Source of the DNA: Nitrosarchaeum sp.
GTDB taxonomy: Archaea > Thermoproteota > Nitrososphaeria > Nitrososphaerales > Nitrosopumilaceae
Assembly: GCA_021414365.1 (NCBI GenBank)
Contig: JAIOOR010000008.1
Span: forward strand, 62,001 to 126,000
DNA length: 64,000 nt
Direction: 5' to 3'
The stretch's first letter is position 1. Each line of letters begins with the position of its first letter. The translations under genes were made by a program, and so were the position numbers. A model generated the notes under the pieces. The model worked only from the letters and a program-made list of their open reading frames with translations. It had not been told where the DNA came from and made no database searches. Positions 1-64,000 of this stretch are shown in pieces.

Positions 1-17
1 TACTTCTGGTGGTAAAC

Positions 18-24
18 TATATAG
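18..24 (+). promoter_or_regulatory. TATA box for the PhoU-like gene
   Basis: TATATAG lies about 26 bp before the ATG at 47. This spacing is what archaeal TATA boxes show when transcription starts at or next to the start codon. No Shine-Dalgarno motif precedes the ATG, which fits a leaderless mRNA. Confidence 0.55.
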
Positions 25-46
25 ATTGTATTTTTCAACATAGTTT

Positions 47-1087
47 ATGGAAGAAAGAGAGGAAACACGAAAAATTCAGTTTACAGGTAAGTCATCGTAT
101 ATAGTTTCACTACCTAAACAGTGGGTCATGGATCTTGGTCTAAAACAAGGAGACCAAATCAGAATGATTAGAAAAGATTCACAAACATTAGAAATCTATC
201 CACCAAAATTTGAAATGAGATCTCAAAAAAAGGAAGATGCTGTAATAGAGATAGAAAATGATGAAACGTCATCAATAGTAAGAAAACTAATTTCTCTGTA
301 TTTTTTAGGTTATAAAACAATTAATGTCAAACCAAAAACTGGGAGATTAAATCCAGGTCAAAGAAATGCCGTAAAAGAAGCTGTAAAAAGAATGTTAATG
401 GGTTCTGAAATAATTTCAGATTCTAGTAGTGGAATAATGGTTCAGGTTCTTGTAAATTTATTAGAACTATCAGTAGATGGTGCGATAAAAAGAATGATCC
501 ATCTAGCTAAATCAATGTCAAATGATGCAATTTTAGCAATGAGTGAAAATAATTTGGAGCTTGCACAAGAAGTAATTAACACAGATGATGAGGTAGATCG
601 ATTTGGATTTTATATTATTAGACAATTAAAGATTGCAATTCAAAATGAACACATGTTAAAAGAGATGGGATTTAAAAGTGCAAGAGATTGTTTGGGGTAT
701 AGATTAGTTGTAAAGAATATTGAAAGAACAGGGGATCATGCATCATTTATTGCTAATGACATTTTAGAGTTCAAAAAACCAGTCAAAAAAGAGATAGTAG
801 AAAAAATTCAGGAGATGAATGAGTTTGTTTTATCTGTTTTAGATGATGCATGTTTGGCATTATTCAAAGAAGATTACATGCAAGCTGAAAAAACAATTGA
901 GAAAACAAAAGAGATAGTAAAATATGAGAGAAAAATAAGAGATGCATCAAAATTACTAAAAGATGAAGAAGATGTTTACAGAGTTAGAAGAATAACGGAA
1001 AATATTAGAAGAGTTGCAGAATATGCTAGTGATATAGCAGAAATTGTTCTTAATATGAACATAGAAAAATCATTAAAGAAAGCCTAG
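47..1087 (+). CDS. AbrB/PhoU-domain phosphate uptake regulator
   Basis: The 346-aa protein starts with a SpoVT/AbrB-type swapped-hairpin DNA-binding domain (about residues 8-55, with the motif SYIVSLPKQWV and a following LGLKQGDQIR). A long helical PhoU region follows (about 110-335) with two helix-bundle repeats; GDHASFIANDI resembles the metal-binding helix of PhoU. AbrB-PhoU fusions are common in archaea and are thought to control phosphate transport genes. No pst genes are visible nearby, so the target is inferred only. The start is the first ATG and has a well-placed TATA box. It heads a run of plus-strand genes. Phosphate sensing is the family expectation, not something shown here. Confidence 0.85.
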   Translation: MEEREETRKIQFTGKSSYIVSLPKQWVMDLGLKQGDQIRMIRKDSQTLEIYPPKFEMRSQKKEDAVIEIENDETSSIVRKLISLYFLGYKTINVKPKTGRLNPGQRNAVKEAVKRMLMGSEIISDSSSGIMVQVLVNLLELSVDGAIKRMIHLAKSMSNDAILAMSENNLELAQEVINTDDEVDRFGFYIIRQLKIAIQNEHMLKEMGFKSARDCLGYRLVVKNIERTGDHASFIANDILEFKKPVKKEIVEKIQEMNEFVLSVLDDACLALFKEDYMQAEKTIEKTKEIVKYERKIRDASKLLKDEEDVYRVRRITENIRRVAEYASDIAEIVLNMNIEKSLKKA

Positions 1088-1120
1088 GAATCATGAGTAA
1101 AAATAGGTGTCAAAATTAAA

Positions 1121-1735
1121 TTGCCAGAAAATAAAAAAGAATTCCCAGACTGGGATGTGTTCTATGGACAAAATGATGTAAAAACCATGCCATGGTATGA
1201 AAAGAATTTGGATTTAGATATGGTTGAAGAAATTCAGCACCTAGACAAAGGAAGATTTTTAGATCTTGGTACAGGTCCAGGAACACAGGCAATAGAATTA
1301 GCTAAAAAGGGATTTATTGTAACTGGTTCGGACGTATCCCCTTCAGCTATTAAAAAAGCTAAATCGTCCACCACTAATGTAAATTTTGTAATAGATGATA
1401 TTCTTAATTCAAAGTTTGAAAGAGAATCATTTGATTATATCTTAGACAGAGGATGTTTTCATGTGTTATCAGTAGATGAGAGAATTACGTATCTAAGTCA
1501 AATAAAACAAATTTTAAAGAAAAATGGAATGATTTTTTTGAAATGTATGAGTAAAAATGAGAAAAACTTACCAGAGGATAAGGGACCTCATAAATTTGAC
1601 AAAGAGGAGATAATCAATTATTTTAAGAGTGATTTTGAAATTAAAAAAAGTAAAGACACTGTTTATTATGGAACGCTTAAGCCATTACCAAAAGCACTCT
1701 TTTTTGTAATGAAAAAGTCTGAAGATTTAACTTGA
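1121..1735 (+). CDS. class I SAM-dependent methyltransferase
   Basis: The 204-aa protein has the Rossmann motif I FLDLGTGPGTQAIELAKKG (around residues 46-64) followed by an acidic motif II in VTGSDVSPSAIKKAK. Further motifs ILDRGCFHVL and LKKNGMIFLK complete the methyltransferase fold, which looks closest to the TehB/UbiE-like small-molecule group. The substrate cannot be told from sequence. The start is TTG: an ATG at 1093 runs into a stop after eight codons in another frame, and no ATG precedes motif I in frame. It sits 33 bp after the PhoU-like gene and 27 bp before hflX, so co-transcription is likely. Confidence 0.85.
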   Translation: MPENKKEFPDWDVFYGQNDVKTMPWYEKNLDLDMVEEIQHLDKGRFLDLGTGPGTQAIELAKKGFIVTGSDVSPSAIKKAKSSTTNVNFVIDDILNSKFERESFDYILDRGCFHVLSVDERITYLSQIKQILKKNGMIFLKCMSKNEKNLPEDKGPHKFDKEEIINYFKSDFEIKKSKDTVYYGTLKPLPKALFFVMKKSEDLT

Positions 1736-1762
1736 GTAACACCTTAGAACACAGTAAATAAA

Positions 1763-2884
1763 ATGAATTCTGCAATATTAATTACATATGATAAAGAAGA
1801 TGCCGTATCTGAAGCTATAGGATTATGTGATGCTGCAGGGATCCAAGTCATACATACAATACAACAGCATTTTCTAAAAAGACCAAAGTATGGAATAGGT
1901 GGTGGAGTTTTAGAGAAACTACAAGAGATTGCAGAAAAACTCAAACCAGATGTTATTGTTTTTGATGAAATACTAAAGCCAAGTCAAAATTACAATCTAG
2001 CATCTGTATTACATAGAGAAATTTTAGACAGAGAGGCATTAATTCTAGAAATTTTTGAGAGTAGAGCATCTAGTGCTGAATCTAAATTGCAAGTAAAGTT
2101 GGCCCAGCTTCGATATGAGATGGTCAGAGCAAAAGAGAAAGTACGTCTTTCAAGCATGGGAGAGCAGCCAGGATTTATGGGCATAGGAAAATTTGAGATT
2201 GATGTATATCACAATGACATAAAACATAGAATGCAGACAGTAAAAGAAAAACTTGAAAAATCTGGAAAACAAAGGGAACTTCATAGACAAGGAAGAAAAA
2301 GATTAGGATTCAAAACAATATCTCTTGCAGGATATACTTCATCTGGTAAAACTACTTTGTTTAATAAAATTACAGGAGAATCTAAGGAACAAAGTAAGAG
2401 TCTATTCACAACTCTATCTACTACTACAAGAAGATTTTCTATAGATCAAGAGCTATTTTTGATTGCAGATACAGTTGGATTTATCAGTAAATTACCTGCA
2501 TACATGATTGATGCATTCAAATCTACATTGGAAGAATTAATTCATACTGATGTCATCATACTTGTAGTAGATATTAGTGATACATTGTTTGAATTAAAAA
2601 AGAAATTTGCAAGCTGTATGAGAACTTTAAGTGAATTAGGAGTTGAAATGGATAAAATAATTTTTGCTTTAAATAAATCAGATTTATTGACAACCGATGA
2701 AATTGAAGAAAAAATAGGAATTCTTAATTTAAAAGATTATAAAAAAAGAATTGCAGTATCTGCAAAAACAGGAAATAACATAGTTGAATTAAAAAATCTA
2801 ATTAAAGAAATTATTCAGAGTCAAAAATTACCAGAATATAAAAAAGAGTCTTGGAGAGCGTTTCACAGTTCATATGGCAATTGA
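1763..2884 (+). CDS. hflX: GTPase HflX
   Basis: A 373-aa ribosome-associated GTPase. The N-terminal HflX domain (about 1-180) carries the conserved glycine-rich loop in [13 protein letters not shown] and the helical linker with QLRYEM. The G domain follows with P-loop [12 protein letters not shown] (about 191-202), switch II DTVGF and the NKSD specificity motif. HflX binds the 50S subunit and splits stalled ribosomes in bacteria; the archaeal role is less studied. Its 3' end overlaps the Trm56 gene by 11 bp, suggesting coupled translation with another translation-related gene. Confidence 0.93.
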
Positions 2885-3404
2885 GGTTGTAAGAATTGGG
2901 CAACGTCTTGTAAGAGATGATAGAGTAACTACACATGTGGCTTTAGTTGCAAGAGCTTTCGGTTGTACAAAAATATTCATGACAGAAGTAAATCCAGAAA
3001 TCAAAGATACTTTAGAGAAGATCAATAAAACATGGGGTGGAAATTTTGTTGTAGAATTTATTGATAATTGGAAATCAATTGTAAAAAAGAAAAAGGATGA
3101 TTACAAAATAGTTCATCTCACTATGTATGGAGAAAACATAAATGATGTGGATGAGCAGCTTCGAAAAGAGAAAAATTTGCTAATAGTAGTAGGTGCAGAA
3201 AAAGTACCTAGAGAGATCTATGAACTTGCTGACTATAATGTGGGCATAGGGAATCAACCTCATTCAGAAATTAGTGCATTAGCAATAATTCTAGATCGTA
3301 TTCAGAAAGGAAAGCAGTTTAAAACTAGTTTTTCAGGGGCAAAAAGAAAGATCATACCCACAAAAAAAGGCAAAAATGTACTCGTTAGTGGAACAAGGGA
3401 TTAA
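2874..3404 (+). CDS. trm56: tRNA (cytidine(56)-2'-O)-methyltransferase Trm56
   Basis: A 176-aa SPOUT-class enzyme that 2'-O-methylates C56 in the T-loop of archaeal tRNAs. The opening [20 protein letters not shown] is the family signature, and the C-terminal half has the SPOUT knot with [19 protein letters not shown] and [13 protein letters not shown], which should form the SAM pocket. Length agrees with the archaeal family. The ATG lies inside the end of hflX (11-bp overlap), so the two are likely translated together. Confidence 0.92.
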
Positions 3405-3430
3405 TAATAGAAAATCATCACTCATTAGAG

Positions 3431-3946
3431 TTGGTAGACAAATACGAAGATCCTTTTGTTAGAATCGCTTCCATGATAGGGGGAGATGAGTATCTCAAGG
3501 TTGCAAGATCACTTTTGAAAGCTGAAGATGCTACTGATGAAGAAATTGCAAGTTCTACGGGTTTGAGAATTAACATGGTTAGGAAAGTTTTGTACGATCT
3601 ATTTGGAAAATCACTTATCACTGGAATTAGAGTAAAAGACGAACGTAAAGGATGGTTTGTGTATAGATGGAGAACGCGAAGAGAAGAAGTAGAACATTTC
3701 ATAGAAAGTCAAAAAAAGAAAATCACAGAAAGATTACAGCAAAGATTTGATTATGAGAATTATTCAGATTTTTATCATTGTGGAAATGAAGATTGTAACA
3801 GAGTCACATTTGAAGATGCATTAGAAGGAATGTTCAAATGTCCATCATGTGGAAATGTGTTGAACTTGAAAAAGAATGATAAATCAAAAAAAGCTTATTC
3901 AAAAAAAATTGATGAAATTAAAAAAGATATGCAGCAGACATTCTAG
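3431..3946 (+). CDS. tfe: transcription initiation factor TFE (TFIIE alpha)
   Basis: The 171-aa protein has an N-terminal extended winged helix (about 1-90; ATDEEIASSTGLRINMVRKV is the recognition region), a helical linker, and a zinc ribbon with CGNEDC near 114-119 and CPSC near 136-139. This is the arrangement of archaeal TFE, which helps RNA polymerase open promoters together with TBP and TFB. The start is TTG, 27 bp after trm56; this N-terminus fits the family and no upstream ATG is in frame. It ends the plus-strand run. Confidence 0.93.
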   Translation: MVDKYEDPFVRIASMIGGDEYLKVARSLLKAEDATDEEIASSTGLRINMVRKVLYDLFGKSLITGIRVKDERKGWFVYRWRTRREEVEHFIESQKKKITERLQQRFDYENYSDFYHCGNEDCNRVTFEDALEGMFKCPSCGNVLNLKKNDKSKKAYSKKIDEIKKDMQQTF

Positions 3947-4091
3947 CACAAATATAATAGTTATAAAAAAATACTAACAAATTATGAATTTACCATCATT
4001 ATCAGTACTTTTCATATTGAAGTACTTGTGGAGCATCTAAAATACGAGAAAGAGGTTACTAAATTAAATAGGAGAATTAGGTGGGAAGATC

Positions 4092-5483
4092 CTGAATCAA
4101 ATAAGTACAATAAATCCAGCAACTGGTAAAGAAATTGCAAAATATACTGCAATGGAAAAAGATCAAGTATTTCAGATAGTTGGAAAGGCAAAAAGAGCTT
4201 TTCCAGAGTGGAAAAAAGATTATGAAAAACGTAGAAGTTATATCTACAATTTAGTGGAATATTTAAAAAAGAATAAAATGGATTTGGCAAAAGTTGCAAC
4301 ATCTGAAATGGGAAAAACAATCAAAGAATCAATAGGTGAAGTTGAAAAATGTGCATGGGCATTGGAGTATTATGCAGATAATGGCGATAGTTTACTTGCT
4401 GATGAGGTATTAAACACAGATGCAAGAAAAAGTTTTCTTACTTTTGAACCACTTGGTGTTATTGGTTCTATCATGCCTTGGAATTTTCCTTATTGGCAAT
4501 CTCTGAGATTTGCTGCACCATGTTTAATGGCTGGCAATGTCATAGTAATGAAACCTGCTAGTGTTACCATAGGATCAGGTCTTGAAATTGAAAAAGCATT
4601 TTTTGAATCAGGTATACCTGATGGAATATTTCAAACAGTAGTAGGAAGTGTAGAATCTGCAAATCATTTAATTGATTCAGATGTCAATGCAGTCACATTT
4701 ACAGGAAGTACAACTGCGGGAGCTAAAGTTGGTCAAAGAGCTGCCGGTAATCTAAAGAAGTGTGTTTTGGAACTTGGAGGAAGTGATCCATTTATTGTTC
4801 TAGATGATGCAATTATTGAAAAAGCTGCGGATGGAGCAGTTAAAGGCAGGTTCATCAATTGTGGTCAGAGTTGTGTTGCATCCAAAAGATTCTTTGTTGG
4901 AAAAAATATTGCTAAAGATTTTATTGAATTATTTATCAAGAAAGCATCTCAATTAAAAGTTGGAGATCCTTCTTTAATTGAAACCGATATTGGACCTTTA
5001 TCAAGTAAAAGCAGTTTAGAAACAATTTCAGGAATTGTGGATGATGCAAAAGCAAAAGGTGCTGAAATTCTTCTAGGAGGTTCAGAAATCGATGGAAATG
5101 GTTACTTCTATCAGCCAACAATTCTTACAAATGTTAAACCAAATATGAGAATTGCAAGTGAAGAAACATTTGGTCCAGTTGCTCCTATAACAATAGTTGA
5201 AAATGAAAGTGAGGCTGTAAGATTAGCAAATGATACTGAATTTGGATTAGGAGCAAGTATTTGGACCAAAGATTTAGCAAAAGCTGAAAAAATGTCCAGA
5301 CGAATAGAATCTGGAATAGTCAGTGTCAATAATGTAGTAATTTCGGATCCAAGAATTCCATTTGGTGGAATAAAACATAGTGGATTTGGAAGAGAGTTAT
5401 CTAGATATGGAATTCTTGAATTTGTAAATATTAAATCAGTTAGATTCTATGATAATCTAAGTCATCATCATTACGTGGAATAG
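4092..5483 (+). CDS. NAD(P)-dependent semialdehyde dehydrogenase (ALDH family)
   Basis: An aldehyde dehydrogenase of the succinate-semialdehyde group. Visible motifs are MPWNFPYWQ (substrate/cofactor funnel), TFTGSTTAGAKVG, ELGGSDPFIVL (general-base Glu) and GQSCVASKRFFV (nucleophilic Cys). In ammonia-oxidising archaea such an enzyme is expected in the 3-hydroxypropionate/4-hydroxybutyrate cycle; that role is inference. The start is unusual. ATG at 4152 would cut off the conserved N-terminal strand: the in-frame codons upstream read INPATGKEIAKYTA. The frame is open back to 4068 with no ATG, GTG or TTG. CTG at 4092, eight bases after AGGTG, is the best candidate and gives 463 aa. ATA at 4068, or a sequence error, are alternatives. 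Its stop abuts the convergent gene at 5484. Confidence 0.88.
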   Translation: MNQISTINPATGKEIAKYTAMEKDQVFQIVGKAKRAFPEWKKDYEKRRSYIYNLVEYLKKNKMDLAKVATSEMGKTIKESIGEVEKCAWALEYYADNGDSLLADEVLNTDARKSFLTFEPLGVIGSIMPWNFPYWQSLRFAAPCLMAGNVIVMKPASVTIGSGLEIEKAFFESGIPDGIFQTVVGSVESANHLIDSDVNAVTFTGSTTAGAKVGQRAAGNLKKCVLELGGSDPFIVLDDAIIEKAADGAVKGRFINCGQSCVASKRFFVGKNIAKDFIELFIKKASQLKVGDPSLIETDIGPLSSKSSLETISGIVDDAKAKGAEILLGGSEIDGNGYFYQPTILTNVKPNMRIASEETFGPVAPITIVENESEAVRLANDTEFGLGASIWTKDLAKAEKMSRRIESGIVSVNNVVISDPRIPFGGIKHSGFGRELSRYGILEFVNIKSVRFYDNLSHHHYVE

Positions 5484-5750
5484 TTACTCATTTTCTTCGT
5501 CATAATCACATTCTTCTAATTCAATGTGAGTTGGACTTCCATTTTCATCAAAGTAAATTTCAATACATATGTCAGATGCTAAAGTTGAGGCTAATGCTTC
5601 AGCTAAATGCTTAGGAAAATTATCAGAGGTATTAGAATTTGAGGAAAATTTGTATTCTGTAATTTCATCATTGTGATAGAAATCAATTTCAATATCGCCG
5701 TTTGCGTATTTTCTTACTCCTACCACTTGACCAAACATGCTGTAAGACAA
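5484..5750 (-). CDS. hypothetical protein, 88 aa, acidic
   Basis: I do not recognise this family. The protein is small and acidic (C-terminus HIELEECDYDEENE) with an N-terminal part, MFGQVVGVRKYANGDIEIDF, that looks like a beta hairpin. No signal peptide or membrane segment is seen. It begins 2 bp after the stop of the hemerythrin-like gene on the same strand, so the two are probably one transcript. It ends directly against the convergent dehydrogenase gene. Confidence 0.7.
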   Translation of the reverse strand: MSYSMFGQVVGVRKYANGDIEIDFYHNDEITEYKFSSNSNTSDNFPKHLAEALASTLASDICIEIYFDENGSPTHIELEECDYDEENE

Positions 5751-5752
5751 AA

Positions 5753-6310
5753 TTAAATTCCTTGTTGAGAAACATCTCGCGATAAATTTTCAGCTAATTG
5801 TTCATAATGCTCTCGAGTTTTTCCAGTTTCTTTTAATTTGGTTTCCTCAATTTCATTTAGCTCTTGATCTACTTTTTTAGAAACATATTGCAAACGTGCT
5901 TCAGCCATCATAAACAATCTATTATTTTCTTTCCACAAATGTTCTGTTACATGTTCTACATATTGTTGTAAATCACTAATCAATTTTGTAGAATCACCAG
6001 ATGAAAGGTAATTCTTGGCAGAACTTTCCATTTCTTTTCCAAGTTCTCTTGAACGTTCATGATCCATTAGCATGATTGCTATTGGACCCATGTTACGTGG
6101 CATTCCAGCTTGTTCTAATGCAGGAAACAGTGAACCCTCTTCCTTACTATGATGACAAGCATCAGTAAAATTTTTAGAAAAATCAATAACAGGTAAAAGA
6201 ATAGATTCAGGAATTTGTTTACCATCATTAAGAAGTTGTATTGTAGATTCCATTGCTTTGATAACTTTTTCTATGAGTTCATGATCTCGTCTTAAAGATG
6301 CAGTTGACAT
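5753..6310 (-). CDS. hemerythrin HHE cation-binding domain protein
   Basis: A 185-aa all-helical protein with two HHE-type helix pairs. Likely di-iron ligands are the His in RRDHELIEKV, the HHSKEEGSLFP motif (about residues 57-67), the His in MLMDHERSRE, and EHVTEHLWKENNRLF with a final Glu nearby. Such proteins bind O2 or NO or protect iron-sulfur centres; NO or oxygen handling would suit an ammonia oxidiser, but this is inference. The C-terminal 40 residues are charged and probably extended. A small acidic protein gene follows 2 bp downstream. Confidence 0.85.
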   Translation of the reverse strand: MSTASLRRDHELIEKVIKAMESTIQLLNDGKQIPESILLPVIDFSKNFTDACHHSKEEGSLFPALEQAGMPRNMGPIAIMLMDHERSRELGKEMESSAKNYLSSGDSTKLISDLQQYVEHVTEHLWKENNRLFMMAEARLQYVSKKVDQELNEIEETKLKETGKTREHYEQLAENLSRDVSQQGI

Positions 6311-6384
6311 AATAATTTCAAATGAAATCCAATATCTATATCTTATTAAAAATTTTAGTCGAATAATTAAAAGATAAGAAATGT

Positions 6385-6405
6385 GTTAACGAATTAATCG
6401 TTAAC
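6385..6405 (-). terminator. hairpin after the lysine-rich protein gene
   Basis: GTTAACGA and TCGTTAAC form an 8-bp inverted repeat with a 5-base loop, beginning about 11 bp past the stop of the minus-strand gene ending at 6416. On the minus strand a pyrimidine-rich stretch follows. It may end transcription of that gene or be a binding site. Archaeal termination mainly needs U-runs, so the hairpin's role is uncertain. Confidence 0.35.
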
Positions 6406-6415
6406 AATTTTATTT

Positions 6416-6661
6416 TTAGCGATTAGAAAGGCTTTTTGATTTAACAAAGGCCCAAATCTTTTTTGTCATTTCACTTGGTGCAATAGGTTTGTTTCCAAAA
6501 ACTTGTTCTACAGTTTCTTGACGACCTGCAAAATTAATTGCATAACCACCAAACGCTGGTTTTGTAGATTTTGATTTGCTTGGTGATTTTGCTTTAGCTT
6601 TTGTACTACTGCTTTTAGTTGAAGTTTTCTTTTTTGTTGTAGCTTTCTTTTTTGCTGCCAA
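6416..6661 (-). CDS. small lysine-rich protein with SWIB/MDM2-like C-terminus
   Basis: An 81-aa very basic protein. Residues 1-34 are almost only Lys, Ser, Thr and Ala (KKKATTKKKTSTKSSS), like a histone H1 tail. Residues 52-81 (KPIAPSEMTKKIWAFVKSKS) resemble the helix of SWIB/MDM2 domains, whose family pattern has a T-K-K-L-W-A-Y-I-K core. Family knowledge suggests DNA or chromatin association; that function is inferred. It stands alone between the hemerythrin and riboflavin genes and has its own hairpin terminator. Confidence 0.75.
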   Translation of the reverse strand: MAAKKKATTKKKTSTKSSSTKAKAKSPSKSKSTKPAFGGYAINFAGRQETVEQVFGNKPIAPSEMTKKIWAFVKSKSLSNR

Positions 6662-6694
6662 TTTCTTATTATATTTTAAATTAAGTATAAGAAC

Positions 6695-7351
6695 TTACAC
6701 TTTTGTGTAATGCAAAACAAGGTAATTTTCAAGTTTTTTTATTGTAATTAATCTGAGTCGTGGGGATTTTATGATTTTATCATAGCCTTTTCCTTGAACA
6801 AATGTTATTGCATCTGTACCTCCAATAATAAATGGAGTTATAGTTATCAAAATTTCATCAAACAAATTATTTTGTATAAATTCCCAGTTTATAGCACCAC
6901 CACCCTCAACAAGAATTGTTTTAATTTTTCTTTTACCTAGATTATTCAACAAAGATTTTATGTTAACTGAATTTTTACCAGTCATTATAATTTCGACTGG
7001 AAATTTTTTTAATTTTTTTAAATTGTGATTACTAATTTTTTTAGAAACTACGATAATAGTTGGTACTTTGTTACATGTTCGTAAAATTTTTGAATTAACA
7101 GGTATTGTTCCTTGAGAATCTAAAATAATTCTTATAGGATTTTTCCCCTTTGTGTATCGTACAGTAAGTAGTGGATCATCTCTATGTACTGTATTTTTTC
7201 CTACTAGTATTGCATCAACCTTTGAACGAAGTTTATGAAGTCTGATTCTATCTTTTTTAGATGATAGTTTTGAATCACCTAAACGAGTGGCAATTTTTCC
7301 ATCTATAGAAATTGCAGCACTTAGAATTACATGTGGTCTAGATTTTTCCAT
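6695..7351 (-). CDS. arfC: 2,5-diamino-6-ribosylamino-pyrimidinone 5'-phosphate reductase (ArfC/RibD2 type)
   Basis: A 218-aa RibD C-terminal (DHFR-like fold) reductase. It has SIDGKIATRLGDS, the cofactor/substrate segment VDAILVGKNTVHRDDPLLTV, and LVEGGGAINWEF near residue 145. In archaea it reduces the ribosyl side chain of the riboflavin intermediate to ribityl before deamination. There is no N-terminal deaminase domain, unlike bacterial RibD, so a separate deaminase is needed. Its ATG lies inside the end of the upstream amidohydrolase gene (14-bp overlap), which puts it last in the riboflavin operon. Confidence 0.9.
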   Translation of the reverse strand: MEKSRPHVILSAAISIDGKIATRLGDSKLSSKKDRIRLHKLRSKVDAILVGKNTVHRDDPLLTVRYTKGKNPIRIILDSQGTIPVNSKILRTCNKVPTIIVVSKKISNHNLKKLKKFPVEIIMTGKNSVNIKSLLNNLGKRKIKTILVEGGGAINWEFIQNNLFDEILITITPFIIGGTDAITFVQGKGYDKIIKSPRLRLITIKKLENYLVLHYTKV

Positions 7352-8528
7352 GTATTATTTTACCTCCAATCATTACAGCTCTAATGGCAGATTCAGATGC
7401 TCTATGTACAATAGATGCATGAGGATTATGCATTGGTTCTAAATCCAATGCATGTTTGTCTACGAAAATACAATCTGCAAATTTATCATTTTCAATTACT
7501 CCAATATCTTTATTCAGAATTTTTCCACCGTTTACAGTTGCCATTTTTAAAATTTCTTTTGGATTGATTCTTTTCTTGTGAATTCCCATAGTTACTTTCC
7601 ATAAGTAATCCATTTCTCTAAACATGTCTGGAGAATTAATCATCACATTATCAGTTCCTAATGCAATTGTGCATCCAGCTTTTTTCATTAATTCAATATC
7701 AGGAATTCCTTCAGCAAGGGATGCATTTGCTCTAGGACATATTACAATGCCATTAGATATTTTCCTAGCAGTAATCAGATCTTTTGATGAAGCATAAGTC
7801 ATATGCACGAGAAAATGAGGTTTCATATTCAATGCACGTATTGTTTCAGATTTTCCTGTAATTTTTTTTGATAAAGAAACACTTTGAATTGTCTCAGATG
7901 AATGAATTGCTCGAATTTTATCTGTTTTAGAGTAATATTTCAATACGGGTGAGCTGTTTTCATTGGCTCCACTCACGCCAATTCCATCACAATTAGTTAG
8001 TAATTCAGCAAGCTCATCCATTTTATGTTTTGGTAAAGGAATATTTTTTTTAATTTCAAGTGGCTTTTGATAAAATTCTAATCTTCCAAGAATAATTGAA
8101 CGAAGAGGTAATTTGGATATAGCTTGTTTAAGCAATATCACTCCATCAATTCCACCTTCCCTAAAATCTACAAAAGTTGTAATTCCATTATTTAACATAG
8201 ATTGACAAGAATTTTTCATGAAATTTGCAAGGTGATTTTTATTTGTATTTTTTAGAATTTTTGATTTTATACCAGATACGGGATGAATTCGTTTTTCAGC
8301 TGAACTATTCAAAATAACATCTTTTGCAATAGAATCACCTACGTGAGTATGACAATTTACAAATCCTGGAATTAATAATAATCCCTCACAATCTAATGAT
8401 TCGTCTTTTTCAGTAGTCTGAATATTTGGTTGGATTTGTTTGAATTTTTGATCATGAATCTTTATGCTGGTTTTTGAAACATAATCTAGTTCTTTACCTA
8501 ATAGAACACTTATGTTTTTGATTAGCAT
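7338..8528 (-). CDS. metal-dependent amidohydrolase/aminohydrolase within the riboflavin operon
   Basis: A 396-aa member of the cytosine deaminase/SsnA/TrzN branch of the amidohydrolase superfamily. The metal and catalytic motifs are complete: GFVNCHTHVGD (HxH), IHSSETIQS (HxxE), HMTYAS (His) and IALGTDNVMINS (Asp). These enzymes usually remove ammonia from an aromatic ring. The gene overlaps GTP cyclohydrolase III by 7 bp and the reductase ArfC by 14 bp, so it is translated with the riboflavin enzymes. That position suggests it deaminates the 2-amino group of the ribitylamino-pyrimidinone 5'-phosphate, a step with no assigned archaeal enzyme that I know of. By sequence alone it could instead be a guanine, cytosine or methylthioadenosine deaminase. 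Confidence 0.85.
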   Translation of the reverse strand: MLIKNISVLLGKELDYVSKTSIKIHDQKFKQIQPNIQTTEKDESLDCEGLLLIPGFVNCHTHVGDSIAKDVILNSSAEKRIHPVSGIKSKILKNTNKNHLANFMKNSCQSMLNNGITTFVDFREGGIDGVILLKQAISKLPLRSIILGRLEFYQKPLEIKKNIPLPKHKMDELAELLTNCDGIGVSGANENSSPVLKYYSKTDKIRAIHSSETIQSVSLSKKITGKSETIRALNMKPHFLVHMTYASSKDLITARKISNGIVICPRANASLAEGIPDIELMKKAGCTIALGTDNVMINSPDMFREMDYLWKVTMGIHKKRINPKEILKMATVNGGKILNKDIGVIENDKFADCIFVDKHALDLEPMHNPHASIVHRASESAIRAVMIGGKIIHGKI

Positions 8529-9274
8529 GGTAATTCATAAACATGAGATTTTTCTTTACCAGAATCTCGGATTTCTCGTATAGTATCAAGAGATTTAGTT
8601 GCAAGATTTACAGCCTCTCGCGAAGTTTTTGCATTACCTATTCCACAATTCAAAGTAATGTTATCTTCCTTTTCAATTAATTTTATAAAATCTTTTACAG
8701 AATCTTTTGCTTGTTCACTTGCAACGACCATAAAATTATCTCCACCCATAAAAAATGTAAGAGAGTCTTTTTTTAGAAAAAATTTTGTCATTTTTGCATA
8801 TAGTTCAAAAATAGTCACAGTAATTTCATATGGTGAATTTATTTTTCTTCTAGAAGTGAGATTATCCACATCAAAATGCATTATTGAAACTTTTTGTTCA
8901 GATTTGTCATCAACAAAACCAAAAATAATATGTTCTTTACTTAGAAAAACTTCATTAATTTTTCCTTCATATGCTTTAAGATTTGCTTCAAATGGAGAAT
9001 CCGCATATCCTATTGATATTGATAATCTAACATCAAAAGATTTTTGAAGATTTTTTTGAATTTCAATATGATCTTCTAACGTTAATCCATTAGAAACTAC
9101 AAAAAATTCATCTGCTCTATTTAAGAAAACAAGACAATTTTTTTCAGAGAATAATTTTTGGACTTCTTTGTATAATGTTGCTTGAAGCATTTGAAGTGCG
9201 TGTTCTCTGTCGCTACCTAAGGTTAAAGTCCAAGGCCCATATCCAATTATTTTTAATATGCTAAGTTGAATCAT
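8522..9274 (-). CDS. arfA: GTP cyclohydrolase III (ArfA)
   Basis: A 250-aa enzyme built of two related ferredoxin-like, cyclase-type halves. GYGPWTLTLGSDREHALQML near the N-terminus is the family signature; LNRADEFFVVSNG and FFMGGDNFMVVASE are equivalent strands in the two halves, and HFDVDNLTSRR gives a metal-binding Asp. GTP cyclohydrolase III opens GTP to the formylamino-pyrimidine phosphate that starts archaeal riboflavin and F420 synthesis. It overlaps ribH by 4 bp upstream and the amidohydrolase by 7 bp downstream. The formamide hydrolase ArfB is not seen in the window. Confidence 0.92.
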   Translation of the reverse strand: MIQLSILKIIGYGPWTLTLGSDREHALQMLQATLYKEVQKLFSEKNCLVFLNRADEFFVVSNGLTLEDHIEIQKNLQKSFDVRLSISIGYADSPFEANLKAYEGKINEVFLSKEHIIFGFVDDKSEQKVSIMHFDVDNLTSRRKINSPYEITVTIFELYAKMTKFFLKKDSLTFFMGGDNFMVVASEQAKDSVKDFIKLIEKEDNITLNCGIGNAKTSREAVNLATKSLDTIREIRDSGKEKSHVYELPC

Positions 9275-9687
9275 TTTTGAATCCTTTGCAGTTCATCAAA
9301 GATTTTTACAACTGCTTCAACTGCACGCTCTGCTACAGGTCGAATTCTAGCATATGCATGTCTTTCTTGCATTCCAGGTCCAGTAATTCCTAAAGATACA
9401 GGTTTTTTGTATTTAATTGATAAAGCAGTTAATGCATTTACGGCAGAATGAGCAATCAATTCATCATGTTTTGTTTGTCCTTTAATTATAGCACCAAGAG
9501 TAACTACTCCATCAATGTCTTTTTTTTGTAATAATGAATCAACTATGATCGGCATATCATATGCTCCTGGAACTTTACATGTATAGATTATTTTTAATTT
9601 CATAATTTTTGCTTTTTCTTCAGCTACTAATAGCATTCTAGATGTCACTTCTTCATTAAATTCTGAAATCACTATTGCAATATTCAG
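9271..9687 (-). CDS. ribH: 6,7-dimethyl-8-ribityllumazine synthase
   Basis: Lumazine synthase joins the pyrimidine and dihydroxybutanone phosphate halves. VVTLGAIIKGQTKHDELIAH has the phosphate-binding and catalytic His region, and KPVSLGITGPG is also conserved. A start at GTG 9672 would remove part of the first beta strand. The in-frame codons just upstream read NIAIVISEFN, matching the family N-terminus (for example IVxxEFN in methanogen RibH). The only start candidate there is CTG at 9687, eight bases after AGGTG; this gives 138 aa, a normal family length. It overlaps the end of ribB by 0-few bases (ribB stops at 9690) and overlaps arfA by 4 bp. Confidence 0.9.
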   Translation of the reverse strand: MNIAIVISEFNEEVTSRMLLVAEEKAKIMKLKIIYTCKVPGAYDMPIIVDSLLQKKDIDGVVTLGAIIKGQTKHDELIAHSAVNALTALSIKYKKPVSLGITGPGMQERHAYARIRPVAERAVEAVVKIFDELQRIQK

Positions 9688-9689
9688 AA

Positions 9690-10355
9690 TTAATGCACCT
9701 TCGCGAATTCTAATAATTCTTTACCATCAATTAACGGAATTGCATTTTGTTTTGCATATTTTTCTGCTTTATCTATAGATAGTGCATTATAGGTTTCAGC
9801 ATCCATCATTTCACAAATTGCAGTGACTGGAGTTAAACCTGCAATTTGAGTGAGATAGACAGACATTTCAGTATGACCTTGTCTTTTTGCAAGTAGTCCT
9901 TGTGATGCAATTAATAATGGAACATGACCAGGAGTTTTAAAAGAAGAAGCAAATTTTTTCTTTTTGTTCTCAACACTAAAAATATTTGCCATTTCTCTAA
10001 TAGTCAAGGATCTGTCTTTATCAGTTATACCAGTATAAGTTTGATAGTGATTAACAGAAATTGAAAATGTTGGATGATCACCGTATGGAGCAAGTCCCAT
10101 GATCATTTCTTTGTTTGAAATTGGTGATTCGGCTAAAATTTCATGCATGTATTTTAATTCTAAAGAATTTGCAAAATTATGATCAATTGCAATACATAAT
10201 AGACCTCCAGCATGTTGACGCATTCTTGCAACATGTTCAGGAGTTACAAATTCTGCAGCAACCACCATATCTATTTCATTTTCTCTTCCTGCAGAATCAA
10301 ATAATAATACGAATTCACCACGTTTTAGTGATTCAATTCCAGATTCTAGAGACAT
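9690..10355 (-). CDS. ribB: 3,4-dihydroxy-2-butanone 4-phosphate synthase
   Basis: The 221-aa enzyme converts ribulose 5-phosphate to the four-carbon unit of riboflavin. The acidic metal-binding loop RENEIDMVVAAEF, the MRQHAGGLLCIAI segment, TDKDRSLTIREM and the GHVPLLIAS/GHTEMSVYLTQIAGL motifs are all present, so it should be active. It is the single-domain form, without a GTP cyclohydrolase II domain; in this organism GTP cyclohydrolase III takes that role. A TATA box lies 27 bp upstream of the ATG, so it likely heads the main riboflavin transcript. Confidence 0.95.
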   Translation of the reverse strand: MSLESGIESLKRGEFVLLFDSAGRENEIDMVVAAEFVTPEHVARMRQHAGGLLCIAIDHNFANSLELKYMHEILAESPISNKEMIMGLAPYGDHPTFSISVNHYQTYTGITDKDRSLTIREMANIFSVENKKKKFASSFKTPGHVPLLIASQGLLAKRQGHTEMSVYLTQIAGLTPVTAICEMMDAETYNALSIDKAEKYAKQNAIPLIDGKELLEFAKVH

Positions 10356-10377
10356 GAAATAAAATCGCTTCTGGACT

Positions 10378-10411
10378 GATTATAAAGTTTACTATAAAAT
10401 TGGTAATTACC
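10378..10411 (-). promoter_or_regulatory. ribB promoter with upstream palindrome
   Basis: On the minus strand CTTTATAATC (10378-10387) lies about 27 bp before the ribB ATG and is a good TATA box. Just upstream is the perfect 10-bp palindrome GGTAATTACC (10402-10411), which could be an operator. No FMN riboswitch fold is seen. Confidence 0.45.
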
Positions 10412-10434
10412 ATAAAAGTAGTAGAACGTTAATT

Positions 10435-11019
10435 TTATTTTAAGATATATTTTCCTAGAATATCAGTTTCGATGTTTAGCTTATCACCGACATTTTTTGT
10501 TTTAAAATTAGTTATCTCCATTGTATGAGGAATTAAACAGACAGAAGCAATATTATTTTTAACATCCACGACTGTCAAACTGATTCCATCAACTGCAATT
10601 GAGCCCTTTTTTACAACATATTTTGATAAATTTTTTGGAATTTCAAACCAAACTTGTACTTCTTTAGGTTTGTTTTGTATCTTTTTAATTATACCAACTC
10701 CATCGATGTGGCCTAAAACAAAATGTCCTTCTAATCGTTCACCGGTTTTTAGACTGCGCTCTATGTTAACAATGTCACCAGGTTTTAGATTTCCTAAATC
10801 AGTTTTACTAGTAGTTTCATCTATCATTTCAAAAATACAACTAGATTTGAATAGTTTTGTAGCAGTAAGGCAAACTCCATTCAAAGCTACACTTTGTCCA
10901 ATCTTCAAACCTTTTGCATGTTTTCCTAGATTTACAGTCATTTGAATGGCACTCCGGTTTTTAGTATTTTTTGAAATTTTCTCGACTTTTCCAATACCCT
11001 CAACTATTCCAGTAAACAT
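10435..11019 (-). CDS. ribE: riboflavin synthase alpha chain (lumazine-protein type)
   Basis: A 194-aa protein from the second of two adjacent ATGs, giving the family start MFTGIVEGIGKV. It has two lumazine-binding barrels: the first with VALNGVCLTATKL, the second with IAVDGISLTVVDV, each followed by the expected MEITNF/MIDETT-type stretch. It dismutates two lumazines to riboflavin. This trimeric type is typical of bacteria and eukaryotes; many other archaea use an unrelated RibC-type enzyme, so the gene may have come by transfer. It lies upstream of ribB on the same strand, 79 bp away. Confidence 0.93.
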   Translation of the reverse strand: MFTGIVEGIGKVEKISKNTKNRSAIQMTVNLGKHAKGLKIGQSVALNGVCLTATKLFKSSCIFEMIDETTSKTDLGNLKPGDIVNIERSLKTGERLEGHFVLGHIDGVGIIKKIQNKPKEVQVWFEIPKNLSKYVVKKGSIAVDGISLTVVDVKNNIASVCLIPHTMEITNFKTKNVGDKLNIETDILGKYILK

Positions 11020-11072
11020 CATTTATTGTAAAAATTTCTTTGTATAAATTGATTTTCTTATGATAATAAATT

Positions 11073-11780
11073 TTATTTTTTATTATTTAATGCTTCAAAT
11101 TCATTTTGGCAAAATTGATGAAAAACAGAGCATTTGTTTTTTTTAGCATTGTTTTTGATTAGGAGCATGTCATTAACTAAAACGCCTTGTGCAGCCAAAA
11201 AAGATTCATCTTCCATACCCAATTTTTCATATATTTGTGATTTAGCGATTGATGCTTCATGCAAACTAGAATCTACCATTTGTACCTTATCATAATATTC
11301 TATAGATTCTTCAAAATTTCCTAAATGATTCAGAGAAATCGCTTTATTCATTAATGCTGTAATATTTTTATCATCAAGTTTTAGAGTTTTATCATAAAAT
11401 TCTAAAGCCTCTTTATGTCTGTCTAATTCATTTAATGATAGACCTATACTATTGAGTGCCCATATATCATTAGAATCTAGATCAAGAATAATTTTACAAT
11501 ATGTTAATACTTCATCATATCTCTTTAATTGTTCAAGAGAATAAATTTTATTTTTTAATGCATATACATCAAGAGGTTTTATTTTTAACACTTTATCACA
11601 ATAATTGATTGTTTCTTCAAATTTTCCTAAATGTAATGAAGCCAATGCAGAATTTTGTAAGGCTACCATATCTTCAGGAGTGTTATCAAGTATCTTTTTA
11701 CAGTAATTCAGCATCTCATCAAATTTTCCAGATTCAAACATTCTGGTGATTACAACAGTAGGATCAAGTAAGTTAATCAA
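11073..11780 (-). CDS. TPR repeat protein
   Basis: A 235-aa protein of at least five 34-residue tetratricopeptide repeats between residues 15 and 190 (for example EETINYCDKVLKIKPLDVYA and EALEFYDKTLKLDDKNITAL). There is no signal peptide, so it should be a cytoplasmic protein-protein interaction scaffold. The C-terminal 45 residues contain CSVFHQFCQNEFEALN, a possible small metal or redox site. The start is TTG. It lies near a ribbon-helix-helix mini-protein and a receiver-domain protein, all on the same strand. No specific function can be given. Confidence 0.82.
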   Translation of the reverse strand: MINLLDPTVVITRMFESGKFDEMLNYCKKILDNTPEDMVALQNSALASLHLGKFEETINYCDKVLKIKPLDVYALKNKIYSLEQLKRYDEVLTYCKIILDLDSNDIWALNSIGLSLNELDRHKEALEFYDKTLKLDDKNITALMNKAISLNHLGNFEESIEYYDKVQMVDSSLHEASIAKSQIYEKLGMEDESFLAAQGVLVNDMLLIKNNAKKNKCSVFHQFCQNEFEALNNKK

Positions 11781-11856
11781 TTTGGATCATCACCATATTA
11801 TAATATCATGTTTTTAACCTATTCGAAAATAAAAAATGAATGATATCTAAACAAAA

Positions 11857-12000
11857 TTATTTTAAAGCTTTTCTAAGAGTCTCATTTAGTACTTTAGAGT
11901 AGCTATATGAAATCTGTTCTTGTTGAATCATTTTTGCTTGACGAAGTCTTATTTTTTTATCTAAATCTTCATCAATCATTATTGTTACGCGCTTGCTCAT
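11857..12000 (-). CDS. ribbon-helix-helix mini-protein (47 aa)
   Basis: A short ORF read on the minus strand begins MSKRVTIMIDEDLDKKIR and continues with a YSKVLNETLRKAL helix. The strand-helix-helix pattern with alternating hydrophobics (V-T-I-M-I-D) is that of CopG/Arc-type DNA-binding dimers. It may regulate its neighbours. No antitoxin partner (toxin gene) is seen beside it. Confidence 0.7.
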   Translation of the reverse strand: MSKRVTIMIDEDLDKKIRLRQAKMIQQEQISYSYSKVLNETLRKALK

Positions 12001-12068
12001 AATAATATCTCTAGTAATAAGGTGTGAAGATTGGAATATAACATAGTATGACCAATTGTGGAAATAAC

Positions 12069-12428
12069 TTAAGCATTAATAATTGAAAGAATTTGTTTTA
12101 GATTGAATGGTTTTTGTATTAAGGGAATGCCTAATTTTTCTAGTTTTTCTTCTATCAAGTAATCACTTACTCCACTTACAACAATGAATTTTGCATTAGG
12201 ATTAACCTCTTGAATTTTTCTAATAGCATGAAATCCAGTACCATTAGGCATCATTATATCAATCAGAACTACATCAGGTTTTGTTTCTTTGTATAGTTTG
12301 ATAGCAGTTGTACCATCATATCCCCCTCCTAATACTTTGATATCACTTTCTTCTAAAAATTCACTGAATAGACGAACAGTGTCTTCATCATCATCAATTA
12401 CAATAACAGAACGTTGCATCTTAATCAT
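12069..12428 (-). CDS. stand-alone response-regulator receiver domain
   Basis: A 119-aa CheY-like protein. The acidic pair in VIVIDDDEDTVRLF, the phospho-acceptor Asp in PDVVLIDIMMPNG (about residue 57), the Thr/Ser position in IVVSGVSD and the Lys in LIQKPF are all present, so it should accept phosphate. No output domain is attached and no histidine kinase is in the window. The start could be the second Met at 12419. It is divergent from the HTH gene at 12471, with 42 bp between. Confidence 0.9.
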   Translation of the reverse strand: MIKMQRSVIVIDDDEDTVRLFSEFLEESDIKVLGGGYDGTTAIKLYKETKPDVVLIDIMMPNGTGFHAIRKIQEVNPNAKFIVVSGVSDYLIEEKLEKLGIPLIQKPFNLKQILSIINA

Positions 12429-12470
12429 GTTTAATTAAACATGCTTTAATATTTTGTATTATTTTCTAAT

Positions 12471-13076
12471 GTGATAATGGCTGGAATGGATAGATTAATT
12501 TCGACGTCACTATCAGATGTAATTAAAAAGAAATTAGCCCCAGATGATCTAAAAAAACTTGAAAGAGAACTATTCTTAAAGCATGGAATGTCAATAAAGC
12601 TATCAGTAGAACATTTCCAAAAATTTGGTAAAACTTTGAAGTATGTAAGTCGCATAAATGAAAAAAAATTTGTAAATGAATGTATTAATGAAGTTATCAA
12701 AATTAAGAAAAATGAGAATACATACAATGTCAAAATAATTGATCAAAAATTAATTGATTTAATATTAGAGTTGTGTGGAGATTCTGAAACTAGAAAAATA
12801 CTTGGATGTATTTTTGATAGTGATTTAACAATTCCTCAAATTCTACATAAATCCAAAGTGCCAAAAACATCTGCATATAGAAAGATTGAAAATTTAATAA
12901 TTAATGGATTAATTTTAGAATCAGGAAAAGTTGTTAGTGAAAGTAAAAAAATTTCAAAATTCAAGTGTGTTTTTGATGAGATAAAAATAGAAATGAAAAA
13001 AGAAGGTATTATGATTCAAGGAGTAGTAAATAAAAAAATATTTGATAAAAACACTAGTACAAGCATATCTTATTGA
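12471..13076 (+). CDS. HTH transcriptional regulator (ArsR-like winged helix)
   Basis: A 201-aa protein. Residues about 85-150 form a winged helix: ILGCIFDSDLTIPQILHKSK then VPKTSAYRKIENLIINGLI, a typical helix-turn-helix and wing. The N-terminal part (SDVIKKKLAPDDLKKLEREL) is helical and may serve dimerisation or sensing. The start is GTG 12471 or ATG 12477. It is divergent from the receiver-domain gene, so the two may work together or be cross-regulated. The ligand is unknown. Confidence 0.72.
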   Translation: MIMAGMDRLISTSLSDVIKKKLAPDDLKKLERELFLKHGMSIKLSVEHFQKFGKTLKYVSRINEKKFVNECINEVIKIKKNENTYNVKIIDQKLIDLILELCGDSETRKILGCIFDSDLTIPQILHKSKVPKTSAYRKIENLIINGLILESGKVVSESKKISKFKCVFDEIKIEMKKEGIMIQGVVNKKIFDKNTSTSISY

Positions 13077-13093
13077 ATAATTTCTTTGTAATA

Positions 13094-13963
13094 CTAAATT
13101 TTGGGATTGTTTTTTATAATTTCAAGTAGAGCTGTGGCTTGTTTATAATGAACCTCATCAATCATTTTTCCATCTATTGTTGTTGCGCCTTTTCCTTTCT
13201 TTGTGGATTCTAAATAATATTTACAAACTTTTTCTGCCCATTGAATTTCAGTTTTACTAGGATAGAAAATTTTATGAGTTATAGGAATTTGGTCTGGGTG
13301 TATAACGCTTTTACCCGAATAACCTAAACTTTTGCCAATATTGCAATCTTTTTCAAGTCCTTTGATGTCGTTAAGATCCTGCCAAATAGCATCTATAGCA
13401 GATATTCCTGCAGCTCTTGCATCAACAGGAATCTTTGCTCGAGAGTATTTTTCACCTTCAGAATCTTTTGTATATTCAATTCCTAAATCATTTAAGAGAT
13501 CAAAAACTCCAAAAACAATTGCAGGAATTCGTTTACTACAAGAAGCAATATTGTATGTGTTAACGACGCCTTCTGCAGATTCAATGGAAGGAATAATTTG
13601 AATTGGTTTTAATTTACGATTTTTTTCCAAGACTGAAAGGTTTTTTTCAATTTTCTTTATCTCATCAACATTGTTTACTTTTGGAATTACAATTCCATCG
13701 ATTCCTTTTTGAACTATTTTATTGAGATCGTCTGGAATTTTTCCTGATGATGGGGCATTTGTTCTTACAAAAATTGATGATATGTATTGGGGACGATTCA
13801 AAAGTGCAGTTTTTATAAGATTTCTAGCATTTTCTTTTTCTGATTCTGGGATAGAATCTTCAAGATCAAAACACACGATATCTGCTTGCAATACTTTAGC
13901 TTTTTCTAAAAAACGCTGGTTATTGCCAGGAACAAAAATTAAACTACGAAAAAGCCTGGTCAA
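13094..13963 (-). CDS. CitE/HpcH-type C-C lyase (malyl-CoA or citramalyl-CoA lyase-like)
   Basis: A 289-aa TIM-barrel of the HpcH/HpaI-CitE family. RSLIFVPGNNQRFLEKA, DIVCFDLEDSIP (metal and substrate site), IVIPKVNNVDEI and IQIIPSIESAEGV (metal-binding Glu) are present. Family members cleave or form malyl-CoA, citramalyl-CoA or citryl-CoA; which applies cannot be told. There is no CitF or CitD neighbour, so it is not a citrate lyase complex. The start is TTG at 13963. It is convergent with the HTH gene. Confidence 0.85.
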   Translation of the reverse strand: MTRLFRSLIFVPGNNQRFLEKAKVLQADIVCFDLEDSIPESEKENARNLIKTALLNRPQYISSIFVRTNAPSSGKIPDDLNKIVQKGIDGIVIPKVNNVDEIKKIEKNLSVLEKNRKLKPIQIIPSIESAEGVVNTYNIASCSKRIPAIVFGVFDLLNDLGIEYTKDSEGEKYSRAKIPVDARAAGISAIDAIWQDLNDIKGLEKDCNIGKSLGYSGKSVIHPDQIPITHKIFYPSKTEIQWAEKVCKYYLESTKKGKGATTIDGKMIDEVHYKQATALLEIIKNNPKI

Positions 13964-14022
13964 TGTTTATTTCAGTATTTTTTGGATTGATTAAGATTTT
14001 GGTTCAATGGAAAAATGGTTTT

Positions 14023-15063
14023 TTACACAGTTATTATCTCTGATGCAGCTTTTTTGAGCCTATTCATTATTGCAAACCCAAGATTAGAATTGTCAACTTC
14101 TCTCATAATTATTACATCTACTTTTTGTTCATCTAGATCTCGAAATGATTTGTAAAGATTGCTTGCTATTATCTTCTTTGTTGTTCCAATAAATTTTAAT
14201 TTTATGAAAGGAGTTTTTTTTATAGATTTATTATTTATAATGCCTACAAGCTTTTTTTCTGATTTAAATTTTTTAATTAATTCTTGTGTCTTTTTTTGTG
14301 TATTTTGTATATTACCTTCAATTAGGATTATTTTTGCATTGGGAGAATAATGTTTGTACTTCATCCCAGGTGATTTCACTTTGATTATTTTTGTTTTTTT
14401 CCCAAGTAAACTTGGATGGTATTCAACTTTTTTTAATATTTTTTTTAATTCTAAATACGAAATTTTACCTGGACGTAATAAGGTTGGAGTGCTTGTAGTT
14501 AGATCTAAAATTGTAGATTCTATTCCAATTACAGAATTTCCTCCATCTACAATTGCATCAATTTTTCCATTTAGATCATCTAGAACATGTGTCGCTAAAG
14601 TAGGGCTAGGCTTGCCAAAAAGATTTGCAGATGGAGCAACAATAGGGTTTCCTAATGAATTGATTAAAGATAAAGCAATTTTATGAGAAGGCATTCGAAT
14701 TGCAATGGTGTTCAATCCTCCAGTTGCAATCTTGGGTATCAATGATGATTTTTTTAATACCAAGGTTAGAGGTCCAGGCCAAAATTTTTCTATTAATTTT
14801 TCTGCATTAGATGGAATGTTTTTTGCAAATTTTCTAATGTCGTCTTTATTTGATATATGAAATATCAGAGGATTGTCAGCTGGCCTTTTTTTGGCTTTAA
14901 AGATTTTTTTAATTGCATTTGGATTTAATCCGTCTGCACCTAAACCATAAACTGTTTCTGTTGGAAATGCAACGATGCCACCTCTACGTAAAATAGAAAC
15001 GCATTCCTCAATTTTTTTTATTTCTGGTTTTTTTGGATTAACAATAATTACTCTAGTTTGCAT
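14023..15063 (-). CDS. sua5: threonylcarbamoyl-AMP synthase (Sua5)
   Basis: A 346-aa two-domain Sua5. The YrdC domain (about 10-205) has GGIVAFPTETVYGLGADGLN, KAKKRPADNPLIFH and SANLFGKPSPT. The linker MKYKHYSPNAKI joins the C-terminal Sua5 domain (about 230-345). It makes threonylcarbamoyl-AMP for t6A37 modification of ANN-decoding tRNAs. The length matches archaeal Sua5 rather than short bacterial YrdC. Confidence 0.94.
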   Translation of the reverse strand: MQTRVIIVNPKKPEIKKIEECVSILRRGGIVAFPTETVYGLGADGLNPNAIKKIFKAKKRPADNPLIFHISNKDDIRKFAKNIPSNAEKLIEKFWPGPLTLVLKKSSLIPKIATGGLNTIAIRMPSHKIALSLINSLGNPIVAPSANLFGKPSPTLATHVLDDLNGKIDAIVDGGNSVIGIESTILDLTTSTPTLLRPGKISYLELKKILKKVEYHPSLLGKKTKIIKVKSPGMKYKHYSPNAKIILIEGNIQNTQKKTQELIKKFKSEKKLVGIINNKSIKKTPFIKLKFIGTTKKIIASNLYKSFRDLDEQKVDVIIMREVDNSNLGFAIMNRLKKAASEIITV

Positions 15064-15103
15064 AAATTCAATACTGTTTGGAGATATTAAAAATGGATAG
15101 TAA

Positions 15104-16177
15104 TTATTCAGGTTTCATTAAGATTTTGCCAAAGAGTCCTTTTCCAGTTAACATCTTTGTATGGGCTTCAGCTGCTTGTTCAAATGAATAAACAGAGTCT
15201 ATCGCTGCTTTGATTTTACCTTGACCCATCCAGTACAAACCTTGATCTAATTCGGCCTTTGTTCCTTGTGTTGAACCAAGAATGTTAGTTCCTTTAAAGA
15301 ATACATGTCTAAGATCAGTTTTTGCGTCATATCCAGTTGTTGCACCACATGATACCAATGTTGCACCATACTTGAGTAGTGTAAGCTGTTGATTCCAGTG
15401 GGTTTGACCAATATGGTCAAATGATACATCAATTCCTGGTGCCTCATCTTTTTTCTTTGCTAATTCTTTTGAGATCGCTCTTACTTCTTTATACCAATCT
15501 TCTTTTCTGTGATCTACTGCAAAGTCAGCTCCTAGTTCTAAACATTTATCTAATTTATCTGGACTAGCAGTAGCAATTACATCACAATTGTATAATTTGG
15601 CAATTTGAATTCCAAAGCTTCCAACGCCAGAACCTCCACCCATAATCAATACAGTTTGTCCTGGTCTAATCTTGGCTCTACCAACTAGCATATGCCATGA
15701 TGTTAAAAGAGTCATTGATGCAGCTGCTGCTTCATCATAGCTTACACCTTCTGGGATTTTTGAAACATTAACTTCTGGAAGATGTGTAATTTCAGAAAAT
15801 GCGCCCCATGTTGGACCTGTTTGAAATCCCCAGATTATTCTATTAACACAATCAAACTCTCTACCATCAGTACATGCTTTACAAACTCTACATGACATAT
15901 TAGAATGTGAAACTACTTTATCACCAACTTTGATATTTTTAACATCATCACCAACTGCAATTACATCTCCAGCTGCATCAGAACCAGAAATGTGTGGTAG
16001 TGGAACTGGTACTGGAGCTCCCCGCATTCCCCAAATATCATTATAATTTAGAGCTGCAGATTTTACCTTGAAAACTACTTCATTAGATTTAGGTTTTGGA
16101 TCAGGTACATCTTTTACTTTTAAAATTTTTGCATAATTATCATCAGGAGCATATTCTTCATAAACTACACCTTTCAT
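15104..16177 (-). CDS. medium-chain dehydrogenase/reductase with structural zinc
   Basis: A 357-aa MDR protein with GroES-like N-terminus and Rossmann motif GGGSGVGSFGIQIAK (about 171-185). Four cysteines in CRVCKACTDGREFDC form the structural zinc lobe. The position for the catalytic-zinc Cys is Asn (ALNYNDIWGMRG), so it is more like zinc-independent enoyl reductases or quinone reductases than alcohol dehydrogenases. In Crenarchaeota an MDR enzyme reduces acryloyl-CoA in carbon fixation; a similar role here is possible but unproven. Confidence 0.85.
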   Translation of the reverse strand: MKGVVYEEYAPDDNYAKILKVKDVPDPKPKSNEVVFKVKSAALNYNDIWGMRGAPVPVPLPHISGSDAAGDVIAVGDDVKNIKVGDKVVSHSNMSCRVCKACTDGREFDCVNRIIWGFQTGPTWGAFSEITHLPEVNVSKIPEGVSYDEAAAASMTLLTSWHMLVGRAKIRPGQTVLIMGGGSGVGSFGIQIAKLYNCDVIATASPDKLDKCLELGADFAVDHRKEDWYKEVRAISKELAKKKDEAPGIDVSFDHIGQTHWNQQLTLLKYGATLVSCGATTGYDAKTDLRHVFFKGTNILGSTQGTKAELDQGLYWMGQGKIKAAIDSVYSFEQAAEAHTKMLTGKGLFGKILMKPE

Positions 16178-16219
16178 GAGTAATTCGGTGTATAACCCCT
16201 AATTATATTTTCTCTGATA

Positions 16220-16498
16220 TTAAATACGATTTATCTTAAAATCACGTTTTGGTTGTTGAATTGATAATAAAATTTGCTTTAGTTGATTATCGCTGATCTG
16301 AGAATTCATCTTTCCTTGTGAAGCAATTCCTATAAGATATTGTTCCACAAGATCAGATAGTTCAGGTTTTACCATTTTTATGTTATTTAGTCGTAATCTT
16401 GCTTCGGGTGAAAGTATCTGTCTAAGAACTTGTTCTTTTTGTGCAGTTATATCAGGATTTTGTTTATCGTAAGGATTTGGTGATTCAGAAAAGCTCAT
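16220..16498 (-). CDS. PDCD5/TFAR19-family DNA-binding protein
   Basis: The 92-aa protein has the PDCD5 core: QILSPEARLRLNNIKMVKPE followed by LVEQYLIGIASQGKM and IQQPKRDFKI. The family is a triple-helix bundle with a basic tail that binds nucleic acid. In archaea it is usually encoded beside ribosomal protein S19e, as here (7 bp after it), so it probably belongs to the translation regulon. Length is slightly shorter than usual at the N-terminus. Confidence 0.9.
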   Translation of the reverse strand: MSFSESPNPYDKQNPDITAQKEQVLRQILSPEARLRLNNIKMVKPELSDLVEQYLIGIASQGKMNSQISDNQLKQILLSIQQPKRDFKINRI

Positions 16499-16505
16499 TT
16501 CAAAT

Positions 16506-16958
16506 CTAAGAATATACTTTCAGCTGAGGATTTTCAGTGATAAGATCATTTAGAATTTCTGTTGATAATCTATCTAGTTTTTGCATTCCTTGTTTTGAAA
16601 CAATACGACCTTTTTTCTCAACTTTTTCTATATATCCAAGTTTTTCTAATCCTTGAATAGCATTACGAATTATTGCACCACCTGCATCTTTATGATGAGC
16701 AGCACCATACCCTGATGGTTTACCACCACCGTAAATTTTTCTTAATTCATTAATTCCAATAGGACCGTGAAGGTAAATTTTTCTCATTAATGATGCACAT
16801 CGTGTATGCCACCAATCTCTATCTTGAGGTGGTTTATCTGCATGAGCACCAGTTTTTACAAATGGAATCCAAACAGGAGCAGGAATATCTTCATTCTTTA
16901 GAATAGCTGCTAATCTACTAATCAATACATCTGATGGTACATCGTATACCTTTGCCAT
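16506..16958 (-). CDS. rps19e: 30S ribosomal protein S19e
   Basis: A 150-aa S19e: WIPFVKTGAHADKPPQDRDW, WWHTRCASLMRKIYLHGPIG and KPSGYGAAHHKDAGGAI are highly conserved. A C-terminal winged-helix-like part (LEKLGYIEKVEKKGRIVS) completes it. It is the first gene of a two-gene unit with the PDCD5-family gene. A TATA-like TTTATAAG on the minus strand near 16981-16990 lies about 27 bp upstream. Confidence 0.96.
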   Translation of the reverse strand: MAKVYDVPSDVLISRLAAILKNEDIPAPVWIPFVKTGAHADKPPQDRDWWHTRCASLMRKIYLHGPIGINELRKIYGGGKPSGYGAAHHKDAGGAIIRNAIQGLEKLGYIEKVEKKGRIVSKQGMQKLDRLSTEILNDLITENPQLKVYS

Positions 16959-17139
16959 AAAGTGAAAAAATCTGGGATCGTCTTATAAATCATTGAGGCA
17001 TTGTACGTAGTTTTTCAAATATAATCAAGCGTAAATTTTCAGATCGGTGTCCACTTATTTTCTTTCTTTGATTTTTAAAATATTATACTTGAGAAACCTA
17101 TAACTTCTTAAAAAGATTCAACATGTGAGGATTTTCACA

Positions 17140-18426
17140 ATGTCAAAACATAGACTAAAAAAACTATCAAAGATTTTTGGTCCAGGAATCATAACTGGTG
17201 CCTCAGATGATGATCCTTCAGGAATTGCAACGTATTCTCAAGCAGGAGCACAGTATGGTTCAGGAGTATTGTGGTTTGCTTTGTTTCTCTTTCCTCTAAT
17301 GACAACTGTACAAGAAATGTGTGGAAGAATAGGTCTTTTGACAGGAAATGGATTGGCAGGAGTCATCAAAAAAAAATATTCCAAAAAAACAGTTTTCCCA
17401 ATAATTGCATTACTTCTTGTTGCTAACACGATAAACATAGGCGCAGATATTGGTGCAATGTCTGCTTCTGTGAATCTGATTTTTCCAGGATTTCCCATTC
17501 TTATCATTACATTATTTTTTACTGTGACAATAATTTTATCTGAAATTTTAATTCCATATCAAAAATATGTTAGAATATTAAAATATCTAACACTATCTTT
17601 ACTTGCGTATTTTGTTACTGCCTTAATTATAGGTGAGAATTGGCAAGAAGTTTTCACTGCAAGCATTATTCCACATGTAGAATTTACTCCTGCATTTGCG
17701 ATGATGTTTGTTGCACTCTTTGGAACTACAATATCTCCTTACTTGTTTTTCTGGCAGACATCAGAAGAAGCAGAAGAAGATGTTGCAAAAAATAAGATCA
17801 AGGAAATTGGAGAAGGAAAACCACACATCACTAAGCGTGAGATCAAGATGATGCGTGTGGATGTTATGATTGGGATGGGTTTTTCTCAAATGATTATGTG
17901 GTTTATTATTATGACTGCTACTGGAACTCTTCATACTGGTAATATTTCAGATGTAATCACTGCAGATCAAGCTGCAAAAGCAATAGAACCTCTAGTACAA
18001 ACATTTCCAAATTCTGGACAAATAGCAAAAACAATCTTTGCATTAGGAATTATAGGTACCGGCATGTTAGCAATTCCCATACTTTCTGGCTCTTCAGCAT
18101 ATGCATTATCTGAAGGATTGGGATGGAAGCAGGGATTAAGTAAAAAATTCAAAGAAGCAAAATCATTCTATTTGATCATATCTACTTCTACGATAGTTGG
18201 GTTGTGGATTAATTTTATTGGGTTGGATCCAATCCGAGCTCTGTATTACACTGCTATAATTAATGGAATAATTGCAGTTCCTTTACTTATTGCAGTCATC
18301 AAAGTAGCAAATGACAAGAAAATTCTTCATGGTCATACAAACAAAAAATTATCTAACGTTTTAGGATGGTTAACGGTTGCAATAATGGGATTTTCCATTA
18401 TTATAATGATAATTACATGGATTTGA
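17140..18426 (+). CDS. NRAMP-family divalent metal transporter
   Basis: A 428-aa membrane protein with about 11 helices. The first helix carries GPGIITGASDDDPSGIATYS, the NRAMP DPS/N-x-x metal motif (DDDPSG); helix 6 has MIMWFIIMTATGTLH, where canonical NRAMPs have MPH. The missing Met-Pro-His motif places it among NRAMP-related transporters that may move Mg2+, Mn2+ or another ion. A GTG at 17125 adds five codons; ATG 17140 (MSKHRLKKLSK) is preferred. It stands alone on the plus strand. Confidence 0.85.
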   Translation: MSKHRLKKLSKIFGPGIITGASDDDPSGIATYSQAGAQYGSGVLWFALFLFPLMTTVQEMCGRIGLLTGNGLAGVIKKKYSKKTVFPIIALLLVANTINIGADIGAMSASVNLIFPGFPILIITLFFTVTIILSEILIPYQKYVRILKYLTLSLLAYFVTALIIGENWQEVFTASIIPHVEFTPAFAMMFVALFGTTISPYLFFWQTSEEAEEDVAKNKIKEIGEGKPHITKREIKMMRVDVMIGMGFSQMIMWFIIMTATGTLHTGNISDVITADQAAKAIEPLVQTFPNSGQIAKTIFALGIIGTGMLAIPILSGSSAYALSEGLGWKQGLSKKFKEAKSFYLIISTSTIVGLWINFIGLDPIRALYYTAIINGIIAVPLLIAVIKVANDKKILHGHTNKKLSNVLGWLTVAIMGFSIIIMIITWI

Positions 18427-18437
18427 ATTAATGAATA

Positions 18438-18758
18438 CTATAAGACGATTGAAGGTGACTTTGGTATTATTTTACGATAGGTGTGCCCACATAGATTACA
18501 TGAAATTCTAATTGATTTTACTGGTGTTCTACCTAGACGAATTCTAGAATTTTTTCCTGGAGTGATAAATGATTTGCATTTTTTACAAAAAACAATTCGT
18601 AGTTCATATGGCATTGGAATTTTGTATTTCATACTAATTATTCTTGCAAGGTATGCTTGTCGTTGAGAAAGATCTGGATTTGTTTTTGTGTTAGAAACTG
18701 CACTGTTGATTAGAATATGCATTCTTTCTAATGCGATTTTTCTAAGAGTTGATTTCAT
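18438..18758 (-). CDS. rnp4: RNase P protein component 4 (Rpp21)
   Basis: A 106-aa protein with N-terminal helices (ALERMHILINSAVSNTKT and QAYLARIISMKYKIPMPYEL) and a zinc ribbon of FCKKCKSF (near residues 57-64) and CNLCGHTYRK (near 91-100). This is the Rpr2/Rpp21 family that binds RNase P RNA and aids tRNA 5' processing. A tRNA gene lies 52 bp upstream on the same strand. It is convergent with the NRAMP gene. Confidence 0.93.
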   Translation of the reverse strand: MKSTLRKIALERMHILINSAVSNTKTNPDLSQRQAYLARIISMKYKIPMPYELRIVFCKKCKSFITPGKNSRIRLGRTPVKSIRISCNLCGHTYRKIIPKSPSIVL

Positions 18759-18810
18759 AATTATTATTAATCATGCCACCTAAAAATTGGTTCTCTTTAG
18801 ATTAAAAAAG

Positions 18811-18884
18811 TGCAGTCAGCGGGATTCGAACCCGCGTCACAGGGTTGGAAACCCCGAATACTAACCAGGCTATACTATGACTGC
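18811..18884 (-). tRNA. tRNA-Gly (UCC)
   Basis: On the minus strand a full cloverleaf can be drawn: acceptor GCAGTCA pairs with TGACTGC, the D arm has GTATAGCCTGGTTAGTAT, the anticodon stem CGGGG/CCCTG holds the loop TTTCCAA, and the T arm is GCGGG-TTCGAAT-CCCGC. The anticodon TCC is at 18847-18849, reading GGA. The discriminator is A and no CCA is encoded. No intron is seen. Confidence 0.95.
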
Positions 18885-18906
18885 ACAAGAAAACAAACTT
18901 AATTTC

Positions 18907-19575
18907 CTACATAAAAACGGTTTTTTCATACTCATAGAGAATACGTGCAATTACAACATGTGCCTCATAAGACAAGTTATCAACTGAAAATAAGTGATTT
19001 ATTTTACTTTCTATTGATTCAGAAAAGTGACCTTTTTGGAATCCTCCTATGACTATACAAGTATTCTCAGATATTTCAGAGCTAATTTTTTCAAATGGTC
19101 TGAGTTCTCCTTTAGTTGAGAATCCAATAACTTTTGAGGGTTTTATTTCGTTAATTAATTCAGGAAAAGATTTTTTTTTAATTTCTAATAATGTAGTAGT
19201 GTCAGTTTGTATTTTTTTCTCTAAAAATAATTTTTCAATTAAACCTTCAAATCTATGATATGATTTTGGAATGTGAACATTTTCTCCAAAATAAATTACA
19301 TTATCATCAATTGTGTGAACATAAATTTTGATTTTATTTTTTAAATATAACGGAATCGTGGTTGCTTCCAATATGGAAAAATGAACTAAATCAGGTCTTC
19401 CTCTTTTAATTTCATTTTCAATGCATTTCATTGCAGCAAAATGCCAAGAATTATCAAGTAAGATTTCAGAGGTATACTTTCCTAGTTTTTGTGCATGTGA
19501 TGTTACAGAAGGATGATCTTGTAGTTCGAATGGAACAAGTTCCAATGCAGAATCTGCTAAAACTAGTGAAATCAT
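18907..19575 (-). CDS. nep1: 16S rRNA pseudouridine N1-methyltransferase Nep1 (Emg1)
   Basis: A 222-aa SPOUT enzyme. RRNA-binding and fold motifs include ILLDNSWHFAAM, IKRGRPDLVHFSILEAT and VHTIDDNVIYFGEN. The C-terminal knot has KVIGFSTKG and CIVIGGFQKGHFS (SAM pocket). It methylates the pseudouridine in small-subunit helix 35 and helps assemble the subunit. The N-terminus begins with the usual hydrophobic strand MISLVLADSALEL. It starts 1 bp after the stop of the glycosidase-like gene, so the two may share a transcript. Confidence 0.93.
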   Translation of the reverse strand: MISLVLADSALELVPFELQDHPSVTSHAQKLGKYTSEILLDNSWHFAAMKCIENEIKRGRPDLVHFSILEATTIPLYLKNKIKIYVHTIDDNVIYFGENVHIPKSYHRFEGLIEKLFLEKKIQTDTTTLLEIKKKSFPELINEIKPSKVIGFSTKGELRPFEKISSEISENTCIVIGGFQKGHFSESIESKINHLFSVDNLSYEAHVVIARILYEYEKTVFM

Positions 19576-19576
19576 T

Positions 19577-20704
19577 TTAGTTGATCATTTCTATTTGATT
19601 TTTAAATTCATTCCAACTAGGTTTTGGAGAACCATTTGCATTTAATAGTCCAGAACTGCAAATGTAATGACTAAGTCGTTCAATCACATATTCACTGCTT
19701 CCCAAACCGGAACCTCCACCTACACTAATAGTTACATTACCAACTTCCGGTTTTGCAATAGTACATGTACCATCAGGTTTGTCATATTGCCTGTACCATG
19801 TAAAAAATTCTATTTTAGATTTGTTTTCCTTGTAAAATTCAAATGATTTTTCTAAAAATAGTTTTTGAGATGTAACATTTCCTCCCACAAAGTCAGATGT
19901 ACTCCAACTAATCTCAAAAAGTCCTATTTTTTTATCAGGTACGATTTCAAATATTTTTTGTAGTTCCTCTTTAGCTTCTTGAGGAGTCTTGACAATATCA
20001 TTTAAGCTATCAACTGGAGAGTATGAGAAAGCAACAAAGTCACCAAGCGCCAAATCAGTTACTATATGCTCCAAGTTTTTGTTTAGTACATTATGCAATG
20101 CAAATGCGTTTCCTATTTCGACATTAGGGTGTTTTTCTTTTAATTTGGTATATACTCCGTTGAAAAGTTCTTTGTAAACTGGAATATTTTGTTCATAATA
20201 ACGAAATTGTGATTCTGTTTCACCAGCAATTACAACTTTATCGATAATATCATAACGAGATAATATGGCATCAAGTACATTCACTAGTCTGTCTTCTCCT
20301 ATTGCATTAAGAGATGGTTTTCCAATCCAATTTGGAAATGGTCCTAGTGTTTCTCCGTTGATCACAGAGAAATAGAGTGTAACTTTAAGATCATTATTTT
20401 TATTATAACTCATTAAAACATCGGATTGTTTCCAATCAAATTCTCCTTTTACAGGCTCAATCATATTCCAAAATAGATACACATTGCTTCTTCCAATTCC
20501 GGTAGATGATGCATCAGAGTAAATTGAGGCCAAGTCTTTTAGGGTAATTGATGGATTTGGTGTGTTAATTACTAGACCGATTTTTTCATTATGTTTCTGA
20601 CTGGTGAGTGGTTGTGAAGTTGGTGTAATCATTAATACTGCAATTATTCCGATTATAGCAATTACTGCAATACCTACAGATATTCCTAGAATCTTCTTAT
20701 CCAT
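19577..20704 (-). CDS. membrane-anchored glycoside-hydrolase-like TIM-barrel protein
   Basis: A 375-aa exported protein. Residues 5-28 (ILGISVGIAVIAIIGIIAVL) are a signal anchor. The rest looks like a clan-A glycosidase barrel: NVYLFWNMIEPVKGEFDW is the typical early strand, VVIAGETESQFRY may carry the acid/base Glu on strand 4, and IGLFEISWSTSD may carry the nucleophile on strand 7. Those residue assignments are inference. The C-terminus is near CTIAKPE and CSSGLLNANGSPKPSW. It may trim cell-surface glycans. Spacing of 1 bp to nep1 is odd but may be only crowding. Confidence 0.65.
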   Translation of the reverse strand: MDKKILGISVGIAVIAIIGIIAVLMITPTSQPLTSQKHNEKIGLVINTPNPSITLKDLASIYSDASSTGIGRSNVYLFWNMIEPVKGEFDWKQSDVLMSYNKNNDLKVTLYFSVINGETLGPFPNWIGKPSLNAIGEDRLVNVLDAILSRYDIIDKVVIAGETESQFRYYEQNIPVYKELFNGVYTKLKEKHPNVEIGNAFALHNVLNKNLEHIVTDLALGDFVAFSYSPVDSLNDIVKTPQEAKEELQKIFEIVPDKKIGLFEISWSTSDFVGGNVTSQKLFLEKSFEFYKENKSKIEFFTWYRQYDKPDGTCTIAKPEVGNVTISVGGGSGLGSSEYVIERLSHYICSSGLLNANGSPKPSWNEFKNQIEMIN

Positions 20705-20750
20705 ACCAAATTAAAAGTAAAAGGAAGTAAAAGAGTTGTGATTCTTTTAT

Positions 20751-23399
20751 CTATCCAGAAGTACAACCGCTGTATCCGCATTCTATACAGATACTACATC
20801 CTTCTACAAATACCAGATTATTTTTGCATGTTGGACATAGACGATCTTCAGATACTTCTTGCCTAGTTGGTTCGGATTCAATTTCTTCAGTATGAACTTT
20901 GAGTTCAAGTGAATTATGTACATGAGTTTTGATGTATGGATTTGAGATCATGGTTGTTACGTATCTAGTAACATGTTCACTTGGTGTGACTTCAAATGTT
21001 TTTTGTGCATTTTCACTTGTCATGTGAAGAACTTGTTTGTGTCTAGAACCATCACGGTATACGGTGATTCCTTTTAGTCCCAATTCATGAGCAAGTAAGT
21101 ATGAAGATTTTACATCTTCTGCAGTGACATCATATGGCATGTTAATTGTCTTGGCAATTGCATTTCCTATCCAATCTTGCCATACACCTTGAGCCATCAA
21201 ATGATCAGCCCAGTGAATATCCATTGCAGTGACATAGACATCTTGCATCCATTGTGGAATTTCAGGAATTCCTTTTAGAGATCCATAGTTATCTGCAATC
21301 TTTGCAAGTAATTCATCACTGTATAGATCATGTTCTTTGAGTATTTCTTCAACAATTTTGTTTGTATAGAAGAATCTGCCTACAGTTACTCTCTTTTCAA
21401 ACACTAGAGCAAATGCAGGCTCCATACCGTTTGAGCAATCAGCAATCATGGACAGTGTTCCTGTTGGGGCTACTGTAGTTGTCAAAACATTTCTTATTCC
21501 ATGTTTTTTAATTTTCTCAATTAGTGCATCCCATTCATAGCAGTGTGATTCTTTTGGTTTTTCATAATACCCTGCAATTGGAATCTTTCCTTCAGGATAT
21601 TCTGTCTTTGAGCAAAGTGGGAACTCACCTCTAGATTTTGCAAGTGCTACACTTTCCTCCATGGAATAATATGTCAGTGCTTCAGATAGTTTTGATTGTA
21701 GTTCATATCCCTCTTTAGAGTTGTATGGGATTTTTAGTTTGTATAATAGATCTGCAACTCCCATCACACCCAATCCAATTCTTCTAGAATCTTTTGATGC
21801 GATATCAATTTCTTTTACAGGATAGTGATTCACATCAATGATGTTATCTAAGAATCTGGTGGTCTTTCTGATTGTTTCTTCATATCTTTGCCAATCAAAT
21901 TCGTATTCTCCATCGGCTTTTCTTTTTACAAGATTTACCAAATTGATAGAACCAAGATTACATGATTCGTATGGATAGAGACTTTGTTCACCACATGGAT
22001 TTGTAGCTCGTAGTGGAGCTTTTCTTGCTTTTGCAAATACATTGTATTTGTTAATTTGATCAAAGAAGATCAATCCAGGCTCTGCACTCTTCCATGCAGA
22101 TAGAGCAATCAAATCAATTAATTGATGTGCACTGATTTCTTTTACTGGTTTTCTGTCACGTGGACTACGTAACATATACTTACCATCAGATGAATTTACA
22201 AGTGCATCCCAAAAGTCTTCCCAGATACCTACACTGACATTGAAATTTTCTAATACGCCAGGCTCTGTCTTGTTTGTAATGAATTTTTCAACATCTGGAT
22301 GCCATGCTTCGATAATTCCCATGTTGGCGCCTCTTCTTTTACCACCTTGTTTTACAACTTCGGTTACAGTATTGATGATATTCATAAAAGATACAGGACC
22401 TGATGCTACACCAGATGTTGATGCAACAATATCCCCTTCTTCACGAAGATCTGAATAGTTGATTCCAACCCCACCGCCAGATTTGAAAATTAGTGCTGCG
22501 TCAGAAGTTGATTTCATGATTTGTTCCATGTCATCAGGCATACCAAGAACAAAACAGGCAGAGAGTTGACCCAATCTACCTCCGGCATTCATCATTGTTG
22601 GGGAGTTTGGTAGGAAGTCTTGTGCCGTCATCAGTTCAAAGTACTCTGTAATCTTGTCTGCATAGTTATCTAATTTTTTGGCTGCAAGTAATGTTAGCAA
22701 ATCTTTAAAGCTGACTTTCATCTGACCTTTGTTTGCAAGTGTTACATAGTGATTGATTAAAGATCTAAAATGCCACTTGTTGAGGAAGTATTCGCCAATT
22801 TTGAATTTGTAATCAAAATTATCTAGCTTCTCAAGATAGGTCATTGCTTCTTCAGTATTTTGTTTGATGTTTCCAGATTTATCAAATACTTGGGTATCAT
22901 ATAGAATATCACCTACTCCAACTAGAATTGCTACTCGTTCAAACATTTGGGTAGGAGATTCGATGATTTCATTTTTGTTATTTCTAAAAAGATATCTTGA
23001 TGCCAATACTCTCAAGCAATTCAGATCAAAATTCTTAGATACTGGATCTAGAGATTTATTGTTTAAGACTTTCATTTTCTCGTCTCTTAATTTTCTTCGT
23101 TCATGTCTGTAAACAATGTATGCCTTTGCAATGTCACTATTGCCACTATCGATAAGGGTTGATTCGACGATGTCCTGAATATCCTCAACACTAGGACTTC
23201 TAGAACTTGTGAATCCCTGTTCAACTAGTTTTTGTACAACTTTATTTGCAAGTTGATCTGCCAGCACACGATCGGCTTTAGATGTGGCGGCCAGCGCTTT
23301 GTATATTGCGCTTGAAATTTTATTTTGATTGAAAGCCGTTATAGCGCCACTGCGCTTACGGATCTCATTGATAGTACTTTCTATTTGTGATTTATCCAA
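20751..23399 (-). CDS. nrdJ: adenosylcobalamin-dependent (class II) ribonucleotide reductase
   Basis: An 882-aa reductase. An ATP-cone allosteric domain covers about 12-105. The catalytic barrel has LSACFVLGMPDDME (first redox Cys), FKSGGGVGINYSDLREEGD, NPCGEQSLYPYESCNLGSIN (active-site Cys and Glu) and TVAPTGTLSMIADCS. The C-terminus CPTCKNNLVFVEGCSICIEC is the cysteine-rich swinging tail of NrdJ. It makes deoxynucleotides using B12, which ammonia-oxidising archaea synthesise. The start is TTG, with GAGGAG seven bases upstream. Confidence 0.96.
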   Translation of the reverse strand: MDKSQIESTINEIRKRSGAITAFNQNKISSAIYKALAATSKADRVLADQLANKVVQKLVEQGFTSSRSPSVEDIQDIVESTLIDSGNSDIAKAYIVYRHERRKLRDEKMKVLNNKSLDPVSKNFDLNCLRVLASRYLFRNNKNEIIESPTQMFERVAILVGVGDILYDTQVFDKSGNIKQNTEEAMTYLEKLDNFDYKFKIGEYFLNKWHFRSLINHYVTLANKGQMKVSFKDLLTLLAAKKLDNYADKITEYFELMTAQDFLPNSPTMMNAGGRLGQLSACFVLGMPDDMEQIMKSTSDAALIFKSGGGVGINYSDLREEGDIVASTSGVASGPVSFMNIINTVTEVVKQGGKRRGANMGIIEAWHPDVEKFITNKTEPGVLENFNVSVGIWEDFWDALVNSSDGKYMLRSPRDRKPVKEISAHQLIDLIALSAWKSAEPGLIFFDQINKYNVFAKARKAPLRATNPCGEQSLYPYESCNLGSINLVNLVKRKADGEYEFDWQRYEETIRKTTRFLDNIIDVNHYPVKEIDIASKDSRRIGLGVMGVADLLYKLKIPYNSKEGYELQSKLSEALTYYSMEESVALAKSRGEFPLCSKTEYPEGKIPIAGYYEKPKESHCYEWDALIEKIKKHGIRNVLTTTVAPTGTLSMIADCSNGMEPAFALVFEKRVTVGRFFYTNKIVEEILKEHDLYSDELLAKIADNYGSLKGIPEIPQWMQDVYVTAMDIHWADHLMAQGVWQDWIGNAIAKTINMPYDVTAEDVKSSYLLAHELGLKGITVYRDGSRHKQVLHMTSENAQKTFEVTPSEHVTRYVTTMISNPYIKTHVHNSLELKVHTEEIESEPTRQEVSEDRLCPTCKNNLVFVEGCSICIECGYSGCTSG

Positions 23400-23434
23400 T
23401 TATAATCTCCTCGGAACTTCTAAGAAAGAAGACG

Positions 23435-23444
23435 GTATAAATGA
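23435..23444 (-). promoter_or_regulatory. nrdJ promoter in a 205-bp gap
   Basis: The 205-bp gap 23400-23604 has no gene. On the minus strand a TTTATACC box sits about 40 bp before the TTG, leaving a short leader with the ribosome site GAGGAG (an exception to the mostly leaderless genes here). The gap also has several GATC words; I see no clear symmetrical operator. Confidence 0.45.
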
Positions 23445-23604
23445 TTTGGCAGTTTTTTCTAAAATTTCAGTTCAAAAAAATTGACAACGGTCCAATTGAT
23501 CTCGTAGGGCATAATCATATCATAAAATCATAACGAAGATCGCATACTGAAACTGATCAAAATACTTACCAAAATGATCGGAACTAGTTTTTGAATTACG
23601 GATT

Positions 23605-25698
23605 TCAGATCACATACGAAGACTTACACTTTGGACATTTGTCAACAAAGGGCTCATCTTTGAATCCACATTCACCACAAAGTGCTACTTTCTTTACAGG
23701 TCTGAATGAAGATGTTAGTTCTGCTGCTTTCTCAATTGATTTTTTGATATCAGCGGGAGTAGCGTTCTGATCAATATCAAGTGTGACTAGCAAGCCACCA
23801 TTAAGTAACTTGGATAGTTTGTTGCATTCAGAGATAATCTCAGTTTTCGTTGTATAATCACCTATTTCAGAGGCATGAAGAATTATTCCTTGTGAATAAG
23901 AGTCGTTATCCATTGAATTAAGAGCCGAGTTTTTGCCATATTTTTCGCCATCTAGGTTTGCAAATCGACTAGATCCTTCAGTTTCAGTCATGGATATCGC
24001 TACAGTATCGCCGAGTTCCTTACCTTTTTTGGCTGCAACATCTACTGCAGTTTCTATTACTTTATTGAGTATATCTCGTCCTTCCTTATTATCTTGAAAT
24101 CCAAGAATATTGAAAACAGATTCCTTTAGACCAACGAGATTAACAATGAGAGATACAGAACTTCTTTGCATGTACTGTGTATTTTTTGCAAGGATTGGAT
24201 TTAGTCCTCTTCTAGTAAGATCAGAAATATCTTTTTTTCTTAATGCCATAGAAGACAATGCAGGTTTCATAAGTAATGCAAGTCTTGCTCTAAAGTATGT
24301 TTCATCTTTATTGGATTCAAATGCAAGTCTTGGAAGATTAATTGAAACAGATTGTAATGTTATTGCTAATGGGCCAGAATTTTTATTTGTACCATTTGTT
24401 ATGCCGTAACTTGATACTTCACTTTTTGCAAACATTACTTTTCCACCAATAGAAATTATTTCTGCTAATGCCTCAGAAACATCAGAGATTTTTCCTTTAT
24501 CGAAATCTACAATCAAACCAATTTTTGGAATTGGAGTTATCTTTGTATAATTTTTGTATGCATTGATTATTGCATTAATAATTTTTAGATCAGAACCTAA
24601 TTGAAGTCTAATTGAAACATTAGTGCTTCTTTTATTATATTTTGATGTAGTAGAAGCAGTTGCAAATGCATCTGTTAGTTTTTGTTCAAGTTCTGGAATA
24701 TTTTTGGAATGTTTTGTAAATAGTGAAACTAATCCGTCAAGTACAATTTCTTGTGAAGCTTCTTTAGAAAGCAAGGATATGATTATTGATAAGGATGATG
24801 TAACGTCATCAAGTGTTTTTGATGATGTAATTCTTGATACGTCGAGATATTTTCCGCCAAGAATAACTCCATCTTCAATCAATTCTTTTACATTAACAAA
24901 TATTGTATCAGGTATCATTGACCAAATTCCTGGATTTGAAATATGCATATCACCAGAAAGATGAGAATCAGCAACGTCTTTTGGCAATACATTTGTGAGT
25001 AAATGTTCTGCAAACACTTTCTGACCAGTGTTGAAAAGTAAGCCCTCTGCGCCATTGTCTACGTTATCTAGATTTGTGAGCATTTCTTGAATGTCATATA
25101 CAGGCATACCTAGGCGTGCTAGTTTATTGCGATATTCCTCATGACCATGCTCTAAAAGAACAGAGTTTACCATTTCTCGAATAAGAGAACCAGTAAGATA
25201 GGTTGTTTGATATTTGTAAATTCTATTTTCAACTTCTTCAGTAATTTTTTGAGCTAATTCCAATGGAAGGCTGCCTTCACGAACTAGTGATTGAATAATT
25301 TTATGGGAATTAAATTCTTCAATTGATTCATGTGATGTTCTAACATACATCTTTCCACTTTCAATAATCGATCTTTCTTCAATTTGTCTTGCCAAGCTCA
25401 ATACGAGTTTTCCAAGGTTTGTAATGGTGTAACGTCTTTCAGATTTGTTTAGTGCTACAAGGGATTGTCTTAGTAACTTTCTCAGATGATATGCAAATTT
25501 GCCACTCTCTTTTTTGGACTTGAATCCTGCCAGTGACTTTAATTCAGAATATGTTAATGGGCCCTTTGAATTTAAAATTCTTAAAATATCAATTCTATTC
25601 GGACTTGCCATTACAGAAAAGATCATTCTTACACGCTTTGATGTAGATTGAAGAATTCCACTACGCTTTGGCTCTTCTAATTCTTCATCTAATTCCAT
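23605..25698 (-). CDS. HTH + ATP-cone + NrdD-like protein, likely catalytically dead
   Basis: A 697-aa fusion. Residues about 25-105 are an ArsR-like winged helix (SPNRIDILRILNSKGPLTYS and FAYHLRKLLRQSLVALN). Residues about 115-205 are an ATP cone. The rest resembles class III reductase NrdD, including the VSINLPRLAFES strand and a zinc ribbon CGECG...CPKC. The active-site residues are missing: no Cys stands where NrdD has its thiyl Cys before the INLPRL strand, and the chain ends nine residues or less after the last zinc Cys, so the glycyl-radical loop (RVxGY) is absent. I infer a nucleotide-sensing regulator; nrdJ follows 205 bp downstream on the same strand. No NrdG activase is seen. Confidence 0.8.
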   Translation of the reverse strand: MELDEELEEPKRSGILQSTSKRVRMIFSVMASPNRIDILRILNSKGPLTYSELKSLAGFKSKKESGKFAYHLRKLLRQSLVALNKSERRYTITNLGKLVLSLARQIEERSIIESGKMYVRTSHESIEEFNSHKIIQSLVREGSLPLELAQKITEEVENRIYKYQTTYLTGSLIREMVNSVLLEHGHEEYRNKLARLGMPVYDIQEMLTNLDNVDNGAEGLLFNTGQKVFAEHLLTNVLPKDVADSHLSGDMHISNPGIWSMIPDTIFVNVKELIEDGVILGGKYLDVSRITSSKTLDDVTSSLSIIISLLSKEASQEIVLDGLVSLFTKHSKNIPELEQKLTDAFATASTTSKYNKRSTNVSIRLQLGSDLKIINAIINAYKNYTKITPIPKIGLIVDFDKGKISDVSEALAEIISIGGKVMFAKSEVSSYGITNGTNKNSGPLAITLQSVSINLPRLAFESNKDETYFRARLALLMKPALSSMALRKKDISDLTRRGLNPILAKNTQYMQRSSVSLIVNLVGLKESVFNILGFQDNKEGRDILNKVIETAVDVAAKKGKELGDTVAISMTETEGSSRFANLDGEKYGKNSALNSMDNDSYSQGIILHASEIGDYTTKTEIISECNKLSKLLNGGLLVTLDIDQNATPADIKKSIEKAAELTSSFRPVKKVALCGECGFKDEPFVDKCPKCKSSYVI

Positions 25699-25849
25699 GT
25701 TATTTCACTAAAAAAGGAAGGAGTAATTAAGACTTATGACTAATCATTTTTAGATCTTTTTGGATCTATTTTCTTATTCAAATAAAATTTGGGAGGTATT
25801 GTAACATTATAAGCATCAAAAAAAATAAAAATACATAAAGATTTTTAGA

Positions 25850-26014
25850 TCAGTTTTCTTGTACATCAAGAGAAAATTCAGATGTTGATAATTTTTGTCC
25901 ACATGATGGACATTTTCCATTATATGGAGTCATCACATCTTTTAGAGCTTTTAGCATTTTCATGTTAGCGATCTTTTCTCCACATTTACCACATGTAATT
26001 TCTACAGACATCAT
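25850..26014 (-). CDS. small zinc-ribbon protein (54 aa)
   Basis: A minus-strand ORF with ITCGKCGEKIANMKM and GKCPSCGQKL, two CxxC knuckles 25 or so residues apart, ending SEFSLDVQEN. It should fold as a single rubredoxin-like zinc ribbon. Two adjacent ATGs (26014 or 26011) can serve as start. Partners are unknown; it lies between the thiolase pair and the NrdD-like gene. Confidence 0.72.
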   Translation of the reverse strand: MMSVEITCGKCGEKIANMKMLKALKDVMTPYNGKCPSCGQKLSTSEFSLDVQEN

Positions 26015-26081
26015 AGAGTTTATTGTTACAAAAGTATTAAGAAAGGATTCTGATTTTTTTTAATAATTCAAACAAATAATT

Positions 26082-26450
26082 TTACTGCTTTTTAATGATG
26101 ATTCCACAACCATCTTCAAAACCGACTATTTTGGCTCTGGTTCCTACAGGTAAATCTGTAGGGGTTGTAATTCCTGCCATAAATCCAGAAATTCTCAAAT
26201 GTGTATTGTCTAATTGAAGCACTACAAAGGCATATGGAGTATATTTTTCAAATCCTGCTGGAGCCACAGTTATTATTGTATAAGTGGCAATTGAGCCTAC
26301 ACCATCTAAAACAACATCTTCAAATCCCTTGCTGCCACATTTTAGGCAATAATACGCAGTAGACAAATGAAGATATCCACACTTTGTACATTTGTGAGTT
26401 AGAAGTTTACCCTGTTTGGCATATTCAATAAGTTGTTGTTCAATAGTCAT
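26082..26450 (-). CDS. DUF35/OB-fold acyl-CoA-associated protein
   Basis: A 122-aa protein from the ATG at 26450. An N-terminal rubredoxin-like zinc ribbon (HKCTKCGYLHL ... YYCLKCGSKGF) precedes an OB fold (YTIITVAPAGFEKYTPYAFV). In archaea DUF35 proteins partner with a thiolase and HMG-CoA synthase, channeling acyl-CoA intermediates. The start is 1 bp after the thiolase stop, so the two are surely co-expressed. A longer reading frame to 26501 would overlap the thiolase and is not preferred. Confidence 0.88.
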   Translation of the reverse strand: MTIEQQLIEYAKQGKLLTHKCTKCGYLHLSTAYYCLKCGSKGFEDVVLDGVGSIATYTIITVAPAGFEKYTPYAFVVLQLDNTHLRISGFMAGITTPTDLPVGTRAKIVGFEDGCGIIIKKQ

Positions 26451-26451
26451 T

Positions 26452-27615
26452 TTACACACTTTGGAATATATGAACAGCACAACTTGCACCAGTTGCACCA
26501 AAATTATGAGTTAAACCAATTTTTGCATCTTTGACAGTTCGTGCTCCAGCTCTACCAGTTAATTGATCAAATACTTCAACTACTTGTCCAACACCTGTAG
26601 CTCCTATTGGATGTCCTTTTGATTTAAGACCGCCAGATGGATTAATTGAAATGTCTGAATTTAAATTAGTTCTACCTTCACGTACAGCTTGTACTCCTTT
26701 ACCTTTTTCAAAGAATCCTAAATCTTCAGTGTCAACAATTTCTGCAATTGTAAAACAATCATGGACTTCAGCAAAATCAATATCTTTTGCAGTGATTCCT
26801 GCCATTTTGTATGCATCTGCTGCTGCAATCTTTGTACTAGGAATTGTAGTTAAATGTTCACGTCCTTGTAATGCAGCAGGCGAACCCCCTCTACCAGATC
26901 CAATGACTTCAATATAGTCACCACCGTGTTGTTTTGCAAACTTTTCAGAACAAAGAATAACAGAACTTGCACCATCGGAGAATGGACAACAATCATAAAG
27001 TTTTAGAGGACTTGCAACTACTGGGGATTTCATTACATCATCAATTGTAATCTTTTTTTGCATGTGAGCTTTTGGATTAAGAAAACCATTGTCATGATTC
27101 TTTACTGCAACTCTTGCAAAGTCTTCTTCAGTTGCATCAAACTCTGTTAAGTAAGCTCTTGCCATTGAAGCAAATAATCCTGGAAATGATGCACCAGCTT
27201 GACCTTCATAAAAAAAATCAGAGCAGTATGCAAAGTAAGTTGTAGTCCATTCAGTTCCTGTATGAGTTACTTTTTCAACTCCAGTTACAACAAGACAATC
27301 ATAAAAACCAGCTGCAACATTGGCATATGCTTCTCTAAATGATACTGATCCACTTCCACATGCAGATTCTATTGTTAATGAGGGTTTATCGGGAATTCCT
27401 AATCTGCTCATTAAAACAGGTCCAAGATGTACCTGCTTGTCTGCAACACCAAAGACATTTGAAATGTAAGATGCTTTGATCTCTTTTGGTTCAATTCCTG
27501 CACTTTCTATAGCAGCTACTGATGCCTGAGTAGTAATATCAGCAATGCTTTCTGGTAATTTTCCATATTTCGTACTACCAGCACCAAGAACACAGACCTT
27601 TTCCACAAATGTCAC
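26452..27615 (-). CDS. thiolase family protein (acetyl-CoA C-acetyltransferase-like)
   Basis: A 387-aa thiolase. LTIESACGSGSVSFREA contains the nucleophilic Cys (about residue 85), and INPSGGLKSKGHPIGATGVG and GLTHNFGATGASCAVHIF carry the His and second Cys region. Its DUF35 partner follows directly. The pair is expected to act in acetoacetyl-CoA formation or cleavage, for the mevalonate route or the end of the carbon-fixation cycle; the HMG-CoA synthase gene is not in view. Confidence 0.92.
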   Translation of the reverse strand: MTFVEKVCVLGAGSTKYGKLPESIADITTQASVAAIESAGIEPKEIKASYISNVFGVADKQVHLGPVLMSRLGIPDKPSLTIESACGSGSVSFREAYANVAAGFYDCLVVTGVEKVTHTGTEWTTTYFAYCSDFFYEGQAGASFPGLFASMARAYLTEFDATEEDFARVAVKNHDNGFLNPKAHMQKKITIDDVMKSPVVASPLKLYDCCPFSDGASSVILCSEKFAKQHGGDYIEVIGSGRGGSPAALQGREHLTTIPSTKIAAADAYKMAGITAKDIDFAEVHDCFTIAEIVDTEDLGFFEKGKGVQAVREGRTNLNSDISINPSGGLKSKGHPIGATGVGQVVEVFDQLTGRAGARTVKDAKIGLTHNFGATGASCAVHIFQSV

Positions 27616-27662
27616 TGACCAGATTCCCTATAAAAATTGTTTTAGTAAATTCATTACAGAAA

Positions 27663-28124
27663 ATGCCTTCAAAGAAAATAGATTTTCAAATTTTACAAGT
27701 AAAAACAGCAAGACATGTTGTAAAAGCTACAAAGTCGAAAATAACAATTTTCAAAAAAGAAATCATACAATATTTGGACATTAATGGGTATCTTTCCTGG
27801 TCATCAAAAGAAAGAAAATACATGATTCTTGGAACAAATTCTCCAAAAAATGGATTAGTGGAATGTCCAGAATGTAGACTTGGTCAGTTGATGGTAATTA
27901 GATCTAGAACTACCAGAAAGAGGTTCATGGGTTGTTCAAATTTTTATGGTGGTTGTAAGGCATCCTCACCACTTTTACAAAAAGCAAAACTTAGAGCAAT
28001 AAAAATGCCATGTGATGTATGTAAGTGGCCAATGGTGATTTTCCGTTATTCAAGAAAGCAAAAATGGACAAGACAGTGTTCCAATTTTAATTGTGATAGC
28101 AGAAAGCCTAAGCCTTCAAAGTAG
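27663..28124 (+). CDS. topoisomerase-I-type zinc-finger protein
   Basis: A 153-aa stand-alone protein from the ATG at 27663. The N-terminal half (MPSKKIDFQILQVKTARHVV) is basic. Two zinc fingers follow, CPECRLGQLMVI...GCSNFYGGC and CDVCKWPMVIF...QCSNFNC, like the C-terminal zinc fingers of topoisomerase IA that bind single-stranded DNA. No topoisomerase catalytic domain is present. The last 17 bp overlap the convergent nitrilase gene. An upstream in-frame ATG at 27609 overlaps the divergent thiolase and is less likely. Confidence 0.8.
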   Translation: MPSKKIDFQILQVKTARHVVKATKSKITIFKKEIIQYLDINGYLSWSSKERKYMILGTNSPKNGLVECPECRLGQLMVIRSRTTRKRFMGCSNFYGGCKASSPLLQKAKLRAIKMPCDVCKWPMVIFRYSRKQKWTRQCSNFNCDSRKPKPSK

Positions 28125-28914
28125 GATAAACATCGGTTCTTCTATTTTTCAGTAAGGGTAGAATTTTTCTAATTTGTTTTACAGTTTTTAATTCAATGTT
28201 AACATATCCAATTCCTTGTTTCTTTTTCATATCAAGTAAAATCTTTCCATAAGGATCAACTACAATACTCCTTCCACAATAAATATTTCCTACTTGATCT
28301 GGTGCGATTACATAGCAACCATTTTCAATTGCTCGTGTTTTGTTAATTGTTATCCAATGTTCTTCTTTCATGTTACCTTTTACCCATGCTGATGGTACAA
28401 TTAAAATTTCAGAGCCTGCAGCAGCTAATGATCTTGACATCTCTGGGAATCTTAAATCATAACAAATCATCATTCCTATTTTTCCAATTGAAGTCTTTAC
28501 AGGTTTTGTAATTTTTGAACCACGTATCATTTTGTCTGATTCTCTAAATCCCAGTGCATCATAAAGATGAATTTTTCTATATGTTGAGATTACTTTGCCT
28601 GATTTATCAATAACAAATGAAGTGTCATATACTCGATCTTTTTTTGTGCTCTTTTCATAAAATGAGCCTACAACTTGAATATGATTTTCTTTGGCCGTCT
28701 TTGCTATAGTGTTTACAAAAGATCCATTGATTGTTTCAGATAGATTTGCAAGTTGTTTTGATGTTTGAAGTGAATTTGTATAAAACATCATAAACTCTGG
28801 AAATGCAGCAAGCGTTGCTTTTTTTTCTGCTGCCTTTCTAATATAGTTGATAATTTTTTTTAGATTTGTTTCTTTATCAGTAGAGGCCTTGAATTGTACA
28901 ACTGCAACTTTCAT
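28108..28914 (-). CDS. carbon-nitrogen hydrolase (nitrilase superfamily)
   Basis: A 268-aa enzyme with the Glu-Lys-Cys triad: LAAFPEFMMFY (Glu), STYRKIHLYD (Lys) and IGMMICYDLRFPEMSR (Cys). The start MKVAVVQFKAS at 28914 matches the family N-terminus; a longer frame to 29034 adds a hydrophobic stretch with no family match and is rejected. It resembles the Nit1/Nit2 omega-amidase group, but the substrate is not certain. It overlaps the end of the convergent zinc-finger gene by 17 bp. Confidence 0.9.
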   Translation of the reverse strand: MKVAVVQFKASTDKETNLKKIINYIRKAAEKKATLAAFPEFMMFYTNSLQTSKQLANLSETINGSFVNTIAKTAKENHIQVVGSFYEKSTKKDRVYDTSFVIDKSGKVISTYRKIHLYDALGFRESDKMIRGSKITKPVKTSIGKIGMMICYDLRFPEMSRSLAAAGSEILIVPSAWVKGNMKEEHWITINKTRAIENGCYVIAPDQVGNIYCGRSIVVDPYGKILLDMKKKQGIGYVNIELKTVKQIRKILPLLKNRRTDVYPTLKA

Positions 28915-29041
28915 TAAATTTGTAATTATAAATGAGAATAAAAAGATAAAGTGGTACAAATGTGAAATGTACCATTTTGTTATTATGCAAATTTGTTGTA
29001 ATTTATGTAACCGACCATAATGTGTGTATGTCAATCCCTGT

Positions 29042-29072
29042 GACTGGAGGGGAATTATTCCAGTCTTTTTTT
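29042..29072 (+). terminator. hairpin followed by seven T
   Basis: GACTGGA (29042-29048) pairs perfectly with TCCAGTC (29059-29065), followed by TTTTTTT. It looks like an intrinsic terminator read on the plus strand. No plus-strand gene ends just before it, so it may end a small unannotated transcript, or stop minus-strand read-through after the tautomerase gene. Confidence 0.3.
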
Positions 29073-29080
29073 AAAAATAA

Positions 29081-29257
29081 TTAAAGTTGGTTTCCTGCTA
29101 GAAACCAGTTTTCTTTTGGATTGTCCTCAAAAACTACAATGACGTGTGTTTCTTTTGTTTTAAGAATCTCTACTGCTGATTTTGTGATTGCTTTTGCATA
29201 TTCGTCTTTTTGTTGTTGAGTTCTTCCTGGGTACATTGATACAGTAATCAAAGGCAT
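29081..29257 (-). CDS. 4-oxalocrotonate tautomerase-family protein (58 aa)
   Basis: A short minus-strand ORF begins MPLITVSMYPGRTQQQKDEY, with the catalytic Pro right after Met, as in 4-oxalocrotonate tautomerases. The length (58 aa) and the later HVIVVFEDNPKENWFLAG strand match the family, which uses the amino-terminal Pro as base. The substrate is unknown. It is 41 bp after the rhomboid gene. Confidence 0.88.
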   Translation of the reverse strand: MPLITVSMYPGRTQQQKDEYAKAITKSAVEILKTKETHVIVVFEDNPKENWFLAGNQL

Positions 29258-29298
29258 GATTAGTTTGAGAAAGTTTCAGGGATTTATTCTTTAAACTA

Positions 29299-30075
29299 TT
29301 ACTTGTATGCGTTATAGCCATATCTTGTTCCATAGGTAAAATCAGAACTATGTGTTTTTTTGTATAGATATCCCGTAGCAAGTCCTACAGCAAATCCACC
29401 AATATGAGCAAGATACGCTACACCATCTCCAGCAATACCAAATCCTCCAACGAAAAATGGAAGTAAGTTTTGAAAAACAAGCCAAAACGGTAAGAACCAT
29501 TTTGCTTGAATATGTATCATTCTCATAAAGAATCCCATCATCATTACAGTCTGAATTTTTGCTCTTGGAAAAATTACTAGATATGCGCCAAGCACTCCAG
29601 ATATTGCTCCAGATGCACCAATTGCAGGAATCACACTGTTAGTATCACCAAGTATGTGAATCAAGCCTGCAGATATTCCCCACATTAGATAAATTCCAAG
29701 ATATTTTATTTTACCAAATTTTAGTTCAATGTTATCACCAAAAATCCACAAAAACAACATGTTGCCACCTAGATGCATAATTCCACCATGCAAGAAAATA
29801 GAACTTAGAAGAGAGAGGTATGGTTCAGTAGGACATGATATGTGTATTGGACCTTGGCCAAAATTTATTGTGGATGTAGTAGCACCTGCAACACAATTAG
29901 GTACTGCACCCCAATTGTAAAATAAATTATATGCATTGTTATTTGTAAATTCTATGAATTGTCCAGTTGCTGCAATTTCAAAGAAAAACACTATAACATT
30001 TACTATAATCAACGCATAAGTTACTGTTGGTTTGAAGCCAGGAGGATGTGGATTTTCATCTCTTAATGGAAGCAT
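29299..30075 (-). CDS. rhomboid-family intramembrane serine protease
   Basis: A 258-aa protein with six or so membrane helices. The Ser nucleophile motif IGASGAISGVLGAYL (about residue 130) and the catalytic His in YLAHIGGFAVGLATG are present, as is HGGIMHLGGNMLFLWIFG with the conserved His-Asn pair. It should cut transmembrane segments, possibly of surface proteins in the neighbouring region. Length agrees with the basic six-helix rhomboid. Confidence 0.92.
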   Translation of the reverse strand: MLPLRDENPHPPGFKPTVTYALIIVNVIVFFFEIAATGQFIEFTNNNAYNLFYNWGAVPNCVAGATTSTINFGQGPIHISCPTEPYLSLLSSIFLHGGIMHLGGNMLFLWIFGDNIELKFGKIKYLGIYLMWGISAGLIHILGDTNSVIPAIGASGAISGVLGAYLVIFPRAKIQTVMMMGFFMRMIHIQAKWFLPFWLVFQNLLPFFVGGFGIAGDGVAYLAHIGGFAVGLATGYLYKKTHSSDFTYGTRYGYNAYK

Positions 30076-30160
30076 TGAATAATAAGATTGATTGAAATTT
30101 GTATAATAAGATTATTCAATAATACTTGTTAAAAAAGTGTTAATCTTAGAAAGAAGTGTA

Positions 30161-31441
30161 TCAAACAATTATTATTTTCCGTTTAACAAGATTTTTAATT
30201 ATATTAAGAAAATCATCGTCTGAAATTTTATCCTCTGACCACCAACCTGCAGTTGTTTTAATCCATGATGGTAATTTCCAAGTTGATGGAGGAGCTACTT
30301 CTTTTGATGTTACAACAACAATTCCTTTTTCAAACAAATAATGTACTCCTTTAAGAAATTCTGAATCAGGCATTTGATCTGTAGACCACCAGTTTGCAGT
30401 TGTTTTAATCCATTGAGGAATTTTAGATGTTACAGGAGGTAAACCTTTTTCAAAACCAGTAATTTTCAGAACTCCTTGGGATTGCGGTTCAACAAGAAAT
30501 GCAACATGCCAGAATTTACTCTCATCAGTACTTTGAATAAATTTTACAGGTTTATCATTTAGAGTGACATTAAATTTTTCGGTACCCGAAATTTGAGGAA
30601 ATTCAAAGTTTGCATAAGTTTCAAGTGGATAACTATTGTATCCTCGCATTGTAAAGGTTGTTCCATCTTCATCAAATTTAGCATCATAATACCAAGCACC
30701 TGAATCATATCTAAAATCAAAATCGCCTCCATTTTTCTTTGTGGTGACAGGAACTACAGTTGTATCTACAGGAGCAAAACAACTATAGAAAAAAACATCA
30801 TCGGTTATTGAAGGATCAGGATACATTGAAAAATTTAGAATTTGATTAGGTTCTATTTTATCAATATATTCAATATTGTGAACAATATCAAGCACTTTTT
30901 CATGACCATGAGCTATTGCAAGAATTTTTGGATTGAAGATTGTTTGATTTCCAATATTTTGAATTCTTCCTGTAACATGACCATCATCATGTTTGATCAA
31001 TGTATTATCATAAAGAACCTGAATTGGTATTGGATCTTTTTGTGTCTTGATAAATTTAAGTTCAGGTTCCAGAAGAATTGGATTATTTCCTATTACTTCA
31101 GGAAATTTTATCTTAAATGGAATATCTGTTCTTGGTGGAATTGGTACATGTAATATTGTTTTAGTAAATGTGTTTTCTCCATCAACCACAGTAACAAAAA
31201 TGGTTGGAATTACCGCATAATCATTTTGATTTTTTACATTGCCTCCAACTGTATAAACTCCTTGATAATCAAAATATCCCACATATTCTGTTGGAGGTAT
31301 GAAAACATCGGCAAATGCAAATTGAGAAATCAATAATGAAGTGAACATAAATCCTATTAGAAGAAATATTATTTTTGATCCTAATAGTCTAGAAAGAGTT
31401 GAGGAAAATTTTGAATCCAGATGTATATCTAACAAAGTCAT
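30161..31441 (-). CDS. secreted protein with two C-terminal WW repeats
   Basis: A 426-aa exported protein from the ATG at 31441. A hydrophobic signal (IIFLLIGFMFTSLLISQFAFA) is preceded by a 22-residue polar tail. The middle has beta-sandwich-like segments, including FDYQGVYTVGGNVKNQNDYA (FxLyD-like). The end has two repeats, IPQWIKTTANWWSTDQMPD and LPSWIKTTAGWWSEDKISDD, each followed by a hydrophobic FLxxIxxLxxKxIIxV helix. The W-I-K-x-x-A-G-W-W repeat is common at the ends of Nitrosopumilus secreted proteins. A surface or S-layer-linked role is inferred. Confidence 0.75.
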   Translation of the reverse strand: MTLLDIHLDSKFSSTLSRLLGSKIIFLLIGFMFTSLLISQFAFADVFIPPTEYVGYFDYQGVYTVGGNVKNQNDYAVIPTIFVTVVDGENTFTKTILHVPIPPRTDIPFKIKFPEVIGNNPILLEPELKFIKTQKDPIPIQVLYDNTLIKHDDGHVTGRIQNIGNQTIFNPKILAIAHGHEKVLDIVHNIEYIDKIEPNQILNFSMYPDPSITDDVFFYSCFAPVDTTVVPVTTKKNGGDFDFRYDSGAWYYDAKFDEDGTTFTMRGYNSYPLETYANFEFPQISGTEKFNVTLNDKPVKFIQSTDESKFWHVAFLVEPQSQGVLKITGFEKGLPPVTSKIPQWIKTTANWWSTDQMPDSEFLKGVHYLFEKGIVVVTSKEVAPPSTWKLPSWIKTTAGWWSEDKISDDDFLNIIKNLVKRKIIIV

Positions 31442-31542
31442 TTTATCTACATTATTCAATTAACTAATCTATTATTTCTTTTGTGTTATTGAATATGTAC
31501 TTGTACCATCAAAGAGATTTGTCATGTTTAAAATACAAATGA

Positions 31543-33036
31543 TTAAACATGAAGAATTCTGTTTTGTATCAAAAACTGTAAACCTTGGATAAAAGTTTCA
31601 TCTGTAATTTGTCCACTTGCCCACCATCCAGCATTGTTTTTAATCCATGATGGGATTTGATTTGAGCCTGTACCTGTGCCCTGAGCGGTTGGTGGAATTT
31701 TCATAATTCCTTGTTTAATCAAATATTGTATTCCTTGAACAAAAGAGTTATCATCAATAGAATTAATTATGATTGGGACAGATGTTTTTGCGAGTTTATT
31801 ATCTCCAAGATTTTGGAAGTTTAGATTTACAACCCCAGATACATCATCAGGAATTGTAAATTCTACGATGTTATGTTTTTCCTTAGAATCACTACTAATT
31901 CCACTATTTTCATAAATTATTTTATCATTCTGAGTGATTGAAAAATCATAGTTTACTGCTATTGGTCTGTTTTTTAGAAAAATATCAGTGACATCAAAAT
32001 AAATTGTTGCTTTAGAATTTGATTGTAAAGTTTCTGGTTGCCAAAATACAAGAATTCTAAATTGCCCATTTTCAGTTACGGAGCTTAATTGGTTATCATT
32101 GGAATTTGGTTTGATCAGAAAATTCATTCCATTTTGATTAGGATCATTATTGTAAATATTCCATAATTCTTTTTGACTAATAATGAAATGAACTAGTCTA
32201 TTTTCATAAAAAAAATCATCAATTGTTGAAACATTATCAGGTAATTTCACTCCGTTTACATATATAGAAAATCCAGTTATCAGTAGATCTCCAAATGTTT
32301 TTGGAATTTCTAATTCCTCATGAACTGCAGATGTTTGATTAATGTTATTAACACTCCATTCAAAAGGCATTGAAAATTTAATTTCTTTAGATTCTATGTC
32401 ATATTGAAAATTATTTATTTCATCATAATATGTGATAACACTAATGAATTGAGGTCCAAAATCAGGATGATTGATTTCATGTTTTGTTGTTTGTGCAATT
32501 GAGATTCCTGCATTGAAGGTTAGTGGTATATCTAATTTCTTTGAATAACCATCAGCTGTTAGTATACTAATATCAAACTTGTAGAGTCCACCATTACCTA
32601 ATTTTGGACCTGTTACATTGATTACTCTATTTTCCAATCCCAGTAGTGAATCAAAGAAATTATCCTTTTTTACTTCTTGAATTTGAATTGAGTCAGTATT
32701 TTTGGAAGTAAAATTAAAGTTTAAAATTCCATTATGACTTTGAAACTCTTTTTCAAAAAGAAATTGTTCTCCACGATAAGATTTTATTAAAAATGTGTCA
32801 TCTCTAAGAGTAATTTTTGAATTAAAGTCAATTAATGAAATAGTTATTTGTTGAGGATTGATTCCATTTGGATTAGCTGGAGATGATGAAACTTCTAAAC
32901 TTACTTGTTTTCCATTCAGATCAACTGGAGGAAAAATTTCACTTCCTACACCATGACCATAAACATTTACAGTTGTTAATGGAAGAAAAGCAGCAATAGA
33001 TAATAAAATTAGTATGTGTAAAAATTTTCTTTTCAA
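31543..33036 (-). CDS. secreted surface protein, WW-repeat type (paralogue A)
   Basis: A 497-aa exported protein: signal peptide (residues 5-27, HILILLSIAAFLPLTTVNVYG), an all-beta body, and C-terminal repeat IPSWIKNNAGWWASGQITD plus the FIQGLQFLIQNRIL helix. The start of the mature part, HGVGSEIFPPVDLNGKQVS, and VHEELEIPKTFGDL are shared with the proteins at 33692 and 44221, so these are paralogues. The region coding the last repeat holds a 142-bp block identical to the next gene. It has its own promoter region but no clear operon partner. Confidence 0.78.
   Translation of the reverse strand: MKRKFLHILILLSIAAFLPLTTVNVYGHGVGSEIFPPVDLNGKQVSLEVSSSPANPNGINPQQITISLIDFNSKITLRDDTFLIKSYRGEQFLFEKEFQSHNGILNFNFTSKNTDSIQIQEVKKDNFFDSLLGLENRVINVTGPKLGNGGLYKFDISILTADGYSKKLDIPLTFNAGISIAQTTKHEINHPDFGPQFISVITYYDEINNFQYDIESKEIKFSMPFEWSVNNINQTSAVHEELEIPKTFGDLLITGFSIYVNGVKLPDNVSTIDDFFYENRLVHFIISQKELWNIYNNDPNQNGMNFLIKPNSNDNQLSSVTENGQFRILVFWQPETLQSNSKATIYFDVTDIFLKNRPIAVNYDFSITQNDKIIYENSGISSDSKEKHNIVEFTIPDDVSGVVNLNFQNLGDNKLAKTSVPIIINSIDDNSFVQGIQYLIKQGIMKIPPTAQGTGTGSNQIPSWIKNNAGWWASGQITDETFIQGLQFLIQNRILHV
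31618..31759. repeat. 142-bp exact repeat, copy A
   Basis: These 142 bp are identical to 33556-33697 by direct reading. They code for the WW repeat and the following FVQGIQYLIKQGIMKIPPTA linker. The rest of the two genes is clearly diverged, so the block was copied recently (duplication or gene conversion). Confidence 0.85.
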
Positions 33037-33240
33037 GTCTTTTTTATTTTCTCACTATCTATTTAAAAATCTAGATTAATTTGTTCTAAAACTAAATTTT
33101 GTAACCAAATATGAGTAAATTATTGTTAATAGTTACAATTTGGATAATTACACATAAGAACATGTTCTAGCAAAAAATTATTGTTACATATTTTGAATTG
33201 TAAATGATTTGAACTTAGAGTAAAATTTAATGTATTTAGA

Positions 33241-33447
33241 TTACGTCCACTTGTTTGGATCTTTTTTCCAAATTTGTTTACCATCAATAGTCACTTGATC
33301 TTTTTCTTCAAATACAGTATGCCATTTTCCATTATGAGGAAAAATTTTATTCATTTCTTCAACTTTCTTGTTTGTAGGTGCTCTGTTCATCAAAGCGCCC
33401 CATCTCATGTTAGGTACTTTTGGAAGTATATCGTTGATGTCTTTCAT
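33241..33447 (-). CDS. hypothetical protein (68 aa)
   Basis: I do not recognise it. It is a soluble basic protein with MKDINDILPKVPNMRWGAL and a Trp-rich end (KQIWKKDPNKWT). No signal or membrane segment. It stands between two surface-protein genes on the same strand. The 204-bp gap 33037-33240 before it has no gene; it holds the perfect palindrome AGAACATGTTCT at 33157-33168. Confidence 0.55.
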   Translation of the reverse strand: MKDINDILPKVPNMRWGALMNRAPTNKKVEEMNKIFPHNGKWHTVFEEKDQVTIDGKQIWKKDPNKWT

Positions 33448-33477
33448 ATTTTATCACTTGTTGTATTACAAAAATTT

Positions 33478-35077
33478 TTATCCAATCTTCATTATTCCCT
33501 CTTTGATCAAATATTGTATTCCTTGAACAAAAGAGTTATCATCAATTGAACCATCTGCCCACCATCCAGCATTGTTTTTAATCCATGATGGGATTTGATT
33601 TGAGCCTGTACCTGTGCCCTGAGCGGTTGGTGGAATTTTCATAATTCCTTGTTTAATCAAATATTGTATTCCTTGAACAAAAGAGTTATCATCAATATCC
33701 AGCATTGTTTTTAATCCATGATGGGATTTGATTTGAGCCTGTACCTGTGCCAGTACCTACATCAAATGTTCCACTGGATATTCCAGATAATGTTTGTAAA
33801 TTATCTAATCCATGACTAAAAAGTGCTAATGTAATCTTGTATGTACCTGTAGACTTGAAATTAAATTCATGTTTGTCAATACCTTCTGTCAAAAGAACAC
33901 CTGGTGAATTTGGATTAGTATTTTGAGATTCATAAATTGTAGTTCCAGATGAATCTTCTATTCTGTAACCATAGGTAGTCCATTTTAGTAACTTATTGTC
34001 TTTATCAAAGAAAGTTATTTCAAATGGAATGTTTTCGCCTGAAACTAATTTAGAATCATATTGTACTCTAGCAAATGCACCACTATCAAATTTAACATCA
34101 AATGAATTTTTATCGGTCATCAATCCGGTATTGGGAGACAAACTAAATTCCATTGTATTTGCTCCAGGTTTGTTAGTTTTTGCAATATCTAAAATATTTT
34201 CTTTACTTAATAGAAAATGAAGAATGAGTGTATTTTCTAATGAATACGGATCAGCAATTAACATTCTTCCAGTAACGGGAAATCCATTGACAGTTGCTGT
34301 GTATGTATCAGCTTGTGAAAATTCTTTAAAGGAAGTTGGAAAATGAATTTCTTCATGTACAAAAACATTCTGTGATTGTAGTCTTGCCACATCCCAATTA
34401 AATGGCATTGAAAATGAAACTGTTTTTTTGGTTTCATCATAATTAAAATTCTTTACTTTATCATAGTATGATGTAACAGATAAGTCATAAGATGTACCTC
34501 CAGAAGATACTGTTTCATCAAATATATCTCCAACACTAAGCCAGGAATCAAATGATGGTGCATCTGATGGAATGAATATATTTCTGTCATTATCTATACC
34601 AAAAATCTCAATGTTAAAGTGATACAATCCTGCATCAAGCAATACTGGTGCTTTTACAGTGATTTGATCATTTGTTGAAGTCCATCCTCCTTGGAAGGGC
34701 TCCTGATCTCCATAGACAATAACTTTGTTTACATCTAGATCTTCAGATTGAATTTTAATTGTTAAATCTCCAGAATGGGTATGAAATAGATTTCTCATCA
34801 AAAGTTTTCCATCTTTTTCAACTGTGATAAAAAATGAAGTATGTTTGATTACTTCTCCAGTTTTAGCATCAAAAAGACGTAATTGTAAAAATTTATCGCC
34901 AACTGTATCTTTGGTAAGAATAGGTGGACTGATTTTGATAAACAGACTAGCATCTCTGTCCCCTACACTTGCAGGTGGAAGATTTTCTTGTGTTAATCCA
35001 TCACCATAAACATAAGAGGGGATATGTGAAATTATCAAAAGAGATAGAGAAAAAATTACAATTGCAAATTTATTCAT
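33478..35077 (-). pseudogene. WW-repeat surface protein broken by a 17-bp deletion (paralogue B)
   Basis: The first reading frame runs from 35077 to 33692 (461 aa): signal peptide FAIVIFSLSLLIISHIPSYV, body with VHEEIHFPTSFKEFSQ, and an end cut short at IPSWIKNNAGY. A second frame (33705-33478, 75 aa) continues in the shifted frame with IDDNSFVQGIQYLIKQGIM and a complete WW repeat. Comparing the two tandem copies shows that 17 bp are missing at about 33696, which removes the second half of the first repeat and shifts the frame. Both parts may be translated separately, or this is a recent pseudogene, phase-variable allele or repeat-assembly error. Confidence 0.75.
33556..33697. repeat. 142-bp exact repeat, copy B, with flanking tandem pieces
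   Basis: Identical to 31618-31759. Parts of the same unit recur next to it: 41 bp at 33506-33546 equal 33656-33696, and 55 bp at 33697-33751 equal 33564-33618. This tandem layout is prone to slippage, and it is where the 17-bp deletion occurred. Confidence 0.85.
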
Positions 35078-35126
35078 AATAAGATAATACCAATTTCGAC
35101 ATATATATGACTTAACTAAATTACCA

Positions 35127-35951
35127 TTACTGATTATTTTGAGGATACATTTGGGGTTTGATTATACTCAAAGAAATAGCATGATCATCTATCATTGAAC
35201 CTACTCCGACTGAGATGTTCTTTATTCTGATTTCTATTTTATCAAAGTCATTTTCAGAAATACCATAAGTTGGAGAAAGAATTTCCTTTACTTTTCTTTC
35301 TGAATCAGATATCACATTTAGTTTTGATTCAAGTGTAACATCCAATACAGTTTTGATCATATTTTTTGGAATTTTTCCTGTATCATCATGGAGTATATAA
35401 AATGAAATCTTTTCAAGAACAACTTCATGCGGTAATGTATCAAGAGCATTTGCAGTAAAGAAGACCTGTACATCTAACAAGTTTATGTCATTTGAGGAAT
35501 ATTGAATTGAAGTGTTTGGATTGGCAGGATTATAATCTTGTGGAATTGTAATGTATACGAATCCCTCTATAGAAGAAGTATTATTTTCAAAGCCTATCAC
35601 TTTTTTAATATCTCTACAATCGAGTCCTGTTGATTTTTGATGATCTAGTTTCATTAAAGTAGAATGCGATAACATTCCATCATCTACAGATACAAGCCAT
35701 AAGAAAGAGATTTCAGATAATTGTTTGTTAGTAATACTAATGTCGGTATTATAATGACCTGGTCGTAATGGGCCATCATCTCCCTGAATAGAACCACACA
35801 CAAATTTTGCTACATATGTTATGTCATTATTTGCATTAGTTGAAATTTCATTATTTTGTGCAAAAACAGTGTCTAGGTAAATTGGAGAAATTGTTAGAAA
35901 GCTGACAGTTAGGATAAGAACCACATAATGGAAAATAGAAGGTTCGTTCAA
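35127..35951 (-). CDS. secreted protein of unknown function
   Basis: A 274-aa exported protein. The signal peptide is YVVLILTVSFLTISPIYLDT before FAQNN. The mature start, FVCGSIQGDDGPLRPGHYNT, followed by DISITNKQ, is the pattern (P-L-x-P-G-x-Y-x-T-x-I) of a recurrent secreted beta domain of unknown function. The C-terminal half is helical and charged. The start is TTG. There is no membrane anchor at the C-terminus. It faces the CFI-box gene divergently. Confidence 0.72.
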   Translation of the reverse strand: MNEPSIFHYVVLILTVSFLTISPIYLDTVFAQNNEISTNANNDITYVAKFVCGSIQGDDGPLRPGHYNTDISITNKQLSEISFLWLVSVDDGMLSHSTLMKLDHQKSTGLDCRDIKKVIGFENNTSSIEGFVYITIPQDYNPANPNTSIQYSSNDINLLDVQVFFTANALDTLPHEVVLEKISFYILHDDTGKIPKNMIKTVLDVTLESKLNVISDSERKVKEILSPTYGISENDFDKIEIRIKNISVGVGSMIDDHAISLSIIKPQMYPQNNQ

Positions 35952-36035
35952 GTTACAATATGAGATTTATTTGGTTATTAATCTCTGTTACTATAAACAG
36001 GTAATTTTTATTTATGATTATTAATTAAAGAGAAC

Positions 36036-36848
36036 ATGAAGATTCTGATATCATTATTCTTAATACCACTGTTAATTATTCCGGCATTTGCTCAAACTAA
36101 TTCCCAAACTCTTTCAACAGAAAAAGGAACCCTAGATGTTAAACTATCATATGATGATATAATTCCAGGACAGGAAACTAAACTAAATGTAGATTTTATC
36201 AATCCTTACACAAAAAAAATTCAAGAGCATGTTGATTATACAATTACAGTTTCAAGAGATGGTAAGGCAGTATTTGGGCCAATACCACTTACTCACACAT
36301 CAATAGGTTCAGTAAAAATTCCAGTAGAATTTGTAAATGAAGGCGTTTATTCGGTAGAATTTCAAATTGAGGGAATATTATTCCAACCAATTCCTGCTGA
36401 AAAAGTTTCATTTGATGTTCCAGTAGGAAAATCAGTTGTACTACCTACACCTGTAGCTAAAGATGAAAAAGGTGGTGGTTGTCTAATTGCTACTGCAACA
36501 TTTGATTCGGAATTATCTCCTCAAGTTCAACAACTCAGAGAATTAAGAGATAATACAATTCTAAATACAAAGTCTGGAATGGCATTTATGACAACATTTA
36601 ATCAATTTTATTATTCATTTTCACCACCAATTGCTGACTTTGAAAGAGAACATCCATTTTTCAAAGAAGCTGTCAAAATAACACTAACACCAATGCTAAC
36701 ATCATTATCTATTCTAAATCATGTCAATATCGATTCAGAGCAAGATATGCTTGGTTACGGAATCTCTATAGTTTTACTAAATATAGGAATGTATATTGGA
36801 ATTCCTGTTTTTGGAATTTTAAAAATATACCAGTTTAAAAGAAAATAG
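36036..36848 (+). CDS. secreted CFI-box-type C-terminal domain protein
   Basis: A 270-aa exported protein: signal peptide (residues 1-19, ending PAFAQ), a beta domain (residues 28-130, DVKLSYDDIIPGQETKLNVD and DYTITVSRDGKAVFG), then GGGCLIATATFDSELSPQVQ at about 148-167. The Cys-hydrophobic-Ile-Ala-Thr-Ala motif, Q-L-R-E-L-R-D and the FYYSFSPPIADF stretch are the CFI-box C-terminal sorting-type domain. A hydrophobic end (ISIVLLNIGMYIGIPVFGIL) anchors it. The beta domain recurs in neighbouring surface proteins. Confidence 0.75.
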   Translation: MKILISLFLIPLLIIPAFAQTNSQTLSTEKGTLDVKLSYDDIIPGQETKLNVDFINPYTKKIQEHVDYTITVSRDGKAVFGPIPLTHTSIGSVKIPVEFVNEGVYSVEFQIEGILFQPIPAEKVSFDVPVGKSVVLPTPVAKDEKGGGCLIATATFDSELSPQVQQLRELRDNTILNTKSGMAFMTTFNQFYYSFSPPIADFEREHPFFKEAVKITLTPMLTSLSILNHVNIDSEQDMLGYGISIVLLNIGMYIGIPVFGILKIYQFKRK

Positions 36849-36903
36849 ATTTTGTGCGAGATTTCTAGTCAGGTTTTTATTTGTCGAATCTGTACTTAAA
36901 TTA

Positions 36904-37770
36904 ATGAAGACTATAAGCTCTTTCTTCGTATTATTTGCTATTGCTGCAGGAATTGTTGCAATAACACCAGCAGCATTTGCAGATCATACTGAAGTAACAG
37001 TTAGTCCAGCACCAGGATCTAGTTCACCTGGATGTGAAACTAGTGCAGACGGATGTTTCATTCCAAAAGAAGCAACAGTAGATGTTGGAGGATCAGTAAT
37101 ATTTTCCAATACAGATACTGCAGCACACACATTCACTGCAGGTACTGCAGCTGATGGCCCATCCGGAGCATTTGATTCCAGTTTAGTAGTTGCTGGAAGT
37201 TCATATGAATGGAAACCAACCACAGCAGGTAGTTTCCCATACTATTGTATGGTTCATCCATGGATGGCAGGATTAATTGTAGTACAAGAAGCAGGACATG
37301 ATGAAATGGCATCAGGACATGATGAAATGGCATCAGGTGATACAATGATGGCAGCTACATCAGCAACAGGAATGTTGTCTGATGGCGTAAAAGTTTCAGT
37401 AGGAGCTTCAGCACCAACTAGTGGTGAAAAAATGATGATCTCAACTGACTTTGCCAACTCACAACATGTCAACTATGACATAAAGGTCACACAAAATGGC
37501 AACACAGTATTAGATGATATGGGCGTACATGATCATGAAGGAAAAGGCTCACATGAAACAGCACCACTAACCTCATCAGATCCGGTAGAGATTACCATTA
37601 CCTTTGAAGGTTATGGAATAGATGATCCAAAAACAGGACCTATTGGTGAGAAAGTAGTATTTTCAAACGTTGTTCCAGAATTTGGAACAATTGCAATGAT
37701 GATACTTGCTGTATCAATCATAAGTATTATTGCCGTTACTGCAAAATCTAAAGTAATTCCAAGATTTTAG
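36904..37770 (+). CDS. plastocyanin-like blue-copper protein with PEFG-type anchor
   Basis: A 288-aa exported protein. The signal peptide ends AAFADH. The cupredoxin domain (about 30-130) holds the type-1 copper ligands: His in AAHTFTAG, and Cys-His-Met in YYCMVHPWMAG. A 21-bp tandem repeat gives HDEMASG twice, a Met/His-rich spacer. A second beta domain (about 158-250) is like the neighbours' domain. The end has PEFGTIAMMIL followed by a hydrophobic segment and KSKVIPRF, the PEFG-CTERM pattern processed by archaeosortase. It probably carries electrons outside the membrane for ammonia oxidation. Confidence 0.9.
   Translation: MKTISSFFVLFAIAAGIVAITPAAFADHTEVTVSPAPGSSSPGCETSADGCFIPKEATVDVGGSVIFSNTDTAAHTFTAGTAADGPSGAFDSSLVVAGSSYEWKPTTAGSFPYYCMVHPWMAGLIVVQEAGHDEMASGHDEMASGDTMMAATSATGMLSDGVKVSVGASAPTSGEKMMISTDFANSQHVNYDIKVTQNGNTVLDDMGVHDHEGKGSHETAPLTSSDPVEITITFEGYGIDDPKTGPIGEKVVFSNVVPEFGTIAMMILAVSIISIIAVTAKSKVIPRF
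37292..37333. repeat. 21-bp tandem repeat in the plastocyanin gene
   Basis: The unit CAGGACATGATGAAATGGCA plus T occurs twice head to tail (37292-37312 and 37313-37333), identical, followed by the start of a third. It codes for the H-D-E-M-A-S-G spacer. Confidence 0.9.
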
Positions 37771-37784
37771 GAATTAACTTTTTT

Positions 37785-38417
37785 CTATTTTCTTTTTATT
37801 AAAGCAATGATTGCCAAGATAATAGCTGCTGCTGCAATCGACAAACCAAAAATTGCAAAGTCATATGCTGCACCACCATTAACACTAGTTTCAGGACTGC
37901 TATCTTTCATAGAAGAAACTTCTTTTTGAAGTGATGAAATTGCATTTTTTAGTGCAGTTACATCTTGATCTGATGAAGAGCCACTAGTTGAAGGAAAATC
38001 CAAGATAGATGTACTTTCAACATCTTCAACTGGAATTAGTGTATCGACAGGGACGCCATTTATGTCTCCCTTCAAATTTATATTAATAGTTCCAGTTTTT
38101 GTTGGAATTATAGGTGAAAAATAATACCCAATTTTTGGATCTGCGTTAATATCAATTACTTTAGAAACACCACCAAATATTGCAGTCGCTTCTAGGTTTT
38201 TGAATGCATTTGAAACTCCTTTATATTGACCAGGAGCATCACCAGGCTCAGTAATTTTTATAGTAAGATCATTTCTAATTCCTACTATTGGTGGTTCAAG
38301 TCCCCACCCTACTTCAATTTTGTAAGATTGTACTTCAACTGTAGTATGTGCAAAAGAAGGAATAACAAACCCAACAGAAAATAAAAATAAAACAAGTCCC
38401 ATTATGACAACTTTCAT
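37785..38417 (-). CDS. membrane-anchored YcnI-like (His-led) exported protein
   Basis: A 210-aa protein: signal peptide (residues 1-23, VLFLFSVGFVIPSFA), a beta domain starting directly with His-Thr-Thr-Val-Glu-Val, then a Ser-rich coiled linker (LKNAISSLQKEVSSM) and a C-terminal helix (FGLSIAAAAIILAIIALIKRK). The amino-terminal His and overall topology resemble YcnI-type copper proteins, which bind Cu through that His. In Bacillus ycnI stands next to ycnJ (a CopC-CopD fusion); here the CopC-CopD gene is the divergent neighbour. The match is weak in sequence, so this remains inference. Confidence 0.6.
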   Translation of the reverse strand: MKVVIMGLVLFLFSVGFVIPSFAHTTVEVQSYKIEVGWGLEPPIVGIRNDLTIKITEPGDAPGQYKGVSNAFKNLEATAIFGGVSKVIDINADPKIGYYFSPIIPTKTGTININLKGDINGVPVDTLIPVEDVESTSILDFPSTSGSSSDQDVTALKNAISSLQKEVSSMKDSSPETSVNGGAAYDFAIFGLSIAAAAIILAIIALIKRK

Positions 38418-38519
38418 GACTGTTTTTTAATGATAACATGTTATTATCTTTACGTAAATTGGTACAAATTTCGAATTAAACAAAAACTGTTTAAATTGCT
38501 AAACATTGCAGAAAATTAA

Positions 38520-41306
38520 ATGAGAAAATTAATAATTATTTTATTGTTTGTTTTGTCAATATCTATTCCATATGCAGCAGCTCATCCATTTATCATTGAT
38601 TCTAATCCAAATTCAGCATCAAATGCACCAGTTGGAACAACAAAAATTATTGCTCATTTCTCTGAACCAATTGAATTAGATTTTAGTTTTCTTAAGGTAA
38701 TAGATAGTAATGGAGAACAAATTGACAATAAAGATTCCAAATATTTTGATGGTGAAAATTCTCTTATTGTTACAACACCCCCGTTAGAAGAAGGAGTTTA
38801 TACTGTAACTACTAAGGCTCTATCAAAAATTGATGGGCATTTAGTTCCTAGCACATTTATTTTTGCAGTAGGTGATGCCAAAATAGATGTAGGTTCTAAT
38901 AACAATCAAAATGAATCAGAGTTAGTATTTTTACCTGAAGCTAGTGCAAGATTTCCAGGACTGGTTGGTGAAACTATTGTTTTAGGTGTTTTAATTGCTT
39001 CAATAGTTATTTGGGGAACTCAGAGTAAACAACTTATCAGAAAGGAAGTAGAGAAACTAGAATATTTCCATCATGATAAATTTATGAAAATTACAGGGAT
39101 TGGACTATTACTAGTTTTTGTATCAAATATTTTGATGCTAGCAATACAAACTATAAGATTAGAGACTTCGGTGATTAATGTAATTCAAACTAATTTTGGA
39201 AATGTTTGGATAATTAGAATGGCAATTACTGTTATTCTTCTTGGATTGTGGTTTGGAATGGATAGAAAAAAGAATCTTTCCACAAAAAATAAAATTCCAA
39301 TGCTTGTAGTAGCACTTGGATTAATTGGAACTTCAAGTATGATCGGACATGGTGCAGCTAGTGGAGAGGTACCTGCATTTATTTTAGATTATATTCATAA
39401 TTTTGTAGCAGCTGTTTGGATCGGAGGAATAATTTACTTTGTATTTACTTTACTTCCAACATTTTCACAATTAGAAGAAACAAAACGAGAGAAGATGACA
39501 CTAGTTTTAATTCCAAGATTTTCAATCATGTTTATCATTGCAGTAGGAATTGTAATAATTACTGGACCAACACTGATGTGGTTTTTGGAAAGCAATGTAG
39601 GTTTGATTACAGAATCAATTTATGGAAAATTAATTTTTGTAAAAATTGCAATTGCAGCAATAATGGTTGCATTTGGTGGGTATTTCCAGTTTAGAATTCA
39701 AAAAAAGGCTGAAAAAGATTTACAGACAGGCTCTATTAGAATACACAAAAAACTAAGAAGATCATTGAAATTTGATGTAATTTTAGGAATTGCACTTTTA
39801 GGAGTTGTTGCATTACTTACTAATGGAACATTACCAGCGGGTGAAATAAAACAGGTTGATGCTCAAAAAAATTCATATGATTTTCACAGTGTGGAATTTT
39901 CAGAAAACACAAAATTTGATGTTAAAATATCACCATTTTCTAGTGGTCCAAACACAATTCTGGTCAAGATAAGTGATTTTGAAAATAATCCATTGAATGA
40001 TTCGGATCAAATTAAAGTAAAAATTTCTAATCCACAGAGAAATATTGCTCCAATAGAAATTCCTATGAAAATTTTTAAACAAGAAAAGAATAAACCAATT
40101 GAATTTCAAGGAGAAATAACATTTGGATTTTCAGGTCAATGGCAAGTAGAAATAGAGACTCAAAGAAAAGAAAATGCAAATGAATCAATTTTTATGAATT
40201 TACTAGTCAAACCACGACTAGAAGATCTTAAAACAGAAATAATAGAATATCAATTACCAGAATCTTCAAAGCCTCTTTATCCTTTGTATGACGGAAAGAA
40301 TTCAATTTGGGTAAGTGATCCATCCGCACCAAAATTATGGAAATTTTCACTTGACACTAAAAATTTTACTTCATATTCATTTGATGGGTTGACATCAATA
40401 TTACTAACAATTGATAATGAAGGAAAGATTTGGTTTACAGATACGCCAAGAAATCAAATTGGATATTTTGATCCAAGTAGTCAAGAGATCACAACAAAAA
40501 GTTTACCAAAATTAGCACCTGTAATTAATGATAATACACCAACCTTCATTCAAGCAGATTTTGATGGAAATATTTGGATTTCAATAACAAACAAAGATAC
40601 GATTTTGAAATACTATCCAAAATCTGATACTTTTGAAGAAATTAAGATGCCTGTAAGAGAATCACTACCGTTTGCTTTGACAATTGATAATGAAGGAAAG
40701 ATTTGGTTTACAGAATCAGCCACTGGTAAAATAGGATTTATCAATCCAAAAGACAACAAAATTTCAGAATTCACGCCTGAAAAACCCCTTGCATCACCAG
40801 AAGATTTAGTTTTTGATAAAGAAGGAAATTTGTGGATTGCAGACCATACAGGTACAGCAGTTACGAAATTTAATCCAATTCTAGAAACATTTGAGACAGT
40901 TCAAGTACCAGATAAAGATGCTTTACCTTATGGAATGTCATTTGATCGATATGGAAATATTTGGATTGCACAACATACTGTAGATAAAATTGCTGTATAT
41001 GATCCGGATAACAAAAATTTGATCGAAGTTGCAGTTCCAACTACCACATCATTTGTACAATTTTTAACATCTGATGACAAATATAATGTTTGGTTTGTAG
41101 AACAACAAGGAAACAAATTAGGAATGATAAAGATTACAGAAATACCTAGAACAGTATCAGAAATACCAAATACGAACAACCTTCAATTAAAATATTCTGA
41201 AATCGTATCACCATTAATTGCAATGGGGATAATTGCTACATCATTGTTTTTCGTTAAAAATCTAAAAGATAAAAGAAGATTAAATGAATTAGTTATGTCT
41301 AGATAA
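38520..41306 (+). CDS. CopC-CopD fusion with Vgb-type beta-propeller
   Basis: A 928-aa protein. Signal peptide 1-20; CopC domain about 21-118 with the expected amino-terminal His (AAHPFIIDSNP) and later His in KIDGHLVPSTFIFAVG; CopD-like membrane region about 145-430 with eight or so helices; an extracellular beta domain (430-565); then about seven propeller repeats of the streptogramin-lyase type (NEGKIWFTDTPRNQIGYFDP, GNIWIAQHTVDKIAVYDP); a last helix near 895-915. CopC-CopD brings copper to or across the membrane. The propeller is unusual in this setting. It is beside plastocyanin and a YcnI-like gene. Confidence 0.88.
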   Translation: MRKLIIILLFVLSISIPYAAAHPFIIDSNPNSASNAPVGTTKIIAHFSEPIELDFSFLKVIDSNGEQIDNKDSKYFDGENSLIVTTPPLEEGVYTVTTKALSKIDGHLVPSTFIFAVGDAKIDVGSNNNQNESELVFLPEASARFPGLVGETIVLGVLIASIVIWGTQSKQLIRKEVEKLEYFHHDKFMKITGIGLLLVFVSNILMLAIQTIRLETSVINVIQTNFGNVWIIRMAITVILLGLWFGMDRKKNLSTKNKIPMLVVALGLIGTSSMIGHGAASGEVPAFILDYIHNFVAAVWIGGIIYFVFTLLPTFSQLEETKREKMTLVLIPRFSIMFIIAVGIVIITGPTLMWFLESNVGLITESIYGKLIFVKIAIAAIMVAFGGYFQFRIQKKAEKDLQTGSIRIHKKLRRSLKFDVILGIALLGVVALLTNGTLPAGEIKQVDAQKNSYDFHSVEFSENTKFDVKISPFSSGPNTILVKISDFENNPLNDSDQIKVKISNPQRNIAPIEIPMKIFKQEKNKPIEFQGEITFGFSGQWQVEIETQRKENANESIFMNLLVKPRLEDLKTEIIEYQLPESSKPLYPLYDGKNSIWVSDPSAPKLWKFSLDTKNFTSYSFDGLTSILLTIDNEGKIWFTDTPRNQIGYFDPSSQEITTKSLPKLAPVINDNTPTFIQADFDGNIWISITNKDTILKYYPKSDTFEEIKMPVRESLPFALTIDNEGKIWFTESATGKIGFINPKDNKISEFTPEKPLASPEDLVFDKEGNLWIADHTGTAVTKFNPILETFETVQVPDKDALPYGMSFDRYGNIWIAQHTVDKIAVYDPDNKNLIEVAVPTTTSFVQFLTSDDKYNVWFVEQQGNKLGMIKITEIPRTVSEIPNTNNLQLKYSEIVSPLIAMGIIATSLFFVKNLKDKRRLNELVMSR

Positions 41307-42110
41307 TAATCCAGCATGTTTTAATCCCATTGTACATGCAAATATTGCGATTGCAAACAGAACAATTGTTCCTGCTGGAGTTATATCAAAAATATATGAG
41401 ATCAAAATTCCTGAAACTACAGAAAATATTGAAAAACTCATTGAGAGAATTGCAGTTTGTTTAAACCCCTTTCCATACATTATTGCAGTTATATTTGGAA
41501 TTACAAAGAGTGCAGAAATTAGTAAAACACCAACCAATTGTATAGAAGTTACAACAGTAATTCCTGCCATAAATACAATAAGATAGTTAATTTTTTCCAC
41601 TGGAACACCGCTAACTTTTGCTTGTTCTTCATTGAATGTAGAGTAAAGAAGTTGGCGATAAAGTAAAAGAATCACAATTAGAATGATTCCAGTTAGGGAT
41701 AAAATCAAAATTGTATCATTAACGCTAACAAGCAGAATACTTCCAAAAAGAAAGCTGAAAATATCAAGAGTAAATCCTCCAGATAATCCAATAATTACGA
41801 GGCCAACTGCAATTCCAGACGATAAAAGAACTGCAATAGATGCATCACCAGATATGTTGAATCTGTCTTTAATTCGTGTCATAATCAATGCGCTGACTAT
41901 TGAAACACAGTACGCAGTCCAAAGTGGATAAATTCCCACCATTAATCCCAATGCAATTCCACCAAATGATGAATGAGCAATAGCATCACCAAATAACGAA
42001 TAGCGTCTTAAAACTAAGAATAAACCTATGATTGAACATAAAATTGCAATGGCAATACCTGAGATGATTGCTCTGTGCATAAAACTAAAAGTAAAAATTT
42101 CAAAAACCAT
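41289..42110 (-). CDS. metal ABC transporter permease (ZnuB-like)
   Basis: A 273-aa membrane protein with about eight helices. LRRYSLFGDAIAHSSFGGIA and GVLLISALFVIPNITAIM are the conserved family-3 (Zn/Mn/Fe) permease motifs. It is 2 bp after the ATPase gene and makes one unit with it and the binding protein. Its last 18 bp overlap the convergent CopC-CopD gene. Metal specificity is discussed under the binding protein. Confidence 0.9.
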   Translation of the reverse strand: MVFEIFTFSFMHRAIISGIAIAILCSIIGLFLVLRRYSLFGDAIAHSSFGGIALGLMVGIYPLWTAYCVSIVSALIMTRIKDRFNISGDASIAVLLSSGIAVGLVIIGLSGGFTLDIFSFLFGSILLVSVNDTILILSLTGIILIVILLLYRQLLYSTFNEEQAKVSGVPVEKINYLIVFMAGITVVTSIQLVGVLLISALFVIPNITAIMYGKGFKQTAILSMSFSIFSVVSGILISYIFDITPAGTIVLFAIAIFACTMGLKHAGLLSRHN

Positions 42111-42112
42111 TT

Positions 42113-42835
42113 CTAATGATGATGCATGTGTTCCTGCATTGAAGCTTCAGAGTATTGTTTTACAAGTTCATTGTTTTCAAAGAAATCATCAGATTCGCCA
42201 TGAAAGAATAGTGTTCGATTAAGACAGGCTACGTGATTTGCTAATTTTTTTACTGCATCTAAATCATGAGAAGACCAAATTATTGTGATATTTTGTTTAG
42301 AGTTTAGTTCTGTTAAAATACTATAAAAAAGATCTATGCTTTGTTGATCAATACCTGTAACAGGTTCATCTAAAATCAAAATTTCAGGATTGTTAACCAA
42401 TGCTTTTGCAATAAATACTCGTTGTTGTTGTCCTCCAGACAATTCGCCAATTCTTCTTTCACTTAGCTCATGTATCCAAAGTTGTTGTAGGATTTGATCA
42501 ATTTTATCTTCATCTACTTCTTTTTGTAATCCCATTTTAACAACATCATTAACTGTTGCAGGAAAATTTTTCTCAAAAATTGGTTTTTGTGGTACATAAC
42601 CAATCTCTTTTAGATAGTTTTTTGATTTTTTAATATCAGTACCAAAAAATTTGATTGTACCTTTGTATTTTGTATTAAGACTAAGCATTGCAGCAAAAAG
42701 TGTAGATTTTCCTGCTCCATTAGGACCAATTATGCCTAAAAAATCACCTTGATTTACGGTAAAACTAACATCATCTATGGCTTTTACATCAGGATATTCA
42801 ATCGTTAGATGATCAATTTCAACTACTTTCAACAT
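42113..42835 (-). CDS. metal ABC transporter ATPase (ZnuC-like)
   Basis: A 240-aa ABC ATPase: Walker A GPNGAGKST, Q-loop GYVPQK, signature LSGGQQQRV, Walker B LILDEPVTGID and switch His SSHDL. The end EHMHHH is a possible metal sensor or binder. It overlaps the binding-protein gene by 7 bp. It powers zinc or manganese uptake. Confidence 0.93.
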   Translation of the reverse strand: MLKVVEIDHLTIEYPDVKAIDDVSFTVNQGDFLGIIGPNGAGKSTLFAAMLSLNTKYKGTIKFFGTDIKKSKNYLKEIGYVPQKPIFEKNFPATVNDVVKMGLQKEVDEDKIDQILQQLWIHELSERRIGELSGGQQQRVFIAKALVNNPEILILDEPVTGIDQQSIDLFYSILTELNSKQNITIIWSSHDLDAVKKLANHVACLNRTLFFHGESDDFFENNELVKQYSEASMQEHMHHH

Positions 42836-43749
42836 AGTGCCTCTCTTAAATTATTTAGATTTTTATTCATTTTAGAAATATAAGTTTCATTATCACCAAT
42901 TTCTAACGGAGATAAGACTAGTACTTTTCCTCCAATTTCATTTGCTATTACTTGAGAAGTTTTAGGATCAGCTGTTTCTTCAGTGAAAATAACTTTAAGA
43001 TTTAGCTCTCGGGCTTTATTGATTACATTTTCTAATGTTTTGGCAGTTGGTTCTACATGAGGTGCATATGATGGAATTATTGTGTGTTGGTTGAGATTGT
43101 ATTCATCTGCAAAATATGAAAAAGCATCATGAAATGAAATAAAATCATGATTACAACCGGATAACTCATTACGGATTTTTGAATCAAGTAAATCTAATTC
43201 ATGGATATAATTCTCAGCGTTTTCTTGATAGTATTGTAAGTTTTCAGGATCTGAATTAGAAAATGCATTTGCAATGTTTTTAACTTGAATTTTTGCAAAA
43301 ACTGGATTTAACCAAATATGAGGATCATTTGTTCCAATAACATTTTCATGATTAGAAGATTCTTTATTCAAATTTTTTGTAATTCCAATACTTGTATCAA
43401 CTATTACACCTTGGTAATTCATTTCATTTAATTTATCAACCCATTTTTCAAATCCAATTCCATTAATTATTATAAGATCAGATTTTTGCATTTGTTGAAC
43501 ATCTTTAATTGTAGGTTCCCAATCATGTGGTTCTATTCCAACAGGAACTAAGAGTTTAGATTCAACTTTTTCTTGACCGACTCTTTGTGAAAATTCATGT
43601 AATGGGTAAAATGATGACATTACTTGTAGCTTTGATTCATTTGTTTTTTTAAATTGATTTGAATCAGATGAAAAAACAGTAAATGATATGAGAGGAATGG
43701 TAATGGTGATTGCAATTATTGCTAATTTTATTTGATCATTCACAAGCAA
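42829..43749 (-). CDS. metal ABC transporter substrate-binding protein (ZnuA-like)
   Basis: A 306-aa exported protein with an amino-terminal helix (IAIITITIPLISFTVF). His ligands are in GIEPHDWEPT, NDPHIWLNP and ISFHDAFSY, with an acidic fourth ligand near FTEETADPKT. There is no long His-rich loop as in classical ZnuA, so Zn or Mn are both possible. The start is TTG 43749, or GTG 43743. The promoter is shared with the divergent NikR-like regulator at 43835. Confidence 0.9.
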   Translation of the reverse strand: MLVNDQIKLAIIAITITIPLISFTVFSSDSNQFKKTNESKLQVMSSFYPLHEFSQRVGQEKVESKLLVPVGIEPHDWEPTIKDVQQMQKSDLIIINGIGFEKWVDKLNEMNYQGVIVDTSIGITKNLNKESSNHENVIGTNDPHIWLNPVFAKIQVKNIANAFSNSDPENLQYYQENAENYIHELDLLDSKIRNELSGCNHDFISFHDAFSYFADEYNLNQHTIIPSYAPHVEPTAKTLENVINKARELNLKVIFTEETADPKTSQVIANEIGGKVLVLSPLEIGDNETYISKMNKNLNNLREALC

Positions 43750-43760
43750 TTTTGATATAA

Positions 43761-43824
43761 GTTATTAATAACCCTATAAAATGTTAATAACTTTAATTGC
43801 TAAACTTATAAGATAATTAATAAC
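43761..43824. promoter_or_regulatory. shared operator and promoters of the metal transporter and its regulator
   Basis: The 85-bp divergent gap holds three copies of one word: GTTATTAATAAC (43761-43772, a perfect palindrome), GTTAATAAC (43783-43791) and TTAATAAC (43817-43824). TATA boxes TTTTATAG (minus, near 43775-43781) and TTATAAG (plus, near 43806-43812) lie 26-28 bp from each start. The palindrome sits between the transporter TATA and its start, a repressor-like position. Confidence 0.6.
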
Positions 43825-43834
43825 AATCTCCTTT

Positions 43835-44218
43835 ATGCCAATAGTTTCTATTTCATTGAATCAAGAAATTTTGTCAGAATTAGATAAACTACAAAAAACT
43901 ATGGGCTTTTCCGGTAGGTCTGAAGCAATACGAGCAGGAATCAGAACTTTTGTTTCAGAAGAAAAACAAAAATTAGAATTGACAGGAAATATTCACGCAA
44001 TTCTTTTAGTTGTCCACAATGATGAATTTGATCATGTTGTATCAGGAATAAAACATAATTTTGAGGATCTCATTACAACTCACCTTCACAGTAAGATTGA
44101 GGGAGAGAAATGCATGGAATTATTTGTAATTGATGGTGATGCAGAAAGAGTATCAACTATTACAAAAGATTTTCAAACAAATAAAAACATGGATACTGTA
44201 AAACTAGTCACATTATAA
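43835..44218 (+). CDS. NikR-like metal-responsive regulator
   Basis: A 127-aa protein: ribbon-helix-helix head (VSISLNQEILSELDKL and FSGRSEAIRAGIRTF) and an ACT-like C-terminal domain. Possible metal ligands are the His in FDHVVSGIKHN, HLH and a Cys in HLHSKIEGEKCMEL. In canonical NikR the HxH and Cys are five residues apart; here they are seven, so the site is altered. It is divergent from the Zn/Mn-type transporter and probably controls that, rather than nickel uptake. Confidence 0.85.
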   Translation: MPIVSISLNQEILSELDKLQKTMGFSGRSEAIRAGIRTFVSEEKQKLELTGNIHAILLVVHNDEFDHVVSGIKHNFEDLITTHLHSKIEGEKCMELFVIDGDAERVSTITKDFQTNKNMDTVKLVTL

Positions 44219-44220
44219 AA

Positions 44221-45606
44221 TTAATTAGAAATTAAATTTCTTGAAAATCTATTTCGTGATGCTAAAACAACTACAAATAATGTAGAAAATAAGATCATAG
44301 CTGCAATTGTACCAAATTCAGGAGCAACAACAATACCAAAATCAGTTTCTTGACCTGAATTTTTGATATTTTCAAATCTAATAATTGTAGGACCTGTTTG
44401 ATCTTTTGTAAATGTATATTTTTCAAATTCACCACCTACTTGTGCTGTACCTGTTGTTTTGTGAATTTCCTTACCGTTTTGTATTATTACAAAAGTATAA
44501 TCTGAGTTACGTATTGGTTCCCCAGTTTTACCATCTCTAATTGTAAAAACAAAAAGAGTTTCTTGATCAGGAGTAATTTTTATTGGATCCCAAGAAAGAT
44601 TTACTTGGTAATCTTCACTTTTTGTAAATGAAGTTAATGGAAATTCTGCATTTTCAGATTCAGAAAGAGTAAAAACAATTGTTTTAGGTAATGGATTTCC
44701 AGATTTTTGTAGTTGATTCTTTATGAATCTTAGATGATCCTGTAATAATACAAAATGTACTATTCTATCATTCTCATCAGAATAATCATCAATTGTTACT
44801 GATGATTTAAACAGATCAATTCCATTTACTTTACCTGTATAACTTGGTGATAGAAATTCAGAAAAATTCTTAGGAAAATGTATTTCTTCATGCACTACCG
44901 GAATATGAGACATTTGTTTTTCACTCCAATCAAAAGGCATTTCAAATGTTATTTGCTTGGTAATAGGATCATACTCAAAATTAGAGACATTATCAAAATA
45001 TGATTTTATTTTAAACTGAATGTCTTGATTTTGGGTATCTTTTTGTGAAAATTCAGTGGTATCTGCAATACTTACATCTGCATTATAGACTCCTGAATTT
45101 TCAATTATGTTTGTTGGTTCATCAATTGTTCTTACCTCAATTTCAAAATTGTATAATCCACCGGAACTGAAAATAGGGCCAGAAATCGTTATTGGATCAG
45201 ATTCTGTTCCATGCCATGCACCTAATAAAGAATCTTGTTGACCATGAATTGTAATTTCACTTGCTTGTGTTGGATTTACTTTGATTGGAAGAACACCGTC
45301 AGGAGTAAAAAAATAATTTCTGAATATCATTTTATTTTCATGAAATAAACCAATCAAAAAGGTCACATTTTTTGCATGTTGTTTTGTATCTTTCTCAGTT
45401 GCGGTAATAGTAATTTGTTTTTCACCAGTTTGCTCAAAAGACATTGGAAGTTCAACTGAAATTGAAATTTTTTTTCCTTGAACATCCACTGAGGAAATTG
45501 TATCAATTCCTAATCCATGTCCATAAACACTAGATACTGGAATTATCAAAGATAATGCCATTGCAAATAACATATATTTTGATAATGACAATAGTGTTAT
45601 TGACAT
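44221..45606 (-). CDS. secreted surface protein with PEFG-type anchor (paralogue C)
   Basis: A 461-aa exported protein. The signal peptide (residues 8-27) ends PVSSVYG, followed by HGLGIDTISSVDVQGKKIS and VHEEIHFPKNFSEFLS, both shared with the WW-repeat proteins at 31543 and 33692. Its end is different: VVAPEFGTIAAMILFSTLFV then basic RNRFSR, the PEFG-CTERM anchor. A beta domain near 355-430 (DQETLFVFTIRDGKTGEPI) resembles the one in the CFI-box protein. It is convergent with the regulator, with 2 bp between. Confidence 0.8.
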   Translation of the reverse strand: MSITLLSLSKYMLFAMALSLIIPVSSVYGHGLGIDTISSVDVQGKKISISVELPMSFEQTGEKQITITATEKDTKQHAKNVTFLIGLFHENKMIFRNYFFTPDGVLPIKVNPTQASEITIHGQQDSLLGAWHGTESDPITISGPIFSSGGLYNFEIEVRTIDEPTNIIENSGVYNADVSIADTTEFSQKDTQNQDIQFKIKSYFDNVSNFEYDPITKQITFEMPFDWSEKQMSHIPVVHEEIHFPKNFSEFLSPSYTGKVNGIDLFKSSVTIDDYSDENDRIVHFVLLQDHLRFIKNQLQKSGNPLPKTIVFTLSESENAEFPLTSFTKSEDYQVNLSWDPIKITPDQETLFVFTIRDGKTGEPIRNSDYTFVIIQNGKEIHKTTGTAQVGGEFEKYTFTKDQTGPTIIRFENIKNSGQETDFGIVVAPEFGTIAAMILFSTLFVVVLASRNRFSRNLISN

Positions 45607-45616
45607 GTTGTGACTA

Positions 45617-46324
45617 TTATACTGTCAACAATTCTTTGACTTTTTGAATTAAATCATCCATGGTGTTAGCCTCAAGTATTGGTTGTAATTCATTTGGATC
45701 TTTTGCTCCAAGTGCAGATAAAGAATAAACAAAATCAATTGTAGGTGTATCTGTAATGAGATAGTATTTTTCTAATACATGATCTAATGCATGAGATTCA
45801 ACAATTTGCGGTAATGCTTGTTTGATAATTTTATTTTTCCACATCTCTACGAGTTTTTCCCATTGATCTAATGGTACATTTTCATCAATTTCTGGAATAA
45901 ATTTAACTTCAGCACGGATGTACATTTTTTCTTCAGTTCCTAATTTTTCATGTAATTCAGAGATTTTTTGATGGCCTTGTACAGTGTATGGATCATAATT
46001 AGAAGGCTGAACAAGCGAAGGTGGGATTATTTTATGAATTTTGAATTTATTTCGACCAACAGTCTCAATATGTAACTGCATTCCATCCAATTCAACATCT
46101 TTGCATTTGGTTATCTTTGCAATTGTGCCTATTAATTTTGGTGCAGTCCAACCACTAATCGAGTTATTTGCATCGATTAGGCACACTCCAAATTGACCAT
46201 CACCTAACATACAATCATCAACTAATTGTTTGTAACGTGGTTCAAAAATTCTGAGTGGTAATTCTTGACGTGGAAACAACACCAAATCTAATGGAAAAAT
46301 TGGCAGAATTTTTGTTTGTGTCAA
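45617..46324 (-). CDS. Lon N-terminal substrate-binding domain protein
   Basis: A 235-aa protein with ILPIFPLDLVLFPRQELPLR and IFEPRYKQLVDDCM, the start of the Lon-N/cereblon PUA-like fold, and a helical C-terminal half. There is no ATPase or protease domain. Family members of this kind are stand-alone; their role is not well known. It is in line with pyrB (75-bp gap). Confidence 0.85.
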   Translation of the reverse strand: MTQTKILPIFPLDLVLFPRQELPLRIFEPRYKQLVDDCMLGDGQFGVCLIDANNSISGWTAPKLIGTIAKITKCKDVELDGMQLHIETVGRNKFKIHKIIPPSLVQPSNYDPYTVQGHQKISELHEKLGTEEKMYIRAEVKFIPEIDENVPLDQWEKLVEMWKNKIIKQALPQIVESHALDHVLEKYYLITDTPTIDFVYSLSALGAKDPNELQPILEANTMDDLIQKVKELLTV

Positions 46325-46399
46325 ACTATTGTTATTGATTATGTCACTAGATATATGGAATACGCAATGAATTTTAGTTAAAGATTAGATTTTAAAAAT

Positions 46400-47329
46400 T
46401 TAAAATCCATTTTCATTGAGAATTAATCCCAATAGTGCAGCTCGTGTATGTTTACCATATTCAGCCTGCTCAAAATATTTTGCATTTTTTGTATTATCTA
46501 CATCAGTTGAAATTTCATCAAGTCTAGGTAACGGATGTAAGATAATTGAATCGTCTTTCATTTTTTGCAATAAATCTAATCCTACAATATAACTTCCTTT
46601 TACCTTAAGATATTCTTCTTCATCAGGAAACCTTTCTTTTTGTATTCGTGTTACATAAAGAACATCAAGATCATCAATGTATTCTTCAATGTTAGTAGAT
46701 TCAGTAAAAGATAATCGCTTTTTTATTTCATATACAGAATCAGATCTAATTCTTAATGATTCGGGGGAGATTAAATGTACATCAACATCGTAATTTCCAA
46801 GACCGTATAAAAGAGAATAAACTGTTCGTCCGTATTTTAGATCACCTATAATTCCTATTTTTAGACCGTCAATCTTTTTCTTTTCTTTTCTTATTGTAAA
46901 CAAATCTTGTATTGCTTGTGTTGGATGCTCTTCTGTTCCACTTCCAGCATTGATAACTGGTTTTGAAGAAACTTCAGCTGCAAATCTACTAGAACCATCA
47001 AGCGGATGTCGTAATACAAGTAAATCAGAATAATTTGACATTATTCTTACAGTATCTGCAAGACTCTCCCCTTTTTTTGTGGATGATGATGAGATCTCAG
47101 AGATTCCTAATGAATTTCCTCCTACTGAAGCCATAGCAGCATCAAAGCTAAGACGAGTTCTTGTGCTAGGCTCATAAAAGAGATAGCCCAACGTCTTTCC
47201 TTTACAAATCTCCCTTCTATCAATTGGGTTAAGCTTCATTATTTTATCAGTTGATGCAAAGATTTGCTCAAGTTGGGTCTTGTTAAAATCCTTTATAGAA
47301 ATAATATCTTTTTGATAGAATTCGTTCAT
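46400..47329 (-). CDS. pyrB: aspartate carbamoyltransferase catalytic subunit
   Basis: A 309-aa enzyme. The carbamoyl-phosphate motif PSTRTRLSFDAAM (about residues 53-65), RHPLDGSS, the GTEEHPTQAIQDLFT loop and LHPLPRLDEIS are all intact. It makes carbamoyl-aspartate in pyrimidine synthesis. Unlike the common pyrBI operon, it is divergent from pyrI with about 40 bp between the likely starts. Confidence 0.96.
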   Translation of the reverse strand: MNEFYQKDIISIKDFNKTQLEQIFASTDKIMKLNPIDRREICKGKTLGYLFYEPSTRTRLSFDAAMASVGGNSLGISEISSSSTKKGESLADTVRIMSNYSDLLVLRHPLDGSSRFAAEVSSKPVINAGSGTEEHPTQAIQDLFTIRKEKKKIDGLKIGIIGDLKYGRTVYSLLYGLGNYDVDVHLISPESLRIRSDSVYEIKKRLSFTESTNIEEYIDDLDVLYVTRIQKERFPDEEEYLKVKGSYIVGLDLLQKMKDDSIILHPLPRLDEISTDVDNTKNAKYFEQAEYGKHTRAALLGLILNENGF

Positions 47330-47338
47330 TCTTTCAAT

Positions 47339-47363
47339 GATATATACAGGTGACTATACAAAG
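47339..47363. promoter_or_regulatory. crossed divergent promoters of pyrB and pyrI
   Basis: GATATATA (47339-47346) is about 28 bp before the pyrI ATG at 47371. For pyrB, CTTTGTATAG on the minus strand (47354-47363) is about 28 bp before its ATG at 47329. Each TATA box therefore lies between the other's TATA box and start, so the two initiation complexes should overlap. Confidence 0.5.
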
Positions 47364-47370
47364 TATTCTG

Positions 47371-47832
47371 ATGCAAGAGTCCGAACTTATGGTTCGACGA
47401 ATAAAAGAAGGTACTGTGTTGGACCACATTGATGAGGGAAAGGGTCTCCAGGTTCTAAATGCTTTAAGAATTGATGGCAAGGACGGTAGTCTGATAACTA
47501 TAGCTCTTAACGTACCTAGTGGAAAATTTAAGAAAAAAGACATCATAAAAGTAGAGAATAAATTTCTAAAAGACGATGATACAAACAAGCTAGCAGTAAT
47601 TGCTCCAAAGGCAACAATTAACATTATCAAAGACTACAAACTAATTGAAAAGAGAAGAGTTTCACTTCCAAATGAAATTGACAGAATTTTTCGTTGTTCG
47701 AATCCAGATTGTATCACAAACAGCACTGAACATATTGAATCAGTAATGGATGTAATTGATAAAGAAGGAAGAGTACTCAAATGCAGATATTGTGCTAGAG
47801 TATTAGATGTTAACAAATTAAAATATAATTAA
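47371..47832 (+). CDS. pyrI: aspartate carbamoyltransferase regulatory subunit
   Basis: A 153-aa subunit from ATG 47371 (MQESELMVRRIKEGTVLDHI). The nucleotide-binding domain has GTVLDHIDEGKGLQVLN and IALNVPSGKFKKKDIIKVE; the zinc domain has four Cys in CSNPDC ... CRYC. It binds CTP/ATP and controls PyrB. GTG at 47350 would add seven codons but would overlap the promoter and is rejected. ATG 47389 is also possible. Confidence 0.94.
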   Translation: MQESELMVRRIKEGTVLDHIDEGKGLQVLNALRIDGKDGSLITIALNVPSGKFKKKDIIKVENKFLKDDDTNKLAVIAPKATINIIKDYKLIEKRRVSLPNEIDRIFRCSNPDCITNSTEHIESVMDVIDKEGRVLKCRYCARVLDVNKLKYN

Positions 47833-47863
47833 ATTAAAAATTTGAAAAATGTATCTTTATGGT

Positions 47864-48175
47864 TTATTGTCCTAGGATGATAAACATCATGACTATACCG
47901 TAGATAGCGATTGATTCAACCATACCTATGAAAATGAATACTTTGGATTGTAATGCTGGGTTCTCACTAATTACTGCAAGACCGGCTGCACCTACTTGAC
48001 CCAAACCTACACCAGCGCCACCTGCAGCCAAACCAAAGGCTAAACCAGCACCGATTAGTTTTGAACCATCACTTGTACTACCACTTGAACTCTCTTGAGC
48101 ATATGCAACATCGGTTACACCTGCAATTAGAAATGTAATTGCTGCTGCAGATAATAATAAAATGAGAGATTTCAT
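47864..48175 (-). CDS. atpK: A-type ATP synthase subunit K (proteolipid c)
   Basis: A 103-aa protein. An N-terminal segment (LILLLSAAAITFLIAGVTDVAYA) ends with a signal-peptidase-like site before QESSSGSTS; then two helices, the first Gly-rich (LAFGLAAGGAGVGLGQVG) and the second with the ion-binding Glu (FIGMVESIAIYGIVMMF). It should form the rotor ring; the Glu is proton-type by context. It is last of the minus-strand ATP synthase genes. Confidence 0.92.
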   Translation of the reverse strand: MKSLILLLSAAAITFLIAGVTDVAYAQESSSGSTSDGSKLIGAGLAFGLAAGGAGVGLGQVGAAGLAVISENPALQSKVFIFIGMVESIAIYGIVMMFIILGQ

Positions 48176-48224
48176 CTAAAATATTTCCTAATAATTCCAT
48201 ATTTAAATCATGATATACTATGAG

Positions 48225-48356
48225 TTAAATTTGATCTAAAGTTTTCTTCTTGAATGATACTAAATCATTTTTAATTGATTTAGCAAAATTTTCATGATCT
48301 TGTTCTAATACTTTCTTGGAATTTTCAATTAATTTTTTTATTTCTTCTTTTGCCAT
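48225..48356 (-). CDS. 43-aa coiled-coil protein in the ATP synthase operon
   Basis: A short ORF overlaps the atpD stop by one base in a TAATG arrangement, so translation is likely coupled. The product (MAKEEIKKLIENSKKVLEQD...SIKNDLVSFKKKTLDQI) is highly charged with heptad-like hydrophobics. It could be the local counterpart of the small stalk subunit H/G (G-like) that I cannot otherwise find here. Family match is not secure. Confidence 0.6.
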   Translation of the reverse strand: MAKEEIKKLIENSKKVLEQDHENFAKSIKNDLVSFKKKTLDQI

Positions 48357-48988
48357 TATTTCCTACTTTCCATCTTTGCTTTCACTTTTTTTAACTTTGC
48401 GAATTCTTCTCTTTCTCTTTCTTCAAGAGTGGCAAGAATGAATCTTATTTTTTGTTGATATTGTGGAATAATGACATTTTCTAATGCATTAAGTAGTTTT
48501 TGTGTTTTTTCAAGTGCTTTTGCAAGACTAAAAATGGAATTTTCGTATTCTGCAGCCTTGCAGATTTTTGGGAGTAATTCTTTGATTTGTTTTGCTGCTC
48601 TATCTATAGATGAATTAGTATCAGCAAATCCATATGGCATTGATTTTGTATCTTTTTCTCTCACTGTAAGGGCAGGAATTTTTACATCTACAACTCTTCT
48701 TGTATGGACATCAACTTCCATTACAGGTGGTGTGGATTCTGCAACAGAATCTACGGTGTTTGTTCCTAATACCAGATATGCTTCATTAACAGATTTGTAA
48801 ATATCTTGTAAAGGATCCCAAATTCCACCTCGGGCTTTAGATGCTTCTTCTATCATTTCTTCGATATTTTTTAAAAGAACTTTACGTTTATCGTCTAAAA
48901 TTTTCTGAACCATTTTAGCGACTTGGCTAGATTTTTTATATTTTAAGAGTTCAATTTTTGTTGCAGCGACATTCTGTCCAAATGACAT
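48356..48988 (-). CDS. atpD: A-type ATP synthase subunit D
   Basis: A 210-aa central-stalk subunit. The long N- and C-terminal helices (KIELLKYKKSSQVAKMVQKI; NALENVIIPQYQQKIRFILA) and the RGGIWDPLQ/KIPALTVRE middle fit subunit D. It starts 4 bp after atpB and ends in overlap with the 43-aa ORF. Confidence 0.93.
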   Translation of the reverse strand: MSFGQNVAATKIELLKYKKSSQVAKMVQKILDDKRKVLLKNIEEMIEEASKARGGIWDPLQDIYKSVNEAYLVLGTNTVDSVAESTPPVMEVDVHTRRVVDVKIPALTVREKDTKSMPYGFADTNSSIDRAAKQIKELLPKICKAAEYENSIFSLAKALEKTQKLLNALENVIIPQYQQKIRFILATLEEREREEFAKLKKVKAKMESRK

Positions 48989-48992
48989 GCTA

Positions 48993-50378
48993 CTAGTTTT
49001 CCTGATAATATTGATCTATGTATTTGTCTTTAATCTTAGTAATTTCATTCTTTGGAAGTTTTGAAACAATTTTCCATAACAAAGTAAGAGTTTCTTCGAT
49101 AGTTCTGTTCTCATCAGTTGCTTGTGAAAGAAATTCTTTTTCAAATATATCACCCACATCCATGTATTTCAAATCAATTTCTGTTAATCCAGCTTTACCT
49201 ACAATTCCAGCAAGTGCCCTTACCTCTTGTGCTCTAGAGTATGCATCATAAACTTGGTTTGATACCTCACCATGATCTACTCTTGTACTTCCTTCGCCAA
49301 TTCCATCTTTCATTAATCTGCTAAGGCTCATCAAAATATTGATTGGTGGATAAACACCTTGTCTGAATAAATCTCTTCCAAGTACAACTTGCCCTTCAGT
49401 AATGTATCCGGTAAGATCAGGAATTGGATGTGTGATATCATCAGATGGCATTGATAGAATTGGAACTTGAGTAACACTTCCTTTTCTTCCATTTAATTTT
49501 CCTGCTCTTTCATAAATTGTTGAAAGATCAGTGTAAAGGTAACCAGGATATCCTTTTCTTCCTGGAACTTCTTCTCTTGCAGCACTAATTTCTCTTAATG
49601 CTTCTGCATAATTTGTCATATCAGTTAGTATTACAAGAACGTGCATTCCAAGATCAAATGCCAAGTATTCTGCAACAGTTAATGCTACACGCGGAGTGAT
49701 AATTCTTTCAATTGCAGGATCATCTGCCGTATTTAGAAACAATACACTTCTTTTTAATGCGCCTGATTCTTCAAGACTTCTTCTGAAATATTCTGCCTCA
49801 CTATATTGCACACCTATTGCTGCAAATACTACCGCAAAGTCATCTTTTGTTCCAACAACACTTGCTTGTCTTGCAATCTGCGCTGCGAGAATGTTATGAG
49901 ACATACCAGAGCCAGAAAATATTGGTAGTTTCTGTCCTCTTACTAGTGTAATCATTCCATCTATTACAGAAACGCCGGTTTGAATGAAGTCTTTTGGATA
50001 TTCACGTTGTTCTGGATTCATTGGTTCTCCGTTAATATCAATAAATTTATCAGCAATTGGATCTGGTAATCCATCTTTTGGTCTACCTAATCCATCAAAT
50101 ACTCTACCAAGTACTTCTTTTGATACTGGCATTTCCATGAGTTTTCCTACAAATTTTGCACTAGTACCAGAGATAGATAATCCAGTGGTTCCCTCAAATA
50201 CCTGAACAATTGCTTTGCCGTTTCCAACTTCAAGAACTTTGCCTAGTCTTCTTTCTCCTTCTTTAGTTTCAATTTCTACAAGTTCATCAAATGCTGCATT
50301 CTCAACATCATCAACAACTACTAATGGACCTTTGATTTCTGCAATCTTGCTGTACTGAACTCCACCTTCAGCTGTCAA
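48993..50378 (-). CDS. atpB: A-type ATP synthase subunit B (non-catalytic)
   Basis: A 461-aa subunit. The P-loop region is degenerate ([19 protein letters not shown]), as normal for [21 protein letters not shown] and [11 protein letters not shown] are conserved. The start TTG at 50378 overlaps the atpA stop (TTGA). It forms the hexameric head with A. Confidence 0.96.
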
Positions 50379-52153
50379 TTTGAAACTTTAACTCCTATTA
50401 TAGATTTGAATTGTTCTTTCATGTCAATATCTAATTGATCTAGTTTTGGTATTTCACTATCTTTGATATCCATTCTTGCTTTGAGTAGTAATGTAACAAT
50501 AGGTAATGCACGAATATCAGATAATGATGCGCCTTCTTTTAGTGCATGTTGACCTCTTCTGTAGAATTCAACTAGCAATTTTAGTAATTTGTATTGTTTT
50601 TGTGGACTGCAATAAGTATCGACGTCATCAAATGAATTTTGTTGTAATAGACCGATTTTTACCATTCTTGCAACTTCGAGAATTAATTTTTCTTCATCAG
50701 GTAATGCTTCTGGACCTAAAAGTCGGACAATTTCTTTTAGTGTGTCTTCTCTTTGTAAAACACCATAAGCTTCACTTCTAAGAGATAACCAATCACTGTT
50801 GATATTTTCAGTCCACCATTTTGCAATATCACCAAGATAACCAGAATAGCTATTCATCCAGTTAATTGATGGATAATGTCTAGAGTAAGCAAGTTTAGCA
50901 TCTAATGCCCAAAACGTTTTGATAAATCTCATTGTATGAGTTGTTACTGGTTCAGTAAAGTCTCCACCTGAAGGTGAAACTGCGCCAACCAAAGTAACTG
51001 AGCCGTCACGGTCAGGACTTCCAACAGCTCTAACACGACCAGCTCTTTCATAAAATTCTGCTAATCTTGATGCAAGATATGATGGATAACCTTCTTCTGC
51101 TGGCATCTCTTCTAATCTTCCACTCATTTCTCTGAGGGATTCTGCCCATCTACTAGTAGAATCAGCTACAAGTACAACATCATAACCCATGTCTCTATAA
51201 TATTCAGCAATTGTCACACCAGTGTAGATACTTGCTTCTCTAGCAGCTACTGGCATATTACTAGTATTTGCAACTAAAACTGTTCTATCCATAAGTGGTT
51301 TGCCACTACGTGGATCTTTAAGATGTGGGAATTCAACTAGTACCTCAGTCATTTCGTTTCCTCTTTCACCACATCCAATGTATACTACAACTTGTGAATC
51401 AGCCCATTTTGCAATTTGGTGGAGAGTAACTGTTTTTCCAGTTCCAAATGCACCTGGAATAGAACCGGTACCACCTTTTGCAATTGGAAAAAATGTGTCA
51501 ATAACACGTTGTCCTGTTAGAAGTGGAACTGTTGGATCATATCTGTTTTGATATGGGCGTGGTTTTCTTACAGGCCATCTATGATACATTTTAAGAGGAG
51601 TTTTTTGTCCGTCCTTTTCAGCAGTAGCTAATACAGTCTCTAAATTATAATCTCCTTCACTTACAATATTTGAAATCTTTCCACCAGGATGATCAGGTGG
51701 TACCATAATAGAGTGAACAATAAGATCAGTCTCTTGAACAGTTCCAAGAACATTTCCTGGACCAACATCATCACCATTACTAATAGATGGTACAAAATGA
51801 TATTTTTTCTCCATATCTACAGGAGTTGTTGTGATACCTCTTCCAATAAATGAGCCAGAAACTTTAGATAATTCTTTTAACGGTCTTTGAATTCCATCAT
51901 AAATTTGTCCAATAATACCCGGACCTAATAAAACACTTAGTGGGTTTCCTGTACCAACTACTGGTTCGCCTGGTTTTAATCCACTTGTGGATTCATAAAC
52001 TTGAATAAATGCAACATCGCCAGTTAGACGAATAACTTCACCAACTAATTTTGAATTTCCAACAACTACTGTCTCATACATTTTTGCGTCAGACATTCCA
52101 TCAGCCCTAACAGCTGGACCGCTTACCCAAACAATTCTACCTTTAGCTGCCAT
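50375..52153 (-). CDS. atpA: A-type ATP synthase subunit A (catalytic)
   Basis: A 592-aa subunit. Walker [14 protein letters not shown] (near residues 235-247), the inserted non-homologous region before it (HHRWPVR-type segment), Walker B region [18 protein letters not shown] and [20 protein letters not shown] are present. The A-type fold is clear. It is 1 bp downstream of atpE and overlaps atpB by 4 bp. Confidence 0.97.
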
Positions 52154-52154
52154 A

Positions 52155-52751
52155 CTAATTACCTACTCCGAATTTTGTTGCAATTTCTTTCCTTATTAAA
52201 GGCTTCAAACGTTGAATTCTTGCATCAAGAGTATTATCAAATTTCATTGCACCATCTTTTGATTTTACTACAATACCACCAATACAAGTAATTGGTTCAG
52301 AAGATAATTCTGCATCAGGATATTTTGATAATGCGGATTGGACAAGATCTTTATCTTTAGAATTTGTACTTATGATAACTTTGGTTGTTCCCAAAATTTT
52401 AGTGGATTCATCCAATAGATTTTTTATCAGATTAGCATAATCCGCATTACGTTCTACATTTGAAATTTTATCCAAAGCAGTTGTAAAGACTTGGTCTATT
52501 GATTTTTCTAACAATAAAAGTTGGCTATTTCTAGCCTCAAGATCAGAGCTTCCAATAATCTGTTTTTCGATCTTCACTGCTTCTTTTTTACTATCTGAAA
52601 TAATCTTATCGTATTCTTGTTCAAGTTTAGGAGTCGAATCATCCAGTGTGTGTTTAGTATTAGAAAATGAATTTTCAAGGTCTAAAAGAATTCCTTTCTC
52701 TGTTTTTTCTAAAATTTTGTCAATAGATTTAGTCAATAAAGAATTATCCAA
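52155..52751 (-). CDS. atpE: A-type ATP synthase subunit E
   Basis: A 198-aa peripheral-stalk subunit with an N-terminal helix ([20 protein letters not shown]) and a C-terminal globular part ([35 protein letters not shown]). It is the first gene of the minus-strand cluster. The start is TTG. Confidence 0.9.
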
Positions 52752-52901
52752 TATTAGGCGTAAAATAATTATGAATTTGAATGTTTTGGAGTTAATAAAA
52801 AAAATTTTAATTTTAACCCTAACTGATGGTTTCAGTAATTTATGACTTATTTTGGAATTACCAACACTGATGTAGAAAGATATTAAAATGTACTAACAAT
52901 C

Positions 52902-55010
52902 TTGGATAATGTGACTGTTGCTGAACTTTTAGTTGCAAGTGTAATACTTCCAAGAATAGAATCACCAAAAGCAATATCACGTCTTACTGAATTTGAATGG
53001 TTTCATAAATTGGATATGGAAAATGAAACCATAACTCCTGAAATAGATGATCTTCTTCTTAGAGCACAAAAAGTACATCAGTTCATTGAGGAGATAATTA
53101 AAGAATTAAAAATTCCTTTACGAGTTGGTATAATGGAGATACTTTTCAAAGGTACCGTATTTAAAAAGAAAAAATATGAAATTAATGAGATTGAAAATAT
53201 GATTTCTGATCTGGAAAAAACTCCAGATATAATTACTAAAGTAGCAAAATTGTTAAAGGAGAATTCAGATATCAATTACTCCTTAGAAGAATACAAAACT
53301 CTGAAGGATACATTACAAATAGCAAACAAGTTGAACATAGATCTAAGTAATTTTGGACTAATGAATCATTTTTTTGCAAATTTATTTGTCATAAACTCTT
53401 CTGACTATGGAGAAGTTGAAAGAATTCTAGAAGGAATACCAATTTTCAAGTATGATTTAGAATCCAAAGAAAAGTTGGCAATTATAGTGATATCTGATGC
53501 TAGTGATTCTGATAAAATTCTAAAAGTAATGCGTTCCATTAATTCTAATCCTTTTAGCATCCCTAAAGGATTTCCTCAGATTCCAAGCGAAGCTTATTCT
53601 TTGGCAGAATTAAAAATAAAAGAGCTTTCAGATAAACAAAAAACAATCTCAAAAGAAATTTCTGGCATAGCACATAAAATTCGTGGTGAAATTCTAGTTT
53701 TACATGAAAATGCTTTTGTTGTAAAAGAAGTTCTGGAAACATTACGAAAGCCAGGTGGTACTAAAAATTTTGCAGTCATACAGGGATTTATTCCTAAAAA
53801 AATGGAAAAAAAATTCAAACAAGTAACTAGTCAGTGGACTTCAATAACTGAAGAAATAGAATACAATGAAAGTTCTAAAGAAATTCCTGTTTATTTGGAT
53901 AATCCTAAATGGGTTAAAACATTCGAAGTTATTACTGATAGTCAAGGACTTCCTAAACGAAAAGAATTCGATCCAACATGGATGATTTCACTCATGTGGC
54001 CTATCTTTTATGGATTAATGTTTGCAGATTTAGGTCATGGATTATTACTTATGGGATTAGGCCTCTTATTCAAATTCAAAGGTCAGGGAAATCTTTCAAG
54101 ATGGGGAATGTTGTTAGCCATATCTGGTGGTGCAGGTGCAATCGCGGGAGTTTTTCAGGGAGAAGCATTTGGTTTTCATTTAGAAAGCTTTGCAGTATTT
54201 CATTCCTTGTTACAAGAAGGTGGACCACTTAATTCATTAAATTGGTTGATAGGAATTATCACTGTATCAGAACTAACATTTGTACAAGTAATTATGATTC
54301 TTAAAGTATCGATTTTCTTAGGAGTTATTCACTTAGGATGGGCTTTCATTTTACGTATTCATAATTATTGGAGAGTTGGTGACAATGACACAATGATTTT
54401 TGAAGCAATTCCAAATTTGTTCATGTGGTTAGGAGTATTTGCAGTGATGATGGGAGCTATAGGTTCTGGATATGATGTAATGAATATGTATTCTAAAATT
54501 CATACAGAAGCAGTTCCTTGGATTTCTGTAATTGTTGGAGACTGGGCAGTTGTTTGGTTGGTTGTCAGAGTTGCAGTGATTGTAATAATTGCATCCATGG
54601 CAATGATGATAGTTGGTGGAATAAAACACAATAAAAAACATCCAGAGGCTGGTGGAGATATGGTTAGTGTAATTATGGAAGTGTTCCTAGGAAAATCAAT
54701 TGAATGTTTGGCACACACTATCAGTTATGCTCGAATAGGAATTATGTTGTTAGTTCATGCTGCTTTGTTGTTGACAGTTAACAAAGCCTATGAATCCTTG
54801 GGTGGACTTAATTCCCCAACTGCACTTGTACTAATTGTTGGTGGACAGATTGGAATTATGATGATTGAAGGTTTGATTGTTTACATTCAGTCTCTCAGAC
54901 TTCACCTTTACGAATTCTTTACAAAATGGTATTACGGAGGTTCACAACAATTCAAACAATTAGTTCCAGAGATGGTCTATAATCTTTATTCGTGGAAGAG
55001 TAAACAATAA
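52902..55010 (+). CDS. atpI: A-type ATP synthase subunit I (a)
   Basis: A 702-aa membrane subunit. The N-terminal half (1-350) is soluble with coiled-coil segments; the C-terminal half has seven or eight helices, starting PTWMISLMWPIFYGLMFADLGH. The essential Arg is in TISYARIGIMLLVHA. Start TTG 52902 or GTG 52911. It is divergent from atpE across about 150 bp. Confidence 0.93.
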   Translation: MDNVTVAELLVASVILPRIESPKAISRLTEFEWFHKLDMENETITPEIDDLLLRAQKVHQFIEEIIKELKIPLRVGIMEILFKGTVFKKKKYEINEIENMISDLEKTPDIITKVAKLLKENSDINYSLEEYKTLKDTLQIANKLNIDLSNFGLMNHFFANLFVINSSDYGEVERILEGIPIFKYDLESKEKLAIIVISDASDSDKILKVMRSINSNPFSIPKGFPQIPSEAYSLAELKIKELSDKQKTISKEISGIAHKIRGEILVLHENAFVVKEVLETLRKPGGTKNFAVIQGFIPKKMEKKFKQVTSQWTSITEEIEYNESSKEIPVYLDNPKWVKTFEVITDSQGLPKRKEFDPTWMISLMWPIFYGLMFADLGHGLLLMGLGLLFKFKGQGNLSRWGMLLAISGGAGAIAGVFQGEAFGFHLESFAVFHSLLQEGGPLNSLNWLIGIITVSELTFVQVIMILKVSIFLGVIHLGWAFILRIHNYWRVGDNDTMIFEAIPNLFMWLGVFAVMMGAIGSGYDVMNMYSKIHTEAVPWISVIVGDWAVVWLVVRVAVIVIIASMAMMIVGGIKHNKKHPEAGGDMVSVIMEVFLGKSIECLAHTISYARIGIMLLVHAALLLTVNKAYESLGGLNSPTALVLIVGGQIGIMMIEGLIVYIQSLRLHLYEFFTKWYYGGSQQFKQLVPEMVYNLYSWKSKQ

Positions 55011-55069
55011 TAAAATTTTCAAGCAGATTAAAGGTTAACAAATAATACTAGGTGTAAATTAAAACAAAT

Positions 55070-55156
55070 ATGTCAAAAGAATTTGTAATAACACTTGTTC
55101 CAGCACTTATTATGCTTGGATTTGCTATTTTTGCACTAGTGAAAGTAAGCTCTTAA
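55070..55156 (+). CDS. 28-aa single-helix membrane mini-protein
   Basis: A short ORF, MSKEFVITLVPALIMLGFAI, with a few more residues (FALVKVSS). It forms one hydrophobic helix. AATAATACTA about 25 bp upstream may be a TATA box, giving a leaderless start. It follows atpI and may be a small partner of the ATP synthase or another complex; no homology is claimed. Confidence 0.45.
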   Translation: MSKEFVITLVPALIMLGFAIFALVKVSS

Positions 55157-55197
55157 TTTTAGTTTTTTAAAACTTATCCATAATTTAGAATATAAAA

Positions 55198-55977
55198 TTA
55201 ATTTTTTTCTACGGGTAAATTTAATTTATTTCCCCATTCTCCCCATGAACCCAAATAGACACGTACATTTTCAAAACCAAGTTTTTTTAACACGATAAAT
55301 GTATTGGCAGCACGATATGCTCCTTGACAGTAAGTTATGATTTCAGAATTTTTTGGAATATTATATAATTTTGATAATTCTTCATTATTTTTAAAAGTCC
55401 CATTTTCATTTAGATTAAGATTCCAATCTATGTTTATTGCATGAGGAATATGTCCTGCTTGAGCTGCTCGGATAACACTTCCATGGAATTCCCCCTGTGA
55501 TCTTGCATCCAGTATTTTTAGATGATTTAGATTATTATTTAGATATTCAAATCCAGAAATTATATCTGGATTGATTTTGCCTGAAAATTTAGAAGGTTTG
55601 AAACCATTTGATTTTGTTTCAATTGGCAGATTGTCTTGTCTCCATTTTTTCATTCCACCATCTAATATTGATACATCTGGATGTGAAAAATATATCAGCA
55701 TCCAAACACCTCGTGCAGCTGACATACCTGAGATCTCATCATAAAATATTATTTTTTTTTCTTGAGTAATTCCAACAAATGAAAAAAGCATTTCAGTCTG
55801 TTTGTTAAAATTTTCAATTCCTTGTTTTGTTGTATCAATCCAATGAAATGCAAATAGATCTAGATTCACAGCATTTGGAATATGACCTTCTGAATATTCC
55901 TTAAAGGAACGAGTATCAATTATCAAAAGATTTGAATCATTAATTATTGAATTAAGATTCGCCGTAGAGATTATCAT
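55198..55977 (-). CDS. two-domain rhodanese-type sulfurtransferase
   Basis: A 259-aa protein with two rhodanese domains. The first has LLIIDTRSFKEYSEGHIPNA; the second has the catalytic loop TYCQGAYRAAN (Cys near residue 220) after HIPHAINIDWN. It is related to thiosulfate or 3-mercaptopyruvate sulfurtransferases, with an unusual C-Q-G-A-Y-R loop. Substrate uncertain. It lies between atpI and amt. Confidence 0.88.
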   Translation of the reverse strand: MIISTANLNSIINDSNLLIIDTRSFKEYSEGHIPNAVNLDLFAFHWIDTTKQGIENFNKQTEMLFSFVGITQEKKIIFYDEISGMSAARGVWMLIYFSHPDVSILDGGMKKWRQDNLPIETKSNGFKPSKFSGKINPDIISGFEYLNNNLNHLKILDARSQGEFHGSVIRAAQAGHIPHAINIDWNLNLNENGTFKNNEELSKLYNIPKNSEIITYCQGAYRAANTFIVLKKLGFENVRVYLGSWGEWGNKLNLPVEKN

Positions 55978-56048
55978 GATTAAAGAAAATACAACAGATG
56001 TAAATTTATTTGGTTTGAATAATAAAAAGAAAAGAAAAGGATTTTTCC

Positions 56049-57593
56049 TTATTCGTTAACGTATGCTCTTTCTCCGTGCTGTGCCAAATCAAGACCAATC
56101 TCCTCTTCTTTAGGAGTGACTCTGATTCCACCAGGCCAAACGGCATCCATTATTTTGAGGATTACAATGGTAACACCAAATGCATAACCAACTGATATGG
56201 CTGCAGCAATGATGTTGATTGCTTGTTGTTCCATTCCTTCTGGAGTACCAGTCCATGCACCAATACCGTCACCGGTATCCCAAATGTGTGGACTAGCTAA
56301 TGTACCAGTCAAAATTGCACCTGTAAGACCACCCATTCCGTGTACTCCCCATACATCTAATGCGTCGTCCCATTTGCGTGCATTCTTGAATGCTACACAT
56401 CCATAACAAATTGTTCCACAAGCAATTCCAATTATAATCGAAGCCATCGGACCAACCCAACCGGAAGCTGGGGTAATTGCTACTAATCCTGCTACTGCAC
56501 CTGATGCAGCTCCTACAATACTTGGTTTTCCTGTATGTGCCCATGACATTAAGACCCAAGTTATTGCAGCCATACCTGTTGCAGTATTTGTAACAGTCCA
56601 TGCACTTACAGTAACGCCGTCTACACCTACTTCACTTCCTGCGTTAAAACCAAACCATCCAAACCAGAGTATTCCTGCTCCGAGGACTACCATTGGTATG
56701 TTGTGTGGTTCCATTGGCACCTTACCATATCCAAGTCTTCTGCCAAGGATCAAGGCAGCTGCCAATCCAGAGAATCCTGAAGTAATGTGTACTACAGTAC
56801 CACCAGCAAAGTCTAATCCATACGATGGAGACAGGTCAGGATTAAGATCTATTGCGCCTCCTCCGATGTAACCGCCGCCCCAAACCCAGTGTGCAACTGG
56901 ATCGTAAACGAAGGTAGCCCATAGGAGTATGAAGATTATTAATGCGCTGAACTTTATCCTATCAATTAATCCACCAATGATTAGTGCTGGTGTAATAATT
57001 GCGAATGTTGCCTGAAACATTGCGAATAACTGGTGTGAAACTCCTCCTGTCCAATTGTCGCTACAAATATCACCCGCCGCTGCTGCATATCGTGTATCCG
57101 AACATGCAGTGGGTGCTCCTAGTGGAGCCCAAGGTGAAACTTCATTGAAGCCAGCATATTCAAGGCTTCCCATGAACATGTTTGCATCACTGTCAATTGG
57201 ACCAAATGCTAGTGAGTATCCCCATAGAACCCATTGTACTGAGATTAGTCCCATAACAATTATGGTCATACCTAGTACGTTGACTACGTTCTTTGATCTG
57301 GCTAAGCCACCATAAAAGAAAGCTACGCCGGGGGTCATGAAGAGTACTAATGAAGTAGCTGAAAGCATCCATGCTGAGGCACCTGTATCAATTTTACAGG
57401 GTAGCATGTTACCATCGCCACCATCATACCAACATTCGTTAGGATTACCAGTGTAAATTCCACTAGTTCCTTTAACATATCCGTCCATTCCATCATTAAC
57501 ACTTTGTGCAAATGCTTGTGACATTGCACCTGTTGCTGTAATGGCTACTGTGACCACAAGTAATAGAGCATACTTGCGATTCCTAGAATTCAT
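56049..57593 (-). CDS. amt: ammonium transporter Amt
   Basis: A 514-aa Amt with a signal-like N-terminal helix and 11 further helices. FYGGLARSKNVVNVLGMTI, GLDFAGGTVVHITSGFSGLA (first pore His) and DVWGVHGMGGLTGAILTG (second pore His) are intact. It supplies NH3/NH4+ for ammonia oxidation or assimilation. TATA-like CTTAAATAAT on the minus strand (57614-57623) is 25 bp upstream. No GlnK gene is adjacent. The 3' side has a T-rich stretch near 56030. Confidence 0.96.
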   Translation of the reverse strand: MNSRNRKYALLLVVTVAITATGAMSQAFAQSVNDGMDGYVKGTSGIYTGNPNECWYDGGDGNMLPCKIDTGASAWMLSATSLVLFMTPGVAFFYGGLARSKNVVNVLGMTIIVMGLISVQWVLWGYSLAFGPIDSDANMFMGSLEYAGFNEVSPWAPLGAPTACSDTRYAAAAGDICSDNWTGGVSHQLFAMFQATFAIITPALIIGGLIDRIKFSALIIFILLWATFVYDPVAHWVWGGGYIGGGAIDLNPDLSPSYGLDFAGGTVVHITSGFSGLAAALILGRRLGYGKVPMEPHNIPMVVLGAGILWFGWFGFNAGSEVGVDGVTVSAWTVTNTATGMAAITWVLMSWAHTGKPSIVGAASGAVAGLVAITPASGWVGPMASIIIGIACGTICYGCVAFKNARKWDDALDVWGVHGMGGLTGAILTGTLASPHIWDTGDGIGAWTGTPEGMEQQAINIIAAAISVGYAFGVTIVILKIMDAVWPGGIRVTPKEEEIGLDLAQHGERAYVNE

Positions 57594-57613
57594 TAAATTT
57601 ATCGAAATTGGAA

Positions 57614-57623
57614 ATTATTTAAG
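57614..57623 (-). promoter_or_regulatory. amt TATA box
   Basis: CTTAAATAAT on the minus strand centres about 25 bp before the amt ATG at 57593, consistent with a leaderless transcript. Confidence 0.5.
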
Positions 57624-57721
57624 GGTTGAAGATGTAAAAACTGGTAAAAATGTAAATTATTATATTTTAGTTTATTTTGATATAATCATAGAAAATGAAA
57701 ACTATGTCATATGGTGATTAA

Positions 57722-58390
57722 ATGAAGATTAGATCAGGCACGCAACTATCAATTTTTGATACGTTCAAGACAAAAGGAGAAGAATTAACAGGAGAGGCCA
57801 ATAGACAAAGATCAATTATTGCAATATTAGCAAATAACACTAATCCAGCAGAGAGAACAAGAACAGGAATTTCTCAGAGAATTGCAAAGAGTCATGGAAT
57901 TGCATGGAAGAATATCTATTCTGGAATTTTTCGAGATCTAGATGAAATTTTGATCCCTTTGGAAATTGCTGAAGAAGATGGAAGATTACCCATGAGGCGT
58001 GGACCGAAGGCTCTTCAAGAAAAGGGAATTCCATATTACCATTTAACAAAAAAAGGAATGCTTGTTGCATTATCCATAAACGAAGTTAATAATAGAGTGC
58101 AATTGCTGGAAAAATTTTTTTCAGATTTAGATTCCAAAGAAAAAGAATATCAAAGAATTATTACAAGTTTGTTAGAAACTAGTCCAAATTTTACATATTC
58201 GATTTTTCAAAAATATGTAAAGGCATTCTGTGATAATAAAATCAAAGATTTGCTCCCATTTGATCTCTCAAAACTTAAGGATATTTCTGATGAGTCTTTA
58301 ATGATTCAAAAGGAGATTTTAGAGGCATTTATGAAACTATCAAAACAAGATAAAGAAGAAGCCATTAGATTTCTTAATGAAATTACTTAA
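57722..58390 (+). CDS. winged-helix DNA-binding protein
   Basis: A 222-aa protein. Residues about 30-115 look like a winged helix: ISQRIAKSHGIAWKNIYSGI then DGRLPMRRGPKALQEKGIPY and YYHLTKKGMLVALSI. The C-terminal part is helical (QLLEKFFSDLDSKEKEYQRI). It may be a regulator, and it is divergent from amt, so amt control is a natural idea but not proven. Confidence 0.68.
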   Translation: MKIRSGTQLSIFDTFKTKGEELTGEANRQRSIIAILANNTNPAERTRTGISQRIAKSHGIAWKNIYSGIFRDLDEILIPLEIAEEDGRLPMRRGPKALQEKGIPYYHLTKKGMLVALSINEVNNRVQLLEKFFSDLDSKEKEYQRIITSLLETSPNFTYSIFQKYVKAFCDNKIKDLLPFDLSKLKDISDESLMIQKEILEAFMKLSKQDKEEAIRFLNEIT

Positions 58391-58455
58391 AATATCATAT
58401 TTATGGGAAGAGAACACCAAACATTAAAATCGGTTATTTATTGAGATTTACCTAA

Positions 58456-59493
58456 ATGGGTGGATCAAAAAACGTCTATGCATCTGTTAAGTCATATAGT
58501 AAAAGGGGTAAATTATTAAAAAAATCTGATTTTCAGACTTTAGCAGAATCAAGGGATTTAGACGAATTAATTACTAGAATAAAAAATACAATTTACGGTA
58601 ATGCTGTTGCAGAGGTACAAAAACCATATACATCACAAGGTATCGAATCAGCCCTAAGAAGTAATTTAGCAGATACGCATTATTCCATTGCAAAATCGGT
58701 AGGTAATTCTGGTGTTTTAAATGCATATTATATGAAATTCATTGTTTCTAATTTGAAATCAATTTTGAAAGGAAAAGCTTTAGGAAAGCCACAAGAAGAA
58801 ATTGAAACTCATGTAAATCTTCATGCTGAAGAACTAATCAAGCAAAGAGATATTGTGATTAAAGCACTGGTTGCAAAAGATCTTGAAGAAGCAGTTGCAA
58901 GTTTGAGTTCAGTTCAATTTGGTGATGAAATTGGAAAAGCTGCAGCATTATACAATGATAAAAAAAACATACAAATTTTTGATACATATTTTGATAAAAT
59001 TTTAATTCAACACTTAGCTGGTGCAATGAAAAGTCATGCAGATAAGGATGCCACAAAAGTAGTTGGAATGGATGTAGATTTTTACAATATTTTAAGTGTG
59101 ATTAGAGGAAAGTTTTGGGGATTACAAGAAGAACAAATTCAAGACTTGATAGTTCCTCAAACTCCAACTGCAAAAGAATTACTTGTAAAAATGATTTCAG
59201 CTGCAACCATAAGAGATGCATTTAATGAATTATCGAATACAAAATACAAGGATTTGATTCCTCAAACTGAAAATGAATTAGATGCAATTGCTGAATTTGA
59301 AAGAGCATTTGAAAAAGCAATTTATCAAGCAGCATTGAGTTCTTTTACCAAAATGTTTAGCTTTGCAACAATTGTAGGAATTACTAGACTAACTGCATTT
59401 GAAGTAAGAAATTTGGCAGCAATTGCATTTGCAGTTGAACAAAAAATACCAATAGATGTTACCATGTCAAAATTAATTCTGGAAGAAGAATAA
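58456..59493 (+). CDS. atpC: A-type ATP synthase subunit C (d)
   Basis: A 345-aa helical subunit. KNVYASVKSYSKRGKLLKKS at the start and internal repeats (FDTYFDKILIQHLAGAMKSH, DVDFYNILSVIRGKFWGL) fit the funnel-shaped V/A-type subunit C/d. It lies 3.4 kb from atpI, so the ATP synthase genes are split. A tiny membrane protein follows 8 bp downstream. Confidence 0.9.
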   Translation: MGGSKNVYASVKSYSKRGKLLKKSDFQTLAESRDLDELITRIKNTIYGNAVAEVQKPYTSQGIESALRSNLADTHYSIAKSVGNSGVLNAYYMKFIVSNLKSILKGKALGKPQEEIETHVNLHAEELIKQRDIVIKALVAKDLEEAVASLSSVQFGDEIGKAAALYNDKKNIQIFDTYFDKILIQHLAGAMKSHADKDATKVVGMDVDFYNILSVIRGKFWGLQEEQIQDLIVPQTPTAKELLVKMISAATIRDAFNELSNTKYKDLIPQTENELDAIAEFERAFEKAIYQAALSSFTKMFSFATIVGITRLTAFEVRNLAAIAFAVEQKIPIDVTMSKLILEEE

Positions 59494-59501
59494 TTCTAAA
59501 A

Positions 59502-59738
59502 ATGATCAGATTTCCAAATAAAAAAAATGAGGTTTCTTCAGAGACTATAACCAAAACGATTTGGATTAGTACATTTTTGGCTATGATTTTGTCATTACCT
59601 CCATTAGGACTATTTCTTGGAATCTATTTTCTTACAGGAAATCTCATAATTAGTGCAATTGTAGGTTTTGGAGTTCATTTTGTAACATTTGTATTTTCAA
59701 GTAAAATTTCAAAATTTCTGATAAATATTATGAGTTAA
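59502..59738 (+). CDS. 78-aa two-helix membrane protein
   Basis: A protein with two hydrophobic helices (ISTFLAMILSLPPLGLFLGI and IISAIVGFGVHFVTFVF) after a basic N-terminus. It is 8 bp after atpC, so likely co-expressed. Not recognised; could aid ATP synthase assembly. Confidence 0.65.
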   Translation: MIRFPNKKNEVSSETITKTIWISTFLAMILSLPPLGLFLGIYFLTGNLIISAIVGFGVHFVTFVFSSKISKFLINIMS

Positions 59739-59766
59739 CCTATAAGGATGGATTGCTAAGTGAATT

Positions 59767-60411
59767 ATGATGGGTGCCGGAGATCTTCGAAGCATAATAA
59801 AAAATGCTGTAGATTCTATTGGAAAAGAACTAGAAATTGAAATTGATGTAAAGAACATTCAAACTATTCATCTCAAAGAAGTAACCCAGTGCCTTAGACG
59901 CTCATATTATGATAGAATTGATTCTAAAGAGGTAGAACGAAGAGGTTTCAATGATCTTCTTTCTGGTTTACTTAGAAAATTACAGTTCGGTAGTGATCCA
60001 AAAGAATTTGCAATTGATGATATTAGATTAAAAGGACAGGCAGACATGATTGCAGATAATTCCATAATTTTGTTTAGACCTGCTAATACTATTCTAGAAA
60101 CACCTGTAGCAAATGATCTACTTTACCTTAATGCCTGTATGTGGATTTATGATAAAATTGATGGAATAATTATTTACATTACTGGAAATAGGGATGAAAC
60201 TATGTTTTCATTAACACGTGATAAAAAAATGTTTGAAGAAGTTATTAGAAGAGTTAGAGTTCTAAATGATCTTCTTAAAGAACAAAAAACACCAATCTTA
60301 GAACCATCAAATGATTGTTCTGACTGTCAATATTATCAAAGATGTTTTATTACAAAGAAAAACTCCAAACAGGTTTCATTAGCTGAAATGCTGGGTTTCA
60401 GCAAAGACTAG
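59767..60411 (+). CDS. Cas4-like Fe-S PD-(D/E)XK-type protein, degenerate
   Basis: A 214-aa protein with a Cys in EVTQCLRRSYYDR near residue 41 and a C-terminal cluster CSDCQYYQRC, the four-Cys layout of Cas4 and RecB-like Fe-S nucleases. LKGQADMIADNSIILFRPAN matches the G-x-x-D strand, but the following E-x-K is replaced by F-R-P, so nuclease activity may be lost. No CRISPR array or cas genes are nearby. It may bind DNA ends or have another role. Confidence 0.65.
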   Translation: MMGAGDLRSIIKNAVDSIGKELEIEIDVKNIQTIHLKEVTQCLRRSYYDRIDSKEVERRGFNDLLSGLLRKLQFGSDPKEFAIDDIRLKGQADMIADNSIILFRPANTILETPVANDLLYLNACMWIYDKIDGIIIYITGNRDETMFSLTRDKKMFEEVIRRVRVLNDLLKEQKTPILEPSNDCSDCQYYQRCFITKKNSKQVSLAEMLGFSKD

Positions 60412-60456
60412 TAAGATAAATGAAAAATATGGTAAAGGGGTTTTAATCTCCTTTGA

Positions 60457-60567
60457 TTAATCGAGTGGTTCAGGATGTCCTTTACCACGAAGTGCAAAAC
60501 AAACAACTGCTAATGCAATTGCTACTCCCACTGCTGAGCCATATGCGGCTAATCCTGCTTCTGCCAT
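60457..60567 (-). CDS. 36-aa single-helix membrane mini-protein
   Basis: A short ORF gives MAEAGLAAYGSAVGVAIALA followed by VVCFALRGKGHPEPLD: one helix with a basic-acidic tail. A clear TATA box, ATTATAAAAG, lies at 60591-60600 on the minus strand, 28 bp upstream, which supports the gene. It could be a minor subunit of a membrane complex. No homology is claimed. Confidence 0.65.
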   Translation of the reverse strand: MAEAGLAAYGSAVGVAIALAVVCFALRGKGHPEPLD

Positions 60568-60590
60568 TTGATAAAAAACCGTTTTAGGGG

Positions 60591-60600
60591 CTTTTATAAT
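60591..60600 (-). promoter_or_regulatory. TATA box of the 36-aa membrane protein gene
   Basis: ATTATAAAAG on the minus strand is about 28 bp before the ATG at 60567, giving a leaderless-type promoter. Confidence 0.55.
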
Positions 60601-60682
60601 TTTGCCAATATTTTTGCTCTAAAAACAAATTATCATAATTTTTAATTTTTATGATACAATTATCAATTTATAGGGTTTTTAA

Positions 60683-61243
60683 TTATTTTACAAATTCAAA
60701 ATGAACTTCATTTTCTTGTCCACTTGTCATTGAGCTTAGATTATAAAAGACATCGCCAGTAACACGCCATTTTGTAGTATTATTTTCAAGGGCAATCCAT
60801 AATTCAGGAGTATTTCCAGTGTTTTTTAATTCTATTTTGTCTTTTAAAATAATTGAACTATTACCAAGAAGAGTGTAGTAGTTAGAACCAAATTCTACCA
60901 TTCCTTCAGGCCTACTACCAATCTGACCACCTGAGATTTGTTTTTCATTAGAAAATCCAGTTTCAAATAATTGATAATCCATTACTTGTATAATTATAGA
61001 GTTAGGATTAGAATTGCTAATTTTAAATGATGTTTCTATAACAGCAGATCTTTTGGATATATCTAAAATTGAGATATCATTTAATTCGATAGTTATAGGT
61101 TGTATTTGTTGTCTAGTTGATGTTTCTTGAGTAATATTTTTTTCTGATGTTGAAACATTTTGAGAGGAGTTTGACAAAAGTATACCACTTAAAGCTGCAG
61201 CTAATGCAATAACTGCTACAAAAACTAAGATTTTAGGATTCAC
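60683..61243 (-). CDS. membrane-anchored LEA/WHy-like protein
   Basis: A 186-aa exported protein. Residues 4-24 (ILVFVAVIALAAALSGILLS) are a signal anchor. The outer beta domain (about 60-170) has VIETSFKISNSNPNSIIIQV and KWRVTGDVFYNLS, resembling the water-stress (LEA14/WHy) fold. Function unknown. Confidence 0.65.
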   Translation of the reverse strand: MNPKILVFVAVIALAAALSGILLSNSSQNVSTSEKNITQETSTRQQIQPITIELNDISILDISKRSAVIETSFKISNSNPNSIIIQVMDYQLFETGFSNEKQISGGQIGSRPEGMVEFGSNYYTLLGNSSIILKDKIELKNTGNTPELWIALENNTTKWRVTGDVFYNLSSMTSGQENEVHFEFVK

Positions 61244-61314
61244 TGTATTGAGTTATTTTTTAGATGTCTTAAATGTTGAGATAGTTATTATAATATTAAA
61301 GAATAAAATCAATT

Positions 61315-61671
61315 ATGCAATATTTTCAAGCTGTACAGGAGGGAAAACAAAGAGCAAGCAAATCACAAATGAAGATGTTTGAAGCTGCAGGATTTGGAAT
61401 GTTAACATTGACTACAAAAAAAATCGATGGTAAATTTTTTCCAGTTGGAGATGAGGATTTTGTTGCCGTGATTAATTCGCCTGAAGGATATGTGGCCATT
61501 TTAACCGATAAGGACGGATTTACAAAGGCTCAATCAAAATCATTGGAAAAAAATGAGGCGTTATTAATTTTTAAGAAATTAAGAGAGTCAGGAATTCCAG
61601 AATATCCTAAAAAGGAAATTCAAATTTGGTCAGAAAGGCGTTCAACTGTACAAAACGAAATTTCTGAGTAA
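61315..61671 (+). CDS. hypothetical protein (118 aa)
   Basis: Not recognised. A soluble alpha/beta protein, beginning MQYFQAVQEGKQRASKSQMK, with a strand-rich middle (GDEDFVAVINSPEGYVAILT) and a charged C-terminal helix. It is convergent with the UMP kinase gene (adjacent stops). Confidence 0.65.
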   Translation: MQYFQAVQEGKQRASKSQMKMFEAAGFGMLTLTTKKIDGKFFPVGDEDFVAVINSPEGYVAILTDKDGFTKAQSKSLEKNEALLIFKKLRESGIPEYPKKEIQIWSERRSTVQNEISE

Positions 61672-62355
61672 TTATTTTGATGGTAGAACTAATTCAGTTC
61701 CTACATCTGCACCTTTAATTGCTTTTTCAAGTATTTTGATATCAGCTTTCAGTATTCGTGTCTTTATTTTAGAGCGTTCAATAATTTTTAGGGCTACAAT
61801 GTCCATTAAATCATAGCCTCCTGCAATAGAATCTTCATGAATTAGCATATTTCTTAAATTTTTAAGTTCAATTCGTTTGAATTTTTTTGCATTTTTGAAT
61901 TTGTTAGGATCCATATCATAAACACCATCAACATCTGTAGCATTAAGAAATTGTTCTGCATTAATTTTTTCGGCTATAAGGGCTGCAGTTCCATTAGTAC
62001 TTTGTCCAGGATGCAATCCACCTGTAACTACTATCAAACCATCATCTACTGCATGTCTAACTTCTTGTAATGTTGTTGGTGGATGAGAATATGCTTTATT
62101 TTTTAATGCATAAATCAAGAGTTTTGCATTTAATCTAGAGATTTCGATTCCAAGTTCATCTAGTGTAGATTCATCAGCTCCTGAAGATCTTGCATGATTA
62201 ATATAATGTCTAGCAATATTTCCACCACCTGCAATTACTATGGGTTGACATATTTTACTAATTTTAACTAGAAATGATGCATAATCTTTTAACATTTTTG
62301 TATTATCCATACCAAAAATTCGTCCTGAAAGTTTGATGACAATTCTTTTTTTCAT
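61672..62355 (-). CDS. pyrH: UMP kinase (archaeal PyrH)
   Basis: A 227-aa amino-acid-kinase-fold enzyme: [52 protein letters not shown] and [13 protein letters not shown] are all present. It phosphorylates UMP to UDP. Its start overlaps the HD gene stop by 1 bp. Confidence 0.95.
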
Positions 62356-63590
62356 TATTTTAAACCACCGAGGATTGATTTTGCGGCAATTTCAACTTTT
62401 TTTCTGTTCTTTTGATGTGTGTATACTCGAAGAATATTCATAAAACCAGATATTGCAGAGACTACGGGAATTTGTGATATAGGCATCTCTTGAGCAGTTG
62501 ATTTACCATTCTCATTTGTTATCAAAATAATACATTTTGATTCATTTTTTGAAGGGGCCAGTGGAATTGATGGAGTGACTGAACTGTCAACAAAAATTTC
62601 ATTTTCATCGATTTTAGATTTTTTTGATATGGATGTTCTTAATTCACTAGTTTTAGCTTTTCCTAAATTAGTTCTACTAGTTAAAATTTGTTCAAATACA
62701 CATTTTAATAATTTTCTGTTTTGATAGTCTTCTGCAAATTGTCTTGCACGTCTTAATTTAGAAGATTTTGATGAGATAAGTGTAGTTAGTACGTATTCAT
62801 CTGTGAGTTTTACATATTCATTAATGTTAAATGATGTAAAACCAAATTCATCGGAAGATAATCGTAATGCTTCTAATAACATGACTTCTGCAGCTCTAAC
62901 TGTTTTATGAAAATATACAGCCTTAAACATTTGATAACGAGAATGCATCATAGATTCAAAAGAATACAGTGCTGATTTTTCTAGAGCGAGTTTTTTCTTA
63001 TGTACATCAAGTGACTGTGTTATTCTTTTGTGATCAATTTGTGCGTATTCTGCCCCAGTAAAGTAACCATCTCTTAACAAGTAATCCATCATATCAGCAC
63101 TTAATGCTCCTGAAATAATTTCATTCATGTATTGTAATTTAGAATCACCAAAAGCAATTTTCGTGATAAGTTTTTTGTCATATCCATTTTTTGATAAACT
63201 ATCACCGATTTCAGATTTTAAAATAATTTCTTTACCAAAATCTTCATGCGAGAATTTTTTTTGTTGTATTACTTCTTCAAAAAGATGTGAGAAAGGTCCA
63301 TGACCTATATCATGTAAAAGTCCTGCAAGTCTCAAAATTTCAATATCATCTGATTTCAAAATTCCTTTTTCATTTAGAGCCTGACCAGCTTGACTTGCAA
63401 TATGCATAGCGCCCAAAGAATGCTCAAATCTAGTATGCTGTGCAGCAGGATATGTTAAATGAGCCCCAGAAAGTTGACGTATTCGTCTTAGTCTTTGAAA
63501 CATAGGAGTGTCAATAATGTTTAGCTCATGATCATAAACACGGATAAAATCGTGAATTGGATCTACTATGTCTAAATAATTTTTTTTCAT
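62355..63590 (-). CDS. SAMHD1-like HD-domain phosphohydrolase
   Basis: A 411-aa protein with [54 protein letters not shown] (metal His) and [19 protein letters not shown] (HD), then [16 protein letters not shown] (Asp). This is the pattern of SAMHD1/dGTPase-type proteins, which hydrolyse dNTPs. It is between tmk (4-bp overlap) and UMP kinase (1-bp overlap), suggesting nucleotide-pool control. The C-terminal part beyond 330 differs from SAMHD1. Confidence 0.88.
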
Positions 63591-64000
63591 ATGCCTATTT
63601 TCTTTGTAAATACTTTCAAGATATCTTTATGAACTTCTTGTTTTGGTTTTGATGCATCTATAATTTTCCAATGTTCTTTCTTTGCAATATTTCTATAAAT
63701 TTTTGATATTTTCCTTAGGAATTCTTCATTTTTTTCAAATTTATCTCTGTTGGTTTTTTTTCTACGAAATGATTCCCTCTGAGACACATCCAACAAAATT
63801 ACAAGATCTGCTTTTGGAAGTCCAGAATCTAAATTTTTTAACCATTTATGGTTCATTCCATTTGCTAAACCATAAATTAGATTAGATTGATAATAACGAT
63901 TCATTATTAAAACAGAATTTTTTGATTGTGCCAATAAAATTTCATTTAATTTCTCCCATCTATTTGCAGCTAAGAGGCAATGAATTACTTGGGGGGGAAA
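63587..64000 (-). CDS. tmk: thymidylate kinase, 5' part outside the window
   Basis: The visible 137 codons run from the window edge: VIHCLLAANRWEKLNEIL (TMPK HxLFxAxRW motif), VLIMNRYYQSNLIYG (DRYxxS-type), then DLVILLDVSQRESFRRKK (nucleotide-binding) and RDKFEKNEEFLRK (LID region). The P-loop would lie in the missing amino-terminal part. It phosphorylates dTMP. A start at TTG 63934 would cut off the W motif and is rejected. It overlaps the HD gene by 4 bp. Confidence 0.9.
   Translation of the reverse strand, partial: FPPQVIHCLLAANRWEKLNEILLAQSKNSVLIMNRYYQSNLIYGLANGMNHKWLKNLDSGLPKADLVILLDVSQRESFRRKKTNRDKFEKNEEFLRKISKIYRNIAKKEHWKIIDASKPKQEVHKDILKVFTKKIGI

Follow-up and report, generated by a model that had tools for sequence, protein, structure and literature searches.

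A candidate for the archaeal riboflavin deaminase

The amidohydrolase gene located between arfA and arfC in the riboflavin operon of a Nitrosarchaeum strain very likely encodes the deaminase that is missing from archaeal riboflavin synthesis, as judged from sequence comparisons and a structural model, and the enzyme would act on 2,5-diamino-6-ribitylamino-4(3H)-pyrimidinone 5'-phosphate. The assignment is drawn from two points taken together: deamination is the step left over in the pathway, and deamination is what the amidohydrolase fold does. This role had been proposed from the DNA letters alone (the sequence-only reading), and it is now supported by linkage to riboflavin genes, by the presence of the gene wherever arfA is found and by the lack of a RibD-type deaminase in the genome. 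The deamination step of riboflavin and F420-precursor synthesis thus has a specific candidate gene, with conserved residues, genomic partners and an assay.

The window is a stretch of 64,000 nucleotides from a genome of 1.88 Mb that is 99.9% complete and has Nitrosopumilus as its closest named relatives. The features concerned are the following:

6695-7351, minus strand: arfC, archaeal-type pyrimidine reductase (ORF and family match; RibD_C/TIGR01508, 1.7e-61)
7338-8528, minus strand: amidohydrolase of the PRK07213/NF005552 family, proposed 2,5-diamino-6-ribitylamino-4(3H)-pyrimidinone 5'-phosphate deaminase (ORF, family and model)
8522-9274, minus strand: arfA, GTP cyclohydrolase III (ORF and family match; GCH_III, PF05165, 4.4e-50)
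9271-9672, minus strand: ribH, lumazine synthase (ORF and family match)
9690-10355, minus strand: ribB (ORF and family match)
10401-10412, no strand assigned: 12-bp palindrome TGGTAATTACCA, with a TATA-like TTTATAA closely downstream, ahead of ribB
10435-11022, minus strand: ribE, two-domain riboflavin synthase (ORF and family match)

The genes run along the minus strand in the order ribE-ribB-ribH-arfA-amidohydrolase-arfC. The amidohydrolase ORF has an ATG start and encodes 396 aa; it overlaps arfA by 7 bp (8522-8528, ATGCTAA) and arfC by 14 bp (7338-7351), and ribH overlaps arfA by 4 bp. The sequence-only reading had described the overlaps with arfA and arfC, and the coordinates agree with it. 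The three genes that it had placed in the cluster, ribE, ribB and ribH, were all identified by family matches, and the reductase was indeed found to be without a RibD deaminase domain, the arfC product being a protein of 218 aa for which the family search returned no such match. Operon membership alone does not name the step.

Within the source genome, enzymes are assigned to GTP opening (ArfA), to reduction (ArfC), to the RibB, RibH and RibE steps and to the kinase step, which leaves deformylation (with a PF02633 candidate), deamination and dephosphorylation. Neither a RibA-type cyclohydrolase nor a RibD-type deaminase was found in this genome. The N-terminal domain of RibD and fungal Rib2 catalyze the same reaction as the one proposed here, but with the unrelated cytidine-deaminase (CDA) fold. 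A single CDA-fold protein is present in the source genome, and it was rejected as a rival deaminase because it is ComEB/dCMP-deaminase-like. Since no CDA-fold match was obtained in seven genomes carrying the amidohydrolase clade, nor in the M. jannaschii and S. acidocaldarius controls, and the sole copy in the source genome is of the dCMP-deaminase type, a CDA-fold deaminase is not the general answer.

Protein family, active site and predicted structure

By sequence and by model, the protein belongs to the amidohydrolase superfamily and, within it, to the ATZ/TRZ (COG0402) aminohydrolases. Family searches matched it to Amidohydro_1 (PF01979, E 1.8e-39) and otherwise to PF07969 only; no match was found to PF00383, the cytidine-deaminase fold, or to PF02633, the creatininase fold of ArfB, the latter result bearing on fold rather than on ArfB-like activity. 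Among named families the strongest match is to NF005552/PRK07213, 'chlorohydrolase', which covers nearly the full length and scores 323 bits (cut-off 294). That name asserts no riboflavin role, and the distant members f18, f3, f15, f21 and f9 of the riboflavin-linked group score under the cut-off. NF005552 matches were also obtained in the M. jannaschii, H. volcanii, S. acidocaldarius and M. acetivorans controls, with the cut-off exceeded in 2 of 14 controls.

All of the deaminase motifs reported earlier are present: H60xH62, H209xxE212, H242 and D293 are invariant in an alignment of 31 diverse homologues and align with the solved enzymes. D65, K88, E124, N268 and N294 are also invariant in these homologues and R266 is near-invariant, and D65, K88, E124, R266 and N294 are not kept in other archaeal COG0402 proteins. 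In several distant copies, including that of f21, R149 is not retained.

The AF2 model (mean pLDDT 94.2) consists of a TIM-barrel and a small beta domain. Its top PDB matches all fall within the ATZ/TRZ (COG0402) group, the closest solved structures being adenosine/MTA deaminases, the isocytosine deaminase Vcz, guanine deaminases, AtzA and TrzN. Vcz (PDB 8is4, 7ww2) shares the fold with a TM-score of up to 0.88 (8is4), and both Vcz and the guanine deaminases carry out the same type of reaction, in which an oxo group replaces the C2 amine of a 4-oxopyrimidine. Because the riboflavin intermediate has isocytosine as its ring, conversion of a 2-amino-4-oxopyrimidine to the 2,4-dioxo form would be ordinary chemistry for the amidohydrolase fold. 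However, Vcz and the guanine deaminases are 15-18% identical to the amidohydrolase and act on free bases, whereas the proposed substrate is a ribityl phosphate, and the archaeal clade has conserved D65, K88, E124 and N294 of its own.

The shared superfamily and fold would also be expected of a salvage deaminase for guanine, cytosine, S-adenosylhomocysteine, methylthioadenosine or 5'-deoxyadenosine that shares the operon but not the pathway, and the protein is the sole COG0402 match in the source genome. The MTA/SAH and 5'-deoxyadenosine deaminases (PRK08393, PRK06038, DadD) have the COG0402 metal site and catalytic residues in common with it, but it scores at most 116 bits against these models, whose cut-offs all exceed 500 (522 to 779), and far under the cut-off of the guanine deaminase model. 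In the tree, which contains 74 proteins, a branch measuring 1.76 substitutions per site (support 100) separates the amidohydrolase from 13 further archaeal members of COG0402, and the riboflavin-linked rows cluster, with 6 label changes against 22 expected and none of 500 shuffles as low. Genomes G113, G065, G083 and G043 contain both a clade member and another COG0402 protein, so the linked protein serves a separate function. With strict co-occurrence and repeated linkage to riboflavin genes also standing against it, a salvage function is the most improbable of the alternatives weighed here.

Proposed reaction

As a deaminase, the enzyme would hold a mononuclear divalent metal, Zn or Fe, through H60, H62, H209 and D293, and a metal-activated water would attack C2 of the pyrimidinone ring, helped by E212, H242 and D293. 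The 2-amino group of the ArfC product would leave as ammonia to give 5-amino-6-ribitylaminouracil 5'-phosphate, from which a phosphatase would then free the substrate of both RibH and the F420 enzyme CofH. The invariant D65, K88, E124, N268 and N294, together with the near-invariant R266, may recognize the ring along with its phosphorylated side chain.

The operon data are silent on the order of reduction and deamination, and ArfC and the amidohydrolase are encoded by neighbouring genes. The enzyme could in principle deaminate 2,5-diamino-6-ribosylamino-4(3H)-pyrimidinone 5'-phosphate before ArfC acts, as occurs in bacteria, or accept both compounds. This appears very unlikely given that, in the literature, reduction precedes deamination in archaea, an order based on archaea other than the source organism (PMC13028884, PMC3403918).

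Co-occurrence with arfA and linkage to riboflavin and F420 genes

Some of the sequences in the clade profile came from the same 151-genome phylum sample that was searched with it; the profile detected members at 269 bits or more in 61 of these genomes, with other COG0402 proteins reaching at most 180 bits. A clade member is present in 58 of the 59 genomes with arfA, and in all 59 if one counts the full-length diverged copy in G071, which retains D65, K88, E124, N268 and N294. Among the 92 genomes without arfA, just 3 contain a member, and all three have arfC. The 61 clade-bearing genomes span 12 family-level groups, and Fisher p-values calculated on the co-occurrence ignore shared ancestry. 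In G018, G103 and the Helarchaeota genome L101 the amidohydrolase and arfC are found, yet neither arfA nor RibA was detected; replacement of ArfA by RibA in archaeal genomes without arfA was considered and rejected, as none was found. A second arfA-like gene (G066:C9:5396-6088) was seen in one genome of the family.

The contiguous arrangement arfA-amidohydrolase-arfC is found in 24 of 24 sampled genomes of the strain's own family. A scan of GTDB genomes yielded the named loci, the best 80 of which, mostly from Nitrososphaerota, were retained, and riboflavin genes adjoin the amidohydrolase at 74 of these 80; the linked loci include Bathyarchaeota and two Asgard MAGs, Candidatus Jordarchaeum and a member of the Helarchaeota. 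The arrangements vary. The order in f18 is ribB-ribH-arfA-amidohydrolase with arfC elsewhere, the gene is paired with arfC in f27 and f31, it overlaps ribH in f15 and it is divergent from ribB in f3. Linkage to riboflavin or FO genes was observed in nine family groups of the sample, in Asgard genomes and with cofG/cofH. Adjacencies that are varied and repeated between lineages point to function rather than to frozen synteny or one inherited block. Conservation beside arfA and arfC, put forward earlier as a check on the proposed role, therefore reaches far beyond Nitrososphaerota, but it is not universal: the riboflavin-making lineages f9, f11 and f21, as well as G131, possess the gene unlinked to riboflavin genes. 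These unlinked members nevertheless fall on the riboflavin-linked side of the tree.

In one Bathyarchaeota MAG (L073, 2337-5930) the amidohydrolase gene overlaps cofG and cofH comes next, forming an FO-synthesis operon that includes the proposed deaminase. CofH acts on 5-amino-6-ribitylaminouracil, which is what the proposed deamination would yield after dephosphorylation. A euryarchaeal copy (L086/L157, G151:C142) is split by an in-frame TGA, with arfA elsewhere in the genome; sequencing error, pseudogene and recoding are candidate readings of this interruption.

The amidohydrolase gene directly follows arfA in the source operon, and its distribution follows that of arfA more closely than that of arfC, as might be expected if the protein were instead the formamide hydrolase (ArfB function) acting on the ArfA product, with some other protein as the deaminase. 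Amidohydrolase-superfamily enzymes are able to cleave amides, and the ArfB candidate of the source genome is weak, at 38.9 bits against the NCBIfam ArfB cut-off of 180. However, a creatininase-family (PF02633) gene is present in 60 of the 61 clade genomes and adjoins arfA in G073 and G017, and in G073 the two candidates are separated, the creatininase gene lying beside arfA and the amidohydrolase on a different contig, together with arfC. The pairing of the amidohydrolase with arfC where arfA was not detected (Helarchaeota, G018, G103) and the ring-amine deaminases being the best structural relatives of the model likewise argue for the deaminase, and the formamide hydrolase reading is highly improbable. 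The creatininase-family protein of the source genome is only distantly related. Since its ArfB score is weak and the tree does not fix its position, we infer the filling of the deformylase slot; from its sequence, this protein may be ArfB. Elsewhere (L190:1171-1914, G000:C25) a creatininase-family gene overlaps a PurU-like gene with formyl-transferase and ACT domains; its product, of a kind annotated elsewhere as creatinine amidohydrolase, is a candidate for ArfB or for another formyl-related function.

A small bacterial branch (L103, L114, L122 and L146, from Acidimicrobiia and other MAGs) is located on the same side of the tree as the riboflavin-linked proteins. Its neighbours are hydantoinase, CN-hydrolase, luciferase-like monooxygenase, MmgE/PrpD or transporter genes (e.g. 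L122:310-12060). No arfA was found in these four genomes, and two bacterial-branch genomes contain RibA at full strength. The branch is probably a catabolic ring deaminase. Its occurrence in catabolic neighbourhoods without arfA indicates that clade membership, or homology alone, does not fix the substrate. We consider it probable that an amidohydrolase-fold enzyme is the general archaeal deaminase for riboflavin and F420, from Asgard to Nitrososphaeria and Thermoproteia, such that the step would have been invented twice (the other time as RibD/Rib2) and the bacterial branch would have become catabolic later.

Relation to earlier predictions

MJ0699, which we take to be a COG0402 amidohydrolase, and HVO_2483 probably come from the same family as the amidohydrolase described here, and the M. 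jannaschii and H. volcanii controls both have NF005552 matches; orthology is putative. According to a 2021 account of haloarchaeal riboflavin synthesis, three gaps remain, with candidates for two of them, one named arfB, and the remaining gap being the phosphatase EC 3.1.3.104 (PMC8305020). In Table 6 of that source, HVO_2483 and MJ0699 are credited to Rodionova et al. 2017 as predictions and are kept separate from both the arfB candidate and the gap at the phosphatase. Once these two are set aside, HVO_2483 and MJ0699 are left, by elimination, as candidates for the deaminase, the same gap in the pathway. The sequence-only reading had taken the deaminase to be unassigned in archaea. Predictions do exist, so this is too broad; no experimental assignment was found in the literature searched, most subscription papers lying outside that search. 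With earlier candidates for the step, the present result is best regarded as strong support rather than first discovery. A review from 2026 goes no further than to call the remaining steps conserved (PMC13028884).

A survey of sponge Thaumarchaeota (PMC7848895) interpreted COG0402 as a cytosine deaminase and PF02633 as a creatinine amidohydrolase taking part in the use of creatinine. Because the sole COG0402 match in the source genome is the riboflavin-operon gene, and PF02633 is a possible ArfB, the inference of creatinine use needs rechecking.

Regulation

The TGGTAATTACCA palindrome recurs, little changed, upstream of ribB across Nitrososphaeria. The source genome contains a two-domain RbkR-like riboflavin kinase, whose gene adjoins that of a RibL-type nucleotidyltransferase (the RibL reading was made by eye). 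The palindrome may be an RbkR operator, in which case the amidohydrolase would be under the same control as ribB, ribH, arfA and arfC.
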